DNA of 64,000 bases from Marinomonas sargassi (GTDB taxonomy: Bacteria > Pseudomonadota > Gammaproteobacteria > Pseudomonadales > Marinomonadaceae), in the NCBI RefSeq assembly GCF_025716875.1, contig NZ_JAOVZB010000006.1, positions 62,001-126,000 on the forward strand, read 5' to 3'. The stretch's first letter is position 1. Every line of letters begins with the position of its first letter. The translations under genes were made by a program, and so were the position numbers. A model generated the notes under the pieces. It was not told where the DNA came from. It saw nothing but the letters and a program-made list of their open reading frames with translations, and did not search any database. Of this stretch, positions 1 through 64,000 are shown in pieces.

Positions 1-84
1 TCAGCTCTATGGCTTTTTAGACACCTACAACTCAAAAATGATGAGTTAGTAAATCAAGTTAATAGCCAAGTATTACCCGATTAG
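1..84 (+). CDS. TRAP transporter small permease (DctQ), C-terminal end only
   Basis: An open frame enters from the left edge and ends at a TAG at 82-84, giving 27 residues that begin SALWLFRHL. It lies 14 bases before a clear DctM gene on the same strand. The 4TM small permease subunit of TRAP transporters normally sits directly upstream of the large subunit, and the basic/aromatic tail fits the end of a DctQ protein. The call rests mostly on position, because too little sequence remains for an independent family assignment. Confidence 0.6.
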   Translation, partial: SALWLFRHLQLKNDELVNQVNSQVLPD

Positions 85-98
85 GTTTAAGGATTTTT

Positions 99-1376
99 AT
101 GTCAATTCTTTTCATGTTTCTCGTTTTATTTGTACTCCTTATTATCGGTGTACCCGTCGCAGTGTCTTTAGGCATCGCTTCTATCTTATTTATTTTGTTT
201 GAAGGCATGCCCAGCATTGTGGTTTTACACACCATGGTGAATGGCGTAAATAGCTTCACCCTAATCGCTATCCCCTTCTTTATTTTGGCTGGCCATTTAA
301 TGAATACGGGGGGCATTACCAACCGTATTTTCGCATTTGCAAGATCTCTAGTGGGTTGGCTTCCGGGTGGACTAGGCCATGTAAATGTTGGTGCTAGTGT
401 TATTTTTGCAGGCATGTCTGGGGCAGCGGTTGCCGATGCAGGCGGATTAGGGAATGTTGAAATCAAAGCGATGAAAGATGCAGGCTACGATACTGATTTC
501 TCTGTTGGTATTACTGCGGCATCATCAACAATCGGGCCTATTATCCCACCCTCTTTACCACTCGTTATATATGGCGTAATCGCCGATACCTCCATTGGTC
601 AGCTGTTCGCCGCTGGACTAATACCCGGGTTATTAATGGCCTTTTCTTTAATGGTAATGGTGTCTTGGTTTGCTAAAATCCGTAACTATCCAAAAGACGA
701 TAAGTTCCGACTTAGTGTTTTATGGATTAGCTTCAAAAGAGCCGTTTTACCTCTCATGACGCCAGTTATCATTGTTGGTGGTATTTCAACAGGGATATTT
801 ACTCCGACAGAAGCCGCCGTTGCCGCTGTGGCCTACTCAATCTTTCTAGGGTTGTGTGTGTATAAAACTCTGTCTTTTAATAATATTTTAAGAGTTTCCC
901 AAGAGACGATTGAAACAACCGCGTCCATATTAATGATAGTTGCGACTTCCACTATTTTTGCTTGGATTCTAACCGCTAATCAATTCGCAACCTTCTTCGC
1001 TGAGCACCTATTATCTTTTACTGATAATAAAGTTTTGATCCTACTTATCATCACCTTATTGGTACTCATCATTGGTTGTTTTATGGAAACCATTGCCGCT
1101 ATTACCATCTTGGTACCTGTGCTGCTTCCAGTAGCCATCGAAATTGGTATCGATCCTGTACATTTTGGCATCATTTTAATTTTGAATTTGATGCTGGGAC
1201 TTCTCACACCACCTGTTGGCATGGTGCTGTATGTTCTCGCGAAAGTATCTGATACACCGTTTGAGCGTTGCGTTATTGCAACCGCTCCGTTCCTCGTGCC
1301 CTTGGTCACTGTATTGTTATTGCTGACTTTTATCCCAGCATTTTCAATGTGGCTTCCTACTCTTATTTATCGTTGA
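99..1376 (+). CDS. dctM: TRAP transporter large permease subunit, DctM family
   Basis: The 425-residue inner-membrane protein is hydrophobic throughout, with about a dozen membrane segments. It matches the large subunit of tripartite ATP-independent periplasmic transporters, which import organic acids using an ion gradient and a periplasmic binding protein. Typical family signatures are the glycine-rich stretch FAGMSGAAVADAGGLG near residue 103 and GPIIPPS near residue 146. Length is normal. The start has AAGGA seven bases upstream. It follows the small-subunit tail, so the binding-protein gene (dctP) probably lies left of the window. The substrate cannot be read from this subunit, but the downstream aldehyde dehydrogenase suggests a carboxylic acid. 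Confidence 0.93.
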   Translation: MSILFMFLVLFVLLIIGVPVAVSLGIASILFILFEGMPSIVVLHTMVNGVNSFTLIAIPFFILAGHLMNTGGITNRIFAFARSLVGWLPGGLGHVNVGASVIFAGMSGAAVADAGGLGNVEIKAMKDAGYDTDFSVGITAASSTIGPIIPPSLPLVIYGVIADTSIGQLFAAGLIPGLLMAFSLMVMVSWFAKIRNYPKDDKFRLSVLWISFKRAVLPLMTPVIIVGGISTGIFTPTEAAVAAVAYSIFLGLCVYKTLSFNNILRVSQETIETTASILMIVATSTIFAWILTANQFATFFAEHLLSFTDNKVLILLIITLLVLIIGCFMETIAAITILVPVLLPVAIEIGIDPVHFGIILILNLMLGLLTPPVGMVLYVLAKVSDTPFERCVIATAPFLVPLVTVLLLLTFIPAFSMWLPTLIYR

Positions 1377-1393
1377 GAGTTGCACCTTTGGGA

Positions 1394-1428
1394 AGGCCCA
1401 CTGAATAAGTGGGTTCTTCTCTTTTTTT
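1394..1428 (+). terminator. Rho-independent terminator after dctM
   Basis: CCCACT (1397-1402) pairs with AGTGGG (1408-1413) across a 5-base loop, and a T-rich tail with seven T follows at 1422-1428. It lies 20 bases past the dctM stop and should end the TRAP transcript before the AEC carrier gene. Confidence 0.75.
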
Positions 1429-1486
1429 ATTTACGTATAGTATCCCTAAGCTGAAACACCATAATTTAAACGGAATTTAATCTACT

Positions 1487-2368
1487 ATGTTTACCATTGT
1501 TGCTGGAATACTGTTTCCTGTCTTTGCCATTACTCTTGTTGGCTTTGCCATTGGCCGCTGGATTAAAATCGACTTTCAACCAATAAACCGCATCAACATG
1601 GACTTCTTTGTGCCAGCGCTAGTGTTTTCTTCTATCGGAACCATGTCCCTTGATATCACAAAAATCCCACTATTAGGCGCTTCTATCCTGACCACCTTAA
1701 TTCCCTTCTTATTGATGTTTCCTATATGCAAACTCTTCAAGATAAATTTTAAGGTCTGGGCGCTGCCCAATATTTTTCGCAATACAGGTAACCTTGCTAT
1801 CCCTCTTTTCACCTATGCATTTGGTCCACAAGCCCTAGCACCGGCCGTACTATTATTTGTGGTATCTGCTTGCGCTCATTTCAGCCTTGGATTCGCGATC
1901 GTCAGTAAAGGCAACCAGCTAAAGAAGATTATTAAAATACCCACCTTTATTGCCGCTTTTCTAGCACTGAGTTTAAATCTATCAGGAATCACAGTTTGGC
2001 CACCTATTTATGAAGCCGCCGCATTATTGGGGCAAACTGCCGTGCCCATCATGCTATTGTCGTTGGGGGCGCAAATGTGCAACATGAAATTAGCTGGTTT
2101 AAAAGTCGGTATTGCTTGTACTCTGCTTTCCTTAGCGACAGGGGCAATCACCTTCCTTACCATCTATTTATTCGTTCCTTTATCAACCCTGCATTTACAA
2201 ATGATGTTGTTATTTACCATGCTGCCACCAGCGGCAATGAATTACATGATTGCTGAGCGCTTCAACATGGAACCCACCAAGGTCGCCTCCATGGTGTTAT
2301 ATGGGAATTTTTTCAGCGTCATCACACTACCTATATTGCTCACCATCACCTTTTCATTAGCCCAATAA
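1487..2368 (+). CDS. AEC (auxin efflux carrier) family transporter
   Basis: The 293-residue integral membrane protein has about ten predicted membrane segments. The N-terminal block (about residues 7-27) and the later GQTAVPIMLLSLGAQ region near residue 185 are typical of bacterial AEC/YfdV/MdcF-like carriers, which move small carboxylates or amino-acid-like molecules. It has normal length and stands alone between two terminator or promoter gaps. The neighbouring TRAP transporter and succinate-semialdehyde dehydrogenase suggest an organic-acid substrate, but nothing in the sequence names it. The start ATG at 1487 is the first in frame, and its ribosome site is weak. Confidence 0.85.
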   Translation: MFTIVAGILFPVFAITLVGFAIGRWIKIDFQPINRINMDFFVPALVFSSIGTMSLDITKIPLLGASILTTLIPFLLMFPICKLFKINFKVWALPNIFRNTGNLAIPLFTYAFGPQALAPAVLLFVVSACAHFSLGFAIVSKGNQLKKIIKIPTFIAAFLALSLNLSGITVWPPIYEAAALLGQTAVPIMLLSLGAQMCNMKLAGLKVGIACTLLSLATGAITFLTIYLFVPLSTLHLQMMLLFTMLPPAAMNYMIAERFNMEPTKVASMVLYGNFFSVITLPILLTITFSLAQ

Positions 2369-2516
2369 GTCAGTAGTGATAAAAAGCCGGCTTAAACTCT
2401 GGGTATTAAATTATTTCGTAACCATGTTTAAACATTCTTATATCCTCTATGATCATTCACTAATACACGTTTCGTTCCATTTAAATTGATATTTAAGGTT
2501 CTCTTTGGAGTGTTTT

Positions 2517-3980
2517 ATGCCTATTAGCCTGTCTCAACCATCCTTACTAAAAAGCCAATCTTACATAAATGGCCTATGGGTATCTGCCAGTGACAAACAA
2601 ACCTTCCCAGTCAACAACCCTTCCACAGGGGAGCACATTATTGATGTTGATGACCTAGGTGAGATAGAGACCATTCAGGCAGTTGAAGCAGCTGAAAAAG
2701 CTCAAAAACTGTGGCAAAAACGTTTGCCTAAAGAACGTGCTTTATTACTACGCCGTTGGAATCAATTGATTCTTGAGAATCAAGATGACCTTGCTCGTAT
2801 TATGACGCTAGAACAAGGTAAGCCTTTGGCTGAAGCAAAAGGCGAAGTGGCCTATGGCGCTTCTTTTATCGACTGGTTTGCAGATGAAGCACGACGCCTA
2901 AATGGTGATGTTATTCCGACCTTTGCCAATGACAAACGGGTTCTTACCATTAAACAAGCTATTGGTGTTGTGGCGGCTATTACCCCTTGGAACTTCCCTA
3001 TTGCCATGATTACCCGTAAGGCAGGCCCAGCACTGGCAGCGGGCTGCTCTATCGTTATTAAACCTTCTGATGAGACACCGTTAAGCGCCTTAGCTTTGGC
3101 TGAGCTTGCCCATCAAGCAGGTATTCCTGCAGGTGTTTTAAATGTGGTAGTCGGTAGAAATGCAAAAGCCATTGGTGGTGTTTTAACAAGCCACCCTACT
3201 GTGCGAAAACTGTCTTTCACAGGCTCCACTCCTGTGGGTAAATTACTGCTTTCTCAATGTGCTAATACCGTAAAACGTACCTCTATGGAGTTAGGTGGAA
3301 ACGCGCCTTTTATCGTTTTTGATGATGCTGATCTAGATGCTGCAATAGAAGGAGCCATCGCGTCTAAATACCGTAACGCAGGGCAAACCTGTGTCTGTGC
3401 AAACCGCCTATTAATTCAAGAAGAAATATATGACGAGTTTGCCGAAAAGCTTGTGAAACGTGTATCTGAATTAAAAGTAGGAGACGGTTTAACAGATGGC
3501 GTGAACATAGGGCCACTGATTAACTCAGCGGCAATAAACAAGGTCAATGAGCTTGTTAAAGATGCTTTAGAAAAAGGTGCAAAAGCCCTAATTGGTGGTA
3601 AAGGCAACGACTCAGGTAAACAATTCTACGAGCCAACCGTATTAACAAACGTCACTGCCGATATGGACATTTTCTCAAATGAGATATTTGGCCCTGTTGC
3701 CCCCCTCTTCAAGTTCTCAACCGAAGAAGAAGCCATCGCCATGGCGAACGATACGCCCTTCGGCCTAGCCTCTTACTTTTATTCCAAGGACATGAGCCGT
3801 ATTTGGCGAGTATCCGAAGCATTGGAATACGGCATGGTGGGTATGAACGAAGGAATTATTTCCACTGAAGTCGCCCCATTTGGCGGTATTAAAGAATCTG
3901 GCAGCGGCCGCGAAGGCTCTTCCTACGGAATAGATGAATACACCGAAATTAAGTACATCTGCATGGGTGGGTTGAGTTGA
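2517..3980 (+). CDS. gabD: NAD(P)-dependent succinate-semialdehyde dehydrogenase
   Basis: The 487-residue aldehyde dehydrogenase oxidises succinate semialdehyde to succinate, the last step of GABA degradation. Visible family features are PWNFP in the cofactor-binding part (about 157-161), FTGSTPVG, the general base in MELGG (Glu about 258) and the nucleophile in NAGQTC (Cys about 292). The C-terminal block around APFGGIKESGSGREG is typical of GabD. A TTG at 2505 would extend the frame by four codons. I chose ATG 2517 because GGAG (2507-2510) sits at the right distance and would otherwise be inside the gene. No gabT is adjacent. Related semialdehydes, such as glutarate semialdehyde, are possible substrates. 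Confidence 0.88.
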   Translation: MPISLSQPSLLKSQSYINGLWVSASDKQTFPVNNPSTGEHIIDVDDLGEIETIQAVEAAEKAQKLWQKRLPKERALLLRRWNQLILENQDDLARIMTLEQGKPLAEAKGEVAYGASFIDWFADEARRLNGDVIPTFANDKRVLTIKQAIGVVAAITPWNFPIAMITRKAGPALAAGCSIVIKPSDETPLSALALAELAHQAGIPAGVLNVVVGRNAKAIGGVLTSHPTVRKLSFTGSTPVGKLLLSQCANTVKRTSMELGGNAPFIVFDDADLDAAIEGAIASKYRNAGQTCVCANRLLIQEEIYDEFAEKLVKRVSELKVGDGLTDGVNIGPLINSAAINKVNELVKDALEKGAKALIGGKGNDSGKQFYEPTVLTNVTADMDIFSNEIFGPVAPLFKFSTEEEAIAMANDTPFGLASYFYSKDMSRIWRVSEALEYGMVGMNEGIISTEVAPFGGIKESGSGREGSSYGIDEYTEIKYICMGGLS

Positions 3981-4022
3981 TTCGCAAATTAAAAGAGTTA
4001 ACTTAAACCAAAATTCAGGCAC

Positions 4023-4053
4023 AAAAAAGCCGAACACTGGGTTCGGCTTTTTT
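4023..4053. terminator. Bidirectional Rho-independent terminator
   Basis: A perfect 13-bp stem (4023-4035 with 4041-4053) has a GCCGAAC/GTTCGGC core, a 5-base loop, and A and T runs on both sides. It can end gabD from the left and the tRNA transcript from the right. Confidence 0.88.
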
Positions 4054-4059
4054 AAATTT

Positions 4060-4136
<77 letters not shown>

Positions 4137-4150
4137 AAAAAGTGTTGGCT

Positions 4151-4178
4151 ATTATACGCAGCCATTCGTCATTGACAA
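4151..4178 (-). promoter_or_regulatory. Sigma-70 promoter for tRNA-Val
   Basis: On the minus strand a -35 TTGTCA (4178-4173) and a perfect -10 TATAAT (4156-4151) are 16 bases apart. They lie directly before the tRNA 5' end at 4136. A GC-rich discriminator was not seen. Confidence 0.75.
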
Positions 4179-4293
4179 GGCTTTGCTACGCATTTTTGCT
4201 TTAAGATTCGCTAACATCATAGATGTCTTATATCTCTGGTTGCTTTTTACTCAACTGCCTTATTTCGCCTCCTGTCCCTTCTGATGACAAGAG

Positions 4294-4320
4294 CTGAGTG
4301 AGGTCAAAAGGCTCACCCAG
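4294..4320 (-). other. Stem-loop after oppDF
   Basis: CTGAGTGAG (4294-4302) pairs with CTCACCCAG (4312-4320) with one G-T pair and a 9-base loop, 18 bases past the stop of the last opp gene. No T run follows in the minus direction, so it may be a 3'-end stabiliser or a Rho-dependent end rather than an intrinsic terminator. Confidence 0.45.
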
Positions 4321-4337
4321 TCTAGTCATAGTAAAAG

Positions 4338-6176
4338 TTAGTCCTGCGCTAATAATTGGTCCAAAGCGTCGTGCTCCGCCACAAAATGCCCCGGGCTATG
4401 CTCAAGCAGTTTGGGTAAATAACCTTTTTTCTCAGTCTTGAGTTTGGAAGGTAAAAACTTCAGCTGTGCATCTGGGTTCATTGGCGATGGCAGTTCTCCT
4501 GGGATTTTGATCGCTTTGCGTTCACGCTCTATCTTAGGGTCAGGAACCGGCACAGCTGAAATCAATTGCTGCGTATAGGGATGAACAGGATTGGCATAAA
4601 GGTCTTCACTTTTTGCCAACTCTATTACCCTACCTAAATAGAGCACCATAATACGATGTGACACCTCTCGCACAACCGCTAGATCGTGAGAGATAAAGAG
4701 AATGGACAGTTGAAACTCTTGCTGTAGATCCATAAGCAGCTGGATAATCTGCGCTTGTACAGAGACATCCAAAGCAGATACAGCCTCGTCACAAATCACG
4801 AGTTTAGGCTTCACTATCATGGCACGGGCAATGCCCACACGCTGATTTTGCCCACCTGACAATTCATGGGGGTAGCGGTTCTGCATATTGCGGTCTAAAC
4901 CCACTCTATCCATCATTTTTAGCACTTCTTCTTTCATTTCACTGCGGCTAAGCGAAGAAAAAGTCTGCAAGGGTTCCATGATGGAATCCGCAATCGTCAT
5001 CCGAGGATCTAGACTCGCCAGAGGATCTTGGAAAACGATCTGTAGGTCTTTGCGCTTATCTTTAAGCTCTTCTTTCTTTAAACCATTTAATGGTTTACCT
5101 AACCAACAAACAGAGCCCGCGCTAGGTGGAATAAGCTGTAAAACGGAACGTGCTAGGGTGGATTTACCACAGCCACTTTCCCCAACAATGCCGAGAGTCT
5201 CCCCTTTTCGTAATTCAAAGCTCACACCATCTACGGCTTTTAGTGGCAATTTTTTAGGCCAAAGCCCGCCACCCACAGTCACATCAAAATGCACTTTTAC
5301 GTCGTCAACCTTTAAGAAGTCAGCGCCACTAACAGATTCATCAATCGGCATTTGGTTTTTATTATGCTGACGATCTGGGCTATCGATACGCGGCATGGAG
5401 TCGATGAGCATTTTTGTGTAATCGTGTTGAGGGTTATAAAAGATGTCTTCTGTGAGCCCTTCTTCCACGTATTCTCCACGGCGCATCACGTGAAGACGAT
5501 CACACATACGCGCCATGACGCCCATATCATGGGTAATTAACGCGATTGCTGTACCGCTTTCGCGCTTAAGCTCATCCATTAAGTCAAGAATCTCGGCCTG
5601 TACAGTCACATCCAATGCGGTAGTTGGCTCATCAGCAATTAACAAGGATGGCTGACACAACATGGACATGGCGATCATGACACGTTGGCGCATGCCTCCT
5701 GACAACTCATGTGGATACTGATTCAAACGACGCTTAGACTCGGCAATGCGTACTCTGTCTAACCACTGAGCACAAAGGCGATCCGTCTCTTCACGGCTTA
5801 GGTCCATATGAAGAGATGACACCTCACGCATTTGCTCTAAAATCGTCAAATGTGGGGTCAGGGACGTCAATGGGTCTTGGAAGATCATCGACATGTTTTT
5901 ACCACGTACGCGGTTTAATTCGGCTGTCGACAGCGACAACAAGTGGTGACCTTGGAAAATAATATCGCCTTTCGCACGACCATTTTTCGCCAATAGTCCC
6001 ATTGCCGCCATAAAAGTCTGGCTTTTACCCGAGCCACTCTCACCAACAATACCGACACATTCGCCCGGGTTAATGGAAAAACTCACCCCTTTTACTGCCT
6101 CCACTTCACCGTCATGTGTTGCAAAGGATATTCTTAAATCATCTACGCTAAAAATAGGTTTAATAATCTCTGTCAT
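4338..6176 (-). CDS. Oligopeptide ABC transporter ATP-binding protein, fused OppD-OppF
   Basis: This 612-residue cytoplasmic protein has two complete ABC ATPase domains in tandem. The first has Walker A GESGSGKS (about 45-52), signature LSGGM (about 158) and Walker B LLIADEP (about 178). The second has GESGCGKST (about 332), LSGGQNQR (about 439) and LVICDEA (about 459). Both domains end with the oligopeptide-transporter C-terminal extension (HPYTQQL type). In the E. coli opp operon these are two genes; here a single chain powers the transporter, as in YejF or GsiA. It is the last gene of the operon, 9 bases after oppC, with its ribosome site overlapping the oppC stop. Confidence 0.93.
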   Translation of the reverse strand: MTEIIKPIFSVDDLRISFATHDGEVEAVKGVSFSINPGECVGIVGESGSGKSQTFMAAMGLLAKNGRAKGDIIFQGHHLLSLSTAELNRVRGKNMSMIFQDPLTSLTPHLTILEQMREVSSLHMDLSREETDRLCAQWLDRVRIAESKRRLNQYPHELSGGMRQRVMIAMSMLCQPSLLIADEPTTALDVTVQAEILDLMDELKRESGTAIALITHDMGVMARMCDRLHVMRRGEYVEEGLTEDIFYNPQHDYTKMLIDSMPRIDSPDRQHNKNQMPIDESVSGADFLKVDDVKVHFDVTVGGGLWPKKLPLKAVDGVSFELRKGETLGIVGESGCGKSTLARSVLQLIPPSAGSVCWLGKPLNGLKKEELKDKRKDLQIVFQDPLASLDPRMTIADSIMEPLQTFSSLSRSEMKEEVLKMMDRVGLDRNMQNRYPHELSGGQNQRVGIARAMIVKPKLVICDEAVSALDVSVQAQIIQLLMDLQQEFQLSILFISHDLAVVREVSHRIMVLYLGRVIELAKSEDLYANPVHPYTQQLISAVPVPDPKIERERKAIKIPGELPSPMNPDAQLKFLPSKLKTEKKGYLPKLLEHSPGHFVAEHDALDQLLAQD

Positions 6177-6185
6177 GATATAGCC

Positions 6186-7115
6186 CTAACGATCTTTAGG
6201 ATCGAATGCATCACGCAAACCATCACCAATGAAGAAAAAACAAAATAGGCCAGTAACAAAGAAGCCTAACGGAAATGCTAATTGCCAAAGGGTGCCGTAC
6301 TGGATGGTAGAAGCGCCATCACTTATCAATGCGCCCCATGAAGTGAGCGGTTCTTGAATACCTAGACCCAAGAAAGAAATAAAGCTTTCCAATAAGATCA
6401 AACTAGGGATCATCAGTGACATATACACCACCACTATGCCAAGTAAATTTGGCACGATATGACGAACAATAATCTTGAAGTCGCTAACACCTGCCATGAC
6501 AGCCGCTTCGATGAACTCTTTATGCTTTAAGGTAAGGGTTTGACCGCGCACAATACGCGCCATATCCATCCAAGAAAACAGCCCCAAACCAATAAAGAGA
6601 ATGTAGACGGAGCGCCCAAACATCACGAATAAAATAATCAGAATGAACATGTAAGGAATCGACATTAAGATATCGACAAAGCGCATCATGACGTTGTCGA
6701 CAGCCCCACCAAAGTAACCAGCGATCGCCCCATAAAGCACCCCAACGGTGACAGCAACAAGCGTACCTACAAACCCCACCATGAGTGATATTTGCGTGCC
6801 TTGTAACACCCGTGAGTACATATCTCGTCCCAAATCATCGGTACCGAAAAAATGCCCATTAGCGAATTGAGGAGCGCCCATTTCAGCGGCATTACCTATT
6901 AACTCCCAATCAATAGTTTCATGATCCCAAGGGCTTAACAGTGGGCCTAAAAACGCGAAGAGCGTCATAGCAGCCAAAACAAATACACTGATTAACGAGG
7001 CTTTATTACCTTTAAAGCGGCGCATAGCGTCTTGCCATTGGGAGCGCCCTTTAACCTGCCCTTGCTCGGCGTTACTGTCAATCAGCGCCGCCATTTTCTT
7101 TTTATTTACTAACAT
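6186..7115 (-). CDS. oppC: Oligopeptide ABC transporter permease OppC
   Basis: The 309-residue inner-membrane permease belongs to the DppC/OppC type. It has an N-terminal membrane segment, a periplasmic loop that includes the GTDDLGRDMYSR signature, and the permease domain with the EAA loop (EAAVMAGVSDFKIIVRHIVPN). Length is close to the usual 300. A TTG would extend the frame to 7154, but ATG 7115 has AGAGGGA upstream and clears the oppB stop by 11 bases. It pairs with OppB to form the transmembrane path. Confidence 0.93.
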   Translation of the reverse strand: MLVNKKKMAALIDSNAEQGQVKGRSQWQDAMRRFKGNKASLISVFVLAAMTLFAFLGPLLSPWDHETIDWELIGNAAEMGAPQFANGHFFGTDDLGRDMYSRVLQGTQISLMVGFVGTLVAVTVGVLYGAIAGYFGGAVDNVMMRFVDILMSIPYMFILIILFVMFGRSVYILFIGLGLFSWMDMARIVRGQTLTLKHKEFIEAAVMAGVSDFKIIVRHIVPNLLGIVVVYMSLMIPSLILLESFISFLGLGIQEPLTSWGALISDGASTIQYGTLWQLAFPLGFFVTGLFCFFFIGDGLRDAFDPKDR

Positions 7116-7126
7116 TTTAGTCCCTC

Positions 7127-8050
7127 TTAAAGTCGTATTTTGGGATCTAACCAAGCGTAGGTGATATCAACCAAGGTATTAAAAACAATCGTCATCACGC
7201 CAAACACAATCGTCACACCCATTAGCAAGGAGTAATCACGGTTTAGTGCTGCATCGACAAAAAACTGCCCCATGCCACCAGTGCTGAAATAAATATCAAT
7301 AATGACTGACCCAGTAATCATGTAGACAAATGCAGGCCCAAGATAAGAAATGACAGGTAATAGCGCAGGCTTTAAGGCGTGGCGTAAGATGATGTTACGC
7401 ATCGGAACGCCCTTCGCTTTTGCCGTACGAATAAAGTTCGCATGCAATACTTCTAGCATGGACGAACGTGTAATACGGGCAATGCTGGCCATATAACTGG
7501 TAGAGAGAGCAAGAATAGGCATCACGACATATTGCCACTGTCCACCATTCCAACCTCCTCCCGGCAACCAATTCAGCCACAGAGTAAAGATGATGACTAA
7601 GATAGGCGCCATAACAAAGTTGGGTAATACCTGCGCACCAATCGAAAAACCCACTGCCGCATAATCCAGTTTGGTGTTGTGCCTAACCGCAGCAACGATT
7701 CCCAAAGGAAGCCCCACAGCCACAGCAGCCACAAACGACCAAATACCATAGGTTAAAGTAACGGGGAAACCTTGCGCTAAAATGTCGTTAACCGATTTAT
7801 CCGTGTACTTAAAGGACGGACCAAAATCAAAGTCGAAAATAATACCTTTTAGGTAAACAAACAGTTGCTCAAACCAAGGTAAGTTTAATCCGTACTTCAA
7901 CTCTAAATTTGCCAGTACCTCTGGCGGCAGGCCTCGATCTGACGAAAAGGGGCTTCCCGGTGCCAGTCGCATCAGAGCAAATGAGATAAGAATTAAGATC
8001 AACATCGTGGGTATCGACGAACCTATTCGCCGAACAATAAAACTAAACAT
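7127..8050 (-). CDS. oppB: Oligopeptide ABC transporter permease OppB
   Basis: The 307-residue inner-membrane permease opens with MFSFIVRRIG, the normal OppB/DppB start. It carries the family N-terminal motif (LMRLAPGSP) and an EAA loop (RTAKAKGVPMRNIILRHALK). The open frame continues to a GTG at 8122, but that start has its purine stretch touching the codon and would add residues without homologous character. ATG 8050 gives the usual family length and is preceded by AAGG. It lies between oppA (220-base gap with a hairpin) and oppC. Confidence 0.93.
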   Translation of the reverse strand: MFSFIVRRIGSSIPTMLILILISFALMRLAPGSPFSSDRGLPPEVLANLELKYGLNLPWFEQLFVYLKGIIFDFDFGPSFKYTDKSVNDILAQGFPVTLTYGIWSFVAAVAVGLPLGIVAAVRHNTKLDYAAVGFSIGAQVLPNFVMAPILVIIFTLWLNWLPGGGWNGGQWQYVVMPILALSTSYMASIARITRSSMLEVLHANFIRTAKAKGVPMRNIILRHALKPALLPVISYLGPAFVYMITGSVIIDIYFSTGGMGQFFVDAALNRDYSLLMGVTIVFGVMTIVFNTLVDITYAWLDPKIRL

Positions 8051-8235
8051 AGGCAAGGACCTTGAGAAGGTACGAACAAGTCCACTGGCTTCAGCCTGTG
8101 GGAAAACCTTTCTTATTCGCACCTTCCCTTAATTAAGTTCAAACTAAAAACCATCCCTTGAAAAGGGGTACCATTAACAGGGGGCGATTACTTTTGCATC
8201 TGTAAAACGAAGGGACTCTTTTACAGAGAACAAAC

Positions 8236-8258
8236 GCTTCGCCACATTATGGCGAAGC
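8236..8258 (-). other. Intercistronic stem-loop between oppA and oppB
   Basis: GCTTCGCC (8236-8243) pairs perfectly with GGCGAAGC (8251-8258) around a 7-base loop, 12 bases after the oppA stop. A short T-containing tail follows on the minus strand. Such hairpins often protect or partly terminate binding-protein mRNA so that oppA is made in excess over the permeases. That role is inference here. Confidence 0.6.
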
Positions 8259-8270
8259 GCTTAAAGCAAC

Positions 8271-9908
8271 TTATTCGGCCGTTTTATAAAAATCGCGGCT
8301 GTAAGTGATCTGTTGAATATTCTCTGTCGGCCAGCCTTTTAGAGAGTCTTGAATCATGTACGTACCCGCATAGAAATACACAGGAATGACAGGCATTTCT
8401 TCTCTCATCAAGGTTTCAACTCGAGTGTAATTAGCGTTAGGATCTGCGCTCGTTTTAGCATCTTCCATCAAGCGATCTACTTCTTCATTGGACCACTTAC
8501 CATAGTTGTAATTGGCTTTCGAAGTCGCTAAATCTAAGAAAGCAGAAGCTTCGTTATATGCACCACAAAAAGCGCCACGTGTTAACTCAAAAGCTTGTTT
8601 AGTACGACTGTCTAAGAAGGTCTTCCACTCTTGGTTAACGAGAACAGCTTGAACGCCCAGTTTCTGCTTCCACATCTGCGATATGACTGTCGCCACTTTT
8701 TTATGGGACTCACTGGTGTTGTAGAGCATTTCGAACTTTAGCGGATTACTTTTGCTATAACCCGCTTCAGATAGCAACTTTATCGCCTCTGCATCACGCT
8801 GCTTTTGAGGCCATTTAGCGTAGTCAATATACGGCGCTTTAAAGCCTAATGTGGCTGTTGGCGTGAAGGTATAGGCTGGAAGTTCACCACCCTTGAGAAC
8901 ATTTTTTACGATAACGTTTCTGTCTAACGCGTAAGCAAGGGCCTTTCTCACTCGAACGTCTTTAAAGGCTTCTGGACCATTATCGGATAGGTTAAAACCA
9001 TAATAGTAGTTACACAAACGTGGGAAAGAATAGGCTTCAGTTGGATTGGATTTTTTTAACGACCCATACTGACCCGCAGGAATTTCGGTCTTATCAAGGT
9101 CACCCGCTTTATAACGCAGCAAAGCTTGGTTTTCGTCATCAATAACAAGGGCTGTTACCTTGTCTAAAATGGTTTCTCTATTATTCCAATATTCTGTATT
9201 ACGTTCGCGGACATTTTTTTCTTTCAAAGTCCAATCGGTTAATTTGAACGCACCGTTGGAAACAATATTTTCAGGTCGTGTCCACTCATCACCGAATTTC
9301 TCTACTGTTGCACGATGAGTCGGAAAGGTTGTTGCTCTAGTCACCATGGATGGGAAGTAAGGAATAGGTGCGTCTAAAGTTACCTTAAAGGTATAGTCAT
9401 CTACGGCTTCTACACCTAACTCTTTCGGGTCCATACCTTCGTTTAAAATCGCCTTGCCATTTTTGATCCCCATCATCTCCATATACCAAACATAAGGAGA
9501 CGCTGTAGCAGGATCAACAGCACGCTGCCAAGCATAAACAAAATCATGTGCTGTTACTGGGTCGCCGTTGGACCAGTTAGATTTACGTAGATGAAAAGTA
9601 TAGGTTTTCTTATCTTCAGAAAAGTCAAAACGCTGCGCAACACCCGGTACAATTTTACCAAGCTCATCTTGATTAAGCAGACCTTCAAAAAGGTCCCTAA
9701 CAATTGCAGACCCTTCAACCGTTGCCACTAGCTGCGGGTCAAGAGTTGCAATGCCATCAGGTAGGCGATAAGTAAAAGTTTGGTCACTTGCCAGCTTTTC
9801 ACCTGTCACTGGGTGATTGGCTGCAATGGTCGCGCCAGACATAACAGCACCTGCTGTAACCATAGCTAGAGTGAAAGCAGATATATTCATATTAGATGTT
9901 TTATTCAT
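8271..9908 (-). CDS. oppA: Oligopeptide ABC transporter periplasmic binding protein OppA
   Basis: The 545-residue protein begins with a typical Sec signal peptide (charged N-terminus, hydrophobic stretch to about residue 30, AIAAN-type cleavage region). It is a family 5 extracellular solute-binding protein. It matches OppA/MppA in the region starting near residue 42 (FTYRLPDGIATLDPQLV), the WSNGDPVTAHDFVYAWQR block and the later VRKALAYALDRNVIV block. The length equals E. coli OppA (about 543). The start ATG has AAGAAGGACG upstream. It is the first gene of the operon and delivers peptides to OppBC in the periplasm. A murein-peptide specialist of the MppA type cannot be excluded. Confidence 0.93.
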   Translation of the reverse strand: MNKTSNMNISAFTLAMVTAGAVMSGATIAANHPVTGEKLASDQTFTYRLPDGIATLDPQLVATVEGSAIVRDLFEGLLNQDELGKIVPGVAQRFDFSEDKKTYTFHLRKSNWSNGDPVTAHDFVYAWQRAVDPATASPYVWYMEMMGIKNGKAILNEGMDPKELGVEAVDDYTFKVTLDAPIPYFPSMVTRATTFPTHRATVEKFGDEWTRPENIVSNGAFKLTDWTLKEKNVRERNTEYWNNRETILDKVTALVIDDENQALLRYKAGDLDKTEIPAGQYGSLKKSNPTEAYSFPRLCNYYYGFNLSDNGPEAFKDVRVRKALAYALDRNVIVKNVLKGGELPAYTFTPTATLGFKAPYIDYAKWPQKQRDAEAIKLLSEAGYSKSNPLKFEMLYNTSESHKKVATVISQMWKQKLGVQAVLVNQEWKTFLDSRTKQAFELTRGAFCGAYNEASAFLDLATSKANYNYGKWSNEEVDRLMEDAKTSADPNANYTRVETLMREEMPVIPVYFYAGTYMIQDSLKGWPTENIQQITYSRDFYKTAE

Positions 9909-10093
9909 TGCAATAGCGTCCTTCTTATCTATCGAATACTGGATTGAAAGAGTTTAGATCTGGGTAAGCACTTCACCTTTTAATAGCGTTATACCCTTAC
10001 AAAAATTCAAGCAAAATAAGATCTACACTGACTTTACTGACTCCAACCATGACAAGTATTCAAAGCGATATCCAATCGCAAAACAGCATTAGG

Positions 10094-10120
10094 CATACAT
10101 AAATGTTATGTATGTTTTTT
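10094..10120 (+). other. AT-rich hairpin with T6 tail
   Basis: CATACATAA (10094-10102) pairs perfectly with TTATGTATG (10106-10114) around a 3-base loop, with six T at 10115-10120. On the plus strand it looks like an intrinsic terminator, but no plus-strand gene precedes it. It could be the end of a small RNA or an operator for the opp operon, about 190 bases upstream of oppA. Confidence 0.45.
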
Positions 10121-10332
10121 AGCCAGAAATTTGCAGATAAATTCAGAAAATCGATAAAGCAGCCATTATAAAAGTTTAAGAAAAATAGAAAAAAGCCTTT
10201 GAGATATGTGTATAGAATTTTAAAAAATTACTATGGAACATAACCTTATCGGGATTTTATGTTCATTTTATAGATAAAGAAATTGCGTTTAGAAATATTA
10301 AAAAATAAGTTTAGGGGATTTTAAGATACGAG

Positions 10333-10350
10333 ATAATTAATATTAATTAT
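10333..10350. other. 18-bp perfect palindrome (AT only)
   Basis: ATAATTAATATTAATTAT is fully self-complementary. It consists only of A and T, so chance is a serious alternative. It could be a regulator or nucleoid-protein site in the opp upstream region. Confidence 0.3.
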
Positions 10351-10385
10351 AAAAAATCACATCGAAAAATGCATAAATAAGAATA

Positions 10386-10414
10386 GAGTATAAGTATTTG
10401 TACTACTTATACTC
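10386..10414. other. 11-bp inverted repeat
   Basis: GAGTATAAGTA (10386-10396) pairs perfectly with TACTTATACTC (10404-10414) around a 7-base loop. It lies about 50 bases past the uvrB stop on the minus strand, without a T run. It may be a 3' stabiliser of the uvrB mRNA or a protein-binding dyad. Confidence 0.45.
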
Positions 10415-10429
10415 AAAGGCATTTACATT

Positions 10430-10456
10430 AAAAAATAGGGGGACGTTTTCTATTTT
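10430..10456 (-). terminator. Weak candidate terminator after uvrB
   Basis: On the minus strand AAAATAG (10456-10450) pairs with CTATTTT (10438-10432) across a long C-rich loop and runs into T residues, just after the uvrB stop. The stem is short and AT-rich. Confidence 0.35.
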
Positions 10457-10464
10457 AATCTCAA

Positions 10465-12522
10465 CTAAGACTCACCAACATCCTTCAATTTCTTTTGTAG
10501 CTGGCGAATTTGGTCTCGATAGCCTGCAGCTAATTCAAATTTCAGCTCTTCGGAAGCTTGCATCATGTCTTTTTGCAGCTGAATCATGGCTTTACGCACT
10601 TGTGCCACGTCATCCATGGTTTCAACTTGGTAATCTTTAGCGGTTTCAGCCACCTTCTTAGTTTGACTACCACGTTTACCTGCCCCCGGGTTATAAGCCC
10701 CTTCCATGATGTCTTCAACGGATTTCGAGATACCTGTTGGAGTAATGCCATGGGCTTCGTTATGGGCTTGCTGTTTCTCTCGGCGTCGCTCTGTTTCACT
10801 AATAGCCCGCTCCATAGAGCCAGTAATGCGATCTGCGTATAAAATGGCTTTACCATTCACGTTTCGAGCGGCACGACCTATGGTCTGAATTAGAGATTTT
10901 TCAGAGCGTAAGAAGCCTTCTTTATCGGCATCTAAAATGGCCACTAGACTGACTTCCGGAATGTCCAAACCTTCTCTTAATAGGTTAATCCCCACAAGAA
11001 CATCGAACTCCCCAAGTCGTAAGTCGCGGATAATTTCTACCCGCTCCACAGTATCTATATCTGAGTGCAGGTAGCGAACTCGAACATCATGCTCATTCAG
11101 GTAGCTGGTTAAATCTTCGGCCATACGCTTGGTTAATGTGGTCACCAATACCCGCTCACCAATCGGTGCTCTAAGGTTAATTTCAGACAAAAGATCATCT
11201 ACCTGCGTTGCTACTGGACGCACTTCTAGCGTTGGATCAATCAGGCCTGTTGGGCGGACAATTTGCTCAACTACCCAGTCCTGATGCTCTTCTTCATATT
11301 TACCCGGCGTTGCGGAAACAAAAATCGTCTGTGGTTTGATTTGCTCCCACTCTTCAAAGCGCATAGGTCGATTATCCAGTGCAGAAGGCAAGCGAAAGCC
11401 GTACTCCACAAGGTTCTCTTTACGGGAGCGGTCACCTTTGTACATGGCGCCAATCTGCGACACAGTAACGTGGGATTCGTCGATCACTAACAGAGCATTA
11501 TCTGGTAAATAATCAAATAAAGTCGGCGGTGGCGAACCTTCTGGACGGCCTGACAAATAACGGGAGTAGTTTTCAATGCCTGAGCAGTAGCCTAGCTCTT
11601 GCATCATTTCCAAATCGTAACGGGTACGTTGTTCTAGACGCTGTAATTCCACCAGCTTGTTTAACGATTTAAGCTGTTCAAGACGCTGGTCCAGTTCCAC
11701 TTTAATGCGTTCAATCGCGGCCTCGACAGTTTCCCTTGGTGTTACATAATGGGTTTTTGGATAGATGGTGATTCGAGGTACTTTGCGCAGTACTTTATTG
11801 GTCAAAGGATCGATAAAGGAAAGGTTTTCCACCTCATCATCAAACAACTCTATACGTACTGCAATTTCTTCAGAGTCGGCTGGGAAGACTTCAATCACAT
11901 CTCCTCGCACGCGGAAGTTACCACGTTCTAGTACAAGGTCATTTCGGCTGTATTGAAGCTCAGCTAAGCGGCGCAAGATATCACGCTGATCGATTCGGTC
12001 ACCCCGATCAAGGTGCAGCATCATTTTTAAGTAGGACTGGGGGTCACCCAAGCCATATATAGCAGAGACCGTTGCGACAATAATAACGTCTTCTCGCTCC
12101 AATAATGCCTTAGTCGCAGACAAACGCATTTGCTCTATGTGCTCATTCACAGAGGCGTCTTTTTCAATGAAGGTATCTGATGCAGCTACGTAGGCTTCTG
12201 GCTGGTAGTAGTCATAGTAGGAAACAAAATATTCGACCGCATTATTAGGAAAGAACTCTTTGAATTCCCCATACAGCTGGGCAGCTAGGGTTTTGTTGTG
12301 CGCCATAATAATGGTCGGGCGCTTCACCTTGGAAATGACATTGGCGACGGTATAGGTTTTCCCTGAGCCAGTTACACCTAATAGGGTTTGATGAGCTAAA
12401 CCCGACTCAACACCACTTACCAACTTTTCAATGGCTTGCGGCTGATCGCCGGCAGGAGAATAAGATGAGACAACTTCAAACTCTTGTGACACGGGCTCTT
12501 TCCTAGGCTTCTTAATCGACAT
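10465..12522 (-). CDS. uvrB: UvrABC nucleotide excision repair protein UvrB
   Basis: The 685-residue helicase-like subunit of the UvrABC excinuclease verifies DNA damage handed over by UvrA and recruits UvrC. Visible features are Walker A GVTGSGKT (about 49-56), the DEAD-like box in LLVIDESH, the beta-hairpin region after [18 protein letters not shown], motif [11 protein letters not shown] and a C-terminal UVR domain in about the last 40 residues, which contacts UvrC. Length is slightly above E. coli UvrB (673). It stands alone between long gaps. No clear LexA box was seen upstream. Confidence 0.97.
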
Positions 12523-12721
12523 ATTAGGTTATCAAATTTTACCGTCTGAGTCTGGCCTTTCTCTGCCTTTCTTATAAACGCACTCGTTATCTGACACCGG
12601 CAGAATTACATTTACAACAATATTAGACTTTACTTATATATAAAATATAAATAACATAAAGGAATATACTTATAACCAAAAACACATTAATATGCATTTG
12701 ATGATGAAAGGACGTAGCAAG

Positions 12722-13612
12722 ATGAAATCCGTTAACCCCGAATCTATTAAACCTATAGCCGTTCATGCTTTTTTTGATGAGGCAACTTTTACCGTGTCCT
12801 ATGTGGTGGAAGATTTGCCAACCCAACAATGCGCCATTATTGATTCTGTACTGGATTACGATCACTCATCAGGAAAAACGGCAACTAGCTCAGCAGATAA
12901 AATCATCACTTTTATTCAGGAAAAGGGCTTAAGCCTGACTTGGATTTTAGAAACGCATTTACATGCAGATCACGTCTCAGCAGCCCCTTATTTAAAGCAA
13001 GAACTAGGCGGCAAGATTGTGATTGGTAAGCAAATCACACAAGTTCAGACAACCTTTTCAGCACTATTTAATGCCGAGCCTGCCTTTGCACGAGACGGCT
13101 CCCAGTTTGACACCTTGGTAGACGAAGGCGATTCTTTGGCGCTTGGTCATAGTAACATTCAAGTTCTCCATACTCCTGGGCATACTCCTGCCTGTATCAC
13201 TTATGTTATTGGCGATGCCGCATTTATTGGCGACACTCTATTCATGCCGGATTACGGCACCGCACGCTGTGATTTCCCCGGTGGTGATGCCCGTTCCCTT
13301 TATAAATCGATTCAGAAAATTTTTGCCCTGCCCAATGAAACTCGACTCTTTATGTGCCACGACTATAAAGCACCAAACCGAGATCAGTTTGCATGGGAAA
13401 CCACGGTAGCTGAACAGAAAGCCAATAATCTTCACATTCACAAAGGTGTTTCAGAAGAGGCTTTTTGCAAGATGAGAACTCAAAAAGATGCCACGCTAAA
13501 TATGCCGAAATTAATTTGGCCAAGCGTGCAAATCAATATGCGTGGTGGCAACTTACCACCAGCCGAATCCAACGGTACTCGTTACTTAAAAATCCCGATA
13601 AACATCGTTTAA
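12722..13612 (+). CDS. MBL-fold persulfide dioxygenase (ETHE1/Blh-like)
   Basis: The 296-residue metallo-beta-lactamase-fold protein is of the persulfide dioxygenase type, which oxidises glutathione persulfide to sulfite. The metal motif is THLHADH (about 78-84). TPGHTPACITYV and the GDTLFMPDYGTARCDFPGGD region, with the family aspartate and the Asp-Tyr-Gly-Thr-Ala-Arg-Cys-Asp block, follow, and MCHDYK supplies the last histidine. The frame is open from 12692, but ATG 12722 has AAGGA nine bases upstream. It is followed 39 bases later by a SulP transporter, the usual partner in sulfide-detoxification operons controlled by BigR/SqrR regulators. No regulator is adjacent. Confidence 0.88.
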   Translation: MKSVNPESIKPIAVHAFFDEATFTVSYVVEDLPTQQCAIIDSVLDYDHSSGKTATSSADKIITFIQEKGLSLTWILETHLHADHVSAAPYLKQELGGKIVIGKQITQVQTTFSALFNAEPAFARDGSQFDTLVDEGDSLALGHSNIQVLHTPGHTPACITYVIGDAAFIGDTLFMPDYGTARCDFPGGDARSLYKSIQKIFALPNETRLFMCHDYKAPNRDQFAWETTVAEQKANNLHIHKGVSEEAFCKMRTQKDATLNMPKLIWPSVQINMRGGNLPPAESNGTRYLKIPINIV

Positions 13613-13651
13613 AGGCACAGAGTAAGTGTCAAAACCAGTAGAAGAATAGGT

Positions 13652-15385
13652 ATGAAAGAGATGTCTACAATTGAACGTTTTTTACCCGCCATTAGCTGGT
13701 TAAAAAGCTACACCAGAGCAAACCTAAAAGAAGACACTATAGTGAGTGTTGTCTTCACTATTATGGTGATTCCCCAAAGCTTGGCCTACGCCATGCTCGC
13801 AGGACTGCCAGCCATAACAGGTTTATATGCCAGCATTTTACCTTCTATCTTGTATTCATTATTTGGCACAAGTCGTACCTTAGCGGTGGGGCCTGTGGCA
13901 TTAACCTCTGTCATGACAGCTTCCATCATTGCGCCTTTTGCCGTGTCAGGCAGTGAGCAATATGCCACTATCGCTATTTTGCTAGCCCTTATGTCTGGAG
14001 CCTTTTTGCTTGTGTTAAGCCTATTAAAGCTTGGCTTCCTAAGTAACCTATTAAGTCACCCTGTTATTTCTGGTTTTATTAGTGCGACGGCTCTTATTAT
14101 CGTCATAGGGCAATTGAAATACTTACTAGGCATTGAGTCCCAAGGCGATACTCTGATCCCCCTGATCCGTAGTTTATATGCAGACCTACACAACATTAAT
14201 ACCCCCACTGTGATACTCAGCATCGCCTCTATCGGCTCACTTTTATTAGCGCGCCGCTACTTTGGTCGCTTGTTACTCTTCATCGGATTATCACAAGCGA
14301 ACGCCAAATTATTCAGTAAGGCAGGGCCAGTTGTCATACTGGTATTAGCCACAGTTGCCGTAGCCACTTTATCGTTAGATCAAGCAGGGATTAGAGTTAT
14401 TGGCACCATCCCAGATGAAATTCCAAGTATTCAGTTGGACTTGGTTCACATGGATATGATCAAAGATTTATTGCCGGGGACGTTTCTCATTACTATTGTT
14501 GGCTTTATTGGTTCGGTATCGGTTGCCCAATCTTTTGCCGCGAAACGTCGTCAGGATATTAACCCCAACCAAGAGCTGGTGGGTCTTGGTTTAGCCAATA
14601 TTGGTTCTGCTTTATCTGGTGCTTTCCCTGTCACTGGTGGTTTTTCTCGCACTGTACTTAATGTCGATTGCGGTGCCAAAAACCCCATGACAGGGATACT
14701 AACAGCGGTATTTATTTTGCTCATTTTGTTGTTTTTAACACCGCTATTTTTCTATCTGCCAATCGCTATTTTAGCGGCCATTATTTCCATTTCTATGATG
14801 CAATTGATCAATACTGAAGACTTACGTCTTCTCTGGCGCTTTTCTAAAAAAGAAGCCGTACTTTTAATCGTCACTTTTCTCGTGGTGCTATTTGAAGGGA
14901 TGCAGGCTGGGCTGATTGTTGGAGTAATACTGTCCTTACTCTTCTTCTTATGGCACACCAGTCACCCACATATTGCGGTGGTTGGTCGCATACCGGGAAC
15001 CGAGCATTTCCGTAATGTACAACGCTTTGATGTAGAAACTAACCCTAGCATTCTAACAGTACGTATTGATGAAAACTTATTCTTTGCCAATGCTCGTTCT
15101 CTGGAAGAAAGCCTGCAAAGCTTGGTCTCAAAAAATACGAAAATAAAGCACCTTATTCTCATGTGTACCGCGGTAAATATGGTGGACGCCAGCGCATTGC
15201 AGAGCTTGGAAAAAATAGACAGTCGTTTAAAAGATTCTGGGGTTAAGCTTCATTTAACTGAGGTGAAAGGGCCAGTGATTGATAAACTGGCTGACTCAGA
15301 CTTAATAAAAAACCTAAGTGGTAAAGTCTTTATTACCCAACATCAAGCCATTACAGAGTTAGAGGGAGAACAGGCTAATAGTTAA
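13652..15385 (+). CDS. SulP family anion transporter with STAS domain
   Basis: The 577-residue inner-membrane transporter has the N-terminal SulP signature (VIPQSLAYAMLAGLP, with GLYASILPS soon after). It has 10-14 membrane segments with the conserved VTGGFSRT stretch, and a cytoplasmic STAS domain from about residue 440, ending in the loop around MVDASALQSLEKI. SulP proteins move sulfate, bicarbonate or other anions. Downstream of a persulfide dioxygenase, the likely cargo is sulfite or sulfate produced by persulfide oxidation. Start ATG 13652 is preferred; ATG 13661 is an alternative. Confidence 0.9.
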   Translation: MKEMSTIERFLPAISWLKSYTRANLKEDTIVSVVFTIMVIPQSLAYAMLAGLPAITGLYASILPSILYSLFGTSRTLAVGPVALTSVMTASIIAPFAVSGSEQYATIAILLALMSGAFLLVLSLLKLGFLSNLLSHPVISGFISATALIIVIGQLKYLLGIESQGDTLIPLIRSLYADLHNINTPTVILSIASIGSLLLARRYFGRLLLFIGLSQANAKLFSKAGPVVILVLATVAVATLSLDQAGIRVIGTIPDEIPSIQLDLVHMDMIKDLLPGTFLITIVGFIGSVSVAQSFAAKRRQDINPNQELVGLGLANIGSALSGAFPVTGGFSRTVLNVDCGAKNPMTGILTAVFILLILLFLTPLFFYLPIAILAAIISISMMQLINTEDLRLLWRFSKKEAVLLIVTFLVVLFEGMQAGLIVGVILSLLFFLWHTSHPHIAVVGRIPGTEHFRNVQRFDVETNPSILTVRIDENLFFANARSLEESLQSLVSKNTKIKHLILMCTAVNMVDASALQSLEKIDSRLKDSGVKLHLTEVKGPVIDKLADSDLIKNLSGKVFITQHQAITELEGEQANS

Positions 15386-15397
15386 ATTAGCCTGTTC
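15368..15397. other. 12-bp inverted repeat spanning the SulP stop codon
   Basis: GAACAGGCTAAT (15368-15379) pairs perfectly with ATTAGCCTGTTC (15386-15397), and the loop AGTTAA contains the SulP stop. It sits between two convergent genes. There is no T run on either side, so it is either a shared 3'-end structure or a weak bidirectional terminator. Confidence 0.6.
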
Positions 15398-15427
15398 TAT
15401 GAATGGCTCACCAAGCAATTAGGCGCT

Positions 15428-15727
15428 TCACTCTGTCTCTTTTACCACTTGAATGACTGACTTATTCTTCTCCAATAGTCCAGGTCCAATACCTTTCACT
15501 TTAGATAAGTCTTCAATGGAAGTGAAATCACCATGCAGTTCTCGGTAAGCAACTATGGCTTGCGCTTTTTTCATACCAACACCAGACAACACAGCAGAAA
15601 GTTGAGATGCAGTAGCGTTATTGATATCTAGAGGGGTTGCTGAGAAAAGAGAAATTGGCACAACAGCCAAAGTAATGAGGGACAAACGAGCCAGTTTAGC
15701 GGATAAAACTTTATATAGTTTTGTCAT
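15428..15727 (-). CDS. ComEA-like helix-hairpin-helix protein
   Basis: The 99-residue exported protein has an N-terminal hydrophobic signal (about 8-30). Two helix-hairpin-helix motifs follow, DINNATASQLSAVLSGVGMKKAQAIV and the KVKGIGPGLLEKN hairpin. Short ComEA-type proteins bind DNA in the periplasm and assist uptake during natural transformation. The gene is alone and no other competence gene is nearby. The first residue of the mature part is near SATPLDIN. Confidence 0.85.
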   Translation of the reverse strand: MTKLYKVLSAKLARLSLITLAVVPISLFSATPLDINNATASQLSAVLSGVGMKKAQAIVAYRELHGDFTSIEDLSKVKGIGPGLLEKNKSVIQVVKETE

Positions 15728-15867
15728 AGGGAAAGTCCTTTTAAAAGAGTAGACGTCAGCATCTTGCCAACAAAAAAATCACCTAGTCTTCCCAACAACT
15801 CCTTTTAGAGCAAGAAGAAAAACTAGATGATTTTAGACTAGAAGTCTTTTAAAAAAACTTCAAATAA

Positions 15868-16575
15868 TTAAGCTAAAGAGGCTATATCTGCATTCGCTTT
15901 AGTTAGCACTGCAATAGGATCGGCCGCTTGAGTAATTGGACGTCCCATAACAAGGTAATGACTGCCTGCTGCCATCGCTTCTGCGGGCGTCATAATACGT
16001 TTTTGATCACCCTGATCTGCACCTGCTGGACGGATGCCCGGCGTGACTAAGACAAAATCTTTACCAAGCTCATTCGATAACATGCTCGACTCTTGAGCCG
16101 AGCACACAACACCATCCATACCTGAAGATTTCGCCAAGGACGCTAAGCGCTTAACATGTTCTTCCGGTGTCACATTGATACCTACTTCAGATAGGTCAGA
16201 TTGATCCATACTGGTTAGCACTGTCACGGCAATCAATAAAGTATTTTGGTCAGTAATCTGCTGCAACGCATTCGCTGAGGTTTCCATCATACGACGACCA
16301 CCCGACGCATGAACATTCACCATCCAAACCCCCGCTTTCGCGGCAGCAGTGACGGCTTTAGCAACCGTATTAGGAATATCATGGAATTTCAAATCTAAAA
16401 AGATCTCAAAACCGAGTCCGTGGAGTTCATCTAAAATCGCTGGACCTGCTGTTGTGAAAAGCTCTTTTCCTACTTTCACTCGACACTGACTAGGGTCTAG
16501 TCGTTTCGCCATCTCAATAGATTGCGCCATGGTAGGAAAGTCTAAAGCCACCACGATTGGGGATTGACAGGTCAT
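15868..16575 (-). CDS. pyrF: Orotidine 5'-phosphate decarboxylase
   Basis: The 235-residue cytoplasmic enzyme decarboxylates OMP to UMP, the last step of de novo UMP synthesis. The catalytic charged network is seen in [10 protein letters not shown] (Asp about 61, Lys 63, Asp 66), and the phosphate loop in VTPGIRPAG. The frame is open to 16641, but ATG 16575 has GAGGAA upstream and starts directly with the barrel strand SPIVVALDF. It follows lapB closely, the lapA-lapB-pyrF order also seen in E. coli. The UMP kinase gene that would act on its product is broken in this window (60.8-61.2 kb). Confidence 0.95.
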
Positions 16576-16621
16576 TAAGGTTCCTCTTTTTTCTTGATTA
16601 ATCTTTAACACAAATTCGAAT

Positions 16622-17809
16622 CTATTCGCCTTCCAAGCCATGTATTGGCTTCACGGTTCCCCAGTTTTTACAACTTGGACATTGCCAGTGTAATTGATGG
16701 CCTGCGAAGCCACATTGACGACATTGGTATTTATGTTTGGCTTGCACAAGCTGATCTATCAGCTCATAAAGCACTTCTAAATGCTGCTGACTGTAACCTT
16801 CTTCATTATCTAGTTGCAGGTTAATCAGTTCTTTAAAGCCTTTCAGGGTTGGGTGCTTACGCAACTGCTCAACCAAGAACATTTCGGCGTATTCTTTGTC
16901 TGTTTCCATGTAGTGCTGGGCTAAGGCCATAATCAGAGAAGTAGCTGGTTTCTTCTCATTTTGCTCCTGCAAAAACTTAATATAGCCACTGCTTCCCCAT
17001 ACATTTTGATAACAGTCTTTTAGTTTCGGGACGATAAGGGAAATGAAGTCTGGGTCTTGCTCTACGGCATGCTTCAATTCTTTGATAGCATCTCTATAGC
17101 GGTTCTGGCCGTCCAAAACATCAGCAATACCAATGCTGGCACGAACACAGCTGGAATCCACCTCTAAAGCGGCTTTATAGGATTGTAGAGCAAACTTCCA
17201 TTGCTCTTTTTTATGGAAGTCTTGCGCTAATTCACAATGAAAGTGAGCTAAACGTTTGATCTCTTTTTTGGAGGGCTTGTCTTTTATTAACTCTCCACCT
17301 ATTTGAACCGCTTTGTCCCAGCTTTGTTCAAACTCATATAGATCAACCAATAGACTTAGTATCTTGGGATGAAATTCACTCTTTCGAGATGTGGAGGCCA
17401 TGTTAAGCAATAGACGCCCGGCCCTATCCAATAAACCCGCAGACATAAAATCACTGGCCAGTTCAAGTTGCACCATGCGCATTTCACGAGCAGAAATTTC
17501 AGGTCGAGCCAGAAGACTTTGATGAATGTGGATAGCTTTTTGAATTTCCCCTTTCTTGCGGAATAGGTTTCCTAAAGTAAGGTGAATATCGAATGTATCT
17601 GAATTGACTTCTAGGGAATCAACGAAGGCATCAATCGCCTCGGAGTGCTGATCGTTCAATAAATGATTAAGGCCGCGAAAATAATCGGAAGGAATACTTT
17701 TCTTTTCTGCTGCTGGCTTCTTTTTAGACTTACTGCGCCCCATTACCCAACCGACAAATAGGGCGGCAAAAAGAACAACAAATAAGCCTACTTCAGCCAA
17801 CTCAATCAC
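16622..17809 (-). CDS. lapB: Lipopolysaccharide assembly protein LapB (YciM)
   Basis: The 395-residue protein has an N-terminal membrane anchor (about 4-22). About nine TPR repeats fill the cytoplasmic part, and a C-terminal rubredoxin-like zinc site is made by two Cys-x2-Cys pairs (CRQCG and CPSC). LapB controls LpxC turnover by FtsH with YejM/PbgA, and so balances lipid A and phospholipid synthesis. E. coli LapB has 389 residues. Its start overlaps the lapA stop by 4 bases, indicating coupled translation. Confidence 0.95.
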
Positions 17810-18129
17810 TCCTTCCCAACAGTAAGCTCTTGCGTAATAGAGGCTTTACGTAGGGAATCCGCTTCGCTACGAGCTTTTTCGTAACGGCGAGTTAGAACTT
17901 TAATTTGACGATCCGTGCGAAAGTAATTAACGGAGCCCATTATCAGAGCCACACAAACACCCACCGCGAAGGACAAAAGAATATAAAGCGCAACACTTAA
18001 CTCTGGACCTTTCCAAAAGACAAGATCAAGCGCCGTAAGCTGCGGATTACGGATGGCAAAAAATACACCCACTGTAAGGAAGAAAACAAAAAGAATGGTG
18101 TAGATAACTCTTTTCAGCCACTTTAGCAT
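17806..18129 (-). CDS. lapA: Lipopolysaccharide assembly protein LapA (YciS)
   Basis: The 107-residue inner-membrane protein has two membrane segments (about 6-25 and 43-65), the conserved NPQLTALD loop between them, and a short basic coiled C-terminus. This is the DUF1049/LapA pattern. It is translationally coupled to lapB and follows ihfB in the same direction. Confidence 0.9.
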   Translation of the reverse strand: MLKWLKRVIYTILFVFFLTVGVFFAIRNPQLTALDLVFWKGPELSVALYILLSFAVGVCVALIMGSVNYFRTDRQIKVLTRRYEKARSEADSLRKASITQELTVGKE

Positions 18130-18204
18130 ACAACCACCTACCCAAAAATCTAATGGCTATATTATGCCCTGATAGCTCAAAAATTTCGAGTTATTAGACG
18201 TTAA

Positions 18205-18513
18205 TTAATTAAGTTCGTTAATCTCTTCATTTGCAGGCAGATTGATTAACTCTCTTAACTCCTTGCCAGGCTTGAAATGCGGTACGTACTTAGCACCGAG
18301 TTCTACAGACTCGCCTGTCTTAGGGTTTCTACCGATTCTTGGAGCACGGTAATGAAGGGAAAAACTACCAAACCCTCGGATCTCAATGCGCTCACCGTTT
18401 GCCAGAGAAGCAGACATATGCTCAAGCATTGCCTTGATAGATTGCTCTACATCTTTAACTGGTAAGTGAGATTGCTGATCTATTAGCAGCTCTATCAGCT
18501 CAGATTTCGTCAT
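18205..18513 (-). CDS. ihfB: Integration host factor subunit beta
   Basis: The 102-residue DNA-bending protein of the HU/IHF family pairs with IhfA. The N-terminal MTKSELIE, the [22 protein letters not shown] segment and the [10 protein letters not shown] arm are diagnostic of the beta subunit. E. coli IhfB has 94 residues; the extra acidic tail (NEEINELN) is a species feature. In many relatives it lies after rpsA; here only a divergent ppa is upstream. Confidence 0.96.
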
Positions 18514-18722
18514 TACTGTCCTCGCAACTATATTTGGATCACAATATAAGACTAACTAAATTTAGAAAGAAAGCAATAAGTTAAGACACATTTGGTTTAA
18601 TTTTAATCAATTAATTCAACTAGTAGAATGAAAATTGACAATGATCGAACGACAAAACTAGCATCAAAGTACCCTATGCTTTTATAATATCGGCCATATT
18701 TATCACCTTGGAAGAAATAACA

Positions 18723-19253
18723 ATGAGTTTTAGCAAAATTCCAGCGGGCAAAAATGCTCCAGAAGACATTAACGTTATCATCGAAATCCCAGCAGAAGCG
18801 AACCCAGTTAAATACGAAATCGATAAAGACATGGACGCATTAATTGTTGACCGTTTCATGACAGCGCCAATGTTTTACCCAGCAAACTACGGCTACATCA
18901 ACAACACTTTAGCGGATGACGGTGACCCAGTTGATGTATTGGTTATCACACCATACCCAGTAGTTGCAGGCTCTGTTATTCGTTGCCGCCCTGTTGGTGT
19001 TTTGAACATGTCTGATGAAGCAGGCATGGATGCAAAATTGGTTGCAGTTCCTCACGAGAAACTAAGTAAAGAATACGGTCATATTCAAGATGTGAACGAT
19101 ATTCCACAATTACTAAGAGACCAAATCGAGCACTTCTTCGAAAACTACAAGACTCTTGAAAAAGGTAAGTGGGTGAAAGTTGACGGTTGGGCAAACGCTG
19201 AAGAAGCGAAGAAAGCCATCGTTGAAGGTGTTGCAGCTTACGAGGCGCAATAA
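18723..19253 (+). CDS. ppa: Inorganic pyrophosphatase
   Basis: The 176-residue family I pyrophosphatase hydrolyses PPi to two phosphates, pulling biosynthetic reactions forward. The metal-binding signature [10 protein letters not shown] is present, with [11 protein letters not shown] before it, and the length is identical to E. coli Ppa. A TTG at 18708 would extend the frame, but ATG 18723 is the family start, and the GGAAGAAAT stretch upstream acts as ribosome site. It is monocistronic, with a terminator at 19301. Confidence 0.96.
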
Positions 19254-19300
19254 GCACCAAACTGCTTTCTCTTTATAGAAAGTCTGTTTCTCAACTCATA

Positions 19301-19329
19301 AAAAAACCGATCATAGGATCGGTTTTTTT
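19301..19329. terminator. Bidirectional terminator between ppa and trxB
   Basis: AAAAAACCGATC pairs with GATCGGTTTTTT around ATAG (19301-19312 with 19317-19328). A and T runs on both flanks allow termination of both convergent genes. Confidence 0.9.
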
Positions 19330-19343
19330 ATATCAACTCAAAA

Positions 19344-20336
<993 letters not shown>

Positions 20337-20430
20337 TTAATCAGTCTAAGCCTTAAATACTCTGGTGTATTGTAGCTAATATTGAATAACACCCTTAGCC
20401 AAAAATCTTCATTAATTAGATAGGGGCGTT

Positions 20431-21183
20431 CTATTGGTTTTCAACCGAGCAAGCCAAGCATTGTGGATCTTTTGTTAGTTGCATGGTTCGCCATTGACCG
20501 CTAAAGCCATCAAATAACCTTAAAGCCCCATGCTTAACTTCACCACAACCACTCGCTAACTTTATTGCTTCTAGTGCTTGATACACTCCGAGCAAGCCCA
20601 CGACGGGTGACAAAATGCCACTTTCATTGCAACTTAGCTGTTGATCTGACAAGGATGGATATAAACATTCATAACAAAGAGAAGTTTGCTGGTGATATAA
20701 GAAACTTACCAATTGCCCTTCCCAACGAATAGCTGCGGCACTCACCAAGGGCTTTTTATACTTCAAACAAGCGCGATTAATCGACTTTCTCGCAGTAAAG
20801 TTATCTGTGCAATCTAATATCACACCCACTTTTTTTACCGCTTTCTCTAATTGCTCTCCAGACAGCGCTTCAGTAATAGTTTCTACTTTCACTGTCGGAT
20901 TTTTTTGCAAAATCTGCTCGGCTGCGGCAATCACTTTATGCGTACCTACTTGGCTTTCATCATAAAGCACCTGACGAGGCAAATTGCTGACTTCCAACAA
21001 GTCACCATCGGCTAACAGTAAACGGCCAAATCCAGAGGTGGCTAAATAGGTAGCCGCAATATTACCCAGCCCACCTAGACCAATAACCAAAACACTGGCC
21101 TCTGCGAGCTTCATCTGCCCTGCAACATCAAAATTGGCTAACAGTAATTGCCGACTATAGCGTTCTAACTCATATTCGTTCAT
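20431..21183 (-). CDS. moeB: MoeB/ThiF-family adenylyltransferase
   Basis: The protein of about 250 residues adenylates the C-terminus of a ubiquitin-like sulfur carrier (MoaD, or ThiS in the case of ThiF). It shows ERYSRQLLL at the N-terminus, the nucleotide loop GLGGLG (about 35-40), the DCTDNFTARKSIN stretch and two Cys-x2-Cys pairs (CYEC and CLAC) for structural zinc. The crossover region reads SCNESGILSPVVG, where E. coli MoeB has a threonine before the cysteine. MoeB is the likelier call, with ThiF possible because no moa or thi genes are adjacent. Confidence 0.85.
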   Translation of the reverse strand: MNEYELERYSRQLLLANFDVAGQMKLAEASVLVIGLGGLGNIAATYLATSGFGRLLLADGDLLEVSNLPRQVLYDESQVGTHKVIAAAEQILQKNPTVKVETITEALSGEQLEKAVKKVGVILDCTDNFTARKSINRACLKYKKPLVSAAAIRWEGQLVSFLYHQQTSLCYECLYPSLSDQQLSCNESGILSPVVGLLGVYQALEAIKLASGCGEVKHGALRLFDGFSGQWRTMQLTKDPQCLACSVENQ

Positions 21184-21284
21184 TGCTACCTAACTATAAT
21201 TAAAGAGATAAGGGACTAATCCTGCCCGGTTGTTCAATTTTTTGATAAACTGCACTGATCACTATTTAATTTATGAGACCCTAA

Positions 21285-22583
21285 ATGAAGTTTCCTGGCA
21301 GACGCAAACTTAAACATTATTTCCCAGTATCTCAACCTAAACCAGCTCTTCCAAGCTTTGAAGTTCAGCCAGAAAAAGATACCTATATTGTGGGGCTCGA
21401 TGAAACTATCGTTGATGTTGTTGCTAATATCTCAGATCAGTTTCTCGAAAAATTCAAGATTCAAAAAGGTTTATCTAACCTTGTTGATGCAGCAACCGCT
21501 TCCGCAATTTATGATGAGCTAACCGCGCAAGAATGTATTTCCGATCACTTTGCCGGCGGCACAATAGGCAACACCATACACAATTATTCAGTACTTGCAG
21601 ATGACAAATCAGTACTACTCGGTGTTATGTCTTCCAACATCAAACTAGGTTCACCAGCTTACCACTATATCTGCCATACCAGCAGCAAAGTTGATATGAA
21701 CCATTTGCAAGCAGTAGAAGGTGATATTGGCCGTGGTATTACCCTAATTACACCGGATGGTGAGCGAACCTTTGCTATCGCCCCAGGCGACATGGATGAT
21801 TTAGACACTCATCATATTCCAGAAAATATTATTGCCGGTGCTGCAGCATTGGTCACTTGTGCTTACCCACTCAGGCACCAAACTAAGCCCATTAAAGAGG
21901 CCATGGTCAAAGCGCTGGAATATGCCCATAACCACCATGTTCCAGCCGTATTAACATTGGGAACCAAACACCTTGTCGAAGAACACAAAGAAGAGCTTCT
22001 TGAACTCATCAAAAATTATGTCAATGTACTAGCAATGAATGAGCTTGAAGCAGAAGCACTCACCGGCATCAAAGACCCATTAGAAGCCGCCAGCGCTATG
22101 TTAGATCATGTGGATTTAATTCTGCTGACCGCAGGTGCTGATGGCATGTATTTATGTGGCCATACCGATGACAGTGTCAAAAGAGAAACGACTAACCCAA
22201 TAAAATCAGCAAGCTTGGCCGACTTTAACCGCTGGGAATTCAGCCGCCCTATGCTTCAAGCTAACTGTAAAAACAGCATAAAAGTCTTTTCACACATTGA
22301 CCCTTACTTGGGTGGCCCAGAAAAAATCAAAAATACCAATGGTGCAGGAGACGGTGCTTTATCCGCCTTGTTACATGATATTTCTGCTAACCACTTCCAC
22401 AAAGAAAGTGTGCCAAACTCCAGTAAACACGCAGCACCTTATTTAGCCTACTCATCTTTTGCGCAGATTTGTAAATACTCAAACCGCGTCAGCTATGAAA
22501 TTTTGGCACAGAATGCTTCTCGCCTATCAAAAGGTTTACCAGAGCAAGAAGACAGCTTAGAAGAGGCCTATTGGGAAAGGTAG
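21285..22583 (+). CDS. gsk: Inosine/guanosine kinase
   Basis: The 432-residue PfkB/ribokinase-family enzyme phosphorylates inosine and guanosine in purine salvage. It aligns almost end to end with my memory of E. coli Gsk (434 residues). The start MKFPGRRK.KHYFP, the FAGGTIGNTIHNYSVLADD block, the catalytic TNGAGDGALSALLHD loop and the ending REDS/QEDSLEEAYW.R all match. It is monocistronic and divergent from moeB. Confidence 0.95.
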   Translation: MKFPGRRKLKHYFPVSQPKPALPSFEVQPEKDTYIVGLDETIVDVVANISDQFLEKFKIQKGLSNLVDAATASAIYDELTAQECISDHFAGGTIGNTIHNYSVLADDKSVLLGVMSSNIKLGSPAYHYICHTSSKVDMNHLQAVEGDIGRGITLITPDGERTFAIAPGDMDDLDTHHIPENIIAGAAALVTCAYPLRHQTKPIKEAMVKALEYAHNHHVPAVLTLGTKHLVEEHKEELLELIKNYVNVLAMNELEAEALTGIKDPLEAASAMLDHVDLILLTAGADGMYLCGHTDDSVKRETTNPIKSASLADFNRWEFSRPMLQANCKNSIKVFSHIDPYLGGPEKIKNTNGAGDGALSALLHDISANHFHKESVPNSSKHAAPYLAYSSFAQICKYSNRVSYEILAQNASRLSKGLPEQEDSLEEAYWER

Positions 22584-22621
22584 AGAATATTGGAAGGAAT
22601 AAGCAGTAACCCGTTTGCTGC

Positions 22622-22990
22622 TTATTTTGAATTAATATGCTCTTTATAATACACCTCGTCCCAATATTCTTGCCACACTAAGCAAGTTATCACCCGAAAA
22701 ACGTTTCGCTCACCTTTTTTAAATAAACTAATAAACAAGGGTTCGTGCCTGAACATGGAGTGAAAGCTTAAACTAATAAAAGTCGAAATGGCTCCACCAT
22801 ATAATAGCGGTAATATTATTATCAGGTAGAGCATGGGGTAATCGACCAAGAATATAGATAGAATGCCAAAAAATATATCTGGGTTATCGATATGTAATAT
22901 GGGTAAGGCAAAGAGAAAAATAAATAATAAAACTAATAACGCGAGGCTGATATTACGCCTAATATGATATTTTTTAGGCAAGACAGTCAT
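22622..22990 (-). CDS. Hypothetical small membrane protein
   Basis: This is a 122-residue protein I do not recognise. It has a basic N-terminus (PKKYHIRRN) and two long hydrophobic segments (about 16-36 and 50-84), the second perhaps a hairpin. A soluble C-terminal tail is rich in aromatic and charged residues (QEYWDEVYYKEHINSK). The frame is open to 23038, but ATG 22990 has AAAGGAT upstream. It stands alone, convergent with gsk. The 277 bases to the right hold only the rpoS terminator. Confidence 0.65.
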   Translation of the reverse strand: MTVLPKKYHIRRNISLALLVLLFIFLFALPILHIDNPDIFFGILSIFLVDYPMLYLIIILPLLYGGAISTFISLSFHSMFRHEPLFISLFKKGERNVFRVITCLVWQEYWDEVYYKEHINSK

Positions 22991-23213
22991 TGTGTAATCC
23001 TTTTTAAATGACTCATCAAAAATCCCTGAACTGTGCAAAACGCCACATAGTTATGTGAGCTATGATAAGCGGTATTATCCAACTTCCCTTTTTCTGCTAT
23101 ACCCCCCTTTCTAACCTAAAGTACATAAACCAGAAAGCTTCTATGGGTAAGGGAAAAATGAATTCTCTCATAGATAATCACTAATATAGGCACATTAATT
23201 TTATGACTTACAT

Positions 23214-23246
23214 AAAAAAACCGCCCCTTACAAAAGGTGCGGTTTT
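23214..23246 (-). terminator. Rho-independent terminator after rpoS
   Basis: AAAACCGC (minus strand 23246-23239) pairs with GCGGTTTT (23224-23217), with an inner CCTT/AAGG extension and a run of T. It lies 22 bases past the rpoS stop. Confidence 0.85.
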
Positions 23247-23267
23247 CGTTTCATTAAATACAATTTC

Positions 23268-24272
23268 TTAGTTATCTAGGCTAATCACGTCATCAAGAGA
23301 CAAACCTTGTTGATCTAGGATCAAGCGTAGCTTTTTCAGCCCCTCTACTTGAATCTGTCGCACCCTTTCTCTTGTGAGTCCAATTTCTGAACCAACATGC
23401 TCTAGGGTATTAGCTTCATGTCCACGAAGGCCGAAGCGACGAACGATGACATCCCTTTGTTTTTCCGTTAGCTCATCTAACCAATGCTCAATATTGTTTA
23501 ATACATCGCCATCTTGCCTATCGGCTTCAGGCCCTTGATGTATTTCATCAGCAAGTACTTCAGATAAGCTTTTATCGTTATTCTCGCCACCGTAGGAAGC
23601 ATCAATTGAGCTGACTCTTTCATTGAGTCGAAGCATCTTTTGCACATCTTCAACAGGGCAATCTAACATATCAGCAATTTCTTCAGCGCTTGGCTCATGG
23701 TCAAGCTTTTGAGCGAGCTCTCTTGCTGCTCGAAGGTAAACATTCAGTTCCTTAACCACATGAATTGGCAAACGAATAGTACGAGTTTGGTTCATGATGG
23801 CGCGTTCTATGGTTTGACGTATCCACCAAGTAGCATAAGTGGAAAAACGGAAACCGCGCTCGGGATCGAACTTCTCAACCCCTCGGATAAGGCCAAGATT
23901 ACCTTCTTCAATTAAGTCTAAGAGGGAAAGTCCCCTGTTCAAATAACGACGTGAGATCTTTACAACAAGACGAAGATTACTTTCAATCATTCGCTTGCGT
24001 GCTTTTTCATCTCCCTTAAGGGCAAGGCGAGCAAAGTAAACTTCTTCTTCTGCGGTTAATAAGGGAGAGAAGCCTATTTCACTCAAATAGAGTTGTGTAA
24101 CATCTAGATTTTTAGCAGTATCTTCTTCTGCATATCGGGCACTAACTGCGGATTCAAATTCTGCATTTTCAGCCACTTCATCTTCATTATCCACTGCAAG
24201 ATCTAAATCAGCTTCAAATTCAACAACGCCAAGTGGTTTATTTTTTTCCTTGTCTGTATTCGCTAGTTTCAT
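23268..24272 (-). CDS. rpoS: RNA polymerase sigma factor RpoS
   Basis: The 334-residue stationary-phase/general-stress sigma factor has region 1.2 ([16 protein letters not shown]) and region 2 ([18 protein letters not shown], then [18 protein letters not shown], then [18 protein letters not shown]). Region 3 and region 4.2 ([19 protein letters not shown]) follow. It differs from RpoD by lacking the long region 1.1 and the non-conserved insert. A very strong ribosome site, AAGGAGGGG, precedes ATG 24272. Its usual promoter lies inside nlpD, which is directly upstream here. Confidence 0.97.
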
Positions 24273-24298
24273 GTCCCCTCCTTAATAATACTTTGTTA

Positions 24299-25162
24299 TT
24301 AATTTATTTTGGGTAAAACACCTAACGGATTTATTGGTTGTCCATCTTTCCGAATTTCAAAATGTAATAATGGTTTTTCTTCTCCCTTGCCACCGATAAT
24401 AGCAATGGAGTCACCCGCTTTAACATTTTGCTTTTCTTTAACTAAAATACTTTCGTTGTACGCATAAGCACTAAGATAAATATCATTGTGCTTCAATATA
24501 ACTAAATTACCGTAACCAATTAAACCATTACCTGCATATACAACCGTTCCATCCGCTGCGGCTTTAATCAAGTCGCCTTGATTTGCTTTCACATCTATAC
24601 CTTTACTACTAACGCCAACGTTTGAAAACCCCCTAATGACTTCACCATTTACTGGCCACTGCCATTTTTCTACTGCTTTGTTATTTTTTGCATCTGGAAT
24701 TACTGGTGTCTTTAACTTAGTTGGAGCGCTAGAAGTGGTATTTTTAGCGACTACTTTTTTGCTACTAGAAGAGCTTATTTCAGCTTTTTTGGGAGCACTA
24801 CTGGATGTATTTACAACGACCCTATTTGCCTCAATAAGACGTATTTTCTGTTGTGGATAAATGACATATGGTGAAGGAATTCTATTCGCTGCAGCTACTT
24901 TTTTATAATCTAATCCATAGCGAAAAGCGATAGAAAACAAAGTCTCCCCGCTTTCTACGCGGTGAATTCCAGAGGAAGGAACGGAAGCCAGCTGAGCTTT
25001 ATTAGATTGCTTCCATGAATTCTCTTTGTCTGCAAAATGAATGACTTCATAAGCACAACCTGTCAACAAAATGCACACACAAAACAACCTACTTAATAAC
25101 AAAGCAAAAAGTTTCGAACTGTGACATTTAAAGTGACAAAAAAATATAATACTTAGCTCCAA
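24299..25162 (-). CDS. nlpD: NlpD-like murein hydrolase activator lipoprotein
   Basis: The lipoprotein of about 283-287 residues has a lipobox LTGC (Cys about 36), a LysM domain (about 66-110, GIHRVESGETLFSIAFRYG), a Ser/Lys-rich linker and a C-terminal LytM/M23 domain (from about 175). The LytM domain lacks a full metal set: KGIDV has no histidine before it, and the last motif is LLHFE instead of HLHFE. This is as in E. coli NlpD, which activates amidase AmiC rather than cutting murein. The start is odd. There is no ATG or GTG in a suitable place; TTG 25162 lacks a ribosome site, while GGAG (25160-25157) precedes an ATT codon at 25150. Confidence 0.9.
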   Translation of the reverse strand: MELSIIFFCHFKCHSSKLFALLLSRLFCVCILLTGCAYEVIHFADKENSWKQSNKAQLASVPSSGIHRVESGETLFSIAFRYGLDYKKVAAANRIPSPYVIYPQQKIRLIEANRVVVNTSSSAPKKAEISSSSSKKVVAKNTTSSAPTKLKTPVIPDAKNNKAVEKWQWPVNGEVIRGFSNVGVSSKGIDVKANQGDLIKAAADGTVVYAGNGLIGYGNLVILKHNDIYLSAYAYNESILVKEKQNVKAGDSIAIIGGKGEEKPLLHFEIRKDGQPINPLGVLPKIN

Positions 25163-25192
25163 AGAGGCGTTTTATTTAAATAGATTAGATAA

Positions 25193-26107
25193 TTATTTTT
25201 TTTGTAAAAAAGTGTTACAACTGAGAAAGATAATCAAGAATCCCAGTAAAAAAAATATTATTGGAATAATTAAATCAGCGGTCAAAATAAAGCCATTTTG
25301 ATTCCAAGGTAATATTAGAGTTTCCTCTAAAGGCACTTTTTTTTCACCAAAATAGCGCCAAGAAACAACCTCCTTCCAAGGCCAGACTTTAATTAAGGCA
25401 CCTAACATCACCCCTGTTAATAAAGACAACGTCATTGAGCGAAAGTTTTTTAATAAATAATGAAGCACTTTAGAAAAAGTTAATAAACCAAGTAAGGCAC
25501 CGGCAGCAAATATAGCAATGACGAGAATATCAACACTCTTGATAGCTGAAAGAATAAAGCCATACATACCCAATACGAGCAGCAAAAAGCTACCAGATAC
25601 ACCGGGAAGTATCATGGCGCAAATGGCAATCATGCCAGATACGAATACCATAAAAAGGGAGGTATTCACTTGTACTGGCACCAAGAGCGATAATGCCGCC
25701 CCGATTAAAATACCAAAACTTAATAACAAAAAGTGTTTCGTCGAAAAAGCATGAACTTGTTGAATTAAGTAATAGGCTGACGCCAAAATAAGGCCAAAGA
25801 AAAAGCTCCACAAATAGACAGGATAAACAGCTAATAAATGAGTTACTAGGTTAGCCATTAACACAATACTGGTTAACACACCTGCACCTAGAGTCAGTAG
25901 AAAAGTCCCGTCAAAATGCGCCCACAAACCTTTGAAATCTCTTTTCAATAACAGGCTTAAGCTTTGTTGATTAACACCGCTCAAAGCCGCAATTAATCGA
26001 TCATAGATACCAAGAACAAAGGCTATGGTTCCCCCTGAGACACCGGGCACTACGTCAGCTGCTCCCATAAAGACACCGCTAACATAGACCTTTAACCATT
26101 TACTCAT
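25193..26107 (-). CDS. DUF368 membrane protein, PopT-type undecaprenyl-phosphate translocase
   Basis: The 304-residue polytopic inner-membrane protein has two copies of the family motif, VVPGVSGGT (about 17-25) and LPGVSGSF in the second half. They are arranged as an internal repeat within re-entrant or membrane helices, the DUF368 pattern. Members (PopT) have been shown to return undecaprenyl phosphate across the inner membrane for reuse in cell-wall and surface-polymer synthesis. Its start overlaps the pcm stop by 8 bases, so it belongs to the surE-pcm-nlpD run. The function is inferred from the family. Confidence 0.85.
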   Translation of the reverse strand: MSKWLKVYVSGVFMGAADVVPGVSGGTIAFVLGIYDRLIAALSGVNQQSLSLLLKRDFKGLWAHFDGTFLLTLGAGVLTSIVLMANLVTHLLAVYPVYLWSFFFGLILASAYYLIQQVHAFSTKHFLLLSFGILIGAALSLLVPVQVNTSLFMVFVSGMIAICAMILPGVSGSFLLLVLGMYGFILSAIKSVDILVIAIFAAGALLGLLTFSKVLHYLLKNFRSMTLSLLTGVMLGALIKVWPWKEVVSWRYFGEKKVPLEETLILPWNQNGFILTADLIIPIIFFLLGFLIIFLSCNTFLQKK

Positions 26108-26765
26108 CAGCTATTCCATCTAATAAAGGCACAAAGTTCGCAGACTCTGTGGCTAATAACTTCCATTGATCGCCCTCTTTTCTCCAACAACCTATTTGTG
26201 GTGTTGGCTGATTGATTGGCATAATCAAAATCCCCTGAGGCTTTAAACACTCAGTTAACGCCAAGGGTATTTTACTCGCCATGGCGGTAATAATAACGGC
26301 ATCCATTTCCACTTTTATAGGCCAACCAGCCTGACCATCAGCAAATAAATATTCTACGTTGTTCACACCCATGTTCGTTAAACGCTGTTTTGCCTGTTGA
26401 TGCAACAATTGCTGTCGCTCTATGGTGTGAACCTTATTAAAAAAGTGCGCCAGTATTCTGGTTTGATAGCCTGACCCTGTGCCCACTTCTAGTACTCTTC
26501 CTAACCTTGCATAAGTCAGTAGCCATTCAGTCATTCTTGCGACGGTAAGAGGCTGACTAATAGTTTGGCTACGACCTATGGGTAAAGGCGTCGCTGAATA
26601 AGCCAGATGAGAAAAAGCAGGTTCTACAAACTCATGACGGGGGATATTTTCCATTAAAGACAGCAGTTCATCATGTGATACACCATGCTGTTTAAGCTGA
26701 GCTATCATGGTCGATGCTCTTGGTACCGTGTGTGAAACTAATCCGCTGAGTTTGTTTGGGCTCAT
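26100..26765 (-). CDS. pcm: Protein-L-isoaspartate O-methyltransferase
   Basis: The 221-residue SAM-dependent enzyme starts repair of isomerised aspartyl residues. It has the family N-terminal block around RHEFVEPAFSHLAYSATPLPIG with QTISQP, and the SAM motif LEVGTGSGYQT. Motif III (GILIMPINQ) normally reads RLVIPVG in this family; here it is somewhat divergent. Its stop overlaps the next gene, and its start overlaps the surE stop by 4 bases, the classic surE-pcm arrangement. Confidence 0.93.
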   Translation of the reverse strand: MSPNKLSGLVSHTVPRASTMIAQLKQHGVSHDELLSLMENIPRHEFVEPAFSHLAYSATPLPIGRSQTISQPLTVARMTEWLLTYARLGRVLEVGTGSGYQTRILAHFFNKVHTIERQQLLHQQAKQRLTNMGVNNVEYLFADGQAGWPIKVEMDAVIITAMASKIPLALTECLKPQGILIMPINQPTPQIGCWRKEGDQWKLLATESANFVPLLDGIADE

Positions 26766-27508
26766 AATGTAACTGTGTCAGTCCAACGTTGAAGAGACGA
26801 TTGAGCGCTATAGCAGGTCATATCCGTATGCAACGGCGTTATTGAAACGAAACCTTCTTCAATCGCATTAAAATCAGTTCCTTCTGACATATCATGGGGC
26901 TCTGAGAGCGCCCCTATCCAAAAACTCGGTATACCCCTTGGGTGCTGAGCAGAAATCGGTGGCTGTGCCTTATGACGATAACCCAAACGAGTCACTCGAA
27001 TACCTTTCAGCGCCTCATAGGGCACATCGGGAACATTAATGTTTAATAGAACACCTGTAGGCAAAGACAAAGTATGGCTGTCTTCCAATAGGCTTGTAAT
27101 AACCAAAGCTGCTGTATCGAAATGCTGATTACCAACCAATGACACAGCCAATGCAGGTCGGCCTAAATGACGCGCTTCCATGGCTGCTGCCACAGTACCA
27201 GAGTAAATGACATCATCCCCTAGGTTTGGACCATGATTAATCCCCGACACCACTAAGTCCACTTCGCCATCGATTTGACCTGATAGAGCTAAATTCACGC
27301 AATCCGTTGGCGTTCCATCCACACGGTAGCTATGTTTTGCCACTTCAACTGGCTGCAATGGTCGAGTTAATGTCAGAGAGTTACTGGCCCCGCTGCGGTT
27401 ACGGTCAGGGGCAACAACTAAGGTGGAGTATTTTTTCGCTAAGTGCTTTGCCAAAGTTTGTATGCCAAGTGCATCTATTCCATCATCATTGGCTATCAAT
27501 ATTCTCAT
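26762..27508 (-). CDS. surE: 5'/3'-nucleotidase SurE
   Basis: The 248-residue metal-dependent nucleotidase dephosphorylates nucleoside monophosphates and short polyphosphate under stress. The metal site is in [11 protein letters not shown] (Asp 8 and 9), with SGASNSLT (about 39) and GINHGPNLGDDVIYSGTVAA as the other active-site loops. Length is normal. It overlaps truD by 23 bases and pcm by 4. Confidence 0.96.
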   Translation of the reverse strand: MRILIANDDGIDALGIQTLAKHLAKKYSTLVVAPDRNRSGASNSLTLTRPLQPVEVAKHSYRVDGTPTDCVNLALSGQIDGEVDLVVSGINHGPNLGDDVIYSGTVAAAMEARHLGRPALAVSLVGNQHFDTAALVITSLLEDSHTLSLPTGVLLNINVPDVPYEALKGIRVTRLGYRHKAQPPISAQHPRGIPSFWIGALSEPHDMSEGTDFNAIEEGFVSITPLHTDMTCYSAQSSLQRWTDTVTL

Positions 27509-28580
27509 GGTGTTTTTCTACCGACTTGTCCTTATAATCTATCATCTCGCGTAATACGCTTGTCGCAAAACACCCTTTAGGTAACGAGAACTCAACGATT
27601 AATTGTTTATGATCTTCCATTTCACCTAGCAATTCCCAGGCCATCTTGATCGGTACAAGGCGTGCTAAGCGGCTGTCTCTAGAAAGATCAAAAGACAATA
27701 AGCCAGCGATCAAATCTTGCTCTTCAGCTAGGGTACTTTCAATGGACTCTTTTCGCTGCGGCCCAGTGCCATTTTCCCAACCAGCGCTAATTAAAGGTAA
27801 AACTGGACTGATTTTGCCTTCCATCACCTTGTTATGTAGCAAAGCACTCATATCATTGACACGAAATTGCTCATCCGTGGTTTGAAATTGGGCTATGTCT
27901 TGATCGCATAGTCGAGCCCACATGCCATTTTCAATTTGAGCATCCAAGGCTTGGTTAAAACACCATGAACGAATAGCCGATAGCCAGAAGGATTGGTTCT
28001 TCGAAAGCTTGCGCTGACTTTTCCGACCTTGCAACACAAAGTCTCTGCCATTGTGCAAATTATTGCCGTTTATACCAAAGCGCTGAGGACCATAGTAATT
28101 TGGTACACCACCCTTTTGAATAAGGTTTAGGCGGCTTCTCAAGTCTTCTAAATCACCCTGAAGATTGCGTAAACGAATCACAAAACGATTGGCAAAGTGC
28201 GTACCGGTTCTTAGCTTTTTAGAATGTTTTAGCTGCGCAATAACACGGACACTTTCTGGCTCTCTAAAAGCTTCTTGAATAGTCGATAAATCAGGTTCTT
28301 GATTTAACACATGCAAACAAAACCATTGTCGAGTACAGGCATGTCGATCCTTTACCCCACTGTAAGTAACCTTATTCGCAGATATGCCAGCCACTTGAGC
28401 AAGGCGCTTTGCTAAGAAGTCGGTATTAACCCCTTGCTTCTCAATGAAGACATAACAAAACTCGCCTTTACCATCTGGCTCAAAGCCCAGCTGTTCTTCC
28501 ACATAGAAGTCTTGTACCTGAGTTTTTAAATCACCAGTTACCTGAGGTTTGGACCATGCATAGCGCCATTCGGTGTTCAT
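27486..28580 (-). CDS. truD: tRNA pseudouridine(13) synthase
   Basis: The 364-residue TruD-family enzyme modifies U13 of tRNA-Glu. The catalytic aspartate lies in [13 protein letters not shown] (Asp about 78). [10 protein letters not shown] and [16 protein letters not shown] are family blocks. Slightly longer than the E. coli protein (349). It joins ispF by an ATGA overlap and surE by a 23-base overlap. Confidence 0.96.
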
Positions 28581-29068
28581 ACTTCACCTTGTCGATAAAT
28601 TAATGCCACAGCTTCTACGGCTATGCCTTCTTTTCGGCCTGTAAAACCGAGCTTTTCAGTGGTAGTCGCTTTTACGTTGACTGCCCCGACATCCAAACCT
28701 AAATCTTCAGCTATCTTCGCTCTCATGGCATCAATATGCGGGCGCATTTTAGGTGCTTGAGCCAGAATAGTGACATCAACATTACCTGCTACAAAACCTA
28801 AAGCTTTAATTTCTTGATAGGCTTTTCTTAACAATACTCGACTATCCGCGCCTGCAAAGGCTTCATCCGTATCAGGAAAATGTTTTCCTATATCACCTAG
28901 AGCGGCCGCGCCCAAAAGCGCATCGGTTAGAGCATGTAATACAACATCGCCATCCGAATGAGCGATCAAGCCCTGAATATAAGGGATAGTCACCCCACCT
29001 AAGACAATGTGGTCACCTTCACCAAATTTATGAACATCAAAACCGTGACCGATTCGAAATGGCATCAT
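28577..29068 (-). CDS. ispF: 2-C-methyl-D-erythritol 2,4-cyclodiphosphate synthase
   Basis: The 163-residue enzyme forms the cyclodiphosphate of the MEP isoprenoid pathway, working as a trimer with zinc. The metal residues are in GHGFDVHKF (Asp about 11, His about 13). [17 protein letters not shown] and the [11 protein letters not shown] block are typical. The second Met, one codon in, may be the real start. It overlaps both ispD and truD by 4 bases. Confidence 0.96.
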
Positions 29069-29799
29069 TGTTGAACTCCAAATTCATTTTGTGTCGTCGC
29101 TTGGCTAGATAAAAAAGACAATAGCGCCTCAGCGATAAGTAGGTCCTCAGGCAAAGTCAGCTTTAAGTTACTGCTTTCCCCCACTATAAGGTCAGGCTGG
29201 TAACCCGCTGCTTCCATGGCTGAGCACTCGTCTGTGATGTCTATGCCTAACTCATTGGCTTGTTGTAGTGCACACGATAGAGTCTCTAATGGAAATTTTT
29301 GGGGGGTTTGCGCTAACCAAATGTTATTTCTGTCTAAGGTTTTTTCTGCCTGTTGAGTATCAGACATTTTCCACTTTACCGTGTCTCTCGACGGCATAGC
29401 GAGAATCGCCCCCTGATCACCTTGATGCTGAATAATACGATTGAGGGCTTGTTGTGTTAGCAAAGGCCGAGCGGCATCGTGTACCAAGACATTTTGTTGT
29501 CTATCGTCGAGTTTACTTTGTAGGTATTTGAGACCATTTAAAACCGTGTCGCTGCGCTCTTTTCCGCCTTCTACAACGTGGACTTTGTCATGGGAAAAGT
29601 AGTTTGATTCTGGCCAGTAGGCATCTCCTTGACTGATACCAACTACCACACCAGCGATCTGCGGATTCTCAAGGAAAATGGCAATACTTCTATCTAGTAT
29701 GCTTTGACCAGCAAGTGTCAGATACTGTTTTGGGCAATCCGCTAACATACGTTTGCCTACACCCGCTGCTGGAATAACCGCCCACATAAGGCGACTCAT
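29065..29799 (-). CDS. ispD: 2-C-methyl-D-erythritol 4-phosphate cytidylyltransferase
   Basis: The 244-residue nucleotidyltransferase makes CDP-methylerythritol in the MEP pathway. The CTP-binding loop is [10 protein letters not shown] (about 9-18), with VHDAARPLL and the [11 protein letters not shown] block later. It is separate from IspF, not fused. It overlaps ftsB and ispF by 4 bases each. Confidence 0.96.
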
Positions 29800-30074
29800 T
29801 TCTTATTCACCATACGATAGAATACTTCGCCTTCTTTGATGTATTGAAGCTCGGTACGAACATATTCTTCTACCGCATCTTCACCACCACGTAGGTCTTC
29901 AACCTGTGCTCTTAATGCCTCGTTGCGATGTTTTAAACGTAGGTTGATACGCTCTTGATAAGCAATCTGTTTATCCAATTCTTCTTGTCGTTTAATACCT
30001 TGCTCACCAAAATACAGGTGATAGGCCTGATAACCCACAGCAGAGACAAAAAAGACCAGTAACAAACGCGTCAT
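29796..30074 (-). CDS. ftsB: Cell division protein FtsB
   Basis: The 92-residue bitopic protein has a membrane segment (about 3-20), then a coiled coil (about 28-65) and the conserved tail with EYVRTELQYIKEGEVFYR. It forms the FtsQLB complex at the division site. The frame is open to 30173, but ATG 30074 has GAGGAT upstream and gives the family length. Position after eno and before ispD is the conserved gammaproteobacterial order. Confidence 0.93.
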   Translation of the reverse strand: MTRLLLVFFVSAVGYQAYHLYFGEQGIKRQEELDKQIAYQERINLRLKHRNEALRAQVEDLRGGEDAVEEYVRTELQYIKEGEVFYRMVNKK

Positions 30075-30134
30075 AGTATCCTCAATGACTAAAAATTTAT
30101 CCTTATTATTAAAGGAATTGAACCTAAAGAAAAC

Positions 30135-30165
30135 AAAAAAGGGAGAACAAAGTTCTCCCTTTTTT
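30135..30165 (-). terminator. Terminator between eno and ftsB
   Basis: GGGAGAAC pairs with GTTCTCCC around a 3-base loop (30141-30159), with six A and six T as flanks, 20 bases after the eno stop. It is strong, so ftsB and the genes below it probably also have their own promoter. Confidence 0.9.
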
Positions 30166-30179
30166 AAGTCCAAGCTAAA

Positions 30180-31514
<1,335 letters not shown>

Positions 31515-31527
31515 TTAATCGAGTGAC

Positions 31528-33168
<1,641 letters not shown>

Positions 33169-33364
33169 TTAACCCGCCTTAAGATAGAAAAAATAAAATA
33201 TGAAGGTAGCAAATAATATACCTTCAGGACGGGAGGGAATGGTAACACCACAAGCCTTTTCGCTCAATGTAAAAGACAGCAGATTTAAGCATAGAAACAT
33301 GCTCTTCAAGAAATATTGAAAATATAGATTTTCTTATGGGGAAGTGATGACAAACTCAGAAGGA

Positions 33365-33664
33365 TTAGAATAAATCCGTATTACCAATGGGCACTTCTAA
33401 ACGATTAGCAGACTCCCTTGTAGGCTGCCCAACCATTTCGTCATAAGCACTTTGTTGATGCAACACCATAGATGCCACTTCTTTGTCTTTAAACAAAGTC
33501 TGCAAGTCTTGCTTGTTATGGCTCGACAGAAGCGCCCCTTTGTCGTTTTCAACAAACAACTCTTCACCATCCACCACCACAGACAACTGATACAAGTTAG
33601 GCGCTAAGGAATGAATAATGACCTTTTCAAAAGAGGTAACCTTACCAAGATCTTTTAATCGCAT
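33365..33664 (-). CDS. Small DUF6482-like protein
   Basis: This 99-residue soluble protein starts MRLKDLGKVTSFEKVIIHSL. It has a strand-rich middle (LYQLSVVVDGEELFV) and a helical part ending in a polar tail. It resembles, from memory, the DUF6482 proteins of Oceanospirillales and Pseudomonadales; function is unknown. A GTG three codons upstream keeps the frame open, but AAAGGAAGA is better spaced for ATG 33664. It is alone, in a 640-base gap between pyrG and the next gene. Confidence 0.6.
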   Translation of the reverse strand: MRLKDLGKVTSFEKVIIHSLAPNLYQLSVVVDGEELFVENDKGALLSSHNKQDLQTLFKDKEVASMVLHQQSAYDEMVGQPTRESANRLEVPIGNTDLF

Positions 33665-33808
33665 GCTGAACACTCTTCCTTTATTAAGACCTAACCAATA
33701 CGAAACAAGAACACTTTTGGTTCAATATCGCCCAATAAAAAGCTCATAATAAAAGCCGTACAAAAGCTTCTATACTTAGTTTCCCAACAATAACAAACAG
33801 AACCCAAC

Positions 33809-34486
33809 ATGTCAGAACGTATTGATTTAAACGGCGCACTAGAACAACTAAGAACCGCCCTAAAAGCTCCAGAAAGTGGCCAACAAAACAACCCACAGCG
33901 CATACTCTTTGCCTTAACAGGTGTACCGGGCTCAGGAAAAAGCACCCTAGCAGCAGCGCTAATCAATCACTTAACAGAGCAAGAAAGGCAGCAAATAATT
34001 TGCCTACCTATGGACGGTTTTCACCTATCCAAACAGCAATTACAACTATTGTCTAACCCAGAAGAAGCCATGCAAAGACGCGGCGCCCCATGGACATTTG
34101 ATAGCCAAAGTTTTATCCGACGCACCAAACAACTAAAGCAAAGCTACCAGAAAAATACCGTACACTGGCCAAGCTTCGAGCACACCGTCGGTGACCCAAT
34201 AGAAAACGACATTCACATCGACAAAGAAATAAAAGTGATATTAATTGAAGGACTATACTTACTGCACACAGCAGACGGCTGGCAGGAAAGCAAAGACCTA
34301 TTCGACTGCCACTGGTTCCTCGACATTCCCCTAGAAATCGCCAACCAAAGACTGACCCAACGCCACATAACAGCATGGGAAATGACACAACAAGAAGCTC
34401 AAGAAAGAATAAACAAAAGCGACGGACTCAACGCCAAACTAGTACACAGCTACAGACATCAAGCGGATTATTTACTGAAAGTTTAA
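33809..34486 (+). CDS. P-loop nucleoside/sugar kinase, YggC/FrcK-like
   Basis: This 225-residue kinase is of the uridine kinase/pantothenate kinase fold. It has Walker A GVPGSGKST (about 38-46), the switch stretch LPMDGFHLS, RRGAPWTFD and VILIEGLYLL (Walker B region), followed by DIPLEIANQRLTQRH as lid. This pattern is that of YggC and of kinases beside fructose ABC transporters. The substrate is not evident and no transporter is adjacent. The ribosome site is weak. Confidence 0.75.
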   Translation: MSERIDLNGALEQLRTALKAPESGQQNNPQRILFALTGVPGSGKSTLAAALINHLTEQERQQIICLPMDGFHLSKQQLQLLSNPEEAMQRRGAPWTFDSQSFIRRTKQLKQSYQKNTVHWPSFEHTVGDPIENDIHIDKEIKVILIEGLYLLHTADGWQESKDLFDCHWFLDIPLEIANQRLTQRHITAWEMTQQEAQERINKSDGLNAKLVHSYRHQADYLLKV

Positions 34487-34585
34487 ATAATAAAGTCTGA
34501 ATGCTTTTATTAGTTTAATTTTGCTCTACTCCAAAATATTATTGTAAGATGAGTTTCTAATTCATTTTATAAAAGCAATTAAAGC

Positions 34586-35629
34586 ATGGACGATCAAGCA
34601 TCATTATCGATAAATAAAGAGTCGGAATTACCTTTATTATCGACACCTGTTCTCCCTCCACGAGCCTATATTTTCGAATTGATTATAATGTTAGGGACTT
34701 TTGGGCTTTATATTCCGATTTGGTTGGTGCTGCAAGTGAGAGACATCAAAAAACTCACTAGTGCCGTTGTTACACCTTTAGCTTGGTTTTTCGTACCACT
34801 AATTTTTATAACTCAACTTTTTGCTTTACCCCGACTAGGCCGCCATTTATCGAACTATGAAGAAAAGTTAGGGCTAAAACCTCCCAAATTTTTATACCTG
34901 CTATGGGCTGTGATTGTTACTACCATTAGCTTCTTACTTGTTTTAGCCGAAAAAATTGATGATACCCTTTTATGGCAATTGGGCATTATTCAATTGGTTT
35001 ACACCTTTCTATTCTCATTACTTGTACTTCGAATTAATCGAGTAAAACGTGCTGATTCTCGTATTAAAGCGAGAACACGCCGTAATCCATACTCTTGGTG
35101 GGAGTGGTTGTTATTACTATCTGGTGTGTTATTGATTTCTCTCAGCATTTCTGGGAGTGTCATCTCTGACGTTATTGCTAAACATGATAAAAACTCAGTC
35201 TATGTATCGTCAGAAGATCAATTTAATTTTCCAGTTCGTCTTATTACTTGGTATGAGGTTGAAACAAACGCTGAAGCCATTAAGAGCTTTGTGGGAGAAG
35301 AATCTTTTTTGACTGCAAATATATATAAATATGATAAAGGCACGACAATAAATGAAGTTGCGACATTTCGTTATTCACAACTAATGGATGTAAATAAAGA
35401 CTACCAATGTGTAGAAGAACAGTTTTTTTTACCTAACTCTTCAAGTGTAAAAATGATTCAAATATGTGAAGTAGCAAATATATTTGGAATAAATACCACG
35501 CTAAGCAGTGTGATTAAGAACGATAAAGAAATGCTAGAGATGGCAATAGAAGTAGTGGCGAGTGAGGATTCTTGGAGTATCCATTTACGCAGTGCCAAAG
35601 AAGCAATCAAGGGGTTTAACATTCAATGA
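34586..35629 (+). CDS. Hypothetical membrane protein coupled to a DUF3857 protein
   Basis: The 347-residue protein is not recognised. The N-terminal half has five or six membrane segments (about 32-52, 62-82, 101-121, 130-148 and 171-193), with a DUF4234-like start (PPRAYIFELIIMLGTFGLY). The last 150 residues are soluble, probably outside the cytoplasm, and rich in beta-type sequence with two cysteines that could form a disulfide (YQCVEEQ and IQICEV). Its stop overlaps the next start (ATGA), so the two proteins probably work together. Confidence 0.7.
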   Translation: MDDQASLSINKESELPLLSTPVLPPRAYIFELIIMLGTFGLYIPIWLVLQVRDIKKLTSAVVTPLAWFFVPLIFITQLFALPRLGRHLSNYEEKLGLKPPKFLYLLWAVIVTTISFLLVLAEKIDDTLLWQLGIIQLVYTFLFSLLVLRINRVKRADSRIKARTRRNPYSWWEWLLLLSGVLLISLSISGSVISDVIAKHDKNSVYVSSEDQFNFPVRLITWYEVETNAEAIKSFVGEESFLTANIYKYDKGTTINEVATFRYSQLMDVNKDYQCVEEQFFLPNSSSVKMIQICEVANIFGINTTLSSVIKNDKEMLEMAIEVVASEDSWSIHLRSAKEAIKGFNIQ

Positions 35630-37527
35630 AGCAGCTGATCAATCACCTTTTTCTTTTCATCACTTTTTTCATTTCCGCAACACAGGTATTTGCTAACAAC
35701 ATTCAATTTGCTTTACATGAAAGCCCACTTATTAAAATGGCTAAACAAGATCAAATCAACAATCCCCAAGGCTATGACAGCACGACTAATATTTTACGAT
35801 CTATTGACGTTAAAATTGACGGAGATTTAGTAACTACCCACATTCAACAGATTTGGTATTACCCAGACAGTAAATCGGCCGATACATATGGTACCGAGCG
35901 TATTTACTTTAACGAGATAAACGACCAAATAACTGTTTATTCAGCAGCCAGCATTAACTCCAACCACGCTGTAAACCAACTCAATATAGAGACGGTACAG
36001 TACGGGGAAGACAATAACTACAATACATTTGACGATCAAAAAGTTGCCTACCTACCCATTCCCGGTATCGTAGAAAGAAGCTATATGGTCATTGATTACC
36101 GTGTAACGACAGATTATTCAAAAATGGAAATGCCTTTTTACGACTCATTTTCAGTAGAGGGTAATTTTTTAGTTAAATCCTTTAAAGCTAATATTCAATG
36201 GAATAAACAAGACATCCAATGGCACAACACCCATACAGGCCTAACGTGCCAATCCGCAGAAAAGTCGCTGAAGTGTACAGGGAACAACATAGCTCCGCTC
36301 GATATTGACAGCTCAACATACTGGAGGGATAAAATTCGTGGGCTAAGAGTTGCGGCACATCAAGATTGGCCAGATGTTATCGATCGTATGGCAAACGCTT
36401 ACCAGCAAGCTTTTACCGAACAAACATTAATTGATGATTTATATAATGAACTCACGAAAGACTTGACCACTAAAACAGAAATCATTGATGCCTTGTTCCG
36501 ATATGTGTCAGAACAAATCAGATATGTCTCATTATCCACAGAGGGGCACGCATACACACCTCACTCAAATGACTCCGTTATTAGCAACCTATTTGGTGAC
36601 TGCAAAGATAAAACAGCACTACTCCAAGCATTACTAAAAAAAGCAGGTATTGAATCTACTCCTCACCTTGTTGCAACAAACAGAACTAATACGCAACAAC
36701 TAACAGTTCCTTCTGCGGCGTACTTTAATCACATTGTCTTATGTCTGAACTACATTGGAAAAGAGTATTGCTTAGACCCAACAGACATGAATACCCATTG
36801 GCAAACCACCTCAGATTGGATACAAAACAAAGTGGCATTGGCATTACGAGCTGATGAACGCCCTAAGCAAATTGCGCCTTCTGAATACCTCTGGCAAATG
36901 GAAGTAAATACCGACCTTACTTTCACAACAGAGGGCGGGGTGTTAGAAAAGCAAAAACGTACTTACATAGGTGAATTTGCCTCATATATGCGTAATGAGT
37001 TAAGAGGCCAAACTAAAGAAGAGCAGCACGAATGGCTAAAAGAGCAATATCAGCAAAACATAGCTGATATCGAAACGGTTAAAACAGGCATAATTTCAGG
37101 TTTTGAAGGCGACTATTCTACCTTTATGGTTGGGTCATCTTTATCGTTTGAACCCTTTTTATCAACAGACACACACCTTGTTTACACAGAACCAGATAAT
37201 TGGTTAGCCAGTGAATTGAGGATGAATAAATTAGAAAATGAATTTGACGCTTATACATTCAACGGCGTGAAATACACCAGCCACTACACCATAGATATAT
37301 CCTCTCACTGGACTCCAATAAAACCCTCACCAAGGCTGAGCTTGAGTTCCAAATTCGGCGAGCTAAAGCGAGACAGCTATATCAAAAACAATACACTCTA
37401 TATTGAAACCACTCTGACAATACCATGGCAACGTATCGAGTTATCAGATCAAGTTGATTTTAATAAATTCATAGAAGTGTTGAGAGAACTTCAGGCTATC
37501 AGGGTAGAAGCACCTTTACATACCTAA
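35626..37527 (+). CDS. Exported DUF3857/transglutaminase-like protein
   Basis: The 633-residue protein has a clear signal peptide (about 1-23). A DUF3857 domain (about 55-240) is followed by a transglutaminase-like core with the full triad: Cys about 326 in FGDCKDKTALL, His about 369 in YFNHIVL, and Asp about 384 in YCLDPTD. A DUF2569/DUF3858-like beta region follows. Such proteins are periplasmic or surface cysteine-protease-fold proteins of unknown substrate. It is translationally coupled to the upstream membrane protein. Confidence 0.85.
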   Translation: MKQLINHLFLFITFFISATQVFANNIQFALHESPLIKMAKQDQINNPQGYDSTTNILRSIDVKIDGDLVTTHIQQIWYYPDSKSADTYGTERIYFNEINDQITVYSAASINSNHAVNQLNIETVQYGEDNNYNTFDDQKVAYLPIPGIVERSYMVIDYRVTTDYSKMEMPFYDSFSVEGNFLVKSFKANIQWNKQDIQWHNTHTGLTCQSAEKSLKCTGNNIAPLDIDSSTYWRDKIRGLRVAAHQDWPDVIDRMANAYQQAFTEQTLIDDLYNELTKDLTTKTEIIDALFRYVSEQIRYVSLSTEGHAYTPHSNDSVISNLFGDCKDKTALLQALLKKAGIESTPHLVATNRTNTQQLTVPSAAYFNHIVLCLNYIGKEYCLDPTDMNTHWQTTSDWIQNKVALALRADERPKQIAPSEYLWQMEVNTDLTFTTEGGVLEKQKRTYIGEFASYMRNELRGQTKEEQHEWLKEQYQQNIADIETVKTGIISGFEGDYSTFMVGSSLSFEPFLSTDTHLVYTEPDNWLASELRMNKLENEFDAYTFNGVKYTSHYTIDISSHWTPIKPSPRLSLSSKFGELKRDSYIKNNTLYIETTLTIPWQRIELSDQVDFNKFIEVLRELQAIRVEAPLHT

Positions 37528-37604
37528 TAGCCCTAATTGCTCTTGCTGTTTTTGAGAGATACATGGGCTAATAAGCTTTTTAAAAAGTGAATAATGTCTA
37601 AAGG

Positions 37605-37648
37605 TTAATTTTACTCTGACCCGTTTTATTATTATGACCCGTTTTATT
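37605..37648 (-). repeat. Dispersed repeat GGGTCAGAGTAAAATTAA, partly duplicated
   Basis: The minus strand reads AAAACGGGTCAGAGTAAAATTAA. On the plus strand TGACCCGTTTTATT occurs twice, at 37617-37630 and 37635-37648, as an 18-base-period direct repeat. A related copy is at 38882-38900. I know this type of sequence as a common dispersed repeat in marine gammaproteobacteria, often near small transposase genes, but none is here. Confidence 0.6.
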
Positions 37649-38060
37649 AGCCGTTGTAATAATTAGCGTTTACCAATTTAAAAGTATACCGAGCTATAAG
37701 GCCATATAACCCCAATGTCGCTAGAATTATTATTGAAGTACTCAAAAGATAACCATCAGGTATAGCACCTGATAAAACAGAATAAAAAGTACTTAGGGTA
37801 CTTATTATTAGTATCGCCAAAAAGAGCCAACGGTTAGCTGCTATACGGAAAAATAACATTGCTGCTGCAATCATAGCTAAGAAGCTCACCCCAAACGCCT
37901 GAAAGAAGTAAAAAGCTCCAAAAGGCTGCTCTACACCTGCCGGTAACGCCATCATGTCAGACAAAAGCATATAAAAATTATAAATTGAAGTTAAACCACC
38001 AAACATAAACCAGATGAAAATCGCCCATACCCATTTTGGTCTTCTCTTATCCGATGTCAT
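37647..38060 (-). CDS. Hypothetical four-helix membrane protein
   Basis: The 137-residue protein is not recognised. It has a basic N-terminus (MTSDKRRPKW) and four hydrophobic segments (about 10-33, 48-70, 75-93 and 100-122). AAGGGGAG precedes ATG 38060. Its stop codon lies inside the dispersed repeat at 37605-37648. It sits at the left end of the accessory region. Confidence 0.65.
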   Translation of the reverse strand: MTSDKRRPKWVWAIFIWFMFGGLTSIYNFYMLLSDMMALPAGVEQPFGAFYFFQAFGVSFLAMIAAAMLFFRIAANRWLFLAILIISTLSTFYSVLSGAIPDGYLLSTSIIILATLGLYGLIARYTFKLVNANYYNG

Positions 38061-38165
38061 CGCACTCCCCTTTATAATTACCAGTAAGCAAGGATAATTT
38101 GCACTATTTTCACTCTAACCAAAACCATCTTTAAAAGTAGAGCCCTTTCTGAAAACCAACTTACA

Positions 38166-38825
38166 TTAGCTCTTCGACAACTCAGCCAAATGCAACGAAT
38201 TAAAGTCAGAAAGGGATTGGAGCTTTAAGTCAGACAAGTCAAATTTCTCACCTGAAAACTCAACATTCGACGGAACGATCACCGATTTCATACCAGCTCT
38301 TTGTGCAGCAATAACGCCTGATAAAGAATCTTCAAATGCAATACAACGGGATGGAGGGACTTTTAACTTTTCCGCAGTAGATAAATACACTGCAGGGTGG
38401 GGTTTACCTTCTGCCTCATGTTCTGAGGAAGAAACAGCATGGAAGTAATGGGAAATGCCAAGCTTATCTAATACAACACCAATAAGCCGCTCAGGAGCAT
38501 TGGTTGATAAACCTATTTTGAAATCCTTTTTTTGAAAAAAGTCTAATACTTCTTTAACGCCTTCCATTGGTACCCCCTTCTCATAAATAAGGGCTTCTAC
38601 TCGATCAACCACCTCATTCTCGACTTCATCAGGACTCTTCCCTGACCACGGTGATTGGTCATACCAAAACTGAGTAACCTCTCTCGTTGTCATAGCCGCT
38701 GTTTTAGCAGACAAACCATCACAAACATCCACACCAACTAAAGAAAAAACATGCTTCTCAGCTTCCTTCCAGAACGGCTCCGAATCGATCAGAGTTCCAT
38801 CCATATCAAAAATAACAGCCTGCAT
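38166..38825 (-). CDS. HAD-family sugar phosphatase, HxpB (YniC)-like
   Basis: The 219-residue HAD-superfamily phosphatase has the nucleophile motif FDMDGTLIDSEP (Asp 7 and 9), a helical cap, motif II GLSTNAPE, motif III around KPHPAVYL and motif IV IAFEDSLSGVIAAQRAGM. It matches E. coli YniC/HxpB (2-deoxyglucose-6-phosphate and other hexose phosphates) including the DSEPFWKEAE start. GGAAT precedes the ATG. The next gene upstream encodes a second HAD phosphatase of a different subfamily. Confidence 0.85.
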   Translation of the reverse strand: MQAVIFDMDGTLIDSEPFWKEAEKHVFSLVGVDVCDGLSAKTAAMTTREVTQFWYDQSPWSGKSPDEVENEVVDRVEALIYEKGVPMEGVKEVLDFFQKKDFKIGLSTNAPERLIGVVLDKLGISHYFHAVSSSEHEAEGKPHPAVYLSTAEKLKVPPSRCIAFEDSLSGVIAAQRAGMKSVIVPSNVEFSGEKFDLSDLKLQSLSDFNSLHLAELSKS

Positions 38826-38881
38826 ATTTATTCCATTTGAAAATTAGGTTTCTGTCGATACTCAGCTTAAGTAAGAAGAGA

Positions 38882-38900
38882 TAATTTTACCCTGACCCAT
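38882..38900 (-). repeat. Second copy of the GGGTCAGRGTAAAATTA repeat
   Basis: The minus strand reads ATGGGTCAGGGTAAAATTA, differing from the copy at 37605 by one internal base. It lies 22 bases past the stop of the HAD gene at 38922. Confidence 0.55.
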
Positions 38901-38921
38901 TTATGTTTGTTAGCACACTTA

Positions 38922-39578
38922 TTAGATACTAATTAACGACAATATATGGCTGGTATTTTTTAAATTATTAACAGATGACTTATGCTGCATTCGATTTCCA
39001 ACCAGCACAAAATTATAGCCAAGATCATTACATGCGTTTTTATCCCACTCAGCATCACCAAAGTATGTGACAGGAGCCTTTTCACTGACTCTTGCCTTTT
39101 TCTTTGCCATTTTCATTATTTCTATCCTTGAGTAATGATCACTAGATGAAGCAATAGTAACTCCTGAAAAATCAATCCCAGCTGATTGTAATTTTAAGAG
39201 AGCCGCTTCTCGCCAACCACCCGTAGCAATAGAAAGACTCACAGAGTCATGTTGTTTGAGTGTTTCAATTAGATCTGATGCACCTGCAACTTCTGCTGCT
39301 GGATTTTTCGCTAAATACTTTTTAGTTTTTAAAACAAAAGCTTGTTTTACTAAGTGGTGAATCTCCTCTAAACCAGAGGTTATTCCGCGTCTTTCAAGAT
39401 GTTCATTAAGAATACCCGTATCTGAAACATGCTTATAACTGCTCCAATCAGAGTCAACTTCATGGCCAAGCACTTCTGATATGGCAGAAATGAAACACTC
39501 CTCATCAAAATCGTAAGATTTAACTAGTGTTCTATCTATATCAAACATTACGTGATGCAAAACTTCCCCTTTAGGCAT
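38922..39578 (-). CDS. HAD-family hydrolase, candidate cassette gene
   Basis: The 218-residue phosphatase-like protein has the motif FDIDRTLVKS (Asp about 13 and 15), motif II SIATGGWREAA, a lysine-rich motif III (KMAKKKARVS) and motif IV TYFGDAEWDKNACNDLGYNF. It belongs to the phosphoglycolate-phosphatase-like group. The frame is open to 39617, but ATG 39578 has AAAGG upstream. It begins 31 bases after the right core site of the attC-like repeat at 39609-39725, so it may be the last cassette of the array. Substrate unknown. Confidence 0.75.
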   Translation of the reverse strand: MPKGEVLHHVMFDIDRTLVKSYDFDEECFISAISEVLGHEVDSDWSSYKHVSDTGILNEHLERRGITSGLEEIHHLVKQAFVLKTKKYLAKNPAAEVAGASDLIETLKQHDSVSLSIATGGWREAALLKLQSAGIDFSGVTIASSSDHYSRIEIMKMAKKKARVSEKAPVTYFGDAEWDKNACNDLGYNFVLVGNRMQHKSSVNNLKNTSHILSLISI

Positions 39579-39608
39579 GTAAAACCTTTTTTTATGACGA
39601 GTAAACGA

Positions 39609-39725
39609 GCCTAACAAGGCATACTATAAAACCTTAGAAACGTTGAATTAGCTAGGTTCTTAAAGTGTATGTCCTAATTATCATCGCTTACAGCACCTGT
39701 CCAGTTAAGTAAGTGTCTGTTAAGC
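39609..39725 (-). repeat. attC-like site 6
   Basis: On the minus strand the 117-base element starts with GCTTAAC (39725-39719), an exact RYYYAAC core. It contains TTAACTGGACAG, and ends with GTTAGGC (39615-39609), an exact GTTRRRY core. An inner imperfect stem pairs CATACTATAAAACC with the GGTTCTTAAAGTGTATG stretch. It begins 18 bases after one ORF stop and ends 30 bases before the next ATG. Confidence 0.6.
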
Positions 39726-39742
39726 GTTGCTATATATATTAT

Positions 39743-40018
39743 TCATACGGACATAATTACTCCGCGAATGTACATAGGCAACATAAAAAGAAACACGCTA
39801 ATTACGCCCATTAAGGATAGATAAACTTTTTCTGATAAACCTAATTCGTGACTTTCCGAAAATATCTTAATTTGCCTACAGACCCAAAAGAGCCAAATAA
39901 ACATAAAGAGGTAGATCACGACCACAACATTATTGATATGTTGCAATAGCATGATCAAAGGTATAAAAGAAAAGATAGATGCAGTAATAAGCACAAAAGC
40001 AGGCGCGATGAAATACAA
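39743..40018 (-). CDS. Hypothetical small membrane protein, candidate cassette gene
   Basis: The 91-residue protein has three hydrophobic segments (about 3-25, 29-47 and 66-88) and no recognised family. The best start is a TTG at 40018 without a clear ribosome site. The reading frame remains open upstream to a TGA, so the N-terminus is uncertain. It lies between attC-like sites 5 and 6. Confidence 0.5.
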   Translation of the reverse strand: MYFIAPAFVLITASIFSFIPLIMLLQHINNVVVVIYLFMFIWLFWVCRQIKIFSESHELGLSEKVYLSLMGVISVFLFMLPMYIRGVIMSV

Positions 40019-40077
40019 CCAAAATATTCTCTCAACGGATAAATTAAGTGGAGCTCAATCCAGATTCCCTCAGTGTA

Positions 40078-40116
40078 TATAACGCCGCTGTCGTCGTAAT
40101 TGGCGGCTTTGTTATT
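40078..40116 (-). repeat. Short attC-like site 5
   Basis: On the minus strand ATAACAAAGCCGCC and GCGGCGTTATA form a bulged hairpin. The GCCGC/GCGGC stem is followed by an unpaired AAA and then GTTAT/ATAAC. The bulged two-box structure, with TAACAA and GCGTTAT ends, resembles Vibrio-type attC sites, but at 39 bases it is shorter than usual, so it may be a deletion form. Confidence 0.45.
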
Positions 40117-40154
40117 GGTTATTTTTTTCTATTCAGCACAAAAACGAGCAACGG

Positions 40155-40181
40155 AAAAGCTGTTCAATTGACAGCTTTTTT
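40155..40181. terminator. Bidirectional terminator beside a cassette ORF
   Basis: AAAAGCTGT (40155-40163) pairs with ACAGCTTTT (40171-40179), with further TCAA/TTGA pairing in the loop and T residues beyond. It touches the stop codon of the ORF at 40180 and would end transcription from the right. Confidence 0.7.
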
Positions 40182-40503
40182 AGTTGTAATGACTACTTAT
40201 AGCTACAATCATTAATCCCCCTATTAACACATAAAAAATAGCGGCTATTTTTGATTGCTTATACTTTGACACTACTTTTTCTAGAACATCATCATTTAGC
40301 TTTTTATACGAATTAGAGGAAACCCAAATAGCAAGCTTATTAGAATAGCCAGACACTTCTGTGCTAACCATAAGGTCCAGCTCGGACAATAATAAAGGAT
40401 AGTTCTTGCCTATATAGCTTTTTAATTTGGCGACACTAAAAAAATAACGCATTAAGCCATAAAGAATCATTACAATTGATAAAAATATTAATAATGTTTC
40501 CAT
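40180..40503 (-). CDS. Hypothetical membrane-anchored protein, candidate cassette gene
   Basis: The 107-residue protein has an N-terminal membrane helix (about 2-19), a polar middle (about 25-80) and a C-terminal membrane helix (about 85-103); the family is unknown. The frame is open to 40524, inside the attC-like site. ATG 40503 is 11 bases after the right core of that site, which is typical cassette spacing, although its ribosome site is poor. Confidence 0.55.
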   Translation of the reverse strand: METLLIFLSIVMILYGLMRYFFSVAKLKSYIGKNYPLLLSELDLMVSTEVSGYSNKLAIWVSSNSYKKLNDDVLEKVVSKYKQSKIAAIFYVLIGGLMIVAISSHYN

Positions 40504-40513
40504 TTTATTTTTT

Positions 40514-40575
40514 ACAACTAGCACCCAGAGAAGAGGCGCGCCTCAGAGCCCCCTTCTTGCCTTTGCTCGTTATAT
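40514..40575 (-). repeat. attC-like site 4
   Basis: The ends of this 62-base element are complementary with one bulged base: ATAACGAGCA (minus 40574-40565) against TGCTAGTTGT (40523-40514). The interior holds AGAAG/CTTCT and the perfect palindrome GAGGCGCGCCTC (40533-40544). The TAA in the left box is the stop codon of the upstream ORF at 40570. Confidence 0.6.
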
Positions 40576-40878
40576 GATTTCATTTGCTTCATCACAAAAG
40601 TACTCCGCATAAGACTCGCCAAAACATTCAACCTTAATAGACCCAAACTCTGCTTGAGTTCCTTGTAATTTTTTTACAACTATACGCTCAGCATCAAGAA
40701 GACTCTCTAAGATTCCATAATCTCTGCATTCTAACAGTTCTAAACACTTTACCTCATTGGAAGACTTGCTGAAGCTTAGCTGAATAGATATTGGCATACC
40801 TAACACTTGTCGTGAGGCCTGTACTTGAATTAAATCCCAACTATCACCGAAGTCATATTCCATAAGACTATTTTCCAT
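40570..40878 (-). CDS. Hypothetical acidic protein, candidate cassette gene
   Basis: The 102-residue soluble acidic protein starts MENSLMEYDFGDSWDL; no family is recognised. Its composition (strand-forming segments in the first half, FGESYAEYFCDEANEII tail) suggests a small immunity-type or enzyme-modulator fold, which is speculation. Starts at 40878 or 40863 are both possible. The stop TAA is embedded in attC-like site 4, and the start is 8 bases after site 3. Confidence 0.55.
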   Translation of the reverse strand: MENSLMEYDFGDSWDLIQVQASRQVLGMPISIQLSFSKSSNEVKCLELLECRDYGILESLLDAERIVVKKLQGTQAEFGSIKVECFGESYAEYFCDEANEII

Positions 40879-40885
40879 TTAGAGT

Positions 40886-41001
40886 ACATAACGTGCCGCT
40901 CTGCCGGTGACAAAGCGGAGTTTTTTTTGTGCTAATTTGGCACCCGGGCAACAGAGTTTTTTAAGCCTGTAAAGAGTGGTAACTTTGCGCACGGCTTACT
41001 C
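40886..41001 (-). repeat. attC-like site 3
   Basis: The left box TAAGCCGTGCGC (which includes the TAA stop of the ORF at 40996) matches the complement of the right box GCGGCACGTTA with bulges. An inner GTGCCAAATTAGCAC hairpin is present. The right end CGTTATGT (40893-40886) has the G-TTA core. It is 116 bases long and ends 8 bases before the next ATG. Confidence 0.55.
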
Positions 41002-41208
41002 AAGGTCTTTTTTACGCAAAAGTAAGAATATTTGAATTAGAATAGGTGTAGATAAAAAAGATAACAGAAATGCAAATATTGTACTTCGAGTCACATGATC
41101 AACCTTACGCCGAGCAATAATATTCACAATTATAGGCCCAAGGACTAAACCTAGCCCCCAGAGAAACCACCCCAAATAACCAAAGAGCTCCGTCAAATTA
41201 ATATTCAT
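40996..41208 (-). CDS. Hypothetical two-helix membrane protein, candidate cassette gene
   Basis: The 70-residue protein has two hydrophobic helices (about 7-29 and 43-63) separated by a basic loop (ARRKVDHVTRS) and a lysine-rich tail. It overlaps the previous ORF by 11 bases, with AAGGA five bases before its ATG, so the two are coupled and would travel as one two-gene cassette. The stop codon is part of attC-like site 3. Confidence 0.55.
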   Translation of the reverse strand: MNINLTELFGYLGWFLWGLGLVLGPIIVNIIARRKVDHVTRSTIFAFLLSFLSTPILIQIFLLLRKKDLE

Positions 41209-41815
41209 CGATATCCTTAATTAGCTTACCTATAATGCGCCTGAGAGGAGCGTATTGAGGTCGATTAATTGGTTTATTAGTGTTTTTTACTAATTTTTCG
41301 ACTATATCATACCCCCATAAACCAGATCTCAACTGAACTATTAGTTGATCTCCAACTTTATAAGAATTACTGGTATCAGTATCTAAAATATAACTTGTTT
41401 CTGATACTCCATCTGATATACGAACATATTCAAAGAAATCATAATGGATTCTCTTTTGCCCTACTCCCATCACTTCAAACACTTTAGTATTCACTTTATC
41501 TGAGGCAAACTTATGATTCGTAATAGCGATAAATCCTATAAGCCCAATAGTTGCAAATACAATAATCATAGGAAAATTCAGCAGTTTATAATGAAATGGC
41601 GTGGAACCAGATTCGTACTCGACGATTATACTTGCCGACCTATCATGTTTCCATTTTTGATAAAACCTTAGCGTCGGAGCCATCAACAAGCCTAAACCTA
41701 CAGCAATATAAGTTAATACTCCATCATCAAGCACGTCACTGAACACCAAGAAACTGAACTGGATAATAGCCGCAACATAAACTCCGATTAAAGTTAACGA
41801 TAACAGTTGTTTCAT
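41198..41815 (-). CDS. Hypothetical membrane protein, candidate cassette gene
   Basis: The 205-residue protein has two N-terminal membrane helices (about 4-24 and 32-52), a third (about 82-101) and a soluble domain (about 105-205) with alternating strands. It is somewhat like DUF3592 proteins, but I would not name it. The frame is open to 41842; ATG 41815 has AGAGG upstream and lies 13 bases after attC-like site 2. Confidence 0.6.
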   Translation of the reverse strand: MKQLLSLTLIGVYVAAIIQFSFLVFSDVLDDGVLTYIAVGLGLLMAPTLRFYQKWKHDRSASIIVEYESGSTPFHYKLLNFPMIIVFATIGLIGFIAITNHKFASDKVNTKVFEVMGVGQKRIHYDFFEYVRISDGVSETSYILDTDTSNSYKVGDQLIVQLRSGLWGYDIVEKLVKNTNKPINRPQYAPLRRIIGKLIKDIDEY

Positions 41816-41827
41816 CGTACCTCTTGA

Positions 41828-41926
41828 GCACTTACGCCTCACAAAGAGGCAAAAAATTGTTGTCTAAAATTAGCGAGATATGAACATGATCAACTGTTTT
41901 AAGTCCTGCTTAATTGGCTTGCTAGA
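41828..41926 (-). repeat. attC-like site 2
   Basis: The minus strand starts TTCTAGCAAGCCAATTAAGC then AGGACTTAAAA, closely resembling site 1 (CAAGCC, AATTAAGC, GGGACT). It ends GAGGCGTAAGTGC, where a typical right core would read GCGTTA, so both cores carry a changed base. The TAG is the stop of the ORF at 41922. Length is 99 bases. Confidence 0.55.
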
Positions 41927-42269
41927 AGGCATTACTACTGTCCTCTATTGCCAGAAATACAAAACGTGACACAGCAAGAGCTCCCGACACAAATGCTAAA
42001 AAATAGAATTCTTTTGAGTGGAAGTTATCTGCTCTTGAAGGAGCAATTAATACCTCCTGAACTGACTTGGACGCAGCAACGGATATACTAAAAAAACAAG
42101 CAGCAAGACAAACAAAGCCTGTAATTTTCATACCGATAGGGGATAGTCCGCCTTTTAATCCGCCACCACCTAGGTGCATAGCAAATAAAAATCCCGTATT
42201 CCACATTAAAACGAAAGCTACAATTACTGGTGTCTTCAAACTAACCAATGATCTCCATTCAAGCTTCAT
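41922..42269 (-). CDS. Hypothetical membrane protein, candidate cassette gene
   Basis: The 115-residue protein has three hydrophobic segments (about 13-32, 43-64 and 86-108) and a glycine-rich loop (HLGGGGLKGG); no family is recognised. The frame is open to 42401, but that extension would be translated attC-like DNA. ATG 42269 has a good AAAGGAAAT ribosome site. It stops inside attC-like site 2. Confidence 0.6.
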   Translation of the reverse strand: MKLEWRSLVSLKTPVIVAFVLMWNTGFLFAMHLGGGGLKGGLSPIGMKITGFVCLAACFFSISVAASKSVQEVLIAPSRADNFHSKEFYFLAFVSGALAVSRFVFLAIEDSSNAF

Positions 42270-42304
42270 ATATTTCCTTTGACTTTCCCCCCCAGTAAAG
42301 GGTT

Positions 42305-42395
42305 GATAATGCTTGGCTAAACTTATGTAGCAGAGAAGAACCGAGCCAAGCTTTAGCAGTCCCGCGCTTAATTGGTTGATTAAAGGCTTGTTACC
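42305..42395 (-). repeat. attC-like site 1
   Basis: This is the best preserved site. GGTAACAAGCC starts the left end (minus 42395), AATTAAGCGCGGGACTGC follows, then GCTTGGCT (42351-42344), which pairs perfectly with AGCCAAGC (42318-42311). The right end is GCATTATC (42312-42305). The TAACAAGCC, GGGACTGC and GCTTGGC pattern matches attC sites of marine gammaproteobacterial integrons as I remember them. The left box lies in the last codons of the upstream ORF. Confidence 0.68.
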
Positions 42396-42769
42396 ACCCA
42401 AGCTAAGCCTAAAATGATTACTAGCCCAACTATAAAAATATTGCCGCTCTTTTTAGCAACAGCGGCATTCTCCTCAGTAATTGAACGCATGGGTAATGAA
42501 GATAACTCCCAAAACGAACAAGCTAACCAAATAACTGGAAATAGAAATAAACTGAAAATACTATTTGTTTGATATAGCAAAAATATACTTAAAGCTGTAC
42601 CCAATATTTTACCTAATGTTGGCCAGCCAGATTGAAAGCCAAAACGGTATTTCGAATGAACAAAACTTAGTTCACCGCATAGTTTGCATTTAGATGGAGA
42701 ATCAGAACCAGACCAAAGCTTTGACCAAAAACCAATTCCTTTTTTATTGCAGCTTGGGCAGATAAACAA
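42380..42769 (-). CDS. Zinc-ribbon membrane protein, candidate first cassette gene
   Basis: The 129-residue protein has an N-terminal zinc ribbon with two Cys-x2-Cys pairs (CPSC at about 4-7 and CKLC at about 28-31). Three hydrophobic helices follow (about 52-70, 71-89 and 109-127). The start is TTG 42769, with AGAGG six bases before it. No specific family is recognised. Its last codons carry the left core of attC-like site 1. Confidence 0.6.
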   Translation of the reverse strand: MFICPSCNKKGIGFWSKLWSGSDSPSKCKLCGELSFVHSKYRFGFQSGWPTLGKILGTALSIFLLYQTNSIFSLFLFPVIWLACSFWELSSLPMRSITEENAAVAKKSGNIFIVGLVIILGLAWVVTSL

Positions 42770-42809
42770 GTGAAACCTCTAACCTTTTAATAGTATTCAT
42801 ACGCGTAAT

Positions 42810-42920
42810 TTATTTTGTCCACCGCACATTATTCATCCCGTGAACTTCCTTTTTCATTGATACTAAAGCACTTTCAAAAGCACCACCAGTACAAAATACA
42901 ATCAAAAAAACAGAAACCAA
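42810..42920 (-). pseudogene. Possible 36-codon remnant with a hydrophobic start
   Basis: A TTG-initiated frame gives 36 residues starting MVSVFLIVFCTGG, then a polar stretch ending NNVRWTK. It looks like the end of a signal or lipoprotein leader without a proper start, and a stop lies immediately upstream. It may be a broken gene at the edge of the cassette array. Support is weak. Confidence 0.25.
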
Positions 42921-43237
42921 TATCTACAAAGCTATTTATTCGATGCAATCCCGATTGCACGACAGCTCGATAGTCGGGTTACCGTGTTTAGAAAACAAGA
43001 AATACATATGGCTCTACTAAACACCTTACGTAAAAGACCGCGTAGGAGATAAATATCTATAAAAGAGAGAGAGGCGCTAAGATTCTGACCCAGCGAATTT
43101 TTGGTTACTTTTTGGGCGCCAGCAAAAAGTAACCCGCCCAGCAGGGCGGAAAAATACTTATTAACACAAAGGCCTTGAATGAAAAAGCGCCCCTTCACCC
43201 CTTCTAAAGAACAAAAACAAGAAGCTTATCTAAAAAA
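42921..43237. other. Non-coding gap with repeats upstream of the cassette array
   Basis: I see no gene in this 317-base stretch. It holds a 7-bp hairpin (TGCAATC at 42944-42950 with GATTGCA at 42953-42959) and the compound hairpin repeat at 43082-43150. Possible integrase-binding sites were not recognised. Confidence 0.6.
43082..43150. repeat. Compound hairpin repeat element
   Basis: GGTTACTTTTTG (43103-43114) pairs perfectly with CAAAAAGTAACC (43123-43134). It is directly followed by CCGCCC (43134-43139) pairing with GGGCGG (43144-43149). ATTCTGACCC precedes it. This GGTTACTTTTTG-hairpin type of sequence is a familiar dispersed repeat in proteobacterial genomes. A short minus-strand frame through it is not a real gene. 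Confidence 0.65.
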
Positions 43238-44545
43238 CTACCGTTTCTTCCTAGGCAAAGGAAGAAGACCCGAGACTTCCCACTCAACCTCCCCTTCCCA
43301 CTCAGGATGCACCCACAAATCTCCAATCGCCACCAGCTCCCCTTGCTGATAAACATAAGGCAAATGCTCCCGCCACCAGCTTGGTATTTGCAAATCATTC
43401 AGCCACTTTTTCAATCTACGACTGTGGCCTGAAGGCATAGCAAGGTCGACACCTAGGGGGCGTGTTTTCAGCTCACAAGCGGAGCTAGATACAACTCTTA
43501 CCTTATCAAAGGAACGGTTTAACCATTCGCCATTAGGCAAAGAACCAAGTACCACAGGAAGCTCTTGAGGAAGAAGGTACAAAGTACCTTGATGACGCAA
43601 TAAACGCTTATTTTGAAGAACTTGTTCTGGCTGGCGATCATTCTCACCAAAGAACATATTTGTAACGCTGATTAGCTGAGCATGGGGTAAAGAAATATCA
43701 AATTTGGCAAGAAACTGTCTAACCCAGAAGGCTTTATCATCCAAAGGCAATTCAGCTAAATGGGATAAAACCAATCCACCGAATTCGTCACTCCAGCTTG
43801 CTAATTGTTGGTGAGAGAGTTTCGCTAGCATGCTGTAGTCGGTTTCTATACGTTGCGCTGTAGAAACGATATTAGATTCCAAACTAGGAAAACGCTGCTG
43901 CAAACTTGGGACAACACTGTGCCTTAGGTAGTTACGAGAAAACTGCTCGTCCGTGTTTGACTCATCTTCAACCCATTGCAGCTTATGTATCTCGGCATAC
44001 GCTTCTATATCCGCTTTGGAAGCGTCTAAAAAAGGCCGAACTAAATAAGCCCCCTGCTCACCGATATCGCGCTGGTAGGGCATGCCCGACAAGCCTTTAC
44101 CACCTGTTCCCCGTAGTAAACGAAACAAGACAGTTTCCACTTGGTCACCAGCGTGATGGGCCAAGAATAAGACATCATGTGCACCGAGTGTTTGCTCAAA
44201 CACCTGATAACGAGCATTTCTTGCCGCTTCTTCAATAGAGCCCTGTTCAGCCAAAGCAACTCGTTCTGCAACGAAACTCACATTCAGGCTTTGGCAGAAG
44301 TCTTCACAAAATTTTAGCCATTCGTCAGCATTGTCACTTAGCCCATGGTGAACATGGATGGCGGACACCTGTTGCTTTTGCTCATTAGAAAGCTGGCTCA
44401 CAAGAGCATGCAATAAAACACAGGAATCGACTCCACCACTCAAACCAACCCTCACCCTATTCCCAGTGGAAAAGAGGTTATCAATCCACTCCTTAGAGAA
44501 GGTTAATGTGGCTAAATTCGCCATTGAGTTATTGAGTCGTGTCAT
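43238..44545 (-). CDS. tilS: tRNA(Ile)-lysidine synthase
   Basis: The 435-residue enzyme converts C34 of tRNA-Ile(CAU) to lysidine, essential for reading AUA codons. The PP-loop SGGVDS is at about 36-41, followed by HVHHGLSDNADEW and the RNYLRHSVVP block; C-terminal TilS domains follow. The frame is open into the accA terminator at 44584. ATG 44545 (AGGT upstream) or 44524 are the realistic starts. It closes the accA-tilS end of the cluster and borders the accessory region. Confidence 0.93.
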   Translation of the reverse strand: MTRLNNSMANLATLTFSKEWIDNLFSTGNRVRVGLSGGVDSCVLLHALVSQLSNEQKQQVSAIHVHHGLSDNADEWLKFCEDFCQSLNVSFVAERVALAEQGSIEEAARNARYQVFEQTLGAHDVLFLAHHAGDQVETVLFRLLRGTGGKGLSGMPYQRDIGEQGAYLVRPFLDASKADIEAYAEIHKLQWVEDESNTDEQFSRNYLRHSVVPSLQQRFPSLESNIVSTAQRIETDYSMLAKLSHQQLASWSDEFGGLVLSHLAELPLDDKAFWVRQFLAKFDISLPHAQLISVTNMFFGENDRQPEQVLQNKRLLRHQGTLYLLPQELPVVLGSLPNGEWLNRSFDKVRVVSSSACELKTRPLGVDLAMPSGHSRRLKKWLNDLQIPSWWREHLPYVYQQGELVAIGDLWVHPEWEGEVEWEVSGLLPLPRKKR

Positions 44546-44570
44546 CCTAATAATCACCTGCTTGAGAAAC

Positions 44571-44598
44571 AAAAAAGCCCCCATAAAGGAGGCCTTTT
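44571..44598 (-). terminator. Rho-independent terminator after accA
   Basis: On the minus strand AAAAGGCCTCC pairs with GGGGGCTTTTTT around TTTAT, with bulges, ending in six T. It lies 14 bases past the accA stop and 26 bases before the tilS start, so tilS needs read-through or its own promoter. Confidence 0.75.
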
Positions 44599-44612
44599 AT
44601 TAGGTAGAACGA

Positions 44613-45560
44613 TTACAAGCCGTAAGACATAAGACGCTTGTAACGACGCTCTAGCAATTCTTCTGTGCTTAGTGCTTCCATACGATCCAAAGCGGCTAAG
44701 ACATTTTCTTTTAGGCTTTGTGCAATTTGCTCGTGAGCAATGTGAGCACCGCCTTGTGGTTCAGGGATAATGGTATCCACTAAGCCAAGCTCTTTAAGGC
44801 GTGGCGCTGTAATACCCATCGCTTTTGCTGCGTCAGAAGCTTTTTCAGCACTCTTCCATAGGATAGAAGCACAACCTTCTGGTGAGATTACAGAGTAAGT
44901 ACCGTATTGCAGCATCATTAGCTCATCGCATACGCCAATTGCCAAAGCACCACCAGAACCACCTTCACCGATAACAGTGGAGATTATAGGTGTTTTTAGG
45001 CGAGACATAACAGCCAAGTTATAAGCGATCGCTTCACTTTGACCACGTTCTTCTGCACCGATACCAGGGTAGGCTCCAGGTGTGTCGATTAGAGTAACGA
45101 TTGGCATATTGAAACGTTCAGCCGTTTCCATCAAACGCAAGGCTTTACGGTAACCTTCTGGACGAGGCATACCAAAGTTACGCAATACTTTTTCTTTTAC
45201 TTCACGGCCTTTTTGGTGACCAATAACCATAACGGCACGGCCATCTAAACGAGCAATACCACCAACAATCGCGCTGTCGTCTGCATAGTGACGATCACCG
45301 TGCATTTCTTCGAAGTCAGTAAAAGCGTGCTGGATGTAATCAAGCGTATAAGGACGTTTAGGGTGACGAGCTAATTGAGAAACTTCCCATGCGCCTAAGT
45401 TACTGAATAGGCTTTTAGTTAGGGCTTCTTTTTTCTCTTCTAAGCGACTGATCTCGTCACCAATGTTTAGATCGTTGTCATTGCCAACTAGGCGTAATTC
45501 TTCAATTTTTTGTTCAAGCTCTGCAATCGGCTGCTCGAAAGGGAGATAATTTAAATTCAT
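44613..45560 (-). CDS. accA: Acetyl-CoA carboxylase carboxyltransferase subunit alpha
   Basis: The 315-residue subunit transfers the carboxyl group from biotin to acetyl-CoA together with AccD, the first step of fatty acid synthesis. Family blocks are [37 protein letters not shown] and [13 protein letters not shown]. Length is close to E. coli (319). It follows dnaE after 124 bases, the conserved order. Confidence 0.97.
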
Positions 45561-45684
45561 GTTTAATCACACTACTTTTTAGTTGTCATAAAATTCAAAA
45601 CAAAACACTTTAATGCTTGTTCCATAATTCTGTAAAAGTATGGTTACAACGCTACCATTCCATTGCGCAAACTGTTTATGGTGG

Positions 45685-48600
45685 CTAAGTATACACCAAC
45701 TGGACGTTTTGTTTACCGTATTGTTTCTGAAGTTGATGAATTAATTCATCATCTGGGCGCACTTTCCACTCTTGTCCTAAGCGAATATCGCCAGATGCTT
45801 CTGGTATATCGAAACTGATCACCACATCACAGCCTTCACCACGATAAGGCGACATATAAACCGCTAATGTTTGTATATCGGTTTGAGTGACGGTTTCAGC
45901 CGTCCAAGCAATGCGCAGTGCTTCCACATAACGTATTCTCGCTTGGGCGATATCAAGAATATTACGGGCAATAACCTTTTGGCCACCTCGGAATTCATCG
46001 ACCGATATCTCCCCTTCTACCACTACCACTTCATCTTTCACGATAGCGTCTTTGAAGGTTTCAAAATTATCAGGAAACACGGTTACTTCAATACGAGCTG
46101 AGCGGTCATCCAAGGTCACAAAGGCAATATTGCCGCCTTTCTTACTCTTGGTTATGCGCAGGTCAACGATCAAGCCAGCCATAATTTGGGTATCGCCACG
46201 CTTAGGCTGCAGGTCAACAATTTTTGAACGAACAAAGCGACGTAGCTCTTTCTCGTATTCGTCAATTGGGTGGCCTGTTACATACAAACCTAAGGTGTCT
46301 TTTTCCCCATCCAATCGCTGACGAGGTGGCCATTCGTGTTGAATACCAATCTCTTTGTAGGCGTCTTCTGTGCTTTCTTCGACAGCCACACCGAACAAGT
46401 CCATCATGCCTGCATCTTGGTTTTTCGCATCTTGTACGGCACGCTTCAAAGCTTCATCAATGCTTTCAAACAATGTCGCGCGATTTGGCCCTATAGTATC
46501 AAAGGCACCTGAGCGAACGAGAGCTTCCATGACACGCTTATTGACCTTGCGCCCTACTCGTTGACAGAAGTCGAATATGTGTTCAAAAGGCCCATCTTTA
46601 CGTGCTTCAACAATGGCTTCTATTGGGCCTTCACCCACGCCTTTTATAGCGCCTAAGCCATAAACAATGGCACCCGCTGTATTAACGGTAAACTTGTACA
46701 CAGATTCGTTCACATTAGGCAGCTCTAGCTTGAGCTTCATGGAGCGACATTCTTCAATAAAGATAACGATCTTATCCGTGTTTTGCATATCCGCAGATAA
46801 AACCGCCGCCATAAATGGTGCTGGGTAGTGGTTCTTCAGCCATGCCGTTTGATAAGACACTAGAGCATAAGCGGCCGAGTGGGATTTGTTAAAACCGTAA
46901 CCTGCAAATTTCTCCATCAGGTCGAAGATGTTACCTGATAAATCTTTATCTACGTTGTTCTTAAGAGCACCTTCCATGAAAATTTGGCGCTGTTCCGCCA
47001 TTACTTCCGCTTTCTTCTTACCCATAGCACGACGTAGTAAATCGGCGCCACCAAGAGAGAATTTCGCCAATACCTGAGCGATCTGCATTACCTGCTCTTG
47101 GTAAAGGATAATGCCGTAAGTCGGTTCCAGTACAGGAATCAAATCATCATGTTGATAGTCTGGATGAGGGAAAGCCAACTCAGCTCGACCGTGCTTACGG
47201 TTGATAAAGTCATCTACCATGCCTGAGCCCAACGGCCCCGGACGATACAAGGCCACCAAGGCGATAATATCTTCAAAACGCGAAGGCAAAAGCTTCTTAA
47301 TCAGCTCTTTCATACCACGGGATTCCAGCTGGAATACCGCCGTTGTTTCAGCTCGTTTTAATAGGTCGTAAGTTGATTTATCTTCAAGATCGATTAAGGC
47401 AATATCTAGGGGCGGTTTACCTTCTAGTGCATTAATGGCATCGATGTTTTTAACAGCCCAGTCCACCACTGTGAGGGTCTTCAGACCTAGAAAGTCAAAT
47501 TTGACCAGTCCTGCTTCTTCTACATCGTTTTTATCGTATTGGGTAACCAGACCTGAGCCATCTTCTTCACAGTAAAGCGGTGCAAAGTCGACCAGTTTGG
47601 TTGGGGCGATAACCACACCACCGGCGTGTTTACCAAAGTTACGCACGACACCTTCCAGTGATCGTGCCATTTCCATGACTTCTGCCGCGTCTTCATCGCC
47701 CGCTAAAAACTCAGGTAAAGCTGGCTCTTCTTCTAATGCCTTGCTAAGCGTCATACCAATTTCAAAAGGTATCAGCTTAGAGAGCTTATCCCCTAGGCTA
47801 TAAGGTTTACCTTGTACCCTAGCCACATCTCGCACTACCGCTTTCGCCGCCATGGCACCAAAGGTGATGATCTGTGATACCGCATCTCGACCATAGGTGC
47901 GAGATACATAGTCGATCACTCGATCTCGGTTATCCATACAGAAATCGATATCAAAGTCAGGCATAGAGACACGTTCTGGGTTTAGGAATCGCTCGAATAG
48001 CAAGTCGTATTCAAGTGGATCAAGATCGGTAATTTTCAGCGCATAGGCCACAAGAGAACCTGCACCCGAGCCTCGACCCGGACCAACTGGGATGTCGTTG
48101 TCTTTAGCCCACTGGATGAAGTCCATTACGATTAAGAAGTAACCGGGGAACCCCATTTGATTAATGATATTGAGCTCGAAGTCCAAGCGATCCCAATATT
48201 CTTGGCGGCGTTTTTCTATTCGCTCACCATATTTTTTAACCAGAAAATCAAATCGCTCCTGTAAACCATCAAATGACAATTTACTGAAGAACTGCTCCAT
48301 GGTCATACCCTCTGGAACAGGGTAATCCGGTAGGAAGTACTCCCCTAATAATACATCAACGCTACAGCGTTTGGCTATTTCAACGGTATTCTCAATGGCC
48401 TCTGGAATATCGCTAAACAGCTCCGCCATTTCTTCGGCGCTTTTAAAGTACTGCTCTTCCGAATAGCGGCGTTTACGCCTTGGGTCATCTAGGGTGACAC
48501 CATCATGAATACACACCCTAGCTTCATGGGCTTCAAAGTTTTCACGGGCTAAAAAACGTACGTCATTGGTCGCTACAACAGGGCAACCAAGCTCAGCGGC

Positions 48601-49161
48601 CAAAGGTACTACAGCATGTATATAATCTTCTTCACCTGGGCGGCTAGTACGTTGTAGCTCAATATAAAATCGATCTGGGAAAGCACCCATCCATTCGCTT
48701 AAGCGTTGCTTAGCTTCGGCCGTTTTGCCTTTTTGTAGCAAAAGCGCCACATCGCCATAACCCGCTCCAGAAAGAGCGATCACATCTTCACTGCATTCTT
48801 GAATCCATTCTCGTTTAACAATCGGTCGACCTTCGGACTGACCCAATTGGTAACCACGAGAAATTACTTCGATGATATTCTTGTAGCCTTGATTCGACGT
48901 GGCTAATAAGGTGAAACGGTAACGTGCTTCGACCTCGCCGTCTTGCTCGACAACCACATCCGCACCACAAATAGGCTTAATACCCTTATCCATAGCGCCT
49001 TTATAAAAACGCACAAAACCGCAGAGATTGTTTTCATCTGTAATGGCTACGGCAGGCATGCCTAAGGACTCAGTTTTCCCTAGCAAGCCTTTGATTTTTA
49101 CCAAACCATCTACCAAAGAGAATTCAGTATGTACGCGTAGATGTATAAACGGTGTGGACAA
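45685..49161 (-). CDS. dnaE: DNA polymerase III subunit alpha
   Basis: The 1158-residue replicative polymerase has an N-terminal PHP domain (HLRVHTEFSLVDGL), a palm with the catalytic PDFDIDFCMD (about residue 400) and a later conserved RPGPLGSGMVDDFI block. FAGYGFNKSHSAAYA, an HhH region and a C-terminal OB fold follow. The start is TTG 49161 with GAGGGA in the end of rnhB, 4 bases after its stop. The N-terminus aligned with E. coli DnaE supports this unusual start codon. Confidence 0.97.
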   Translation of the reverse strand: MSTPFIHLRVHTEFSLVDGLVKIKGLLGKTESLGMPAVAITDENNLCGFVRFYKGAMDKGIKPICGADVVVEQDGEVEARYRFTLLATSNQGYKNIIEVISRGYQLGQSEGRPIVKREWIQECSEDVIALSGAGYGDVALLLQKGKTAEAKQRLSEWMGAFPDRFYIELQRTSRPGEEDYIHAVVPLAAELGCPVVATNDVRFLARENFEAHEARVCIHDGVTLDDPRRKRRYSEEQYFKSAEEMAELFSDIPEAIENTVEIAKRCSVDVLLGEYFLPDYPVPEGMTMEQFFSKLSFDGLQERFDFLVKKYGERIEKRRQEYWDRLDFELNIINQMGFPGYFLIVMDFIQWAKDNDIPVGPGRGSGAGSLVAYALKITDLDPLEYDLLFERFLNPERVSMPDFDIDFCMDNRDRVIDYVSRTYGRDAVSQIITFGAMAAKAVVRDVARVQGKPYSLGDKLSKLIPFEIGMTLSKALEEEPALPEFLAGDEDAAEVMEMARSLEGVVRNFGKHAGGVVIAPTKLVDFAPLYCEEDGSGLVTQYDKNDVEEAGLVKFDFLGLKTLTVVDWAVKNIDAINALEGKPPLDIALIDLEDKSTYDLLKRAETTAVFQLESRGMKELIKKLLPSRFEDIIALVALYRPGPLGSGMVDDFINRKHGRAELAFPHPDYQHDDLIPVLEPTYGIILYQEQVMQIAQVLAKFSLGGADLLRRAMGKKKAEVMAEQRQIFMEGALKNNVDKDLSGNIFDLMEKFAGYGFNKSHSAAYALVSYQTAWLKNHYPAPFMAAVLSADMQNTDKIVIFIEECRSMKLKLELPNVNESVYKFTVNTAGAIVYGLGAIKGVGEGPIEAIVEARKDGPFEHIFDFCQRVGRKVNKRVMEALVRSGAFDTIGPNRATLFESIDEALKRAVQDAKNQDAGMMDLFGVAVEESTEDAYKEIGIQHEWPPRQRLDGEKDTLGLYVTGHPIDEYEKELRRFVRSKIVDLQPKRGDTQIMAGLIVDLRITKSKKGGNIAFVTLDDRSARIEVTVFPDNFETFKDAIVKDEVVVVEGEISVDEFRGGQKVIARNILDIAQARIRYVEALRIAWTAETVTQTDIQTLAVYMSPYRGEGCDVVISFDIPEASGDIRLGQEWKVRPDDELIHQLQKQYGKQNVQLVYT

Positions 49162-49165
49162 GGTG

Positions 49166-49780
49166 TTATCCCTCTATAATTTTCTTAACTGGCCCAAAAC
49201 TGCGACGATGTAATGGTGTAATACCATATTGGCGAATGGCTTCTAAATGCACCGCAGTTGGGTAACCTTTATGCTTTTCAAAACCATATTCCGGGTATTG
49301 TTCGGCGAGTGCAACTATCTCATTGTCTCGTGTGACTTTCGCCAAAATAGAAGCCGCTGAAATGGCTTCTTGTCGCGCATCCCCTTTTACCACAGCTTCC
49401 GCTGAGCAGGCTAGGTTAGTAGGGATACGGTTGCCATCCACTAACACATGTTCAGGCTGGATATCTAAAGCCGCTACCGCACGAGACATGGCCAACATAC
49501 TGGCATGGAGAATATTAATCTCATCTATTTCTTCTACACTGGCACTGGCAATCGCGTATGACAAGGCTTTTTCTTTGATTTCCACAAAGAGAGCCTCGCG
49601 TTTTTTCTCACTCAACTTCTTGGAATCAGCAAGGCCCGCTATGGGTTTGTTTGGGTCTAAAATAACCGCAGCAGCCACCACATCACCAGCAAGGGGACCT
49701 CTACCAGCCTCGTCGGTTCCTGCTAACAAGCCATCAAAATACACATCACTAACAAAGGGTTTTAACGGCTGATTTTTCAC
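49166..49780 (-). CDS. rnhB: Ribonuclease HII
   Basis: The 204-residue enzyme removes ribonucleotides from DNA. Catalytic residues are visible in [20 protein letters not shown] (Asp and Glu about 18-19), VLVDGNRIP and SILAKVTRD. The overlap with lpxB (4 bases) and the 4-base gap to dnaE show an lpxB-rnhB-dnaE transcript. Confidence 0.96.
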
Positions 49781-50958
49781 TGCTTTTCTTCCAGCCCTGC
49801 TTTTTCTAACCTAGAACTTTCTAACATAGAAATAATGGCTTTAGCGCCTTGTTCACCCGCATTTTTGCGCAACATATTATGCAAGTCTAAATACTTATCT
49901 TGAATTGACTGGTCTGCATAAAACGAGCGTCTGACATCCAATAAGTTGGATGCTAAATTCTCAGGAATCGCTTCGTCCTGCAATAACTCAGGTACCAGTG
50001 GTTCATTGGCGAGTAAATTTGGCAAAGAAACATAAGGTACCTTAATCATTCTCGACATAATGGCGTAAGTTAACTTGTTAACCTTATAGGAAACCACCAT
50101 TGGGCGCTTCACTAACATAGCTTCTAGCGCAGCAGTACCTGAGGCTAGCAATATAGCGTCTGAGGCGGCCATCACAGTACGAGACTGTCCATCTATGATA
50201 TTGGCCTCGACACCCGCTTCAAGCAAAACAGCTTGTATTTGTCCTCGCCTTTTCTCATTAGCCGCTGGCATTAAGAATATTGCTTTTGGCTCTTGCTGTT
50301 TAATTATCTTCATCGTTTCAGCAAACAAGGGAGCAAGCTTAGCAACCTCTCCTTCCCTAGAACCCGGTAAGATAGCAAAAACTGGCGAGCTTTCCGGTAT
50401 ATCTAATCCTAATGTCTGTCTGGCTTCTTGAGCATCACTCTCTAGAGGGATTTCATCTGCTAAGGTATGACCAACGCACTCCACTGGGATATTGTGCTCA
50501 TGGTAAATAGGCAGTTCAAAAGGGAATAGTGCCAGCATGAGATCAACAGATTTTTTGATGTTGAAAATGCGCTTTTGTCGCCAAGCCCACACTGACGGAC
50601 TGACATAATGAACCGTTGGAATACCAGCTAACTTAAGCTTCTTAGCTAATGGCATATTAAAATCAGGGGAGTCGATTCCGATAAAAGCCGTGGGTGGATT
50701 ATCAAGGCAAGACAAATAAAGTCGCTTGCGGATGCCCAGTAGTTCTCTCAACCTTCCTAGCACTTCAACTAAGCCCATTACCGATAGTCGGTCCATAGGC
50801 ACCATACTAGTAAGACCTTGGGCTTCCATCAATGGACCACCAATGCCCTCAAAGACGGCATCTGGCTGTAGTTTTTTAAGGTGAGCAATCAAGTTGGCAC
50901 CCAAAATATCACCGGATGCTTCACCAGCTACTAATACATAACGTTTTGTAGACGTCAC
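49777..50958 (-). CDS. lpxB: Lipid-A-disaccharide synthase
   Basis: The 393-residue peripheral membrane glycosyltransferase joins lipid X and UDP-diacylglucosamine. Features are [15 protein letters not shown] near the N-terminus, [38 protein letters not shown] and the [21 protein letters not shown] donor-binding region. It is separated from lpxA by a terminator, unlike the usual tight coupling. Confidence 0.96.
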
Positions 50959-50989
50959 TATTCTCTCCCTTATAAACCTAAACCATAAA

Positions 50990-51019
50990 AAAACCCCGAA
51001 GCAATCCGGGGTTTTTCTT
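50990..51019 (-). terminator. Intrinsic terminator between lpxA and lpxB
   Basis: CCCCG (50994-50998) pairs with CGGGG (51007-51011). On the minus strand the stem is followed by seven T. It lies 15 bases after the lpxA stop and inside a cluster usually treated as one operon. Confidence 0.85.
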
Positions 51020-51033
51020 TAAAAACAGAGTGA

Positions 51034-51810
51034 TTATCTTATGATGCCACGTTTAGACTGTCGGATAGACACAATAAAATCGGCCACTTCAGAAACACTA
51101 GAGACATCTGACTTTTCAAGTTCTTTTAATGCTTCTTCCAGCGTTAAACCTTTTAGATAAATCATTTTATAAGCAGTTCGTAAGGCTCTAATCACATCGG
51201 ATGGCACACCTCGGCGACGCATGCCTTCAAAGTTCATCCCATGGGCTTTCGCAGGACTACCAGACACCATAATGTAACGAGGTACATCTTTGGCGACCAT
51301 GGACCCCATGCCACACATACTGTATGAATTCACTTGGCAAAATTGATGGACACCAGTGTAACCACCAAGAATGACATTATCGCCAACGCGAACATGACCT
51401 GCTAGAGCGGCAAAGTTAGCCATGATGTTATTATCACCTACGATACAGTCATGACCCACATGGGTACTTGCCATAAACAAGTTATGACTACCTATCTTGG
51501 TGATACTGTTATCTTGAATGGTGCCGCGATGAATAGTGGCATTTTCACGGATAACATTATGATCACCTATCACTAATTCGGTAGGTTCGCCTTTGTATTT
51601 TTTATCTTGGTTTGCTTCACCAACGGAAGCAAACTGATAAATTTCATTATTACACCCAATTGTCGTATGACCATTAATTACGACATGAGACTTAATAACA
51701 CTACCAGCACCAATTTTTACATTAGGGCCAATGGTACAAAAAGGACCGATCTCTACGCTGGAGTCAATCTCTGCTTTTGAATCTATTAAGCTGGTTGGAT
51801 GTATCACCAC
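51034..51810 (-). CDS. lpxA: Acyl-ACP--UDP-N-acetylglucosamine O-acyltransferase
   Basis: The 258-residue trimeric left-handed beta-helix enzyme performs the first step of lipid A synthesis. Hexapeptide repeats fill residues 1-185 (IHPTSLIDSKAEI onwards), the catalytic histidine is in FMASTHVGHDCIVGDN, and a helical C-terminus follows. It starts with GTG 51810, overlapping the fabZ TAG by one base, with AGGAAAG upstream. Confidence 0.97.
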   Translation of the reverse strand: MVIHPTSLIDSKAEIDSSVEIGPFCTIGPNVKIGAGSVIKSHVVINGHTTIGCNNEIYQFASVGEANQDKKYKGEPTELVIGDHNVIRENATIHRGTIQDNSITKIGSHNLFMASTHVGHDCIVGDNNIMANFAALAGHVRVGDNVILGGYTGVHQFCQVNSYSMCGMGSMVAKDVPRYIMVSGSPAKAHGMNFEGMRRRGVPSDVIRALRTAYKMIYLKGLTLEEALKELEKSDVSSVSEVADFIVSIRQSKRGIIR

Positions 51811-52247
51811 TATACTTTCCTATCTGCACACAAAATAGTTGCTGAGCATACTAGCTCACCTTCTACTGTTGCTTTACATTCAAATTTCCAAATGCCACGT
51901 TTTTCAGTCAAGATTTTAGCTTCTAATTGAACCTGATCACCTGGCACAACAGGCCTTTTAAAACGACATTTCTCAGAACCAACGAAGTAATATATAGAAC
52001 CGTCCTGAGGTTTCTTATCCATGGTTTTAAAGCCCAAGATACCCGCAGCTTGCGCCATAGCCTCGATAATCAAAACGCCCGGCATTACTGGATGATCTGG
52101 GAAATGACCATTAAAAAACGGTTCATTAATGGTAACATTTTTGTACGCAACAATGGACTCACCTAAGTTTAGTTCAACTACACGATCCACCAACAAAAAA
52201 GGGTATCTGTGTGGTAAGTATTGGCGGATTTCATTTACGTCCATCAT
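51810..52247 (-). CDS. fabZ: 3-hydroxyacyl-[acyl-carrier-protein] dehydratase FabZ
   Basis: The 145-residue hot-dog-fold dehydratase of fatty acid elongation competes with LpxA for hydroxymyristoyl-ACP. The active histidine is in [14 protein letters not shown], and the glutamate in IEAMAQAAG. It overlaps lpxD by 4 bases. The second Met, one codon in, is an alternative start. Confidence 0.97.
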
Positions 52248-53284
52248 TTATTATCAACCTTATCTAATAACTTATTTATCTGTTGTTTCATTTGTGAAAA
52301 CTGTTTTGCCATGTCATCTATCCGTCTGACTCTGGCAACGGTCCTACGCCATTTGGACGTAGGTTCCATACCCATTCCTGAAGAGTAAGACCCTGCTTCT
52401 GGAATGGAGTTACTGATCATACTCATACCGGTAATGTGTACATGATCCACTATTGTTAAATGACCTGCGATACAAACGCCGCCAGAAATAGTACAAGAAG
52501 AACCGATTTTTGTACTACCTGCAATCGCCGTACTCGCGGCAATCGCTGTATTATCGCCAATTATGACGTTATGAGCAATTTGAACTTGGTTATCAACTTT
52601 TACACCGTTACCAATGAGTGTATTTTCAATGGCGCCACGGTCAATGGTGGTACTGGCTCCGACTTCTACAGAGTTACCAATCACCACAGAACCAAGCTGA
52701 TTTATCTTTTCCCAAGCACCATTTTTAGGTGCAAAACCAAAACCATCTGCACCGATAATCGAACCACTGTGGAATATACAGGATTCGCCAATAATTACAT
52801 CATGGTAAATCGTAACATTTGGGTACAATTGTGTACCTTTGCCAATGGTAACTCCTCGACCAATAGCACAACCAGCACCTATGATGCAGCCATCTTCAAT
52901 GACAGCACCAGCATCAATAGTGACATTTGGGGAGATTACGGCTGAAGAGGAAACCTTAGCCGTATCTGCTATAACGGCACTAGCATGATGGCCAGACCAA
53001 GATTGTGTCTCAGGGATAAATAAGTGCGATAGTTCTGCAAAGGCTAGGTAAGGATTAGCAACGACAATGGCATTTTCAACCAAGGCAGCAAGTTCTTGGT
53101 TTTTCACTATCACAGCCCCTGCCGAGGTAGAAGACAAATGACTTTGGTACTTAGGGTTCGCTAAAAAGCTCAACTCGGATTTCGTCGCACCCTCTAACGT
53201 ACCTAGCTTTTCAATAACGAGTTGATCATCTCCAACCACTTCGCCTTGTACTTTCTGAGCTAATTCCCCTAAGGTATATGACAT
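52244..53284 (-). CDS. lpxD: UDP-3-O-acylglucosamine N-acyltransferase
   Basis: The 346-residue beta-helix enzyme adds the N-linked hydroxyacyl chain in lipid A synthesis. The N-terminal uridine-binding domain (about 1-100) precedes hexapeptide repeats such as [17 protein letters not shown], and the catalytic histidine is in [14 protein letters not shown]-terminal helix (about 315-345) follows. It is 3 bases from skp and overlaps fabZ. Confidence 0.97.
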
Positions 53285-53287
53285 AAA

Positions 53288-53782
53288 TTAATTGTCCTTA
53301 TTAATGCGTTTTACCAACTCACCTGTAATATCCACACCTTGATTGGCATATAAACTTAACTGTCTATTCAACACTAAATCCAATTTTTTCTCTTCAATGA
53401 TAGCCTTTAGAGCCAGCTCACCCTTAGGAGTAAGAGACTTAATTAATTGCTGCTCGATTGATTTCGCTTCATTCTGCATTTTAGCCGCTAACACTTGAAT
53501 CTGTTGCTGTCGCTGAGCCAGCCCTTGACGGCGCTTTTTAAATTCTTCTTCCGAAAGTGTTAGCTCATCCCGCTTAAGTTCCTCTGCAAGCTGTTGCAAA
53601 GTAGCCTGCTCTTCTTTTAAGCGAGCATCCATGTCTGCCACTTTTTGCTTTGGCGCTTTAGCTGCTTCCTGACCAATGTTACTTTGTAATAATGCAGCTC
53701 TAAAGTCCACAACAGCCACTTCAGTAGCCTGTGCACTACCTATCAATAATAGACCAACTAAAACACTTACTAATTTCTTCAT
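53288..53782 (-). CDS. skp: Periplasmic chaperone Skp (OmpH family)
   Basis: The 164-residue protein has a signal peptide (about 1-19, cleaved near AQA). Long basic helices follow (about 45-115, with repeated Lys/Gln/Glu) between short strands, giving the tentacle-shaped trimer that holds unfolded outer-membrane proteins for BamA. It sits between bamA and lpxD, its conserved place. Confidence 0.93.
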   Translation of the reverse strand: MKKLVSVLVGLLLIGSAQATEVAVVDFRAALLQSNIGQEAAKAPKQKVADMDARLKEEQATLQQLAEELKRDELTLSEEEFKKRRQGLAQRQQQIQVLAAKMQNEAKSIEQQLIKSLTPKGELALKAIIEEKKLDLVLNRQLSLYANQGVDITGELVKRINKDN

Positions 53783-53821
53783 TACATCATCCTATTGTTT
53801 TTAAATAGCAAACAGAACCTA

Positions 53822-56137
53822 CTAAAAAGCCGTACCTAAACGAAATTGGAAAAAGTCTGTTTCATCATCGTCTTCAGGGTTAATTGCTTTCGCAACATTG
53901 AAGGACAAAGGCGCTATCGGTGTTATCCATGTCCAACTAAGTCCTACACTGTAACGAATCTCGCCAAGGTCAACACCCGAAGTGCAGTTTGTACTAACAG
54001 GGAAGCAAGAGGTTGCGAACACATTACCAGCATCTAAAAAGGCCGCTGTTCGCACAGACTTATGATCTTCAACCATAGGCAAAGGGAAAATCACCTCTAG
54101 CGTTCCCGCCATTAAGAAGTTCCCCCCCATAGCGTCACTATTACTGTCTGAATCATCATCGTAGGAGTTCTGTGGTCCCAATGATGACGAGCTATAACCC
54201 CTTACTGTACCAGCACCACCAGCATAGTAGTTTTCATAAAATGGTAGATACTCGCTGTCTCCATAGCCATTACCGTAAGACACTCGGCCTTTAGCATGGA
54301 ACAACCAGAGATTTGAGTTATCTATATTCCAGTATTTTTCAGAAGTAAGGCTGGCTTTATAATACTCTTGATCACTACCCGGCGTTGTTACACGTAGGTT
54401 CAGATTTGTTGAGTAACCATTGGTAGGCAATATGCCACCAATCAAGTCGTTATCTCGCCAAGTAATCGAGGCAATAATGTCATCATAATTATCGCCATAA
54501 GTATCAACAAAGTACTCAGATTCGTTAGAAGGGTCATCCGATAAATCAATCGATGTTTCTTGTACACCCAAACTAAAAGTAAGACTTTGCGTATCCGATA
54601 TAGGGTAACCATAACTCAGCTCGGCGCCTATTTTATCTAGCTGATAATCTTCAATGTCGTCACTATCATAATCACTAGATTGGTAGTAAAAGCGTGCCCC
54701 TCGACTCACCCCATCTACTGTAAAGTAAGGATTTCTGTAGGATAAAGAGTAACTAGTATATTCATCAGATTTGGAAGCATTAAAGGATAAGCGGTTACCT
54801 GTACCCAAGAAGTTCGACTTGGATATACCAAAGCCATAAATAAGGCCATCATCATCAGAAAAACCGATACTGGCTTGAATGCTGCCTGAAGGTTGCTCCA
54901 ATACGGTAAACTCAAGGTCTACCAAATCCGTCGTACCCGGCACAGGGCGAGTTCTTAAATTGACATTACCAAAGAAACCTAAGCGTTCCAGACGACGCTT
55001 GGAAGCCTGAATTTTAGAATGAACTGCTAACGCCCCTTCAAATTGAGTCATTTCACGACGCAGCACCTCATCTTGAGTTTCACTGTTCCCAGCAAAAGTA
55101 ATGCGTCGCACATAGACTCTAGAACCTGGGTTTATTTGGTAACTTAGGTTCACCGTTTGGTCATCCAGTTTCTCTGGTATGACATTGACACTAGCAAACA
55201 AATAACCGTGATTACCGAGCTCAGTTGAGATCTTTTCAATAATATCTGTCACTTCCTGACGAGAGAAAGTATCGCCTTGCGCGTGAGATATATGCTGCCA
55301 TACAAGATCTTCTGAAATGGGCAAACTACCACTTAAAGACAGATCATTAAGGCTATAAGGCTTACCCTCTTCTATATTAATAACCACATACACATCACGT
55401 TTATCTGAAGATAAACTTACCTGACTAGAAACCACTTTAAAGTCTAGGTAGCCCTGATCTAAATAGAAGCTTCTTAAGGTATTAATATCACCATCAATCT
55501 TGGCCTTGGCGTATTCATCTGCGGAACTAAAGGGGTTCCAGTAACCTGTTTCCCTCGCTTCAAAGTCTTCCGTTAGAGTTTCGTCATCGAAAGCCGTATT
55601 ACCCACAATATTAATGTGCACTATTTTTGCAGTGTCACCTTCATCAATATCAATAGAGATACCAACACGGTTACGGGGCATGTCATCAACTTTGATGTCC
55701 ACCTTTGCACTGTAACGCCCCAGTGCAAAGTATTGACGTTGTAGCTCTTGAGAAATTTGATTCAAGGTTTCAGGCTTATATATCTCGCCAATCTCTAGGC
55801 CAGAGAGTTTCAAGCCACGTTCTAGATCTTCCGTATTAACCAGCTCATTACCAGAAATTGTCAAATCACCAATGGAAGCTCGTTCAACAACATCAAAAAC
55901 CAAAACACCCTGATCATCATAAACATCAATATCACTAAAGAAACCACTATTAAAAAGAGAGTTAATGGCTTCATAGACCTTATTCGAGTCATAGGTTTTA
56001 TCATCGTCAAAGCCTATTAGGTCAAATGCCCTTGTTGAAGGCATTTGTATAAGGCCATCGATTCTTACATCTTCTACTGGCTTCGCTACACCATGTACAC
56101 TAATTAGAGCTAAAAATACTGCGGAAAAAAACTTCAC
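53822..56137 (-). CDS. bamA: Outer membrane protein assembly factor BamA
   Basis: The 771-residue protein has a signal peptide (about 1-18), five POTRA domains (about 22-420) and a C-terminal 16-strand beta-barrel. The barrel includes the lid-loop signature region YYAGGAGTVRGY and a terminal strand ending in Phe (FQFRLGTAF). It is the core of the machine that inserts outer-membrane proteins. Length is slightly below E. coli (810). It lies 12 bases after rseP. Confidence 0.96.
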   Translation of the reverse strand: MKFFSAVFLALISVHGVAKPVEDVRIDGLIQMPSTRAFDLIGFDDDKTYDSNKVYEAINSLFNSGFFSDIDVYDDQGVLVFDVVERASIGDLTISGNELVNTEDLERGLKLSGLEIGEIYKPETLNQISQELQRQYFALGRYSAKVDIKVDDMPRNRVGISIDIDEGDTAKIVHINIVGNTAFDDETLTEDFEARETGYWNPFSSADEYAKAKIDGDINTLRSFYLDQGYLDFKVVSSQVSLSSDKRDVYVVINIEEGKPYSLNDLSLSGSLPISEDLVWQHISHAQGDTFSRQEVTDIIEKISTELGNHGYLFASVNVIPEKLDDQTVNLSYQINPGSRVYVRRITFAGNSETQDEVLRREMTQFEGALAVHSKIQASKRRLERLGFFGNVNLRTRPVPGTTDLVDLEFTVLEQPSGSIQASIGFSDDDGLIYGFGISKSNFLGTGNRLSFNASKSDEYTSYSLSYRNPYFTVDGVSRGARFYYQSSDYDSDDIEDYQLDKIGAELSYGYPISDTQSLTFSLGVQETSIDLSDDPSNESEYFVDTYGDNYDDIIASITWRDNDLIGGILPTNGYSTNLNLRVTTPGSDQEYYKASLTSEKYWNIDNSNLWLFHAKGRVSYGNGYGDSEYLPFYENYYAGGAGTVRGYSSSSLGPQNSYDDDSDSNSDAMGGNFLMAGTLEVIFPLPMVEDHKSVRTAAFLDAGNVFATSCFPVSTNCTSGVDLGEIRYSVGLSWTWITPIAPLSFNVAKAINPEDDDETDFFQFRLGTAF

Positions 56138-56149
56138 ATAAACCTCAAT

Positions 56150-57496
56150 TTACAAGCGAGCAATATCATTAAAAATTGCTACCGCCATTAAAGCAAACAA
56201 AAGAGAAGCCCCTATACGGTAGGCAAGATTCTGTATTTTTTCAGAAACTGGCTTACGGCGTACCGCTTCAATACCAAAAAACAATAAATGCCCTCCATCC
56301 AACATTGGAATAGGCAACAAATTCAACACCCCTAAACTCACACTCAAGTAAGCCATGAATTTTAAAAATGACTGTAAACCTGACTCAGCCGAGGCACTAG
56401 CAACTTTTGCAATGGTAATAGGACCAGACAAGTTATCGACGGAGATAAGCCCCTGAATCATCTTACCAATAGAGCCAAAAGTTAAGGCTATCATTTTCCC
56501 CGTTTGTTCCATGCCGTATACGAAGGAACTAAACAGCCCATAATTACGTTCACGTATAAGGCTTTCATCCCATTTGGGAGGCACAACTGCAATACCAGCG
56601 TAGCCGACTAACTGGCCATTTAACTCTCGTGAGTTAGGGGTCAATGATAGATTCTGCTCTCGACCATTGCGCTCAACATCGACAGAAATCATTTTGCCCG
56701 CACTAGCTTGCACAATAGCAACAATATGTGACCAATCCTTGATGGCTTCACCATTTGCAGCAAAAATTCTATCGCCACTTAGAAAACCAGCACGATATGC
56801 AGCACCACCTTCGACGACCTGATCAATCAAAGGTTCAACCTGAGGGCGCCAAGGTTTAAGACCAAAAGCACCGATTAAATCACTGGGTTCTTGTCCGACT
56901 AACCAAGCATTTAACCGGGCAACATCCTCTTGCTGCGAACTTAAACCTTCCGTTTGGTAACGAACGGTAATACTTCCCGTTTGACCAATCAAGCTTGCTA
57001 ACACTAAATTTACATCTTCCCATGAATGGACACTTTCTCCATTGATGGCAATTATCTCATCACCAGCCTGAATATCTGTCTGTGCGATAGGGCTATTGAC
57101 AACAATATCACCAACTTTTGGAGCGACAGACTGTATGCCCAACATGGCAACCAGAGCATAAATAACAACCGCTAGGATAAAGTTTGCTATAGGGCCGGCA
57201 GCAACGATAGCAATACGCTGCCAAACATTTTTATTATTAAAGGCTTGGTCTTTTAATGACTCAGGAACACCACCCTCGCGCTCATCTAACATGCGTACAA
57301 AGCCGCCTAGAGGGATCATAGCTAAGGTAAACTCTGTTCCTGCTTTATTGACATATCGGTAAAGTGGCTTGCCAAAACCCACAGAAAAACGCAAAACTTT
57401 CACACCACAACGGCGAGCAATATAGTAATGACCAAATTCATGGAAGGTAATCAAAACACCTAAAGAAATAACAATAGAAAGAATATTTTGAATCAT
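56150..57496 (-). CDS. rseP: Site-2 zinc metalloprotease RseP
   Basis: The 448-residue inner-membrane protease has the zinc motif HEFGH (about 19-23) in the first membrane helix, two tandem PDZ domains (about 120-290) and the third active-site motif in LPIPMLDGGHL near residue 395. It cuts RseA in the sigma-E envelope stress cascade and clears signal peptides. It overlaps dxr by 4 bases. Confidence 0.96.
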   Translation of the reverse strand: MIQNILSIVISLGVLITFHEFGHYYIARRCGVKVLRFSVGFGKPLYRYVNKAGTEFTLAMIPLGGFVRMLDEREGGVPESLKDQAFNNKNVWQRIAIVAAGPIANFILAVVIYALVAMLGIQSVAPKVGDIVVNSPIAQTDIQAGDEIIAINGESVHSWEDVNLVLASLIGQTGSITVRYQTEGLSSQQEDVARLNAWLVGQEPSDLIGAFGLKPWRPQVEPLIDQVVEGGAAYRAGFLSGDRIFAANGEAIKDWSHIVAIVQASAGKMISVDVERNGREQNLSLTPNSRELNGQLVGYAGIAVVPPKWDESLIRERNYGLFSSFVYGMEQTGKMIALTFGSIGKMIQGLISVDNLSGPITIAKVASASAESGLQSFLKFMAYLSVSLGVLNLLPIPMLDGGHLLFFGIEAVRRKPVSEKIQNLAYRIGASLLFALMAVAIFNDIARL

Positions 57497-58677
57497 GCGA
57501 AGTCACCATCCACAAGCACATTATTTGCCAATTGGCGTGCCATTTTATCCGCTTCAAACACATCATCCAAACAATTCACCGGACGAATATCAGAGTGAGT
57601 CAGAACATATTCATTGAGCTTAGCTATGTCTAAGAAGCTTATTTTTTCATTCAAAAATGCAGCAACTGCGACCTCATTCGCAGCATTTAATACCGCCATC
57701 GCCGTGCCGCCTAAGTACCAAGCCTCCGCAGCCAAGCGAAGATTAGGGAAACGCTCTAAATCTGGAGCTTCAAAGTTCAGGCGAGAAATTTCGATTAAAT
57801 CAAGTGGAGGAACCTGAGTTTCGATTCGCTTTGGCCAAGTCATACCATAGGCAATAGGCACCTTCATATCTGGATTGCCCATTTGCGCTATGACTGAACC
57901 ATCTTTATAGGAGACCATGGAGTGAATAATGCTTTCAGGGTGAATAACCACATCAACATCATCTGGTGTCACATTGAACAACCAACATGCTTCGATTAGT
58001 TCCAGTCCTTTATTCATTAACGAAGCAGAATCAATGGAAATTTTCTGCCCCATTGACCAGTTAGGGTGTTTGCAAGCCTGCACTGGTGTCACTGAAGTCA
58101 TATCATCTAGTGGCCATGACCTAAATGGACCACCTGATGCGGTTAACAATATTTTTGAAACATCCGCCGTGTGCGCACCAGCATGGTTTTGAGGAAGGCT
58201 TTGAAATATAGCATTATGTTCACTATCAATTGGTAGTAGCACCGCATTATGCAGCGCCACTTCATCCATAAATAGCTTGCCAGCAGTAACCAAGGACTCC
58301 TTGTTCGCCAACAAAATACGTTTTCCTGCACGAATGCCCGCAAGGGTTGGCTTCAAGCCCGCAAACCCCATAATAGCTGCCATGACTTGATTCACGTTAG
58401 GATCAGCAGCAATGCTATCTAGAGCCTGCTCTCCCCACTCAAACGACACACTGGCACCCTGACACCTTGCAGCCACTTCATTACAAGCAAGTTCAGAACC
58501 CATAACAATTCGCTGCGGCTTAAAGCGGTGATATATGTCGACCATTTTATCGACACTTTTGTCTGCGGATGCACTGACAAGCGTAAACTTATCTGGGTGT
58601 TGCTCAATAATATCTAATGTACTTTGACCAATTGAGCCAGTTGCGCCTAATAAACAAATACCTTGCATTAAAGCCAT
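57493..58677 (-). CDS. dxr: 1-deoxy-D-xylulose 5-phosphate reductoisomerase
   Basis: The 394-residue NADPH enzyme makes methylerythritol phosphate, the committed MEP-pathway step. It has the NADP loop GATGSIGQST (about 10-19), LLANKESLVTAG, the metal residues in PIDSEHNAIFQ, and the flexible loop around HPNWSMGQKISIDSASLMNK. It overlaps rseP by 4 and cdsA by 10 bases. Confidence 0.97.
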   Translation of the reverse strand: MALMQGICLLGATGSIGQSTLDIIEQHPDKFTLVSASADKSVDKMVDIYHRFKPQRIVMGSELACNEVAARCQGASVSFEWGEQALDSIAADPNVNQVMAAIMGFAGLKPTLAGIRAGKRILLANKESLVTAGKLFMDEVALHNAVLLPIDSEHNAIFQSLPQNHAGAHTADVSKILLTASGGPFRSWPLDDMTSVTPVQACKHPNWSMGQKISIDSASLMNKGLELIEACWLFNVTPDDVDVVIHPESIIHSMVSYKDGSVIAQMGNPDMKVPIAYGMTWPKRIETQVPPLDLIEISRLNFEAPDLERFPNLRLAAEAWYLGGTAMAVLNAANEVAVAAFLNEKISFLDIAKLNEYVLTHSDIRPVNCLDDVFEADKMARQLANNVLVDGDFA

Positions 58678-59471
58678 CCAAAGACAGTCAGCAAAAGAAC
58701 ATAAGTAGGTGCCGCCGCTGTTAGGCTGTCCACTCTATCCATAACACCACCATGCCCGGGTATTAGTTGGCTCGAATCCTTTATCTCTTCATACCTTTTC
58801 AGCAAGCTTTCCATAAGGTCACCCAACACTGAAACAGAGGCAGTAACCAATGCAATGATAGCTAATAAAAACCAACTAGAAAGGCTGTAATCACTCCAGA
58901 CGCTAAAAGCAACAATACCGATTTGAGTGATAATTAAACCGCCAAACACACCTTCCCAAGACTTTCCTGGGCTAACATATTTAGCCAATTTACGCTTACC
59001 AAAGGCGCGACCTGCAAAATAAGCCCCTGAGTCCGCCCCCCAGATCAACCCCATCAGAACAAGAACCCACGTAATAAAACCTTCTGAACTTTTTAAAACA
59101 ACCAGAGCAGACCATGTCGCTGTCAGAACAAAAACACCAAAGATTAAACGAACTATAGAGTGTCGCCATACTAATGGATCTGGGTAACGGGCCACCCAAT
59201 ACAAGGCAAGCAACCATAATACGGGAGCGAGAAAAAGGGTATTCTGAGCCAAATTCAGGTGACCTAAAAGAGCACATATCGCCCCGACTAAAACCGCATA
59301 CAAAATCCGTCCTAATTGCGCTTTAATGCCCGATAAACGAGCCCATTCCCAACCTGCCAAAAGCACGACACCAAGCATAGACCACGAAAAAGTATTTGAT
59401 GAAGCAACAAAAACAGCACCCAGAAACAAGGCGGCCATAACAATGGCACTTAAAATACGAGGAAGTAACAT
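58668..59471 (-). CDS. cdsA: Phosphatidate cytidylyltransferase
   Basis: The 267-residue polytopic membrane enzyme makes CDP-diacylglycerol from CTP and phosphatidate. The C-terminal signature is complete: KYVSPGKSWEGVFGG, then GDLMESLLKR and the PGHGGVMDRVDSL ending. It has about eight membrane segments. It follows uppS by 2 bases. Confidence 0.96.
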   Translation of the reverse strand: MLLPRILSAIVMAALFLGAVFVASSNTFSWSMLGVVLLAGWEWARLSGIKAQLGRILYAVLVGAICALLGHLNLAQNTLFLAPVLWLLALYWVARYPDPLVWRHSIVRLIFGVFVLTATWSALVVLKSSEGFITWVLVLMGLIWGADSGAYFAGRAFGKRKLAKYVSPGKSWEGVFGGLIITQIGIVAFSVWSDYSLSSWFLLAIIALVTASVSVLGDLMESLLKRYEEIKDSSQLIPGHGGVMDRVDSLTAAAPTYVLLLTVFGWL

Positions 59472-59473
59472 AA

Positions 59474-60205
59474 CTATCGACCACCATAACGACGTTGACG
59501 ACTTCTATAAATCTGAAGCGCCTCAAGGAAATGCTGCTCACCAAAATCCGGCCACAGCACTGGCAGAAAGACGAATTCAGAATAAGCGGCTTGCCACAGT
59601 AAAAAATTACTAATGCGCTCTTCTCCTGACGTTCTAATTAAAAGATCGAGCGCTGGAAGCTCTGCAAGCTGAACATGACTACCTAGCATCCGCTCATCAA
59701 TTTGATCAATGGATAACTCACCCGTTTGAACCCTTTTAGCAACCGCTTTGGTTGCTTCAGCGATGTCCCACCGGCCCCCATAATTGGCGGCAATAACTAA
59801 AGTCATTTGATCGTTGTTTTGTGTTGCTTTTTCGACAGCAGCAATTTGATCTTGTAGTGACTCACTAAATGCCGATAAATCTCCGATCACCTTTAATTGA
59901 ATCTTATGTTTATTGAGATTTTTAAGTTCCTTTTTCAAGGACCTCATAAACAATGTCATCAGGCCATCCACTTCAAGCTGTGGGCGTTTCCAATTTTCAC
60001 TGGAAAAAGCAAACAAAGTGAGCACTTTCACTCCAGACTTAGCCGCCACTTCAACAGCCCTGCGCACAGCAGTGGCCCCTGCGGTATGGCCCGCAATACT
60101 CGGTAGATATTTCTGCTTCGCCCAACGATTGTTGCCATCCATAATGATGGCAACATGAGCAGGAGCAGCAACTGATTCAGCATCAGTTTCAACCACTTCA
60201 GGCAT
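59474..60205 (-). CDS. uppS: Undecaprenyl diphosphate synthase
   Basis: The 243-residue cis-prenyltransferase builds the C55 carrier lipid for peptidoglycan and surface polymers. Visible are VAIIMDGNNRWAKQ (catalytic Asp about 23), FAFSSENWKRP, and RTSGEERISNFLLWQAAYSEF with LWPDF. It follows frr after 44 bases with a terminator-like hairpin between. Confidence 0.96.
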   Translation of the reverse strand: MPEVVETDAESVAAPAHVAIIMDGNNRWAKQKYLPSIAGHTAGATAVRRAVEVAAKSGVKVLTLFAFSSENWKRPQLEVDGLMTLFMRSLKKELKNLNKHKIQLKVIGDLSAFSESLQDQIAAVEKATQNNDQMTLVIAANYGGRWDIAEATKAVAKRVQTGELSIDQIDERMLGSHVQLAELPALDLLIRTSGEERISNFLLWQAAYSEFVFLPVLWPDFGEQHFLEALQIYRSRQRRYGGR

Positions 60206-60222
60206 ATATATTTCCTAACAAT

Positions 60223-60247
60223 AAAAAACGAGCTTGCGCTCGCTTTT
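60223..60247 (-). terminator. Intrinsic terminator or attenuator between frr and uppS
   Basis: CGAGC (60229-60233) pairs with GCTCG (60238-60242) around a 4-base loop. On the minus strand a run of six T follows directly. The stem is only 5 bp of strong pairs, so partial read-through is likely. Confidence 0.65.
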
Positions 60248-60249
60248 CA

Positions 60250-60807
60250 TTAAATTTCCATCAAGTCTTTTTCTTTCGCTGCAAGCTTTTCTTCTACTAG
60301 AGCAACATACTTGTCCGTGATTTTTTGCACTTGATCCTGACCTCGACGTTCCTCGTCTTCAGAAATTTCTTTTTCTTTAACCAAGTCTTTCAAGTTGCCA
60401 TTGGCGTCACGACGCACATTACGGATCGCTATACGGCCATTTTCCGCTTCGCCTTTTGCTTGCTTGAAGTAATTTTTACGAGTTTCTTCCGTCAGCGCAG
60501 GCATTGGAATACGGATTAAGCCACCCGTTGTTACTGGGTTCAAGCCCAAATCAGACTTCATGATTGCCTTCTCAATTTCAGGCACTAAATTACTTTCCCA
60601 TGGAGACACACCCAGTGTTCGCGCATCTTCCACTGTAATATTCGCCACTTGACTTAGCGGCGTATCGGAACCGTAGTAGTTCACTTTCACAGAGTCTAAG
60701 ATACTAGGGTGAGCACGCCCTGTACGGATTTTTTTGAAAGAGTTCTCTACAGATGATACTGCTTTATTCATGCGTTCTTCTGCATCTTTAAGAATTTCGT
60801 TAATCAT
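60250..60807 (-). CDS. frr: Ribosome recycling factor
   Basis: The 185-residue factor splits post-termination ribosomes with EF-G. It starts [15 protein letters not shown] and contains [29 protein letters not shown] and the ending [23 protein letters not shown]. Length equals E. coli. GAGGAAG precedes its ATG. The gene upstream (pyrH) is broken, and no intact promoter was identified with confidence. Confidence 0.97.
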
Positions 60808-60814
60808 AACTTCC

Positions 60815-61179
60815 TCACTTAATCAGTGTACCTTCATCACCACCTACCATGGTATTTACCAAGGCACCTGGTTTATTCATATTAAAAACACGTATAGGCA
60901 TACTGTGATCTCGAGCTAACAAATTGCGGTTAAATCCATAACACCCAATTGCTTCTCCAACACTTCGTCATAATTTAAAAGTGTCGCACTTCACAGCAGT
61001 AAAATCTTTCATAGGGCCAGCCGAATAAACCCTATCCACTTCTGTCGCTTTCAATACAACATCAGCATTCATCTCAATACCGCATAAACAAGCAGCAGAG
61101 TCTGTTGTAAAGAATGGATTACCTGTTCCTACAGAGAAGATTAACACATCTCCTTTTTACGATTTCGAGCAATCTTTCG
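60815..61179 (-). pseudogene. pyrH: Remnant of pyrH (UMP kinase)
   Basis: Pieces in different frames match the last 113-120 residues of PyrH in order: [20 protein letters not shown] (from 61153), [18 protein letters not shown], then after a shift near 60980 [18 protein letters not shown]. After a second shift near 60918, [20 protein letters not shown] and [11 protein letters not shown] follow to a TGA at 60815. A third shift near 61155 probably joins RKIARNRKK to GDV. In-frame stops occur at 60968 and near 60917. The first half of the gene, about 120 residues with the P-loop-like GEAL region, is absent. The position between tsf and frr is the normal pyrH site. KVDGV has become EVDRV and ADP has become AGP, consistent with relaxed selection. 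Confidence 0.9.
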
Positions 61180-61206
61180 ATAAATAAACTTTATTATTTT
61201 CTCTCA

Positions 61207-61233
61207 CAAAAAGGGGCAGTCAAGCTGCCCCTT
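61207..61233 (-). terminator. Rho-independent terminator after tsf
   Basis: GGGGCAG (61213-61219) pairs with CTGCCCC (61225-61231) around a 5-base loop. Five T follow on the minus strand. It lies 28 bases past the tsf stop, between tsf and the pyrH remnant. Confidence 0.9.
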
Positions 61234-61260
61234 CATTGTGCAAGACATCGAACTTAAAGA

Positions 61261-62121
61261 TTAACCTTTAAGTTGTGCCGCCACTTCAGCAGCAAAGTCA
61301 ACTTCTTCGACTTCGATACCTTCACCTACTTCAAGGCGAACAAAAGAAGTAACCGTTGCACCAGCGTCTTTAACTAACTGACCAACTTTAACTTCTGGGT
61401 TCTTAACAAAAGGCTGTTCTACTAGGCTGTTTTCAGCCAAGAATTTCTTCATGCGACCAACAATCATTTTATCAACGATTTCTGCTGGCTTACCAGCCAT
61501 ATCAGGCTGAGCACGAACAATCTCTTCTTCTTTAGCAAGTACATCAGCAGGCATGTCATCACCACGAACAACTTGTGGCGCAACGGCTGCTACATGCATA
61601 GACACATCTTTAGCTAGTTCTTCAGAACCACCTTCCAACTGAGTCAATACTGCAATCTGACCGTTTCCGTGAAGGTAACCACTCACAAGAGCGCCTTCTA
61701 CGATAACAGCACGACGAGGAGTGATGTTTTCGCCAATTTTCTGAACTAAGGCTTCACGAGCATCACCAAGTTCACCTGCCAACAAAGTAGCCATGTCAGT
61801 TTCTTTTGTTTCAAAAGCAACGTCTGCAACTTTATTTGCGAAAGCAACAAAACCTTCATCACGAGATGCGAAATCAGTTTCTGAGTTTACTTCAACCAAC
61901 ATACCATAAGAAGCATCATCTGCTACTCGCATGATGATGGTACCTTCAGCAGCAGTACGACCAGCTTTCTTAGCTGCTTTCATACCACTTGTTTTACGAA
62001 GCTCTTCAATTGCTACTTCAACGTCAGCGTTAGCAGCGACAAGTGCTTTCTTACACTCCATCATGCCTAAGCCAGTACGCTCACGTAGCTCTTTTACCAA
62101 TGCTGCAGATACTGCGGCCAT
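61261..62121 (-). CDS. tsf: Translation elongation factor Ts
   Basis: The 286-residue exchange factor recycles EF-Tu. It has the N-terminal UBA-like domain ([20 protein letters not shown]), the TDFAS motif (about 81-85) that inserts into EF-Tu, the coiled-coil insert and a C-terminal module. Length is typical. It follows rpsB after 82 bases, the usual rpsB-tsf operon. Confidence 0.97.
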
Positions 62122-62203
62122 GTTAAATCCTCTTCACAATTCAAATTTAAAAAAGGAGGTGACACACCTCCCTTTAGAAACCGAAACAAACCTTTAGGCT
62201 TGC

Positions 62204-62938
62204 TTACGCTTCAGTTGCTTCGCTTACTTCAACGAACTCGTCTGCAGTACCAGCAGTCGCACTGCGACCTTCTAGTGCAGCATCTGCAAATGCAGAAACA
62301 TACAACTGTACAGCACGAATCGCATCGTCGTTTGCAGGAATAACGTAATCGATTCCATCTGGATCACTGTTAGTATCAACGATACCGATAACAGGGATAC
62401 CTAATTTGTTTGCTTCTTTAATAGCAATACGCTCGTGATCAACGTCAACAACAAACAATACATCTGGAAGACCGCCCATATCCTTGATACCACCGATTGA
62501 AAGCTCAAGTTTCTCAAGCTCACGTGTACGCATCAAAGCTTCTTTTTTAGTGATCTTTTCAAAAGTTCCATCCGTCATTTGCTTTTCAAGGTCACGAAGA
62601 CGCTTGATAGAAGCACGAATAGTTTTGTAGTTTGTCAACATACCACCTAACCAACGGTGGTTTACGAAAGGCATACCAGCACGAAGTGCTTGCTCTTTAA
62701 TCGTTTTAGACGCAGCACGCTTAGTACCAACAAACAAAACCTTATTTTTGTTCTCAGCCATTTTTTTAACAAGCTCTAAAGCGCTGTTAAGAGCTGGAAC
62801 TGTGTGCTCAAGGTTGATGATATGAATCTTGTTACGAGCGCCAAAAATGAAAGGCTTCATTTTTGGATTCCAGTAACGAGTTTGGTGACCAAAGTGTGAG
62901 CCAACCTGTAAAAGGTCGCGCATAGAAACTGTAGGCAT
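62204..62938 (-). CDS. rpsB: 30S ribosomal protein S2
   Basis: The 244-residue ribosomal protein starts [20 protein letters not shown] with the S2 signature and contains the [11 protein letters not shown] block and the [20 protein letters not shown] stretch. An acidic tail ends the protein. It is the first gene of the rpsB-tsf operon. Confidence 0.98.
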
Positions 62939-63259
62939 TTTACTATCCTTTATGTTTTTGGGTTATTTTTAAGCTTGCCAGCTAAAAGCGTCAGTCAAAC
63001 AAGGTTTAAAGCAACCTAAGACACCCCAGACACTTTTATGTATTGCGACAAGATCGTTGATTTAATAAATTTACTCATTACAGATAGATACCTGTTTGAG
63101 CGGGCGTTTTATACCATATTCACTAGCAAACCAAAAGACTTAAACATGCTTTTTACACATCCCGTAGAAAAGTTTTTACTACCGAGATTGGGATTCTAAC
63201 TAGCAAATCATGTAGAATATGCGCAATTAAATTATTTACCATTTCAAAGACACGATATT
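62939..63259. other. Divergent rpsB/map intergenic region
   Basis: This 321-base gap holds no gene. It contains a -10 like TATAAA (minus, 63113-63108) that would give a leader of roughly 165 bases for rpsB. In gammaproteobacteria such a leader carries the S2 autoregulatory structure, but I did not resolve one here. For map, TAGAAT (63213-63218) with TTGGGA 19 bases before it is a possible weak promoter. Confidence 0.5.
63108..63113 (-). promoter_or_regulatory. Candidate -10 element for rpsB-tsf
   Basis: The minus strand reads TTGGTT, 15 bases, then TATAAA followed by a GC-rich ACGCCCGC discriminator, the pattern expected of stringently controlled ribosomal promoters. The spacing is short by two bases. 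Confidence 0.4.
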
Positions 63260-64000
63260 ATGAGTAACGACATCCTGCAGAAAGTTGAAGAACTGACTAA
63301 AAATGGCCGCCTTGATGTGCCAAAAGCAACCCCACGCACTGCGGCAACTCGATTCACTGACATTAGTGACATAGAAGGCATGAGAGTCGCAGGAAAACTG
63401 GCGGCTAACGTTTTAGAAATGCTAGAAGAGTATGTTGTTCCTGGAGTTACTACAGACCAACTGGACATCATCGCCCATAACTACATTGTAGGCGTTCAAG
63501 GCTCCATTCCAGCACCTCTAAACTATCACGGGTTCCCCAAGTCTTGCTGCACCTCTGTTAACGATGTTATCTGCCACGGTATCCCTAATGATAAAGCCTT
63601 GAAAAAAGGCGATGTAGTGAACATTGACATCACCATTATAAAAGACGGCTACTATGGTGATACTAGCCGTATGTTTTTTGCAGGCCCTGCACTCCCCCAT
63701 GCAGAACGTTTAGCAAAAGTAACCCAAGAGTGCCTATATCTAGCAATCGATATGGTAAAACCGGGTGTTCGATTGGGCGATATCGGTGCTGCCATCTCGG
63801 CCTACGCCCACAAAAATCACTATTCGGTCGTTGAAGAATATTGTGGCCATGGTATCGGCACTACCTTCCATGGCGAACCACAAGTTGCCCATTACGGCAA
63901 AGCAGGTACTGGCTTTGTTTTGGAAGAAGGCATGACATTCACCATTGAACCTATGATTAATGCCGGAAAACGACAAGTAAAACACACAGGCCCAGACAAC
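63260..64000 (+). CDS. map: Type I methionine aminopeptidase, cut by the right edge
   Basis: The 247 codons from ATG 63260 are open to the window end. Features are NYHGFPKSCCTSVNDVICHG (substrate-binding histidine near the middle), the metal aspartates in VNIDITIIKDGYYGDTS, CGHGIGTTFHGEPQV and the metal glutamate in FTIEPMIN. The protein has about 20 extra N-terminal residues compared with E. coli Map. It removes initiator methionine. It is divergent from rpsB, the usual arrangement. Confidence 0.95.
   Translation, partial: MSNDILQKVEELTKNGRLDVPKATPRTAATRFTDISDIEGMRVAGKLAANVLEMLEEYVVPGVTTDQLDIIAHNYIVGVQGSIPAPLNYHGFPKSCCTSVNDVICHGIPNDKALKKGDVVNIDITIIKDGYYGDTSRMFFAGPALPHAERLAKVTQECLYLAIDMVKPGVRLGDIGAAISAYAHKNHYSVVEEYCGHGIGTTFHGEPQVAHYGKAGTGFVLEEGMTFTIEPMINAGKRQVKHTGPDN

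Follow-up and report, generated by a model that had tools for sequence, protein, structure and literature searches.

PyrH is generally regarded as the essential bacterial UMP kinase and serves as a marker gene. According to an excerpt of PMC12404492, CMP and UMP are phosphorylated by separate kinases in archaea and bacteria, and the UMP kinases of prokaryotes are similar to amino acid kinases. PyrH has been studied as an antibacterial target (excerpt of PMC12847342). In E. coli, a plasmid carrying cmk permits the deletion of pyrH, as described in an excerpt of PMC3386227. The eukaryotic UMP/CMP kinases (TIGR01359; PDB 1uke and 1tev, yeast 1uky) have the adenylate kinase (ADK) fold with a P-loop and conserved arginines, features that recur in the kinase described below.

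The window analyzed here is a stretch of 64,000 nucleotides from Marinomonas sargassi (G000:C9:62001-126000); the genome assembly comprises 3.14 Mb in 12 contigs and is rated 99.99% complete. Between tsf and frr, pyrH is reduced to its last ~117 codons, in agreement with the 113-120 codons given by a first-pass annotation of the sequence. The match to TIGR02075 (pyrH_bact) spans profile positions 117-233 of 233 with an E value of 3.4e-29; one TGA and one TAA fall inside it, and a second short match to profile positions 180-200 lies in another frame (Table 1). Alignment with two relatives in which the locus is intact shows that the leader, the start, and the N-terminal half of the gene are gone, as the annotation had stated for the N-terminal half, and the remnant consists of three pieces in two frames, via one gained and one lost base. 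The annotation had described three frames with at least two indels. The three pieces and two single-base indels stand, but the first and last pieces share a frame, their open reading frames starting 225 nt apart at 61147 and 60922. The residue changes VDG to VDR and ADP to AGP, also listed there, were read directly in the sequence and seen in the alignment. The gap between tsf and frr measures 456 nt in the window genome and 404 nt in Marinomonas colpomeniae (G024), compared with 849-916 nt at 30 intact pyrH loci. In both Marinomonas species the 5' loss starts right after the T run of the hairpin that follows tsf; this hairpin was not among the terminators given by a consensus scan. An frr promoter made by the deletion was dropped as a candidate, with 1 site found versus 1.3 expected by chance.

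Table 1. Features of the tsf-frr region and the candidate kinase gene (window positions unless stated otherwise)
Feature	Position	Strand	Description	Evidence
pyrH remnant	60818..61165	-	UMP kinase profile positions ~117-233; N-terminal half and start absent	TIGR02075 match and alignment
Remnant piece 1	60968..61147	-	59-codon open frame; PF00696 piece at 60995-61117	
Remnant middle piece	60916..60978	-	Other frame, between two 1-nt indels	TIGR02075 positions 180-200 and alignment
Remnant last piece	60815..60922	-	First frame again, to the old stop just before the frr start	ORF and alignment
tsf, intact, upstream neighbor	61261..62121	-	286 aa; 83.5-93.4% identical to same-genus orthologues	ORF
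frr, intact, downstream neighbor	60250..60807	-	185 aa; 81.6-92.4% identical to same-genus orthologues	ORF
GC-rich hairpin and T run after tsf	61208..61231	-	Kept at intact and broken loci	Seen in alignment
ADK-fold NMP kinase	C7:365292-366188 of the same genome (outside the window)	+	299 aa	

PyrH passes the profile cut-off in 54 of 56 genomes (the window genome included), the exceptions being the window genome itself and that of M. colpomeniae SM2066, a member of the same genus. At its tsf-frr locus M. colpomeniae carries the same pyrH remnant, more eroded and with extra lesions of its own. Because the remnant recurs, further decayed, in this separately sequenced species, the broken pyrH is no sequencing error, and the assembly error that the first-pass annotation had allowed for was rejected. 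With PyrH homology at the tsf-frr locus and a frame that is broken both here and in the relative, pyrH is a shared, decaying pseudogene of a two-species Marinomonas branch. In a tree of eight proteins (32 rows, 2842 columns), built by a quick method with SH-aLRT support only, the two species are sisters (SH-aLRT 99), and G002, which has an intact pyrH, is the next branch. A tree of tsf plus frr DNA separates the pair without resolution, joining them in 4% of 200 bootstrap trees. As the eight-protein tree joins the two species, two independent losses were rejected; a single loss in their common ancestor is most likely.

Searches with AA-kinase-family and TIGR02075 profiles revealed no other PyrH in the assembly of the window genome. 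Five intact AA-kinase-family proteins were found, each above its NCBIfam cut-off: ProB, ArgB, ArgA, and two aspartokinases, one of which is of the PRK09181 type. A second pyrH elsewhere was rejected, as NCBIfam names all five as non-UMP kinases. The first-pass annotation had expected either an intact copy elsewhere or a replacing kinase. The copy is excluded within the assembly; for the replacement there is a candidate, an ADK-fold kinase that occurs in just the two pyrH-less genomes found in the genus.

A search with PF00406 in 14 genomes gave a full-length adk-type match in each and a second above-cut-off member only in M. sargassi and M. colpomeniae (contig NZ_JACYFC010000003.1), beside the ordinary adk of these species. 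The gene for this second protein has the same location in the two species, flanked by a small gene on one side and by cobalamin genes (identified by eye) on the other, and is under purifying selection. The Pfam gathering score and the predicted fold place the product among the ADK-fold NMP kinases (PF00406 superfamily), with scores below cut-off for adenylate kinase proper (TIGR01351, 77.9 bits, cut-off 168) and for UMP-CMP kinase (TIGR01359, 67 bits, cut-off 207.6). The P-loop and the conserved catalytic-type residues of an NMP kinase are present in the alignment and the predicted fold. The protein is unrelated to PyrH, with no AA-kinase match in Pfam or NCBIfam at E <= 1 (25 of the 26 NCBIfam rows). 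Its nearest neighbors in sequence and fold are the adenylate kinases (TIGR01351, PF00406; Mycobacterium tuberculosis AK 1p4s/2cdn, yeast AK 3aky) and not the UMP/CMP kinases, which counts against a UMP kinase. The Thr (STGE) and Gln (GYPRSVEQA) of the M. tuberculosis enzyme are replaced by Met and Ala in 13 of 13 aligned members; the kinase reads SMGE at the place of SAGD in yeast uridylate kinase, and it also has GYPRTxxAA. Relative to M. tuberculosis AK it also holds ~55 more residues in the NMP-binding part, between SMGEILR and GLLVPNRW. These correspond to about residues 66-125 (L056:9293-10192), are without a strong match in Pfam or NCBIfam, and may be regulatory or form an oligomer contact. 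A phage or plasmid origin was rejected: no match was found in phages, viral contigs, or PHROGs, and on plasmids the only match was a remote one, to an adk from C. difficile (27% identity). A defence gene was likewise rejected, the two weak PADLOC matches (E 0.002 and 0.005) being taken as chance P-loop matches.

The distribution of the kinase was compared with that of PyrH. Among 48 same-genus genomes, the kinase is present in the two Marinomonas species and absent from the other 46; PyrH was tested in 39 of the 48 and is present in 37, all but the same two. A one-genome-per-species scan, which was pattern-based and thus covers close relatives only, yielded 13 loci, in M. colpomeniae, four Reinekea, Silvanigrella, Fluviispira, Spirobacillus, other MAGs, and one Sericytochromatia MAG. 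PyrH was above cut-off in none of these 13 genomes. A divergent PyrH was rejected for them: the best sub-cut-off matches were six short aspartokinase-like proteins, five of which scored as aspartokinase, and in the four Reinekea proteins 73-77% identical to the LysC of the window genome. This covers the best match of each genome, which for G073, G075, and G080 was judged by position and length only.

Among 341 genomes of the order, the kinase family was found in 6 (E <= 1e-40) and PyrH in 326. The 15 genomes without PyrH are the six with the kinase plus G082, G134, G171, G176, G205, G279, G317, G362, and G385; seven of these nine are less than 90% complete, and the remaining two (G134 and G362) are of good quality and belong to one genus. 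None of the 297 good PyrH-bearing genomes of the order has the kinase. In the phylum of Fluviispira (58 genomes), the kinase was found in 16 and PyrH above cut-off in 38; G389 additionally carries PyrH as two pieces on two contigs. Fifteen of the 16 kinase-bearing genomes have no PyrH, and G413 has both. Neither protein was found in G417 and G432, which are probably incomplete, without even an ADK match, nor in G427 and G431, where adk is present. Because G134/G362 and G427/G431 lack both, PyrH loss may have other routes. Altogether 24 of the 25 distinct kinase-bearing genomes are without PyrH, a count in which G217 and G072, G351 and G071, and G024 and G073 were merged as judged by coordinates; completeness is not given for 19 of the 25 and G430, G079, and G412 are only 1.2-1.9 Mb, and single absences of PyrH may therefore be gaps. 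Fisher tests of the mutual exclusion gave 2.4e-9, 2.6e-11, and 1.9e-9 with the genomes treated as independent. The kinase-bearing genomes come from at least four separated lineages: Marinomonas, Reinekea, the Silvanigrella group and its phylum, and Sericytochromatia.

Non-orthologous displacement is the simplest account. We consider it very likely that the ADK-fold kinase was acquired horizontally and acts as a UMP kinase that displaced PyrH, whereupon pyrH decayed; it is the co-occurrence that points to this function, and the substrate and the order of events are our interpretation of sequence comparisons. The common ancestor of the two Marinomonas species would have gained the gene of the 299-residue NMP kinase by horizontal transfer. 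With ATP bound at the P-loop and the conserved arginines holding and transferring the phosphate, the enzyme would convert UMP to UDP, and an NMP site unlike that of adenylate kinases, in an enlarged NMP domain, would accommodate the pyrimidine. The proposed reaction (UMP + ATP to UDP + ADP) is that of PyrH (TIGR02075, amino-acid-kinase family), with which the kinase is nearly exclusive in occurrence, and the same fold would do the same job as in the eukaryotic UMP/CMP kinases. Two enzymes for one step would have made pyrH redundant and free to be lost; a deletion would have taken its leader and first half, and the remainder would be drifting. The first-pass annotation had suggested duplication or horizontal acquisition followed by decay of the native copy. 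Our data favor decay after horizontal acquisition and lend no support to a second pyrH. The kinase family would replace PyrH also in Reinekea, in Silvanigrella-type Bdellovibrionota, and in a Sericytochromatia genome. It is likely, then, that an undescribed family of bacterial UMP kinases, of ADK fold with the enlarged NMP domain and unrelated to PyrH, moves between phyla (Pseudomonadota, Bdellovibrionota, Sericytochromatia) and has repeatedly displaced PyrH.

The Marinomonas kinases share 77.6-86.5% identity with the kinases of four Reinekea, nearly as much as the latter share among themselves (80.6-87.2%). For LysC the identity between the window genome and the four Reinekea is 72.7-76.5%, and Tsf and Frr are 65 and 64% identical to those of G039, of the Reinekea family. 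A tree of the kinase gene places the two Marinomonas copies among those of Reinekea; its inner branches are weakly supported. Given this pattern, and because the rest of the genus sample lacks the gene, horizontal transfer from a Reinekea-like donor is likely. At 40%, the G+C content of the kinase gene agrees with that of the host but differs from that of most Reinekea loci; the acquisition was therefore not very recent.

The main rival is a takeover of UMP phosphorylation by Cmk, through higher expression or altered specificity, with the ADK-fold kinase as a bystander in another role. Such a bystander would not track the loss of PyrH in several distant lineages, as the kinase does in 24 of 25 genomes, nor be missing from all 297 good PyrH-bearing genomes of the order, and we regard the takeover as unlikely in spite of the cmk plasmid precedent in the excerpt of PMC3386227 and of G134 and G362, which lack both PyrH and the new kinase. 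Near-strict mutual exclusion would arise equally if the kinase accompanied PyrH loss without its chemistry, for example by making PyrH harmful or within a pathway supplying UDP another way; as a source of UDP would still be needed, the protein has an NMP kinase fold with conserved catalytic-type residues, and G413 carries both proteins, this is quite improbable. That an intact pyrH on a plasmid or in a gap was missed, or that the broken locus is a sequencing error, is scarcely credible even for an assembly in 12 contigs, given its completeness of 99.99, a second species in which this locus bears additional lesions and pyrH has no other copy, and 22 further kinase-bearing genomes also without PyrH.

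If displacement by the ADK-fold kinase is true, it breaks the usual view of prokaryotic UMP kinases as relatives of amino acid kinases, as put in the excerpt of PMC12404492. It would be a natural swap of an essential core gene, and PyrH, a drug target taken as universal in bacteria, would not be irreplaceable; the window would catch the displaced pyrH mid-decay. A family that now scores only as sub-threshold adenylate kinase would gain a function. As in the high-copy suppression described in the excerpt of PMC3386227, an unrelated NMP kinase would make pyrH dispensable; the E. coli case is laboratory overexpression of Cmk, whereas here a separate, apparently horizontally moving gene would do so in nature. 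Among the matches listed from the open-access PMC literature, none described the loss of pyrH from Marinomonas, Reinekea, or Silvanigrella, and none described a UMP kinase of this kind. The window thus probably points to a new family of bacterial UMP kinases, which is of more interest than the remnant itself.

Several further observations were made in the compared genomes. G134 and G362 (genus g61; L107, L108, L112, L114, L116, L120, L121) are 100% and 98% complete, one of them in a single contig. PyrH is missing from both, each of which has four AA-kinase matches and a single ADK-family protein, while PyrH is present in other genera of the family; judged from these sequences, this is another PyrH loss. 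In G413 (L104, L131), a genome of 7.4 Mb from the phylum of Fluviispira, PyrH occurs together with the kinase that diverges most from the rest of its family, which may represent a pre-displacement state, a functionally different paralogue, or a MAG of mixed origin. Kinase-bearing genomes of this phylum also encode a short aspartokinase (253-301 aa) that lacks the C-terminal part found in ordinary LysC (L073, L074, L077, L078, L079, L081). In the Silvanigrella group (L065-L070), a dapA-like gene, identified by eye, lies directly upstream of the kinase gene; the neighbors differ in Reinekea and Marinomonas.
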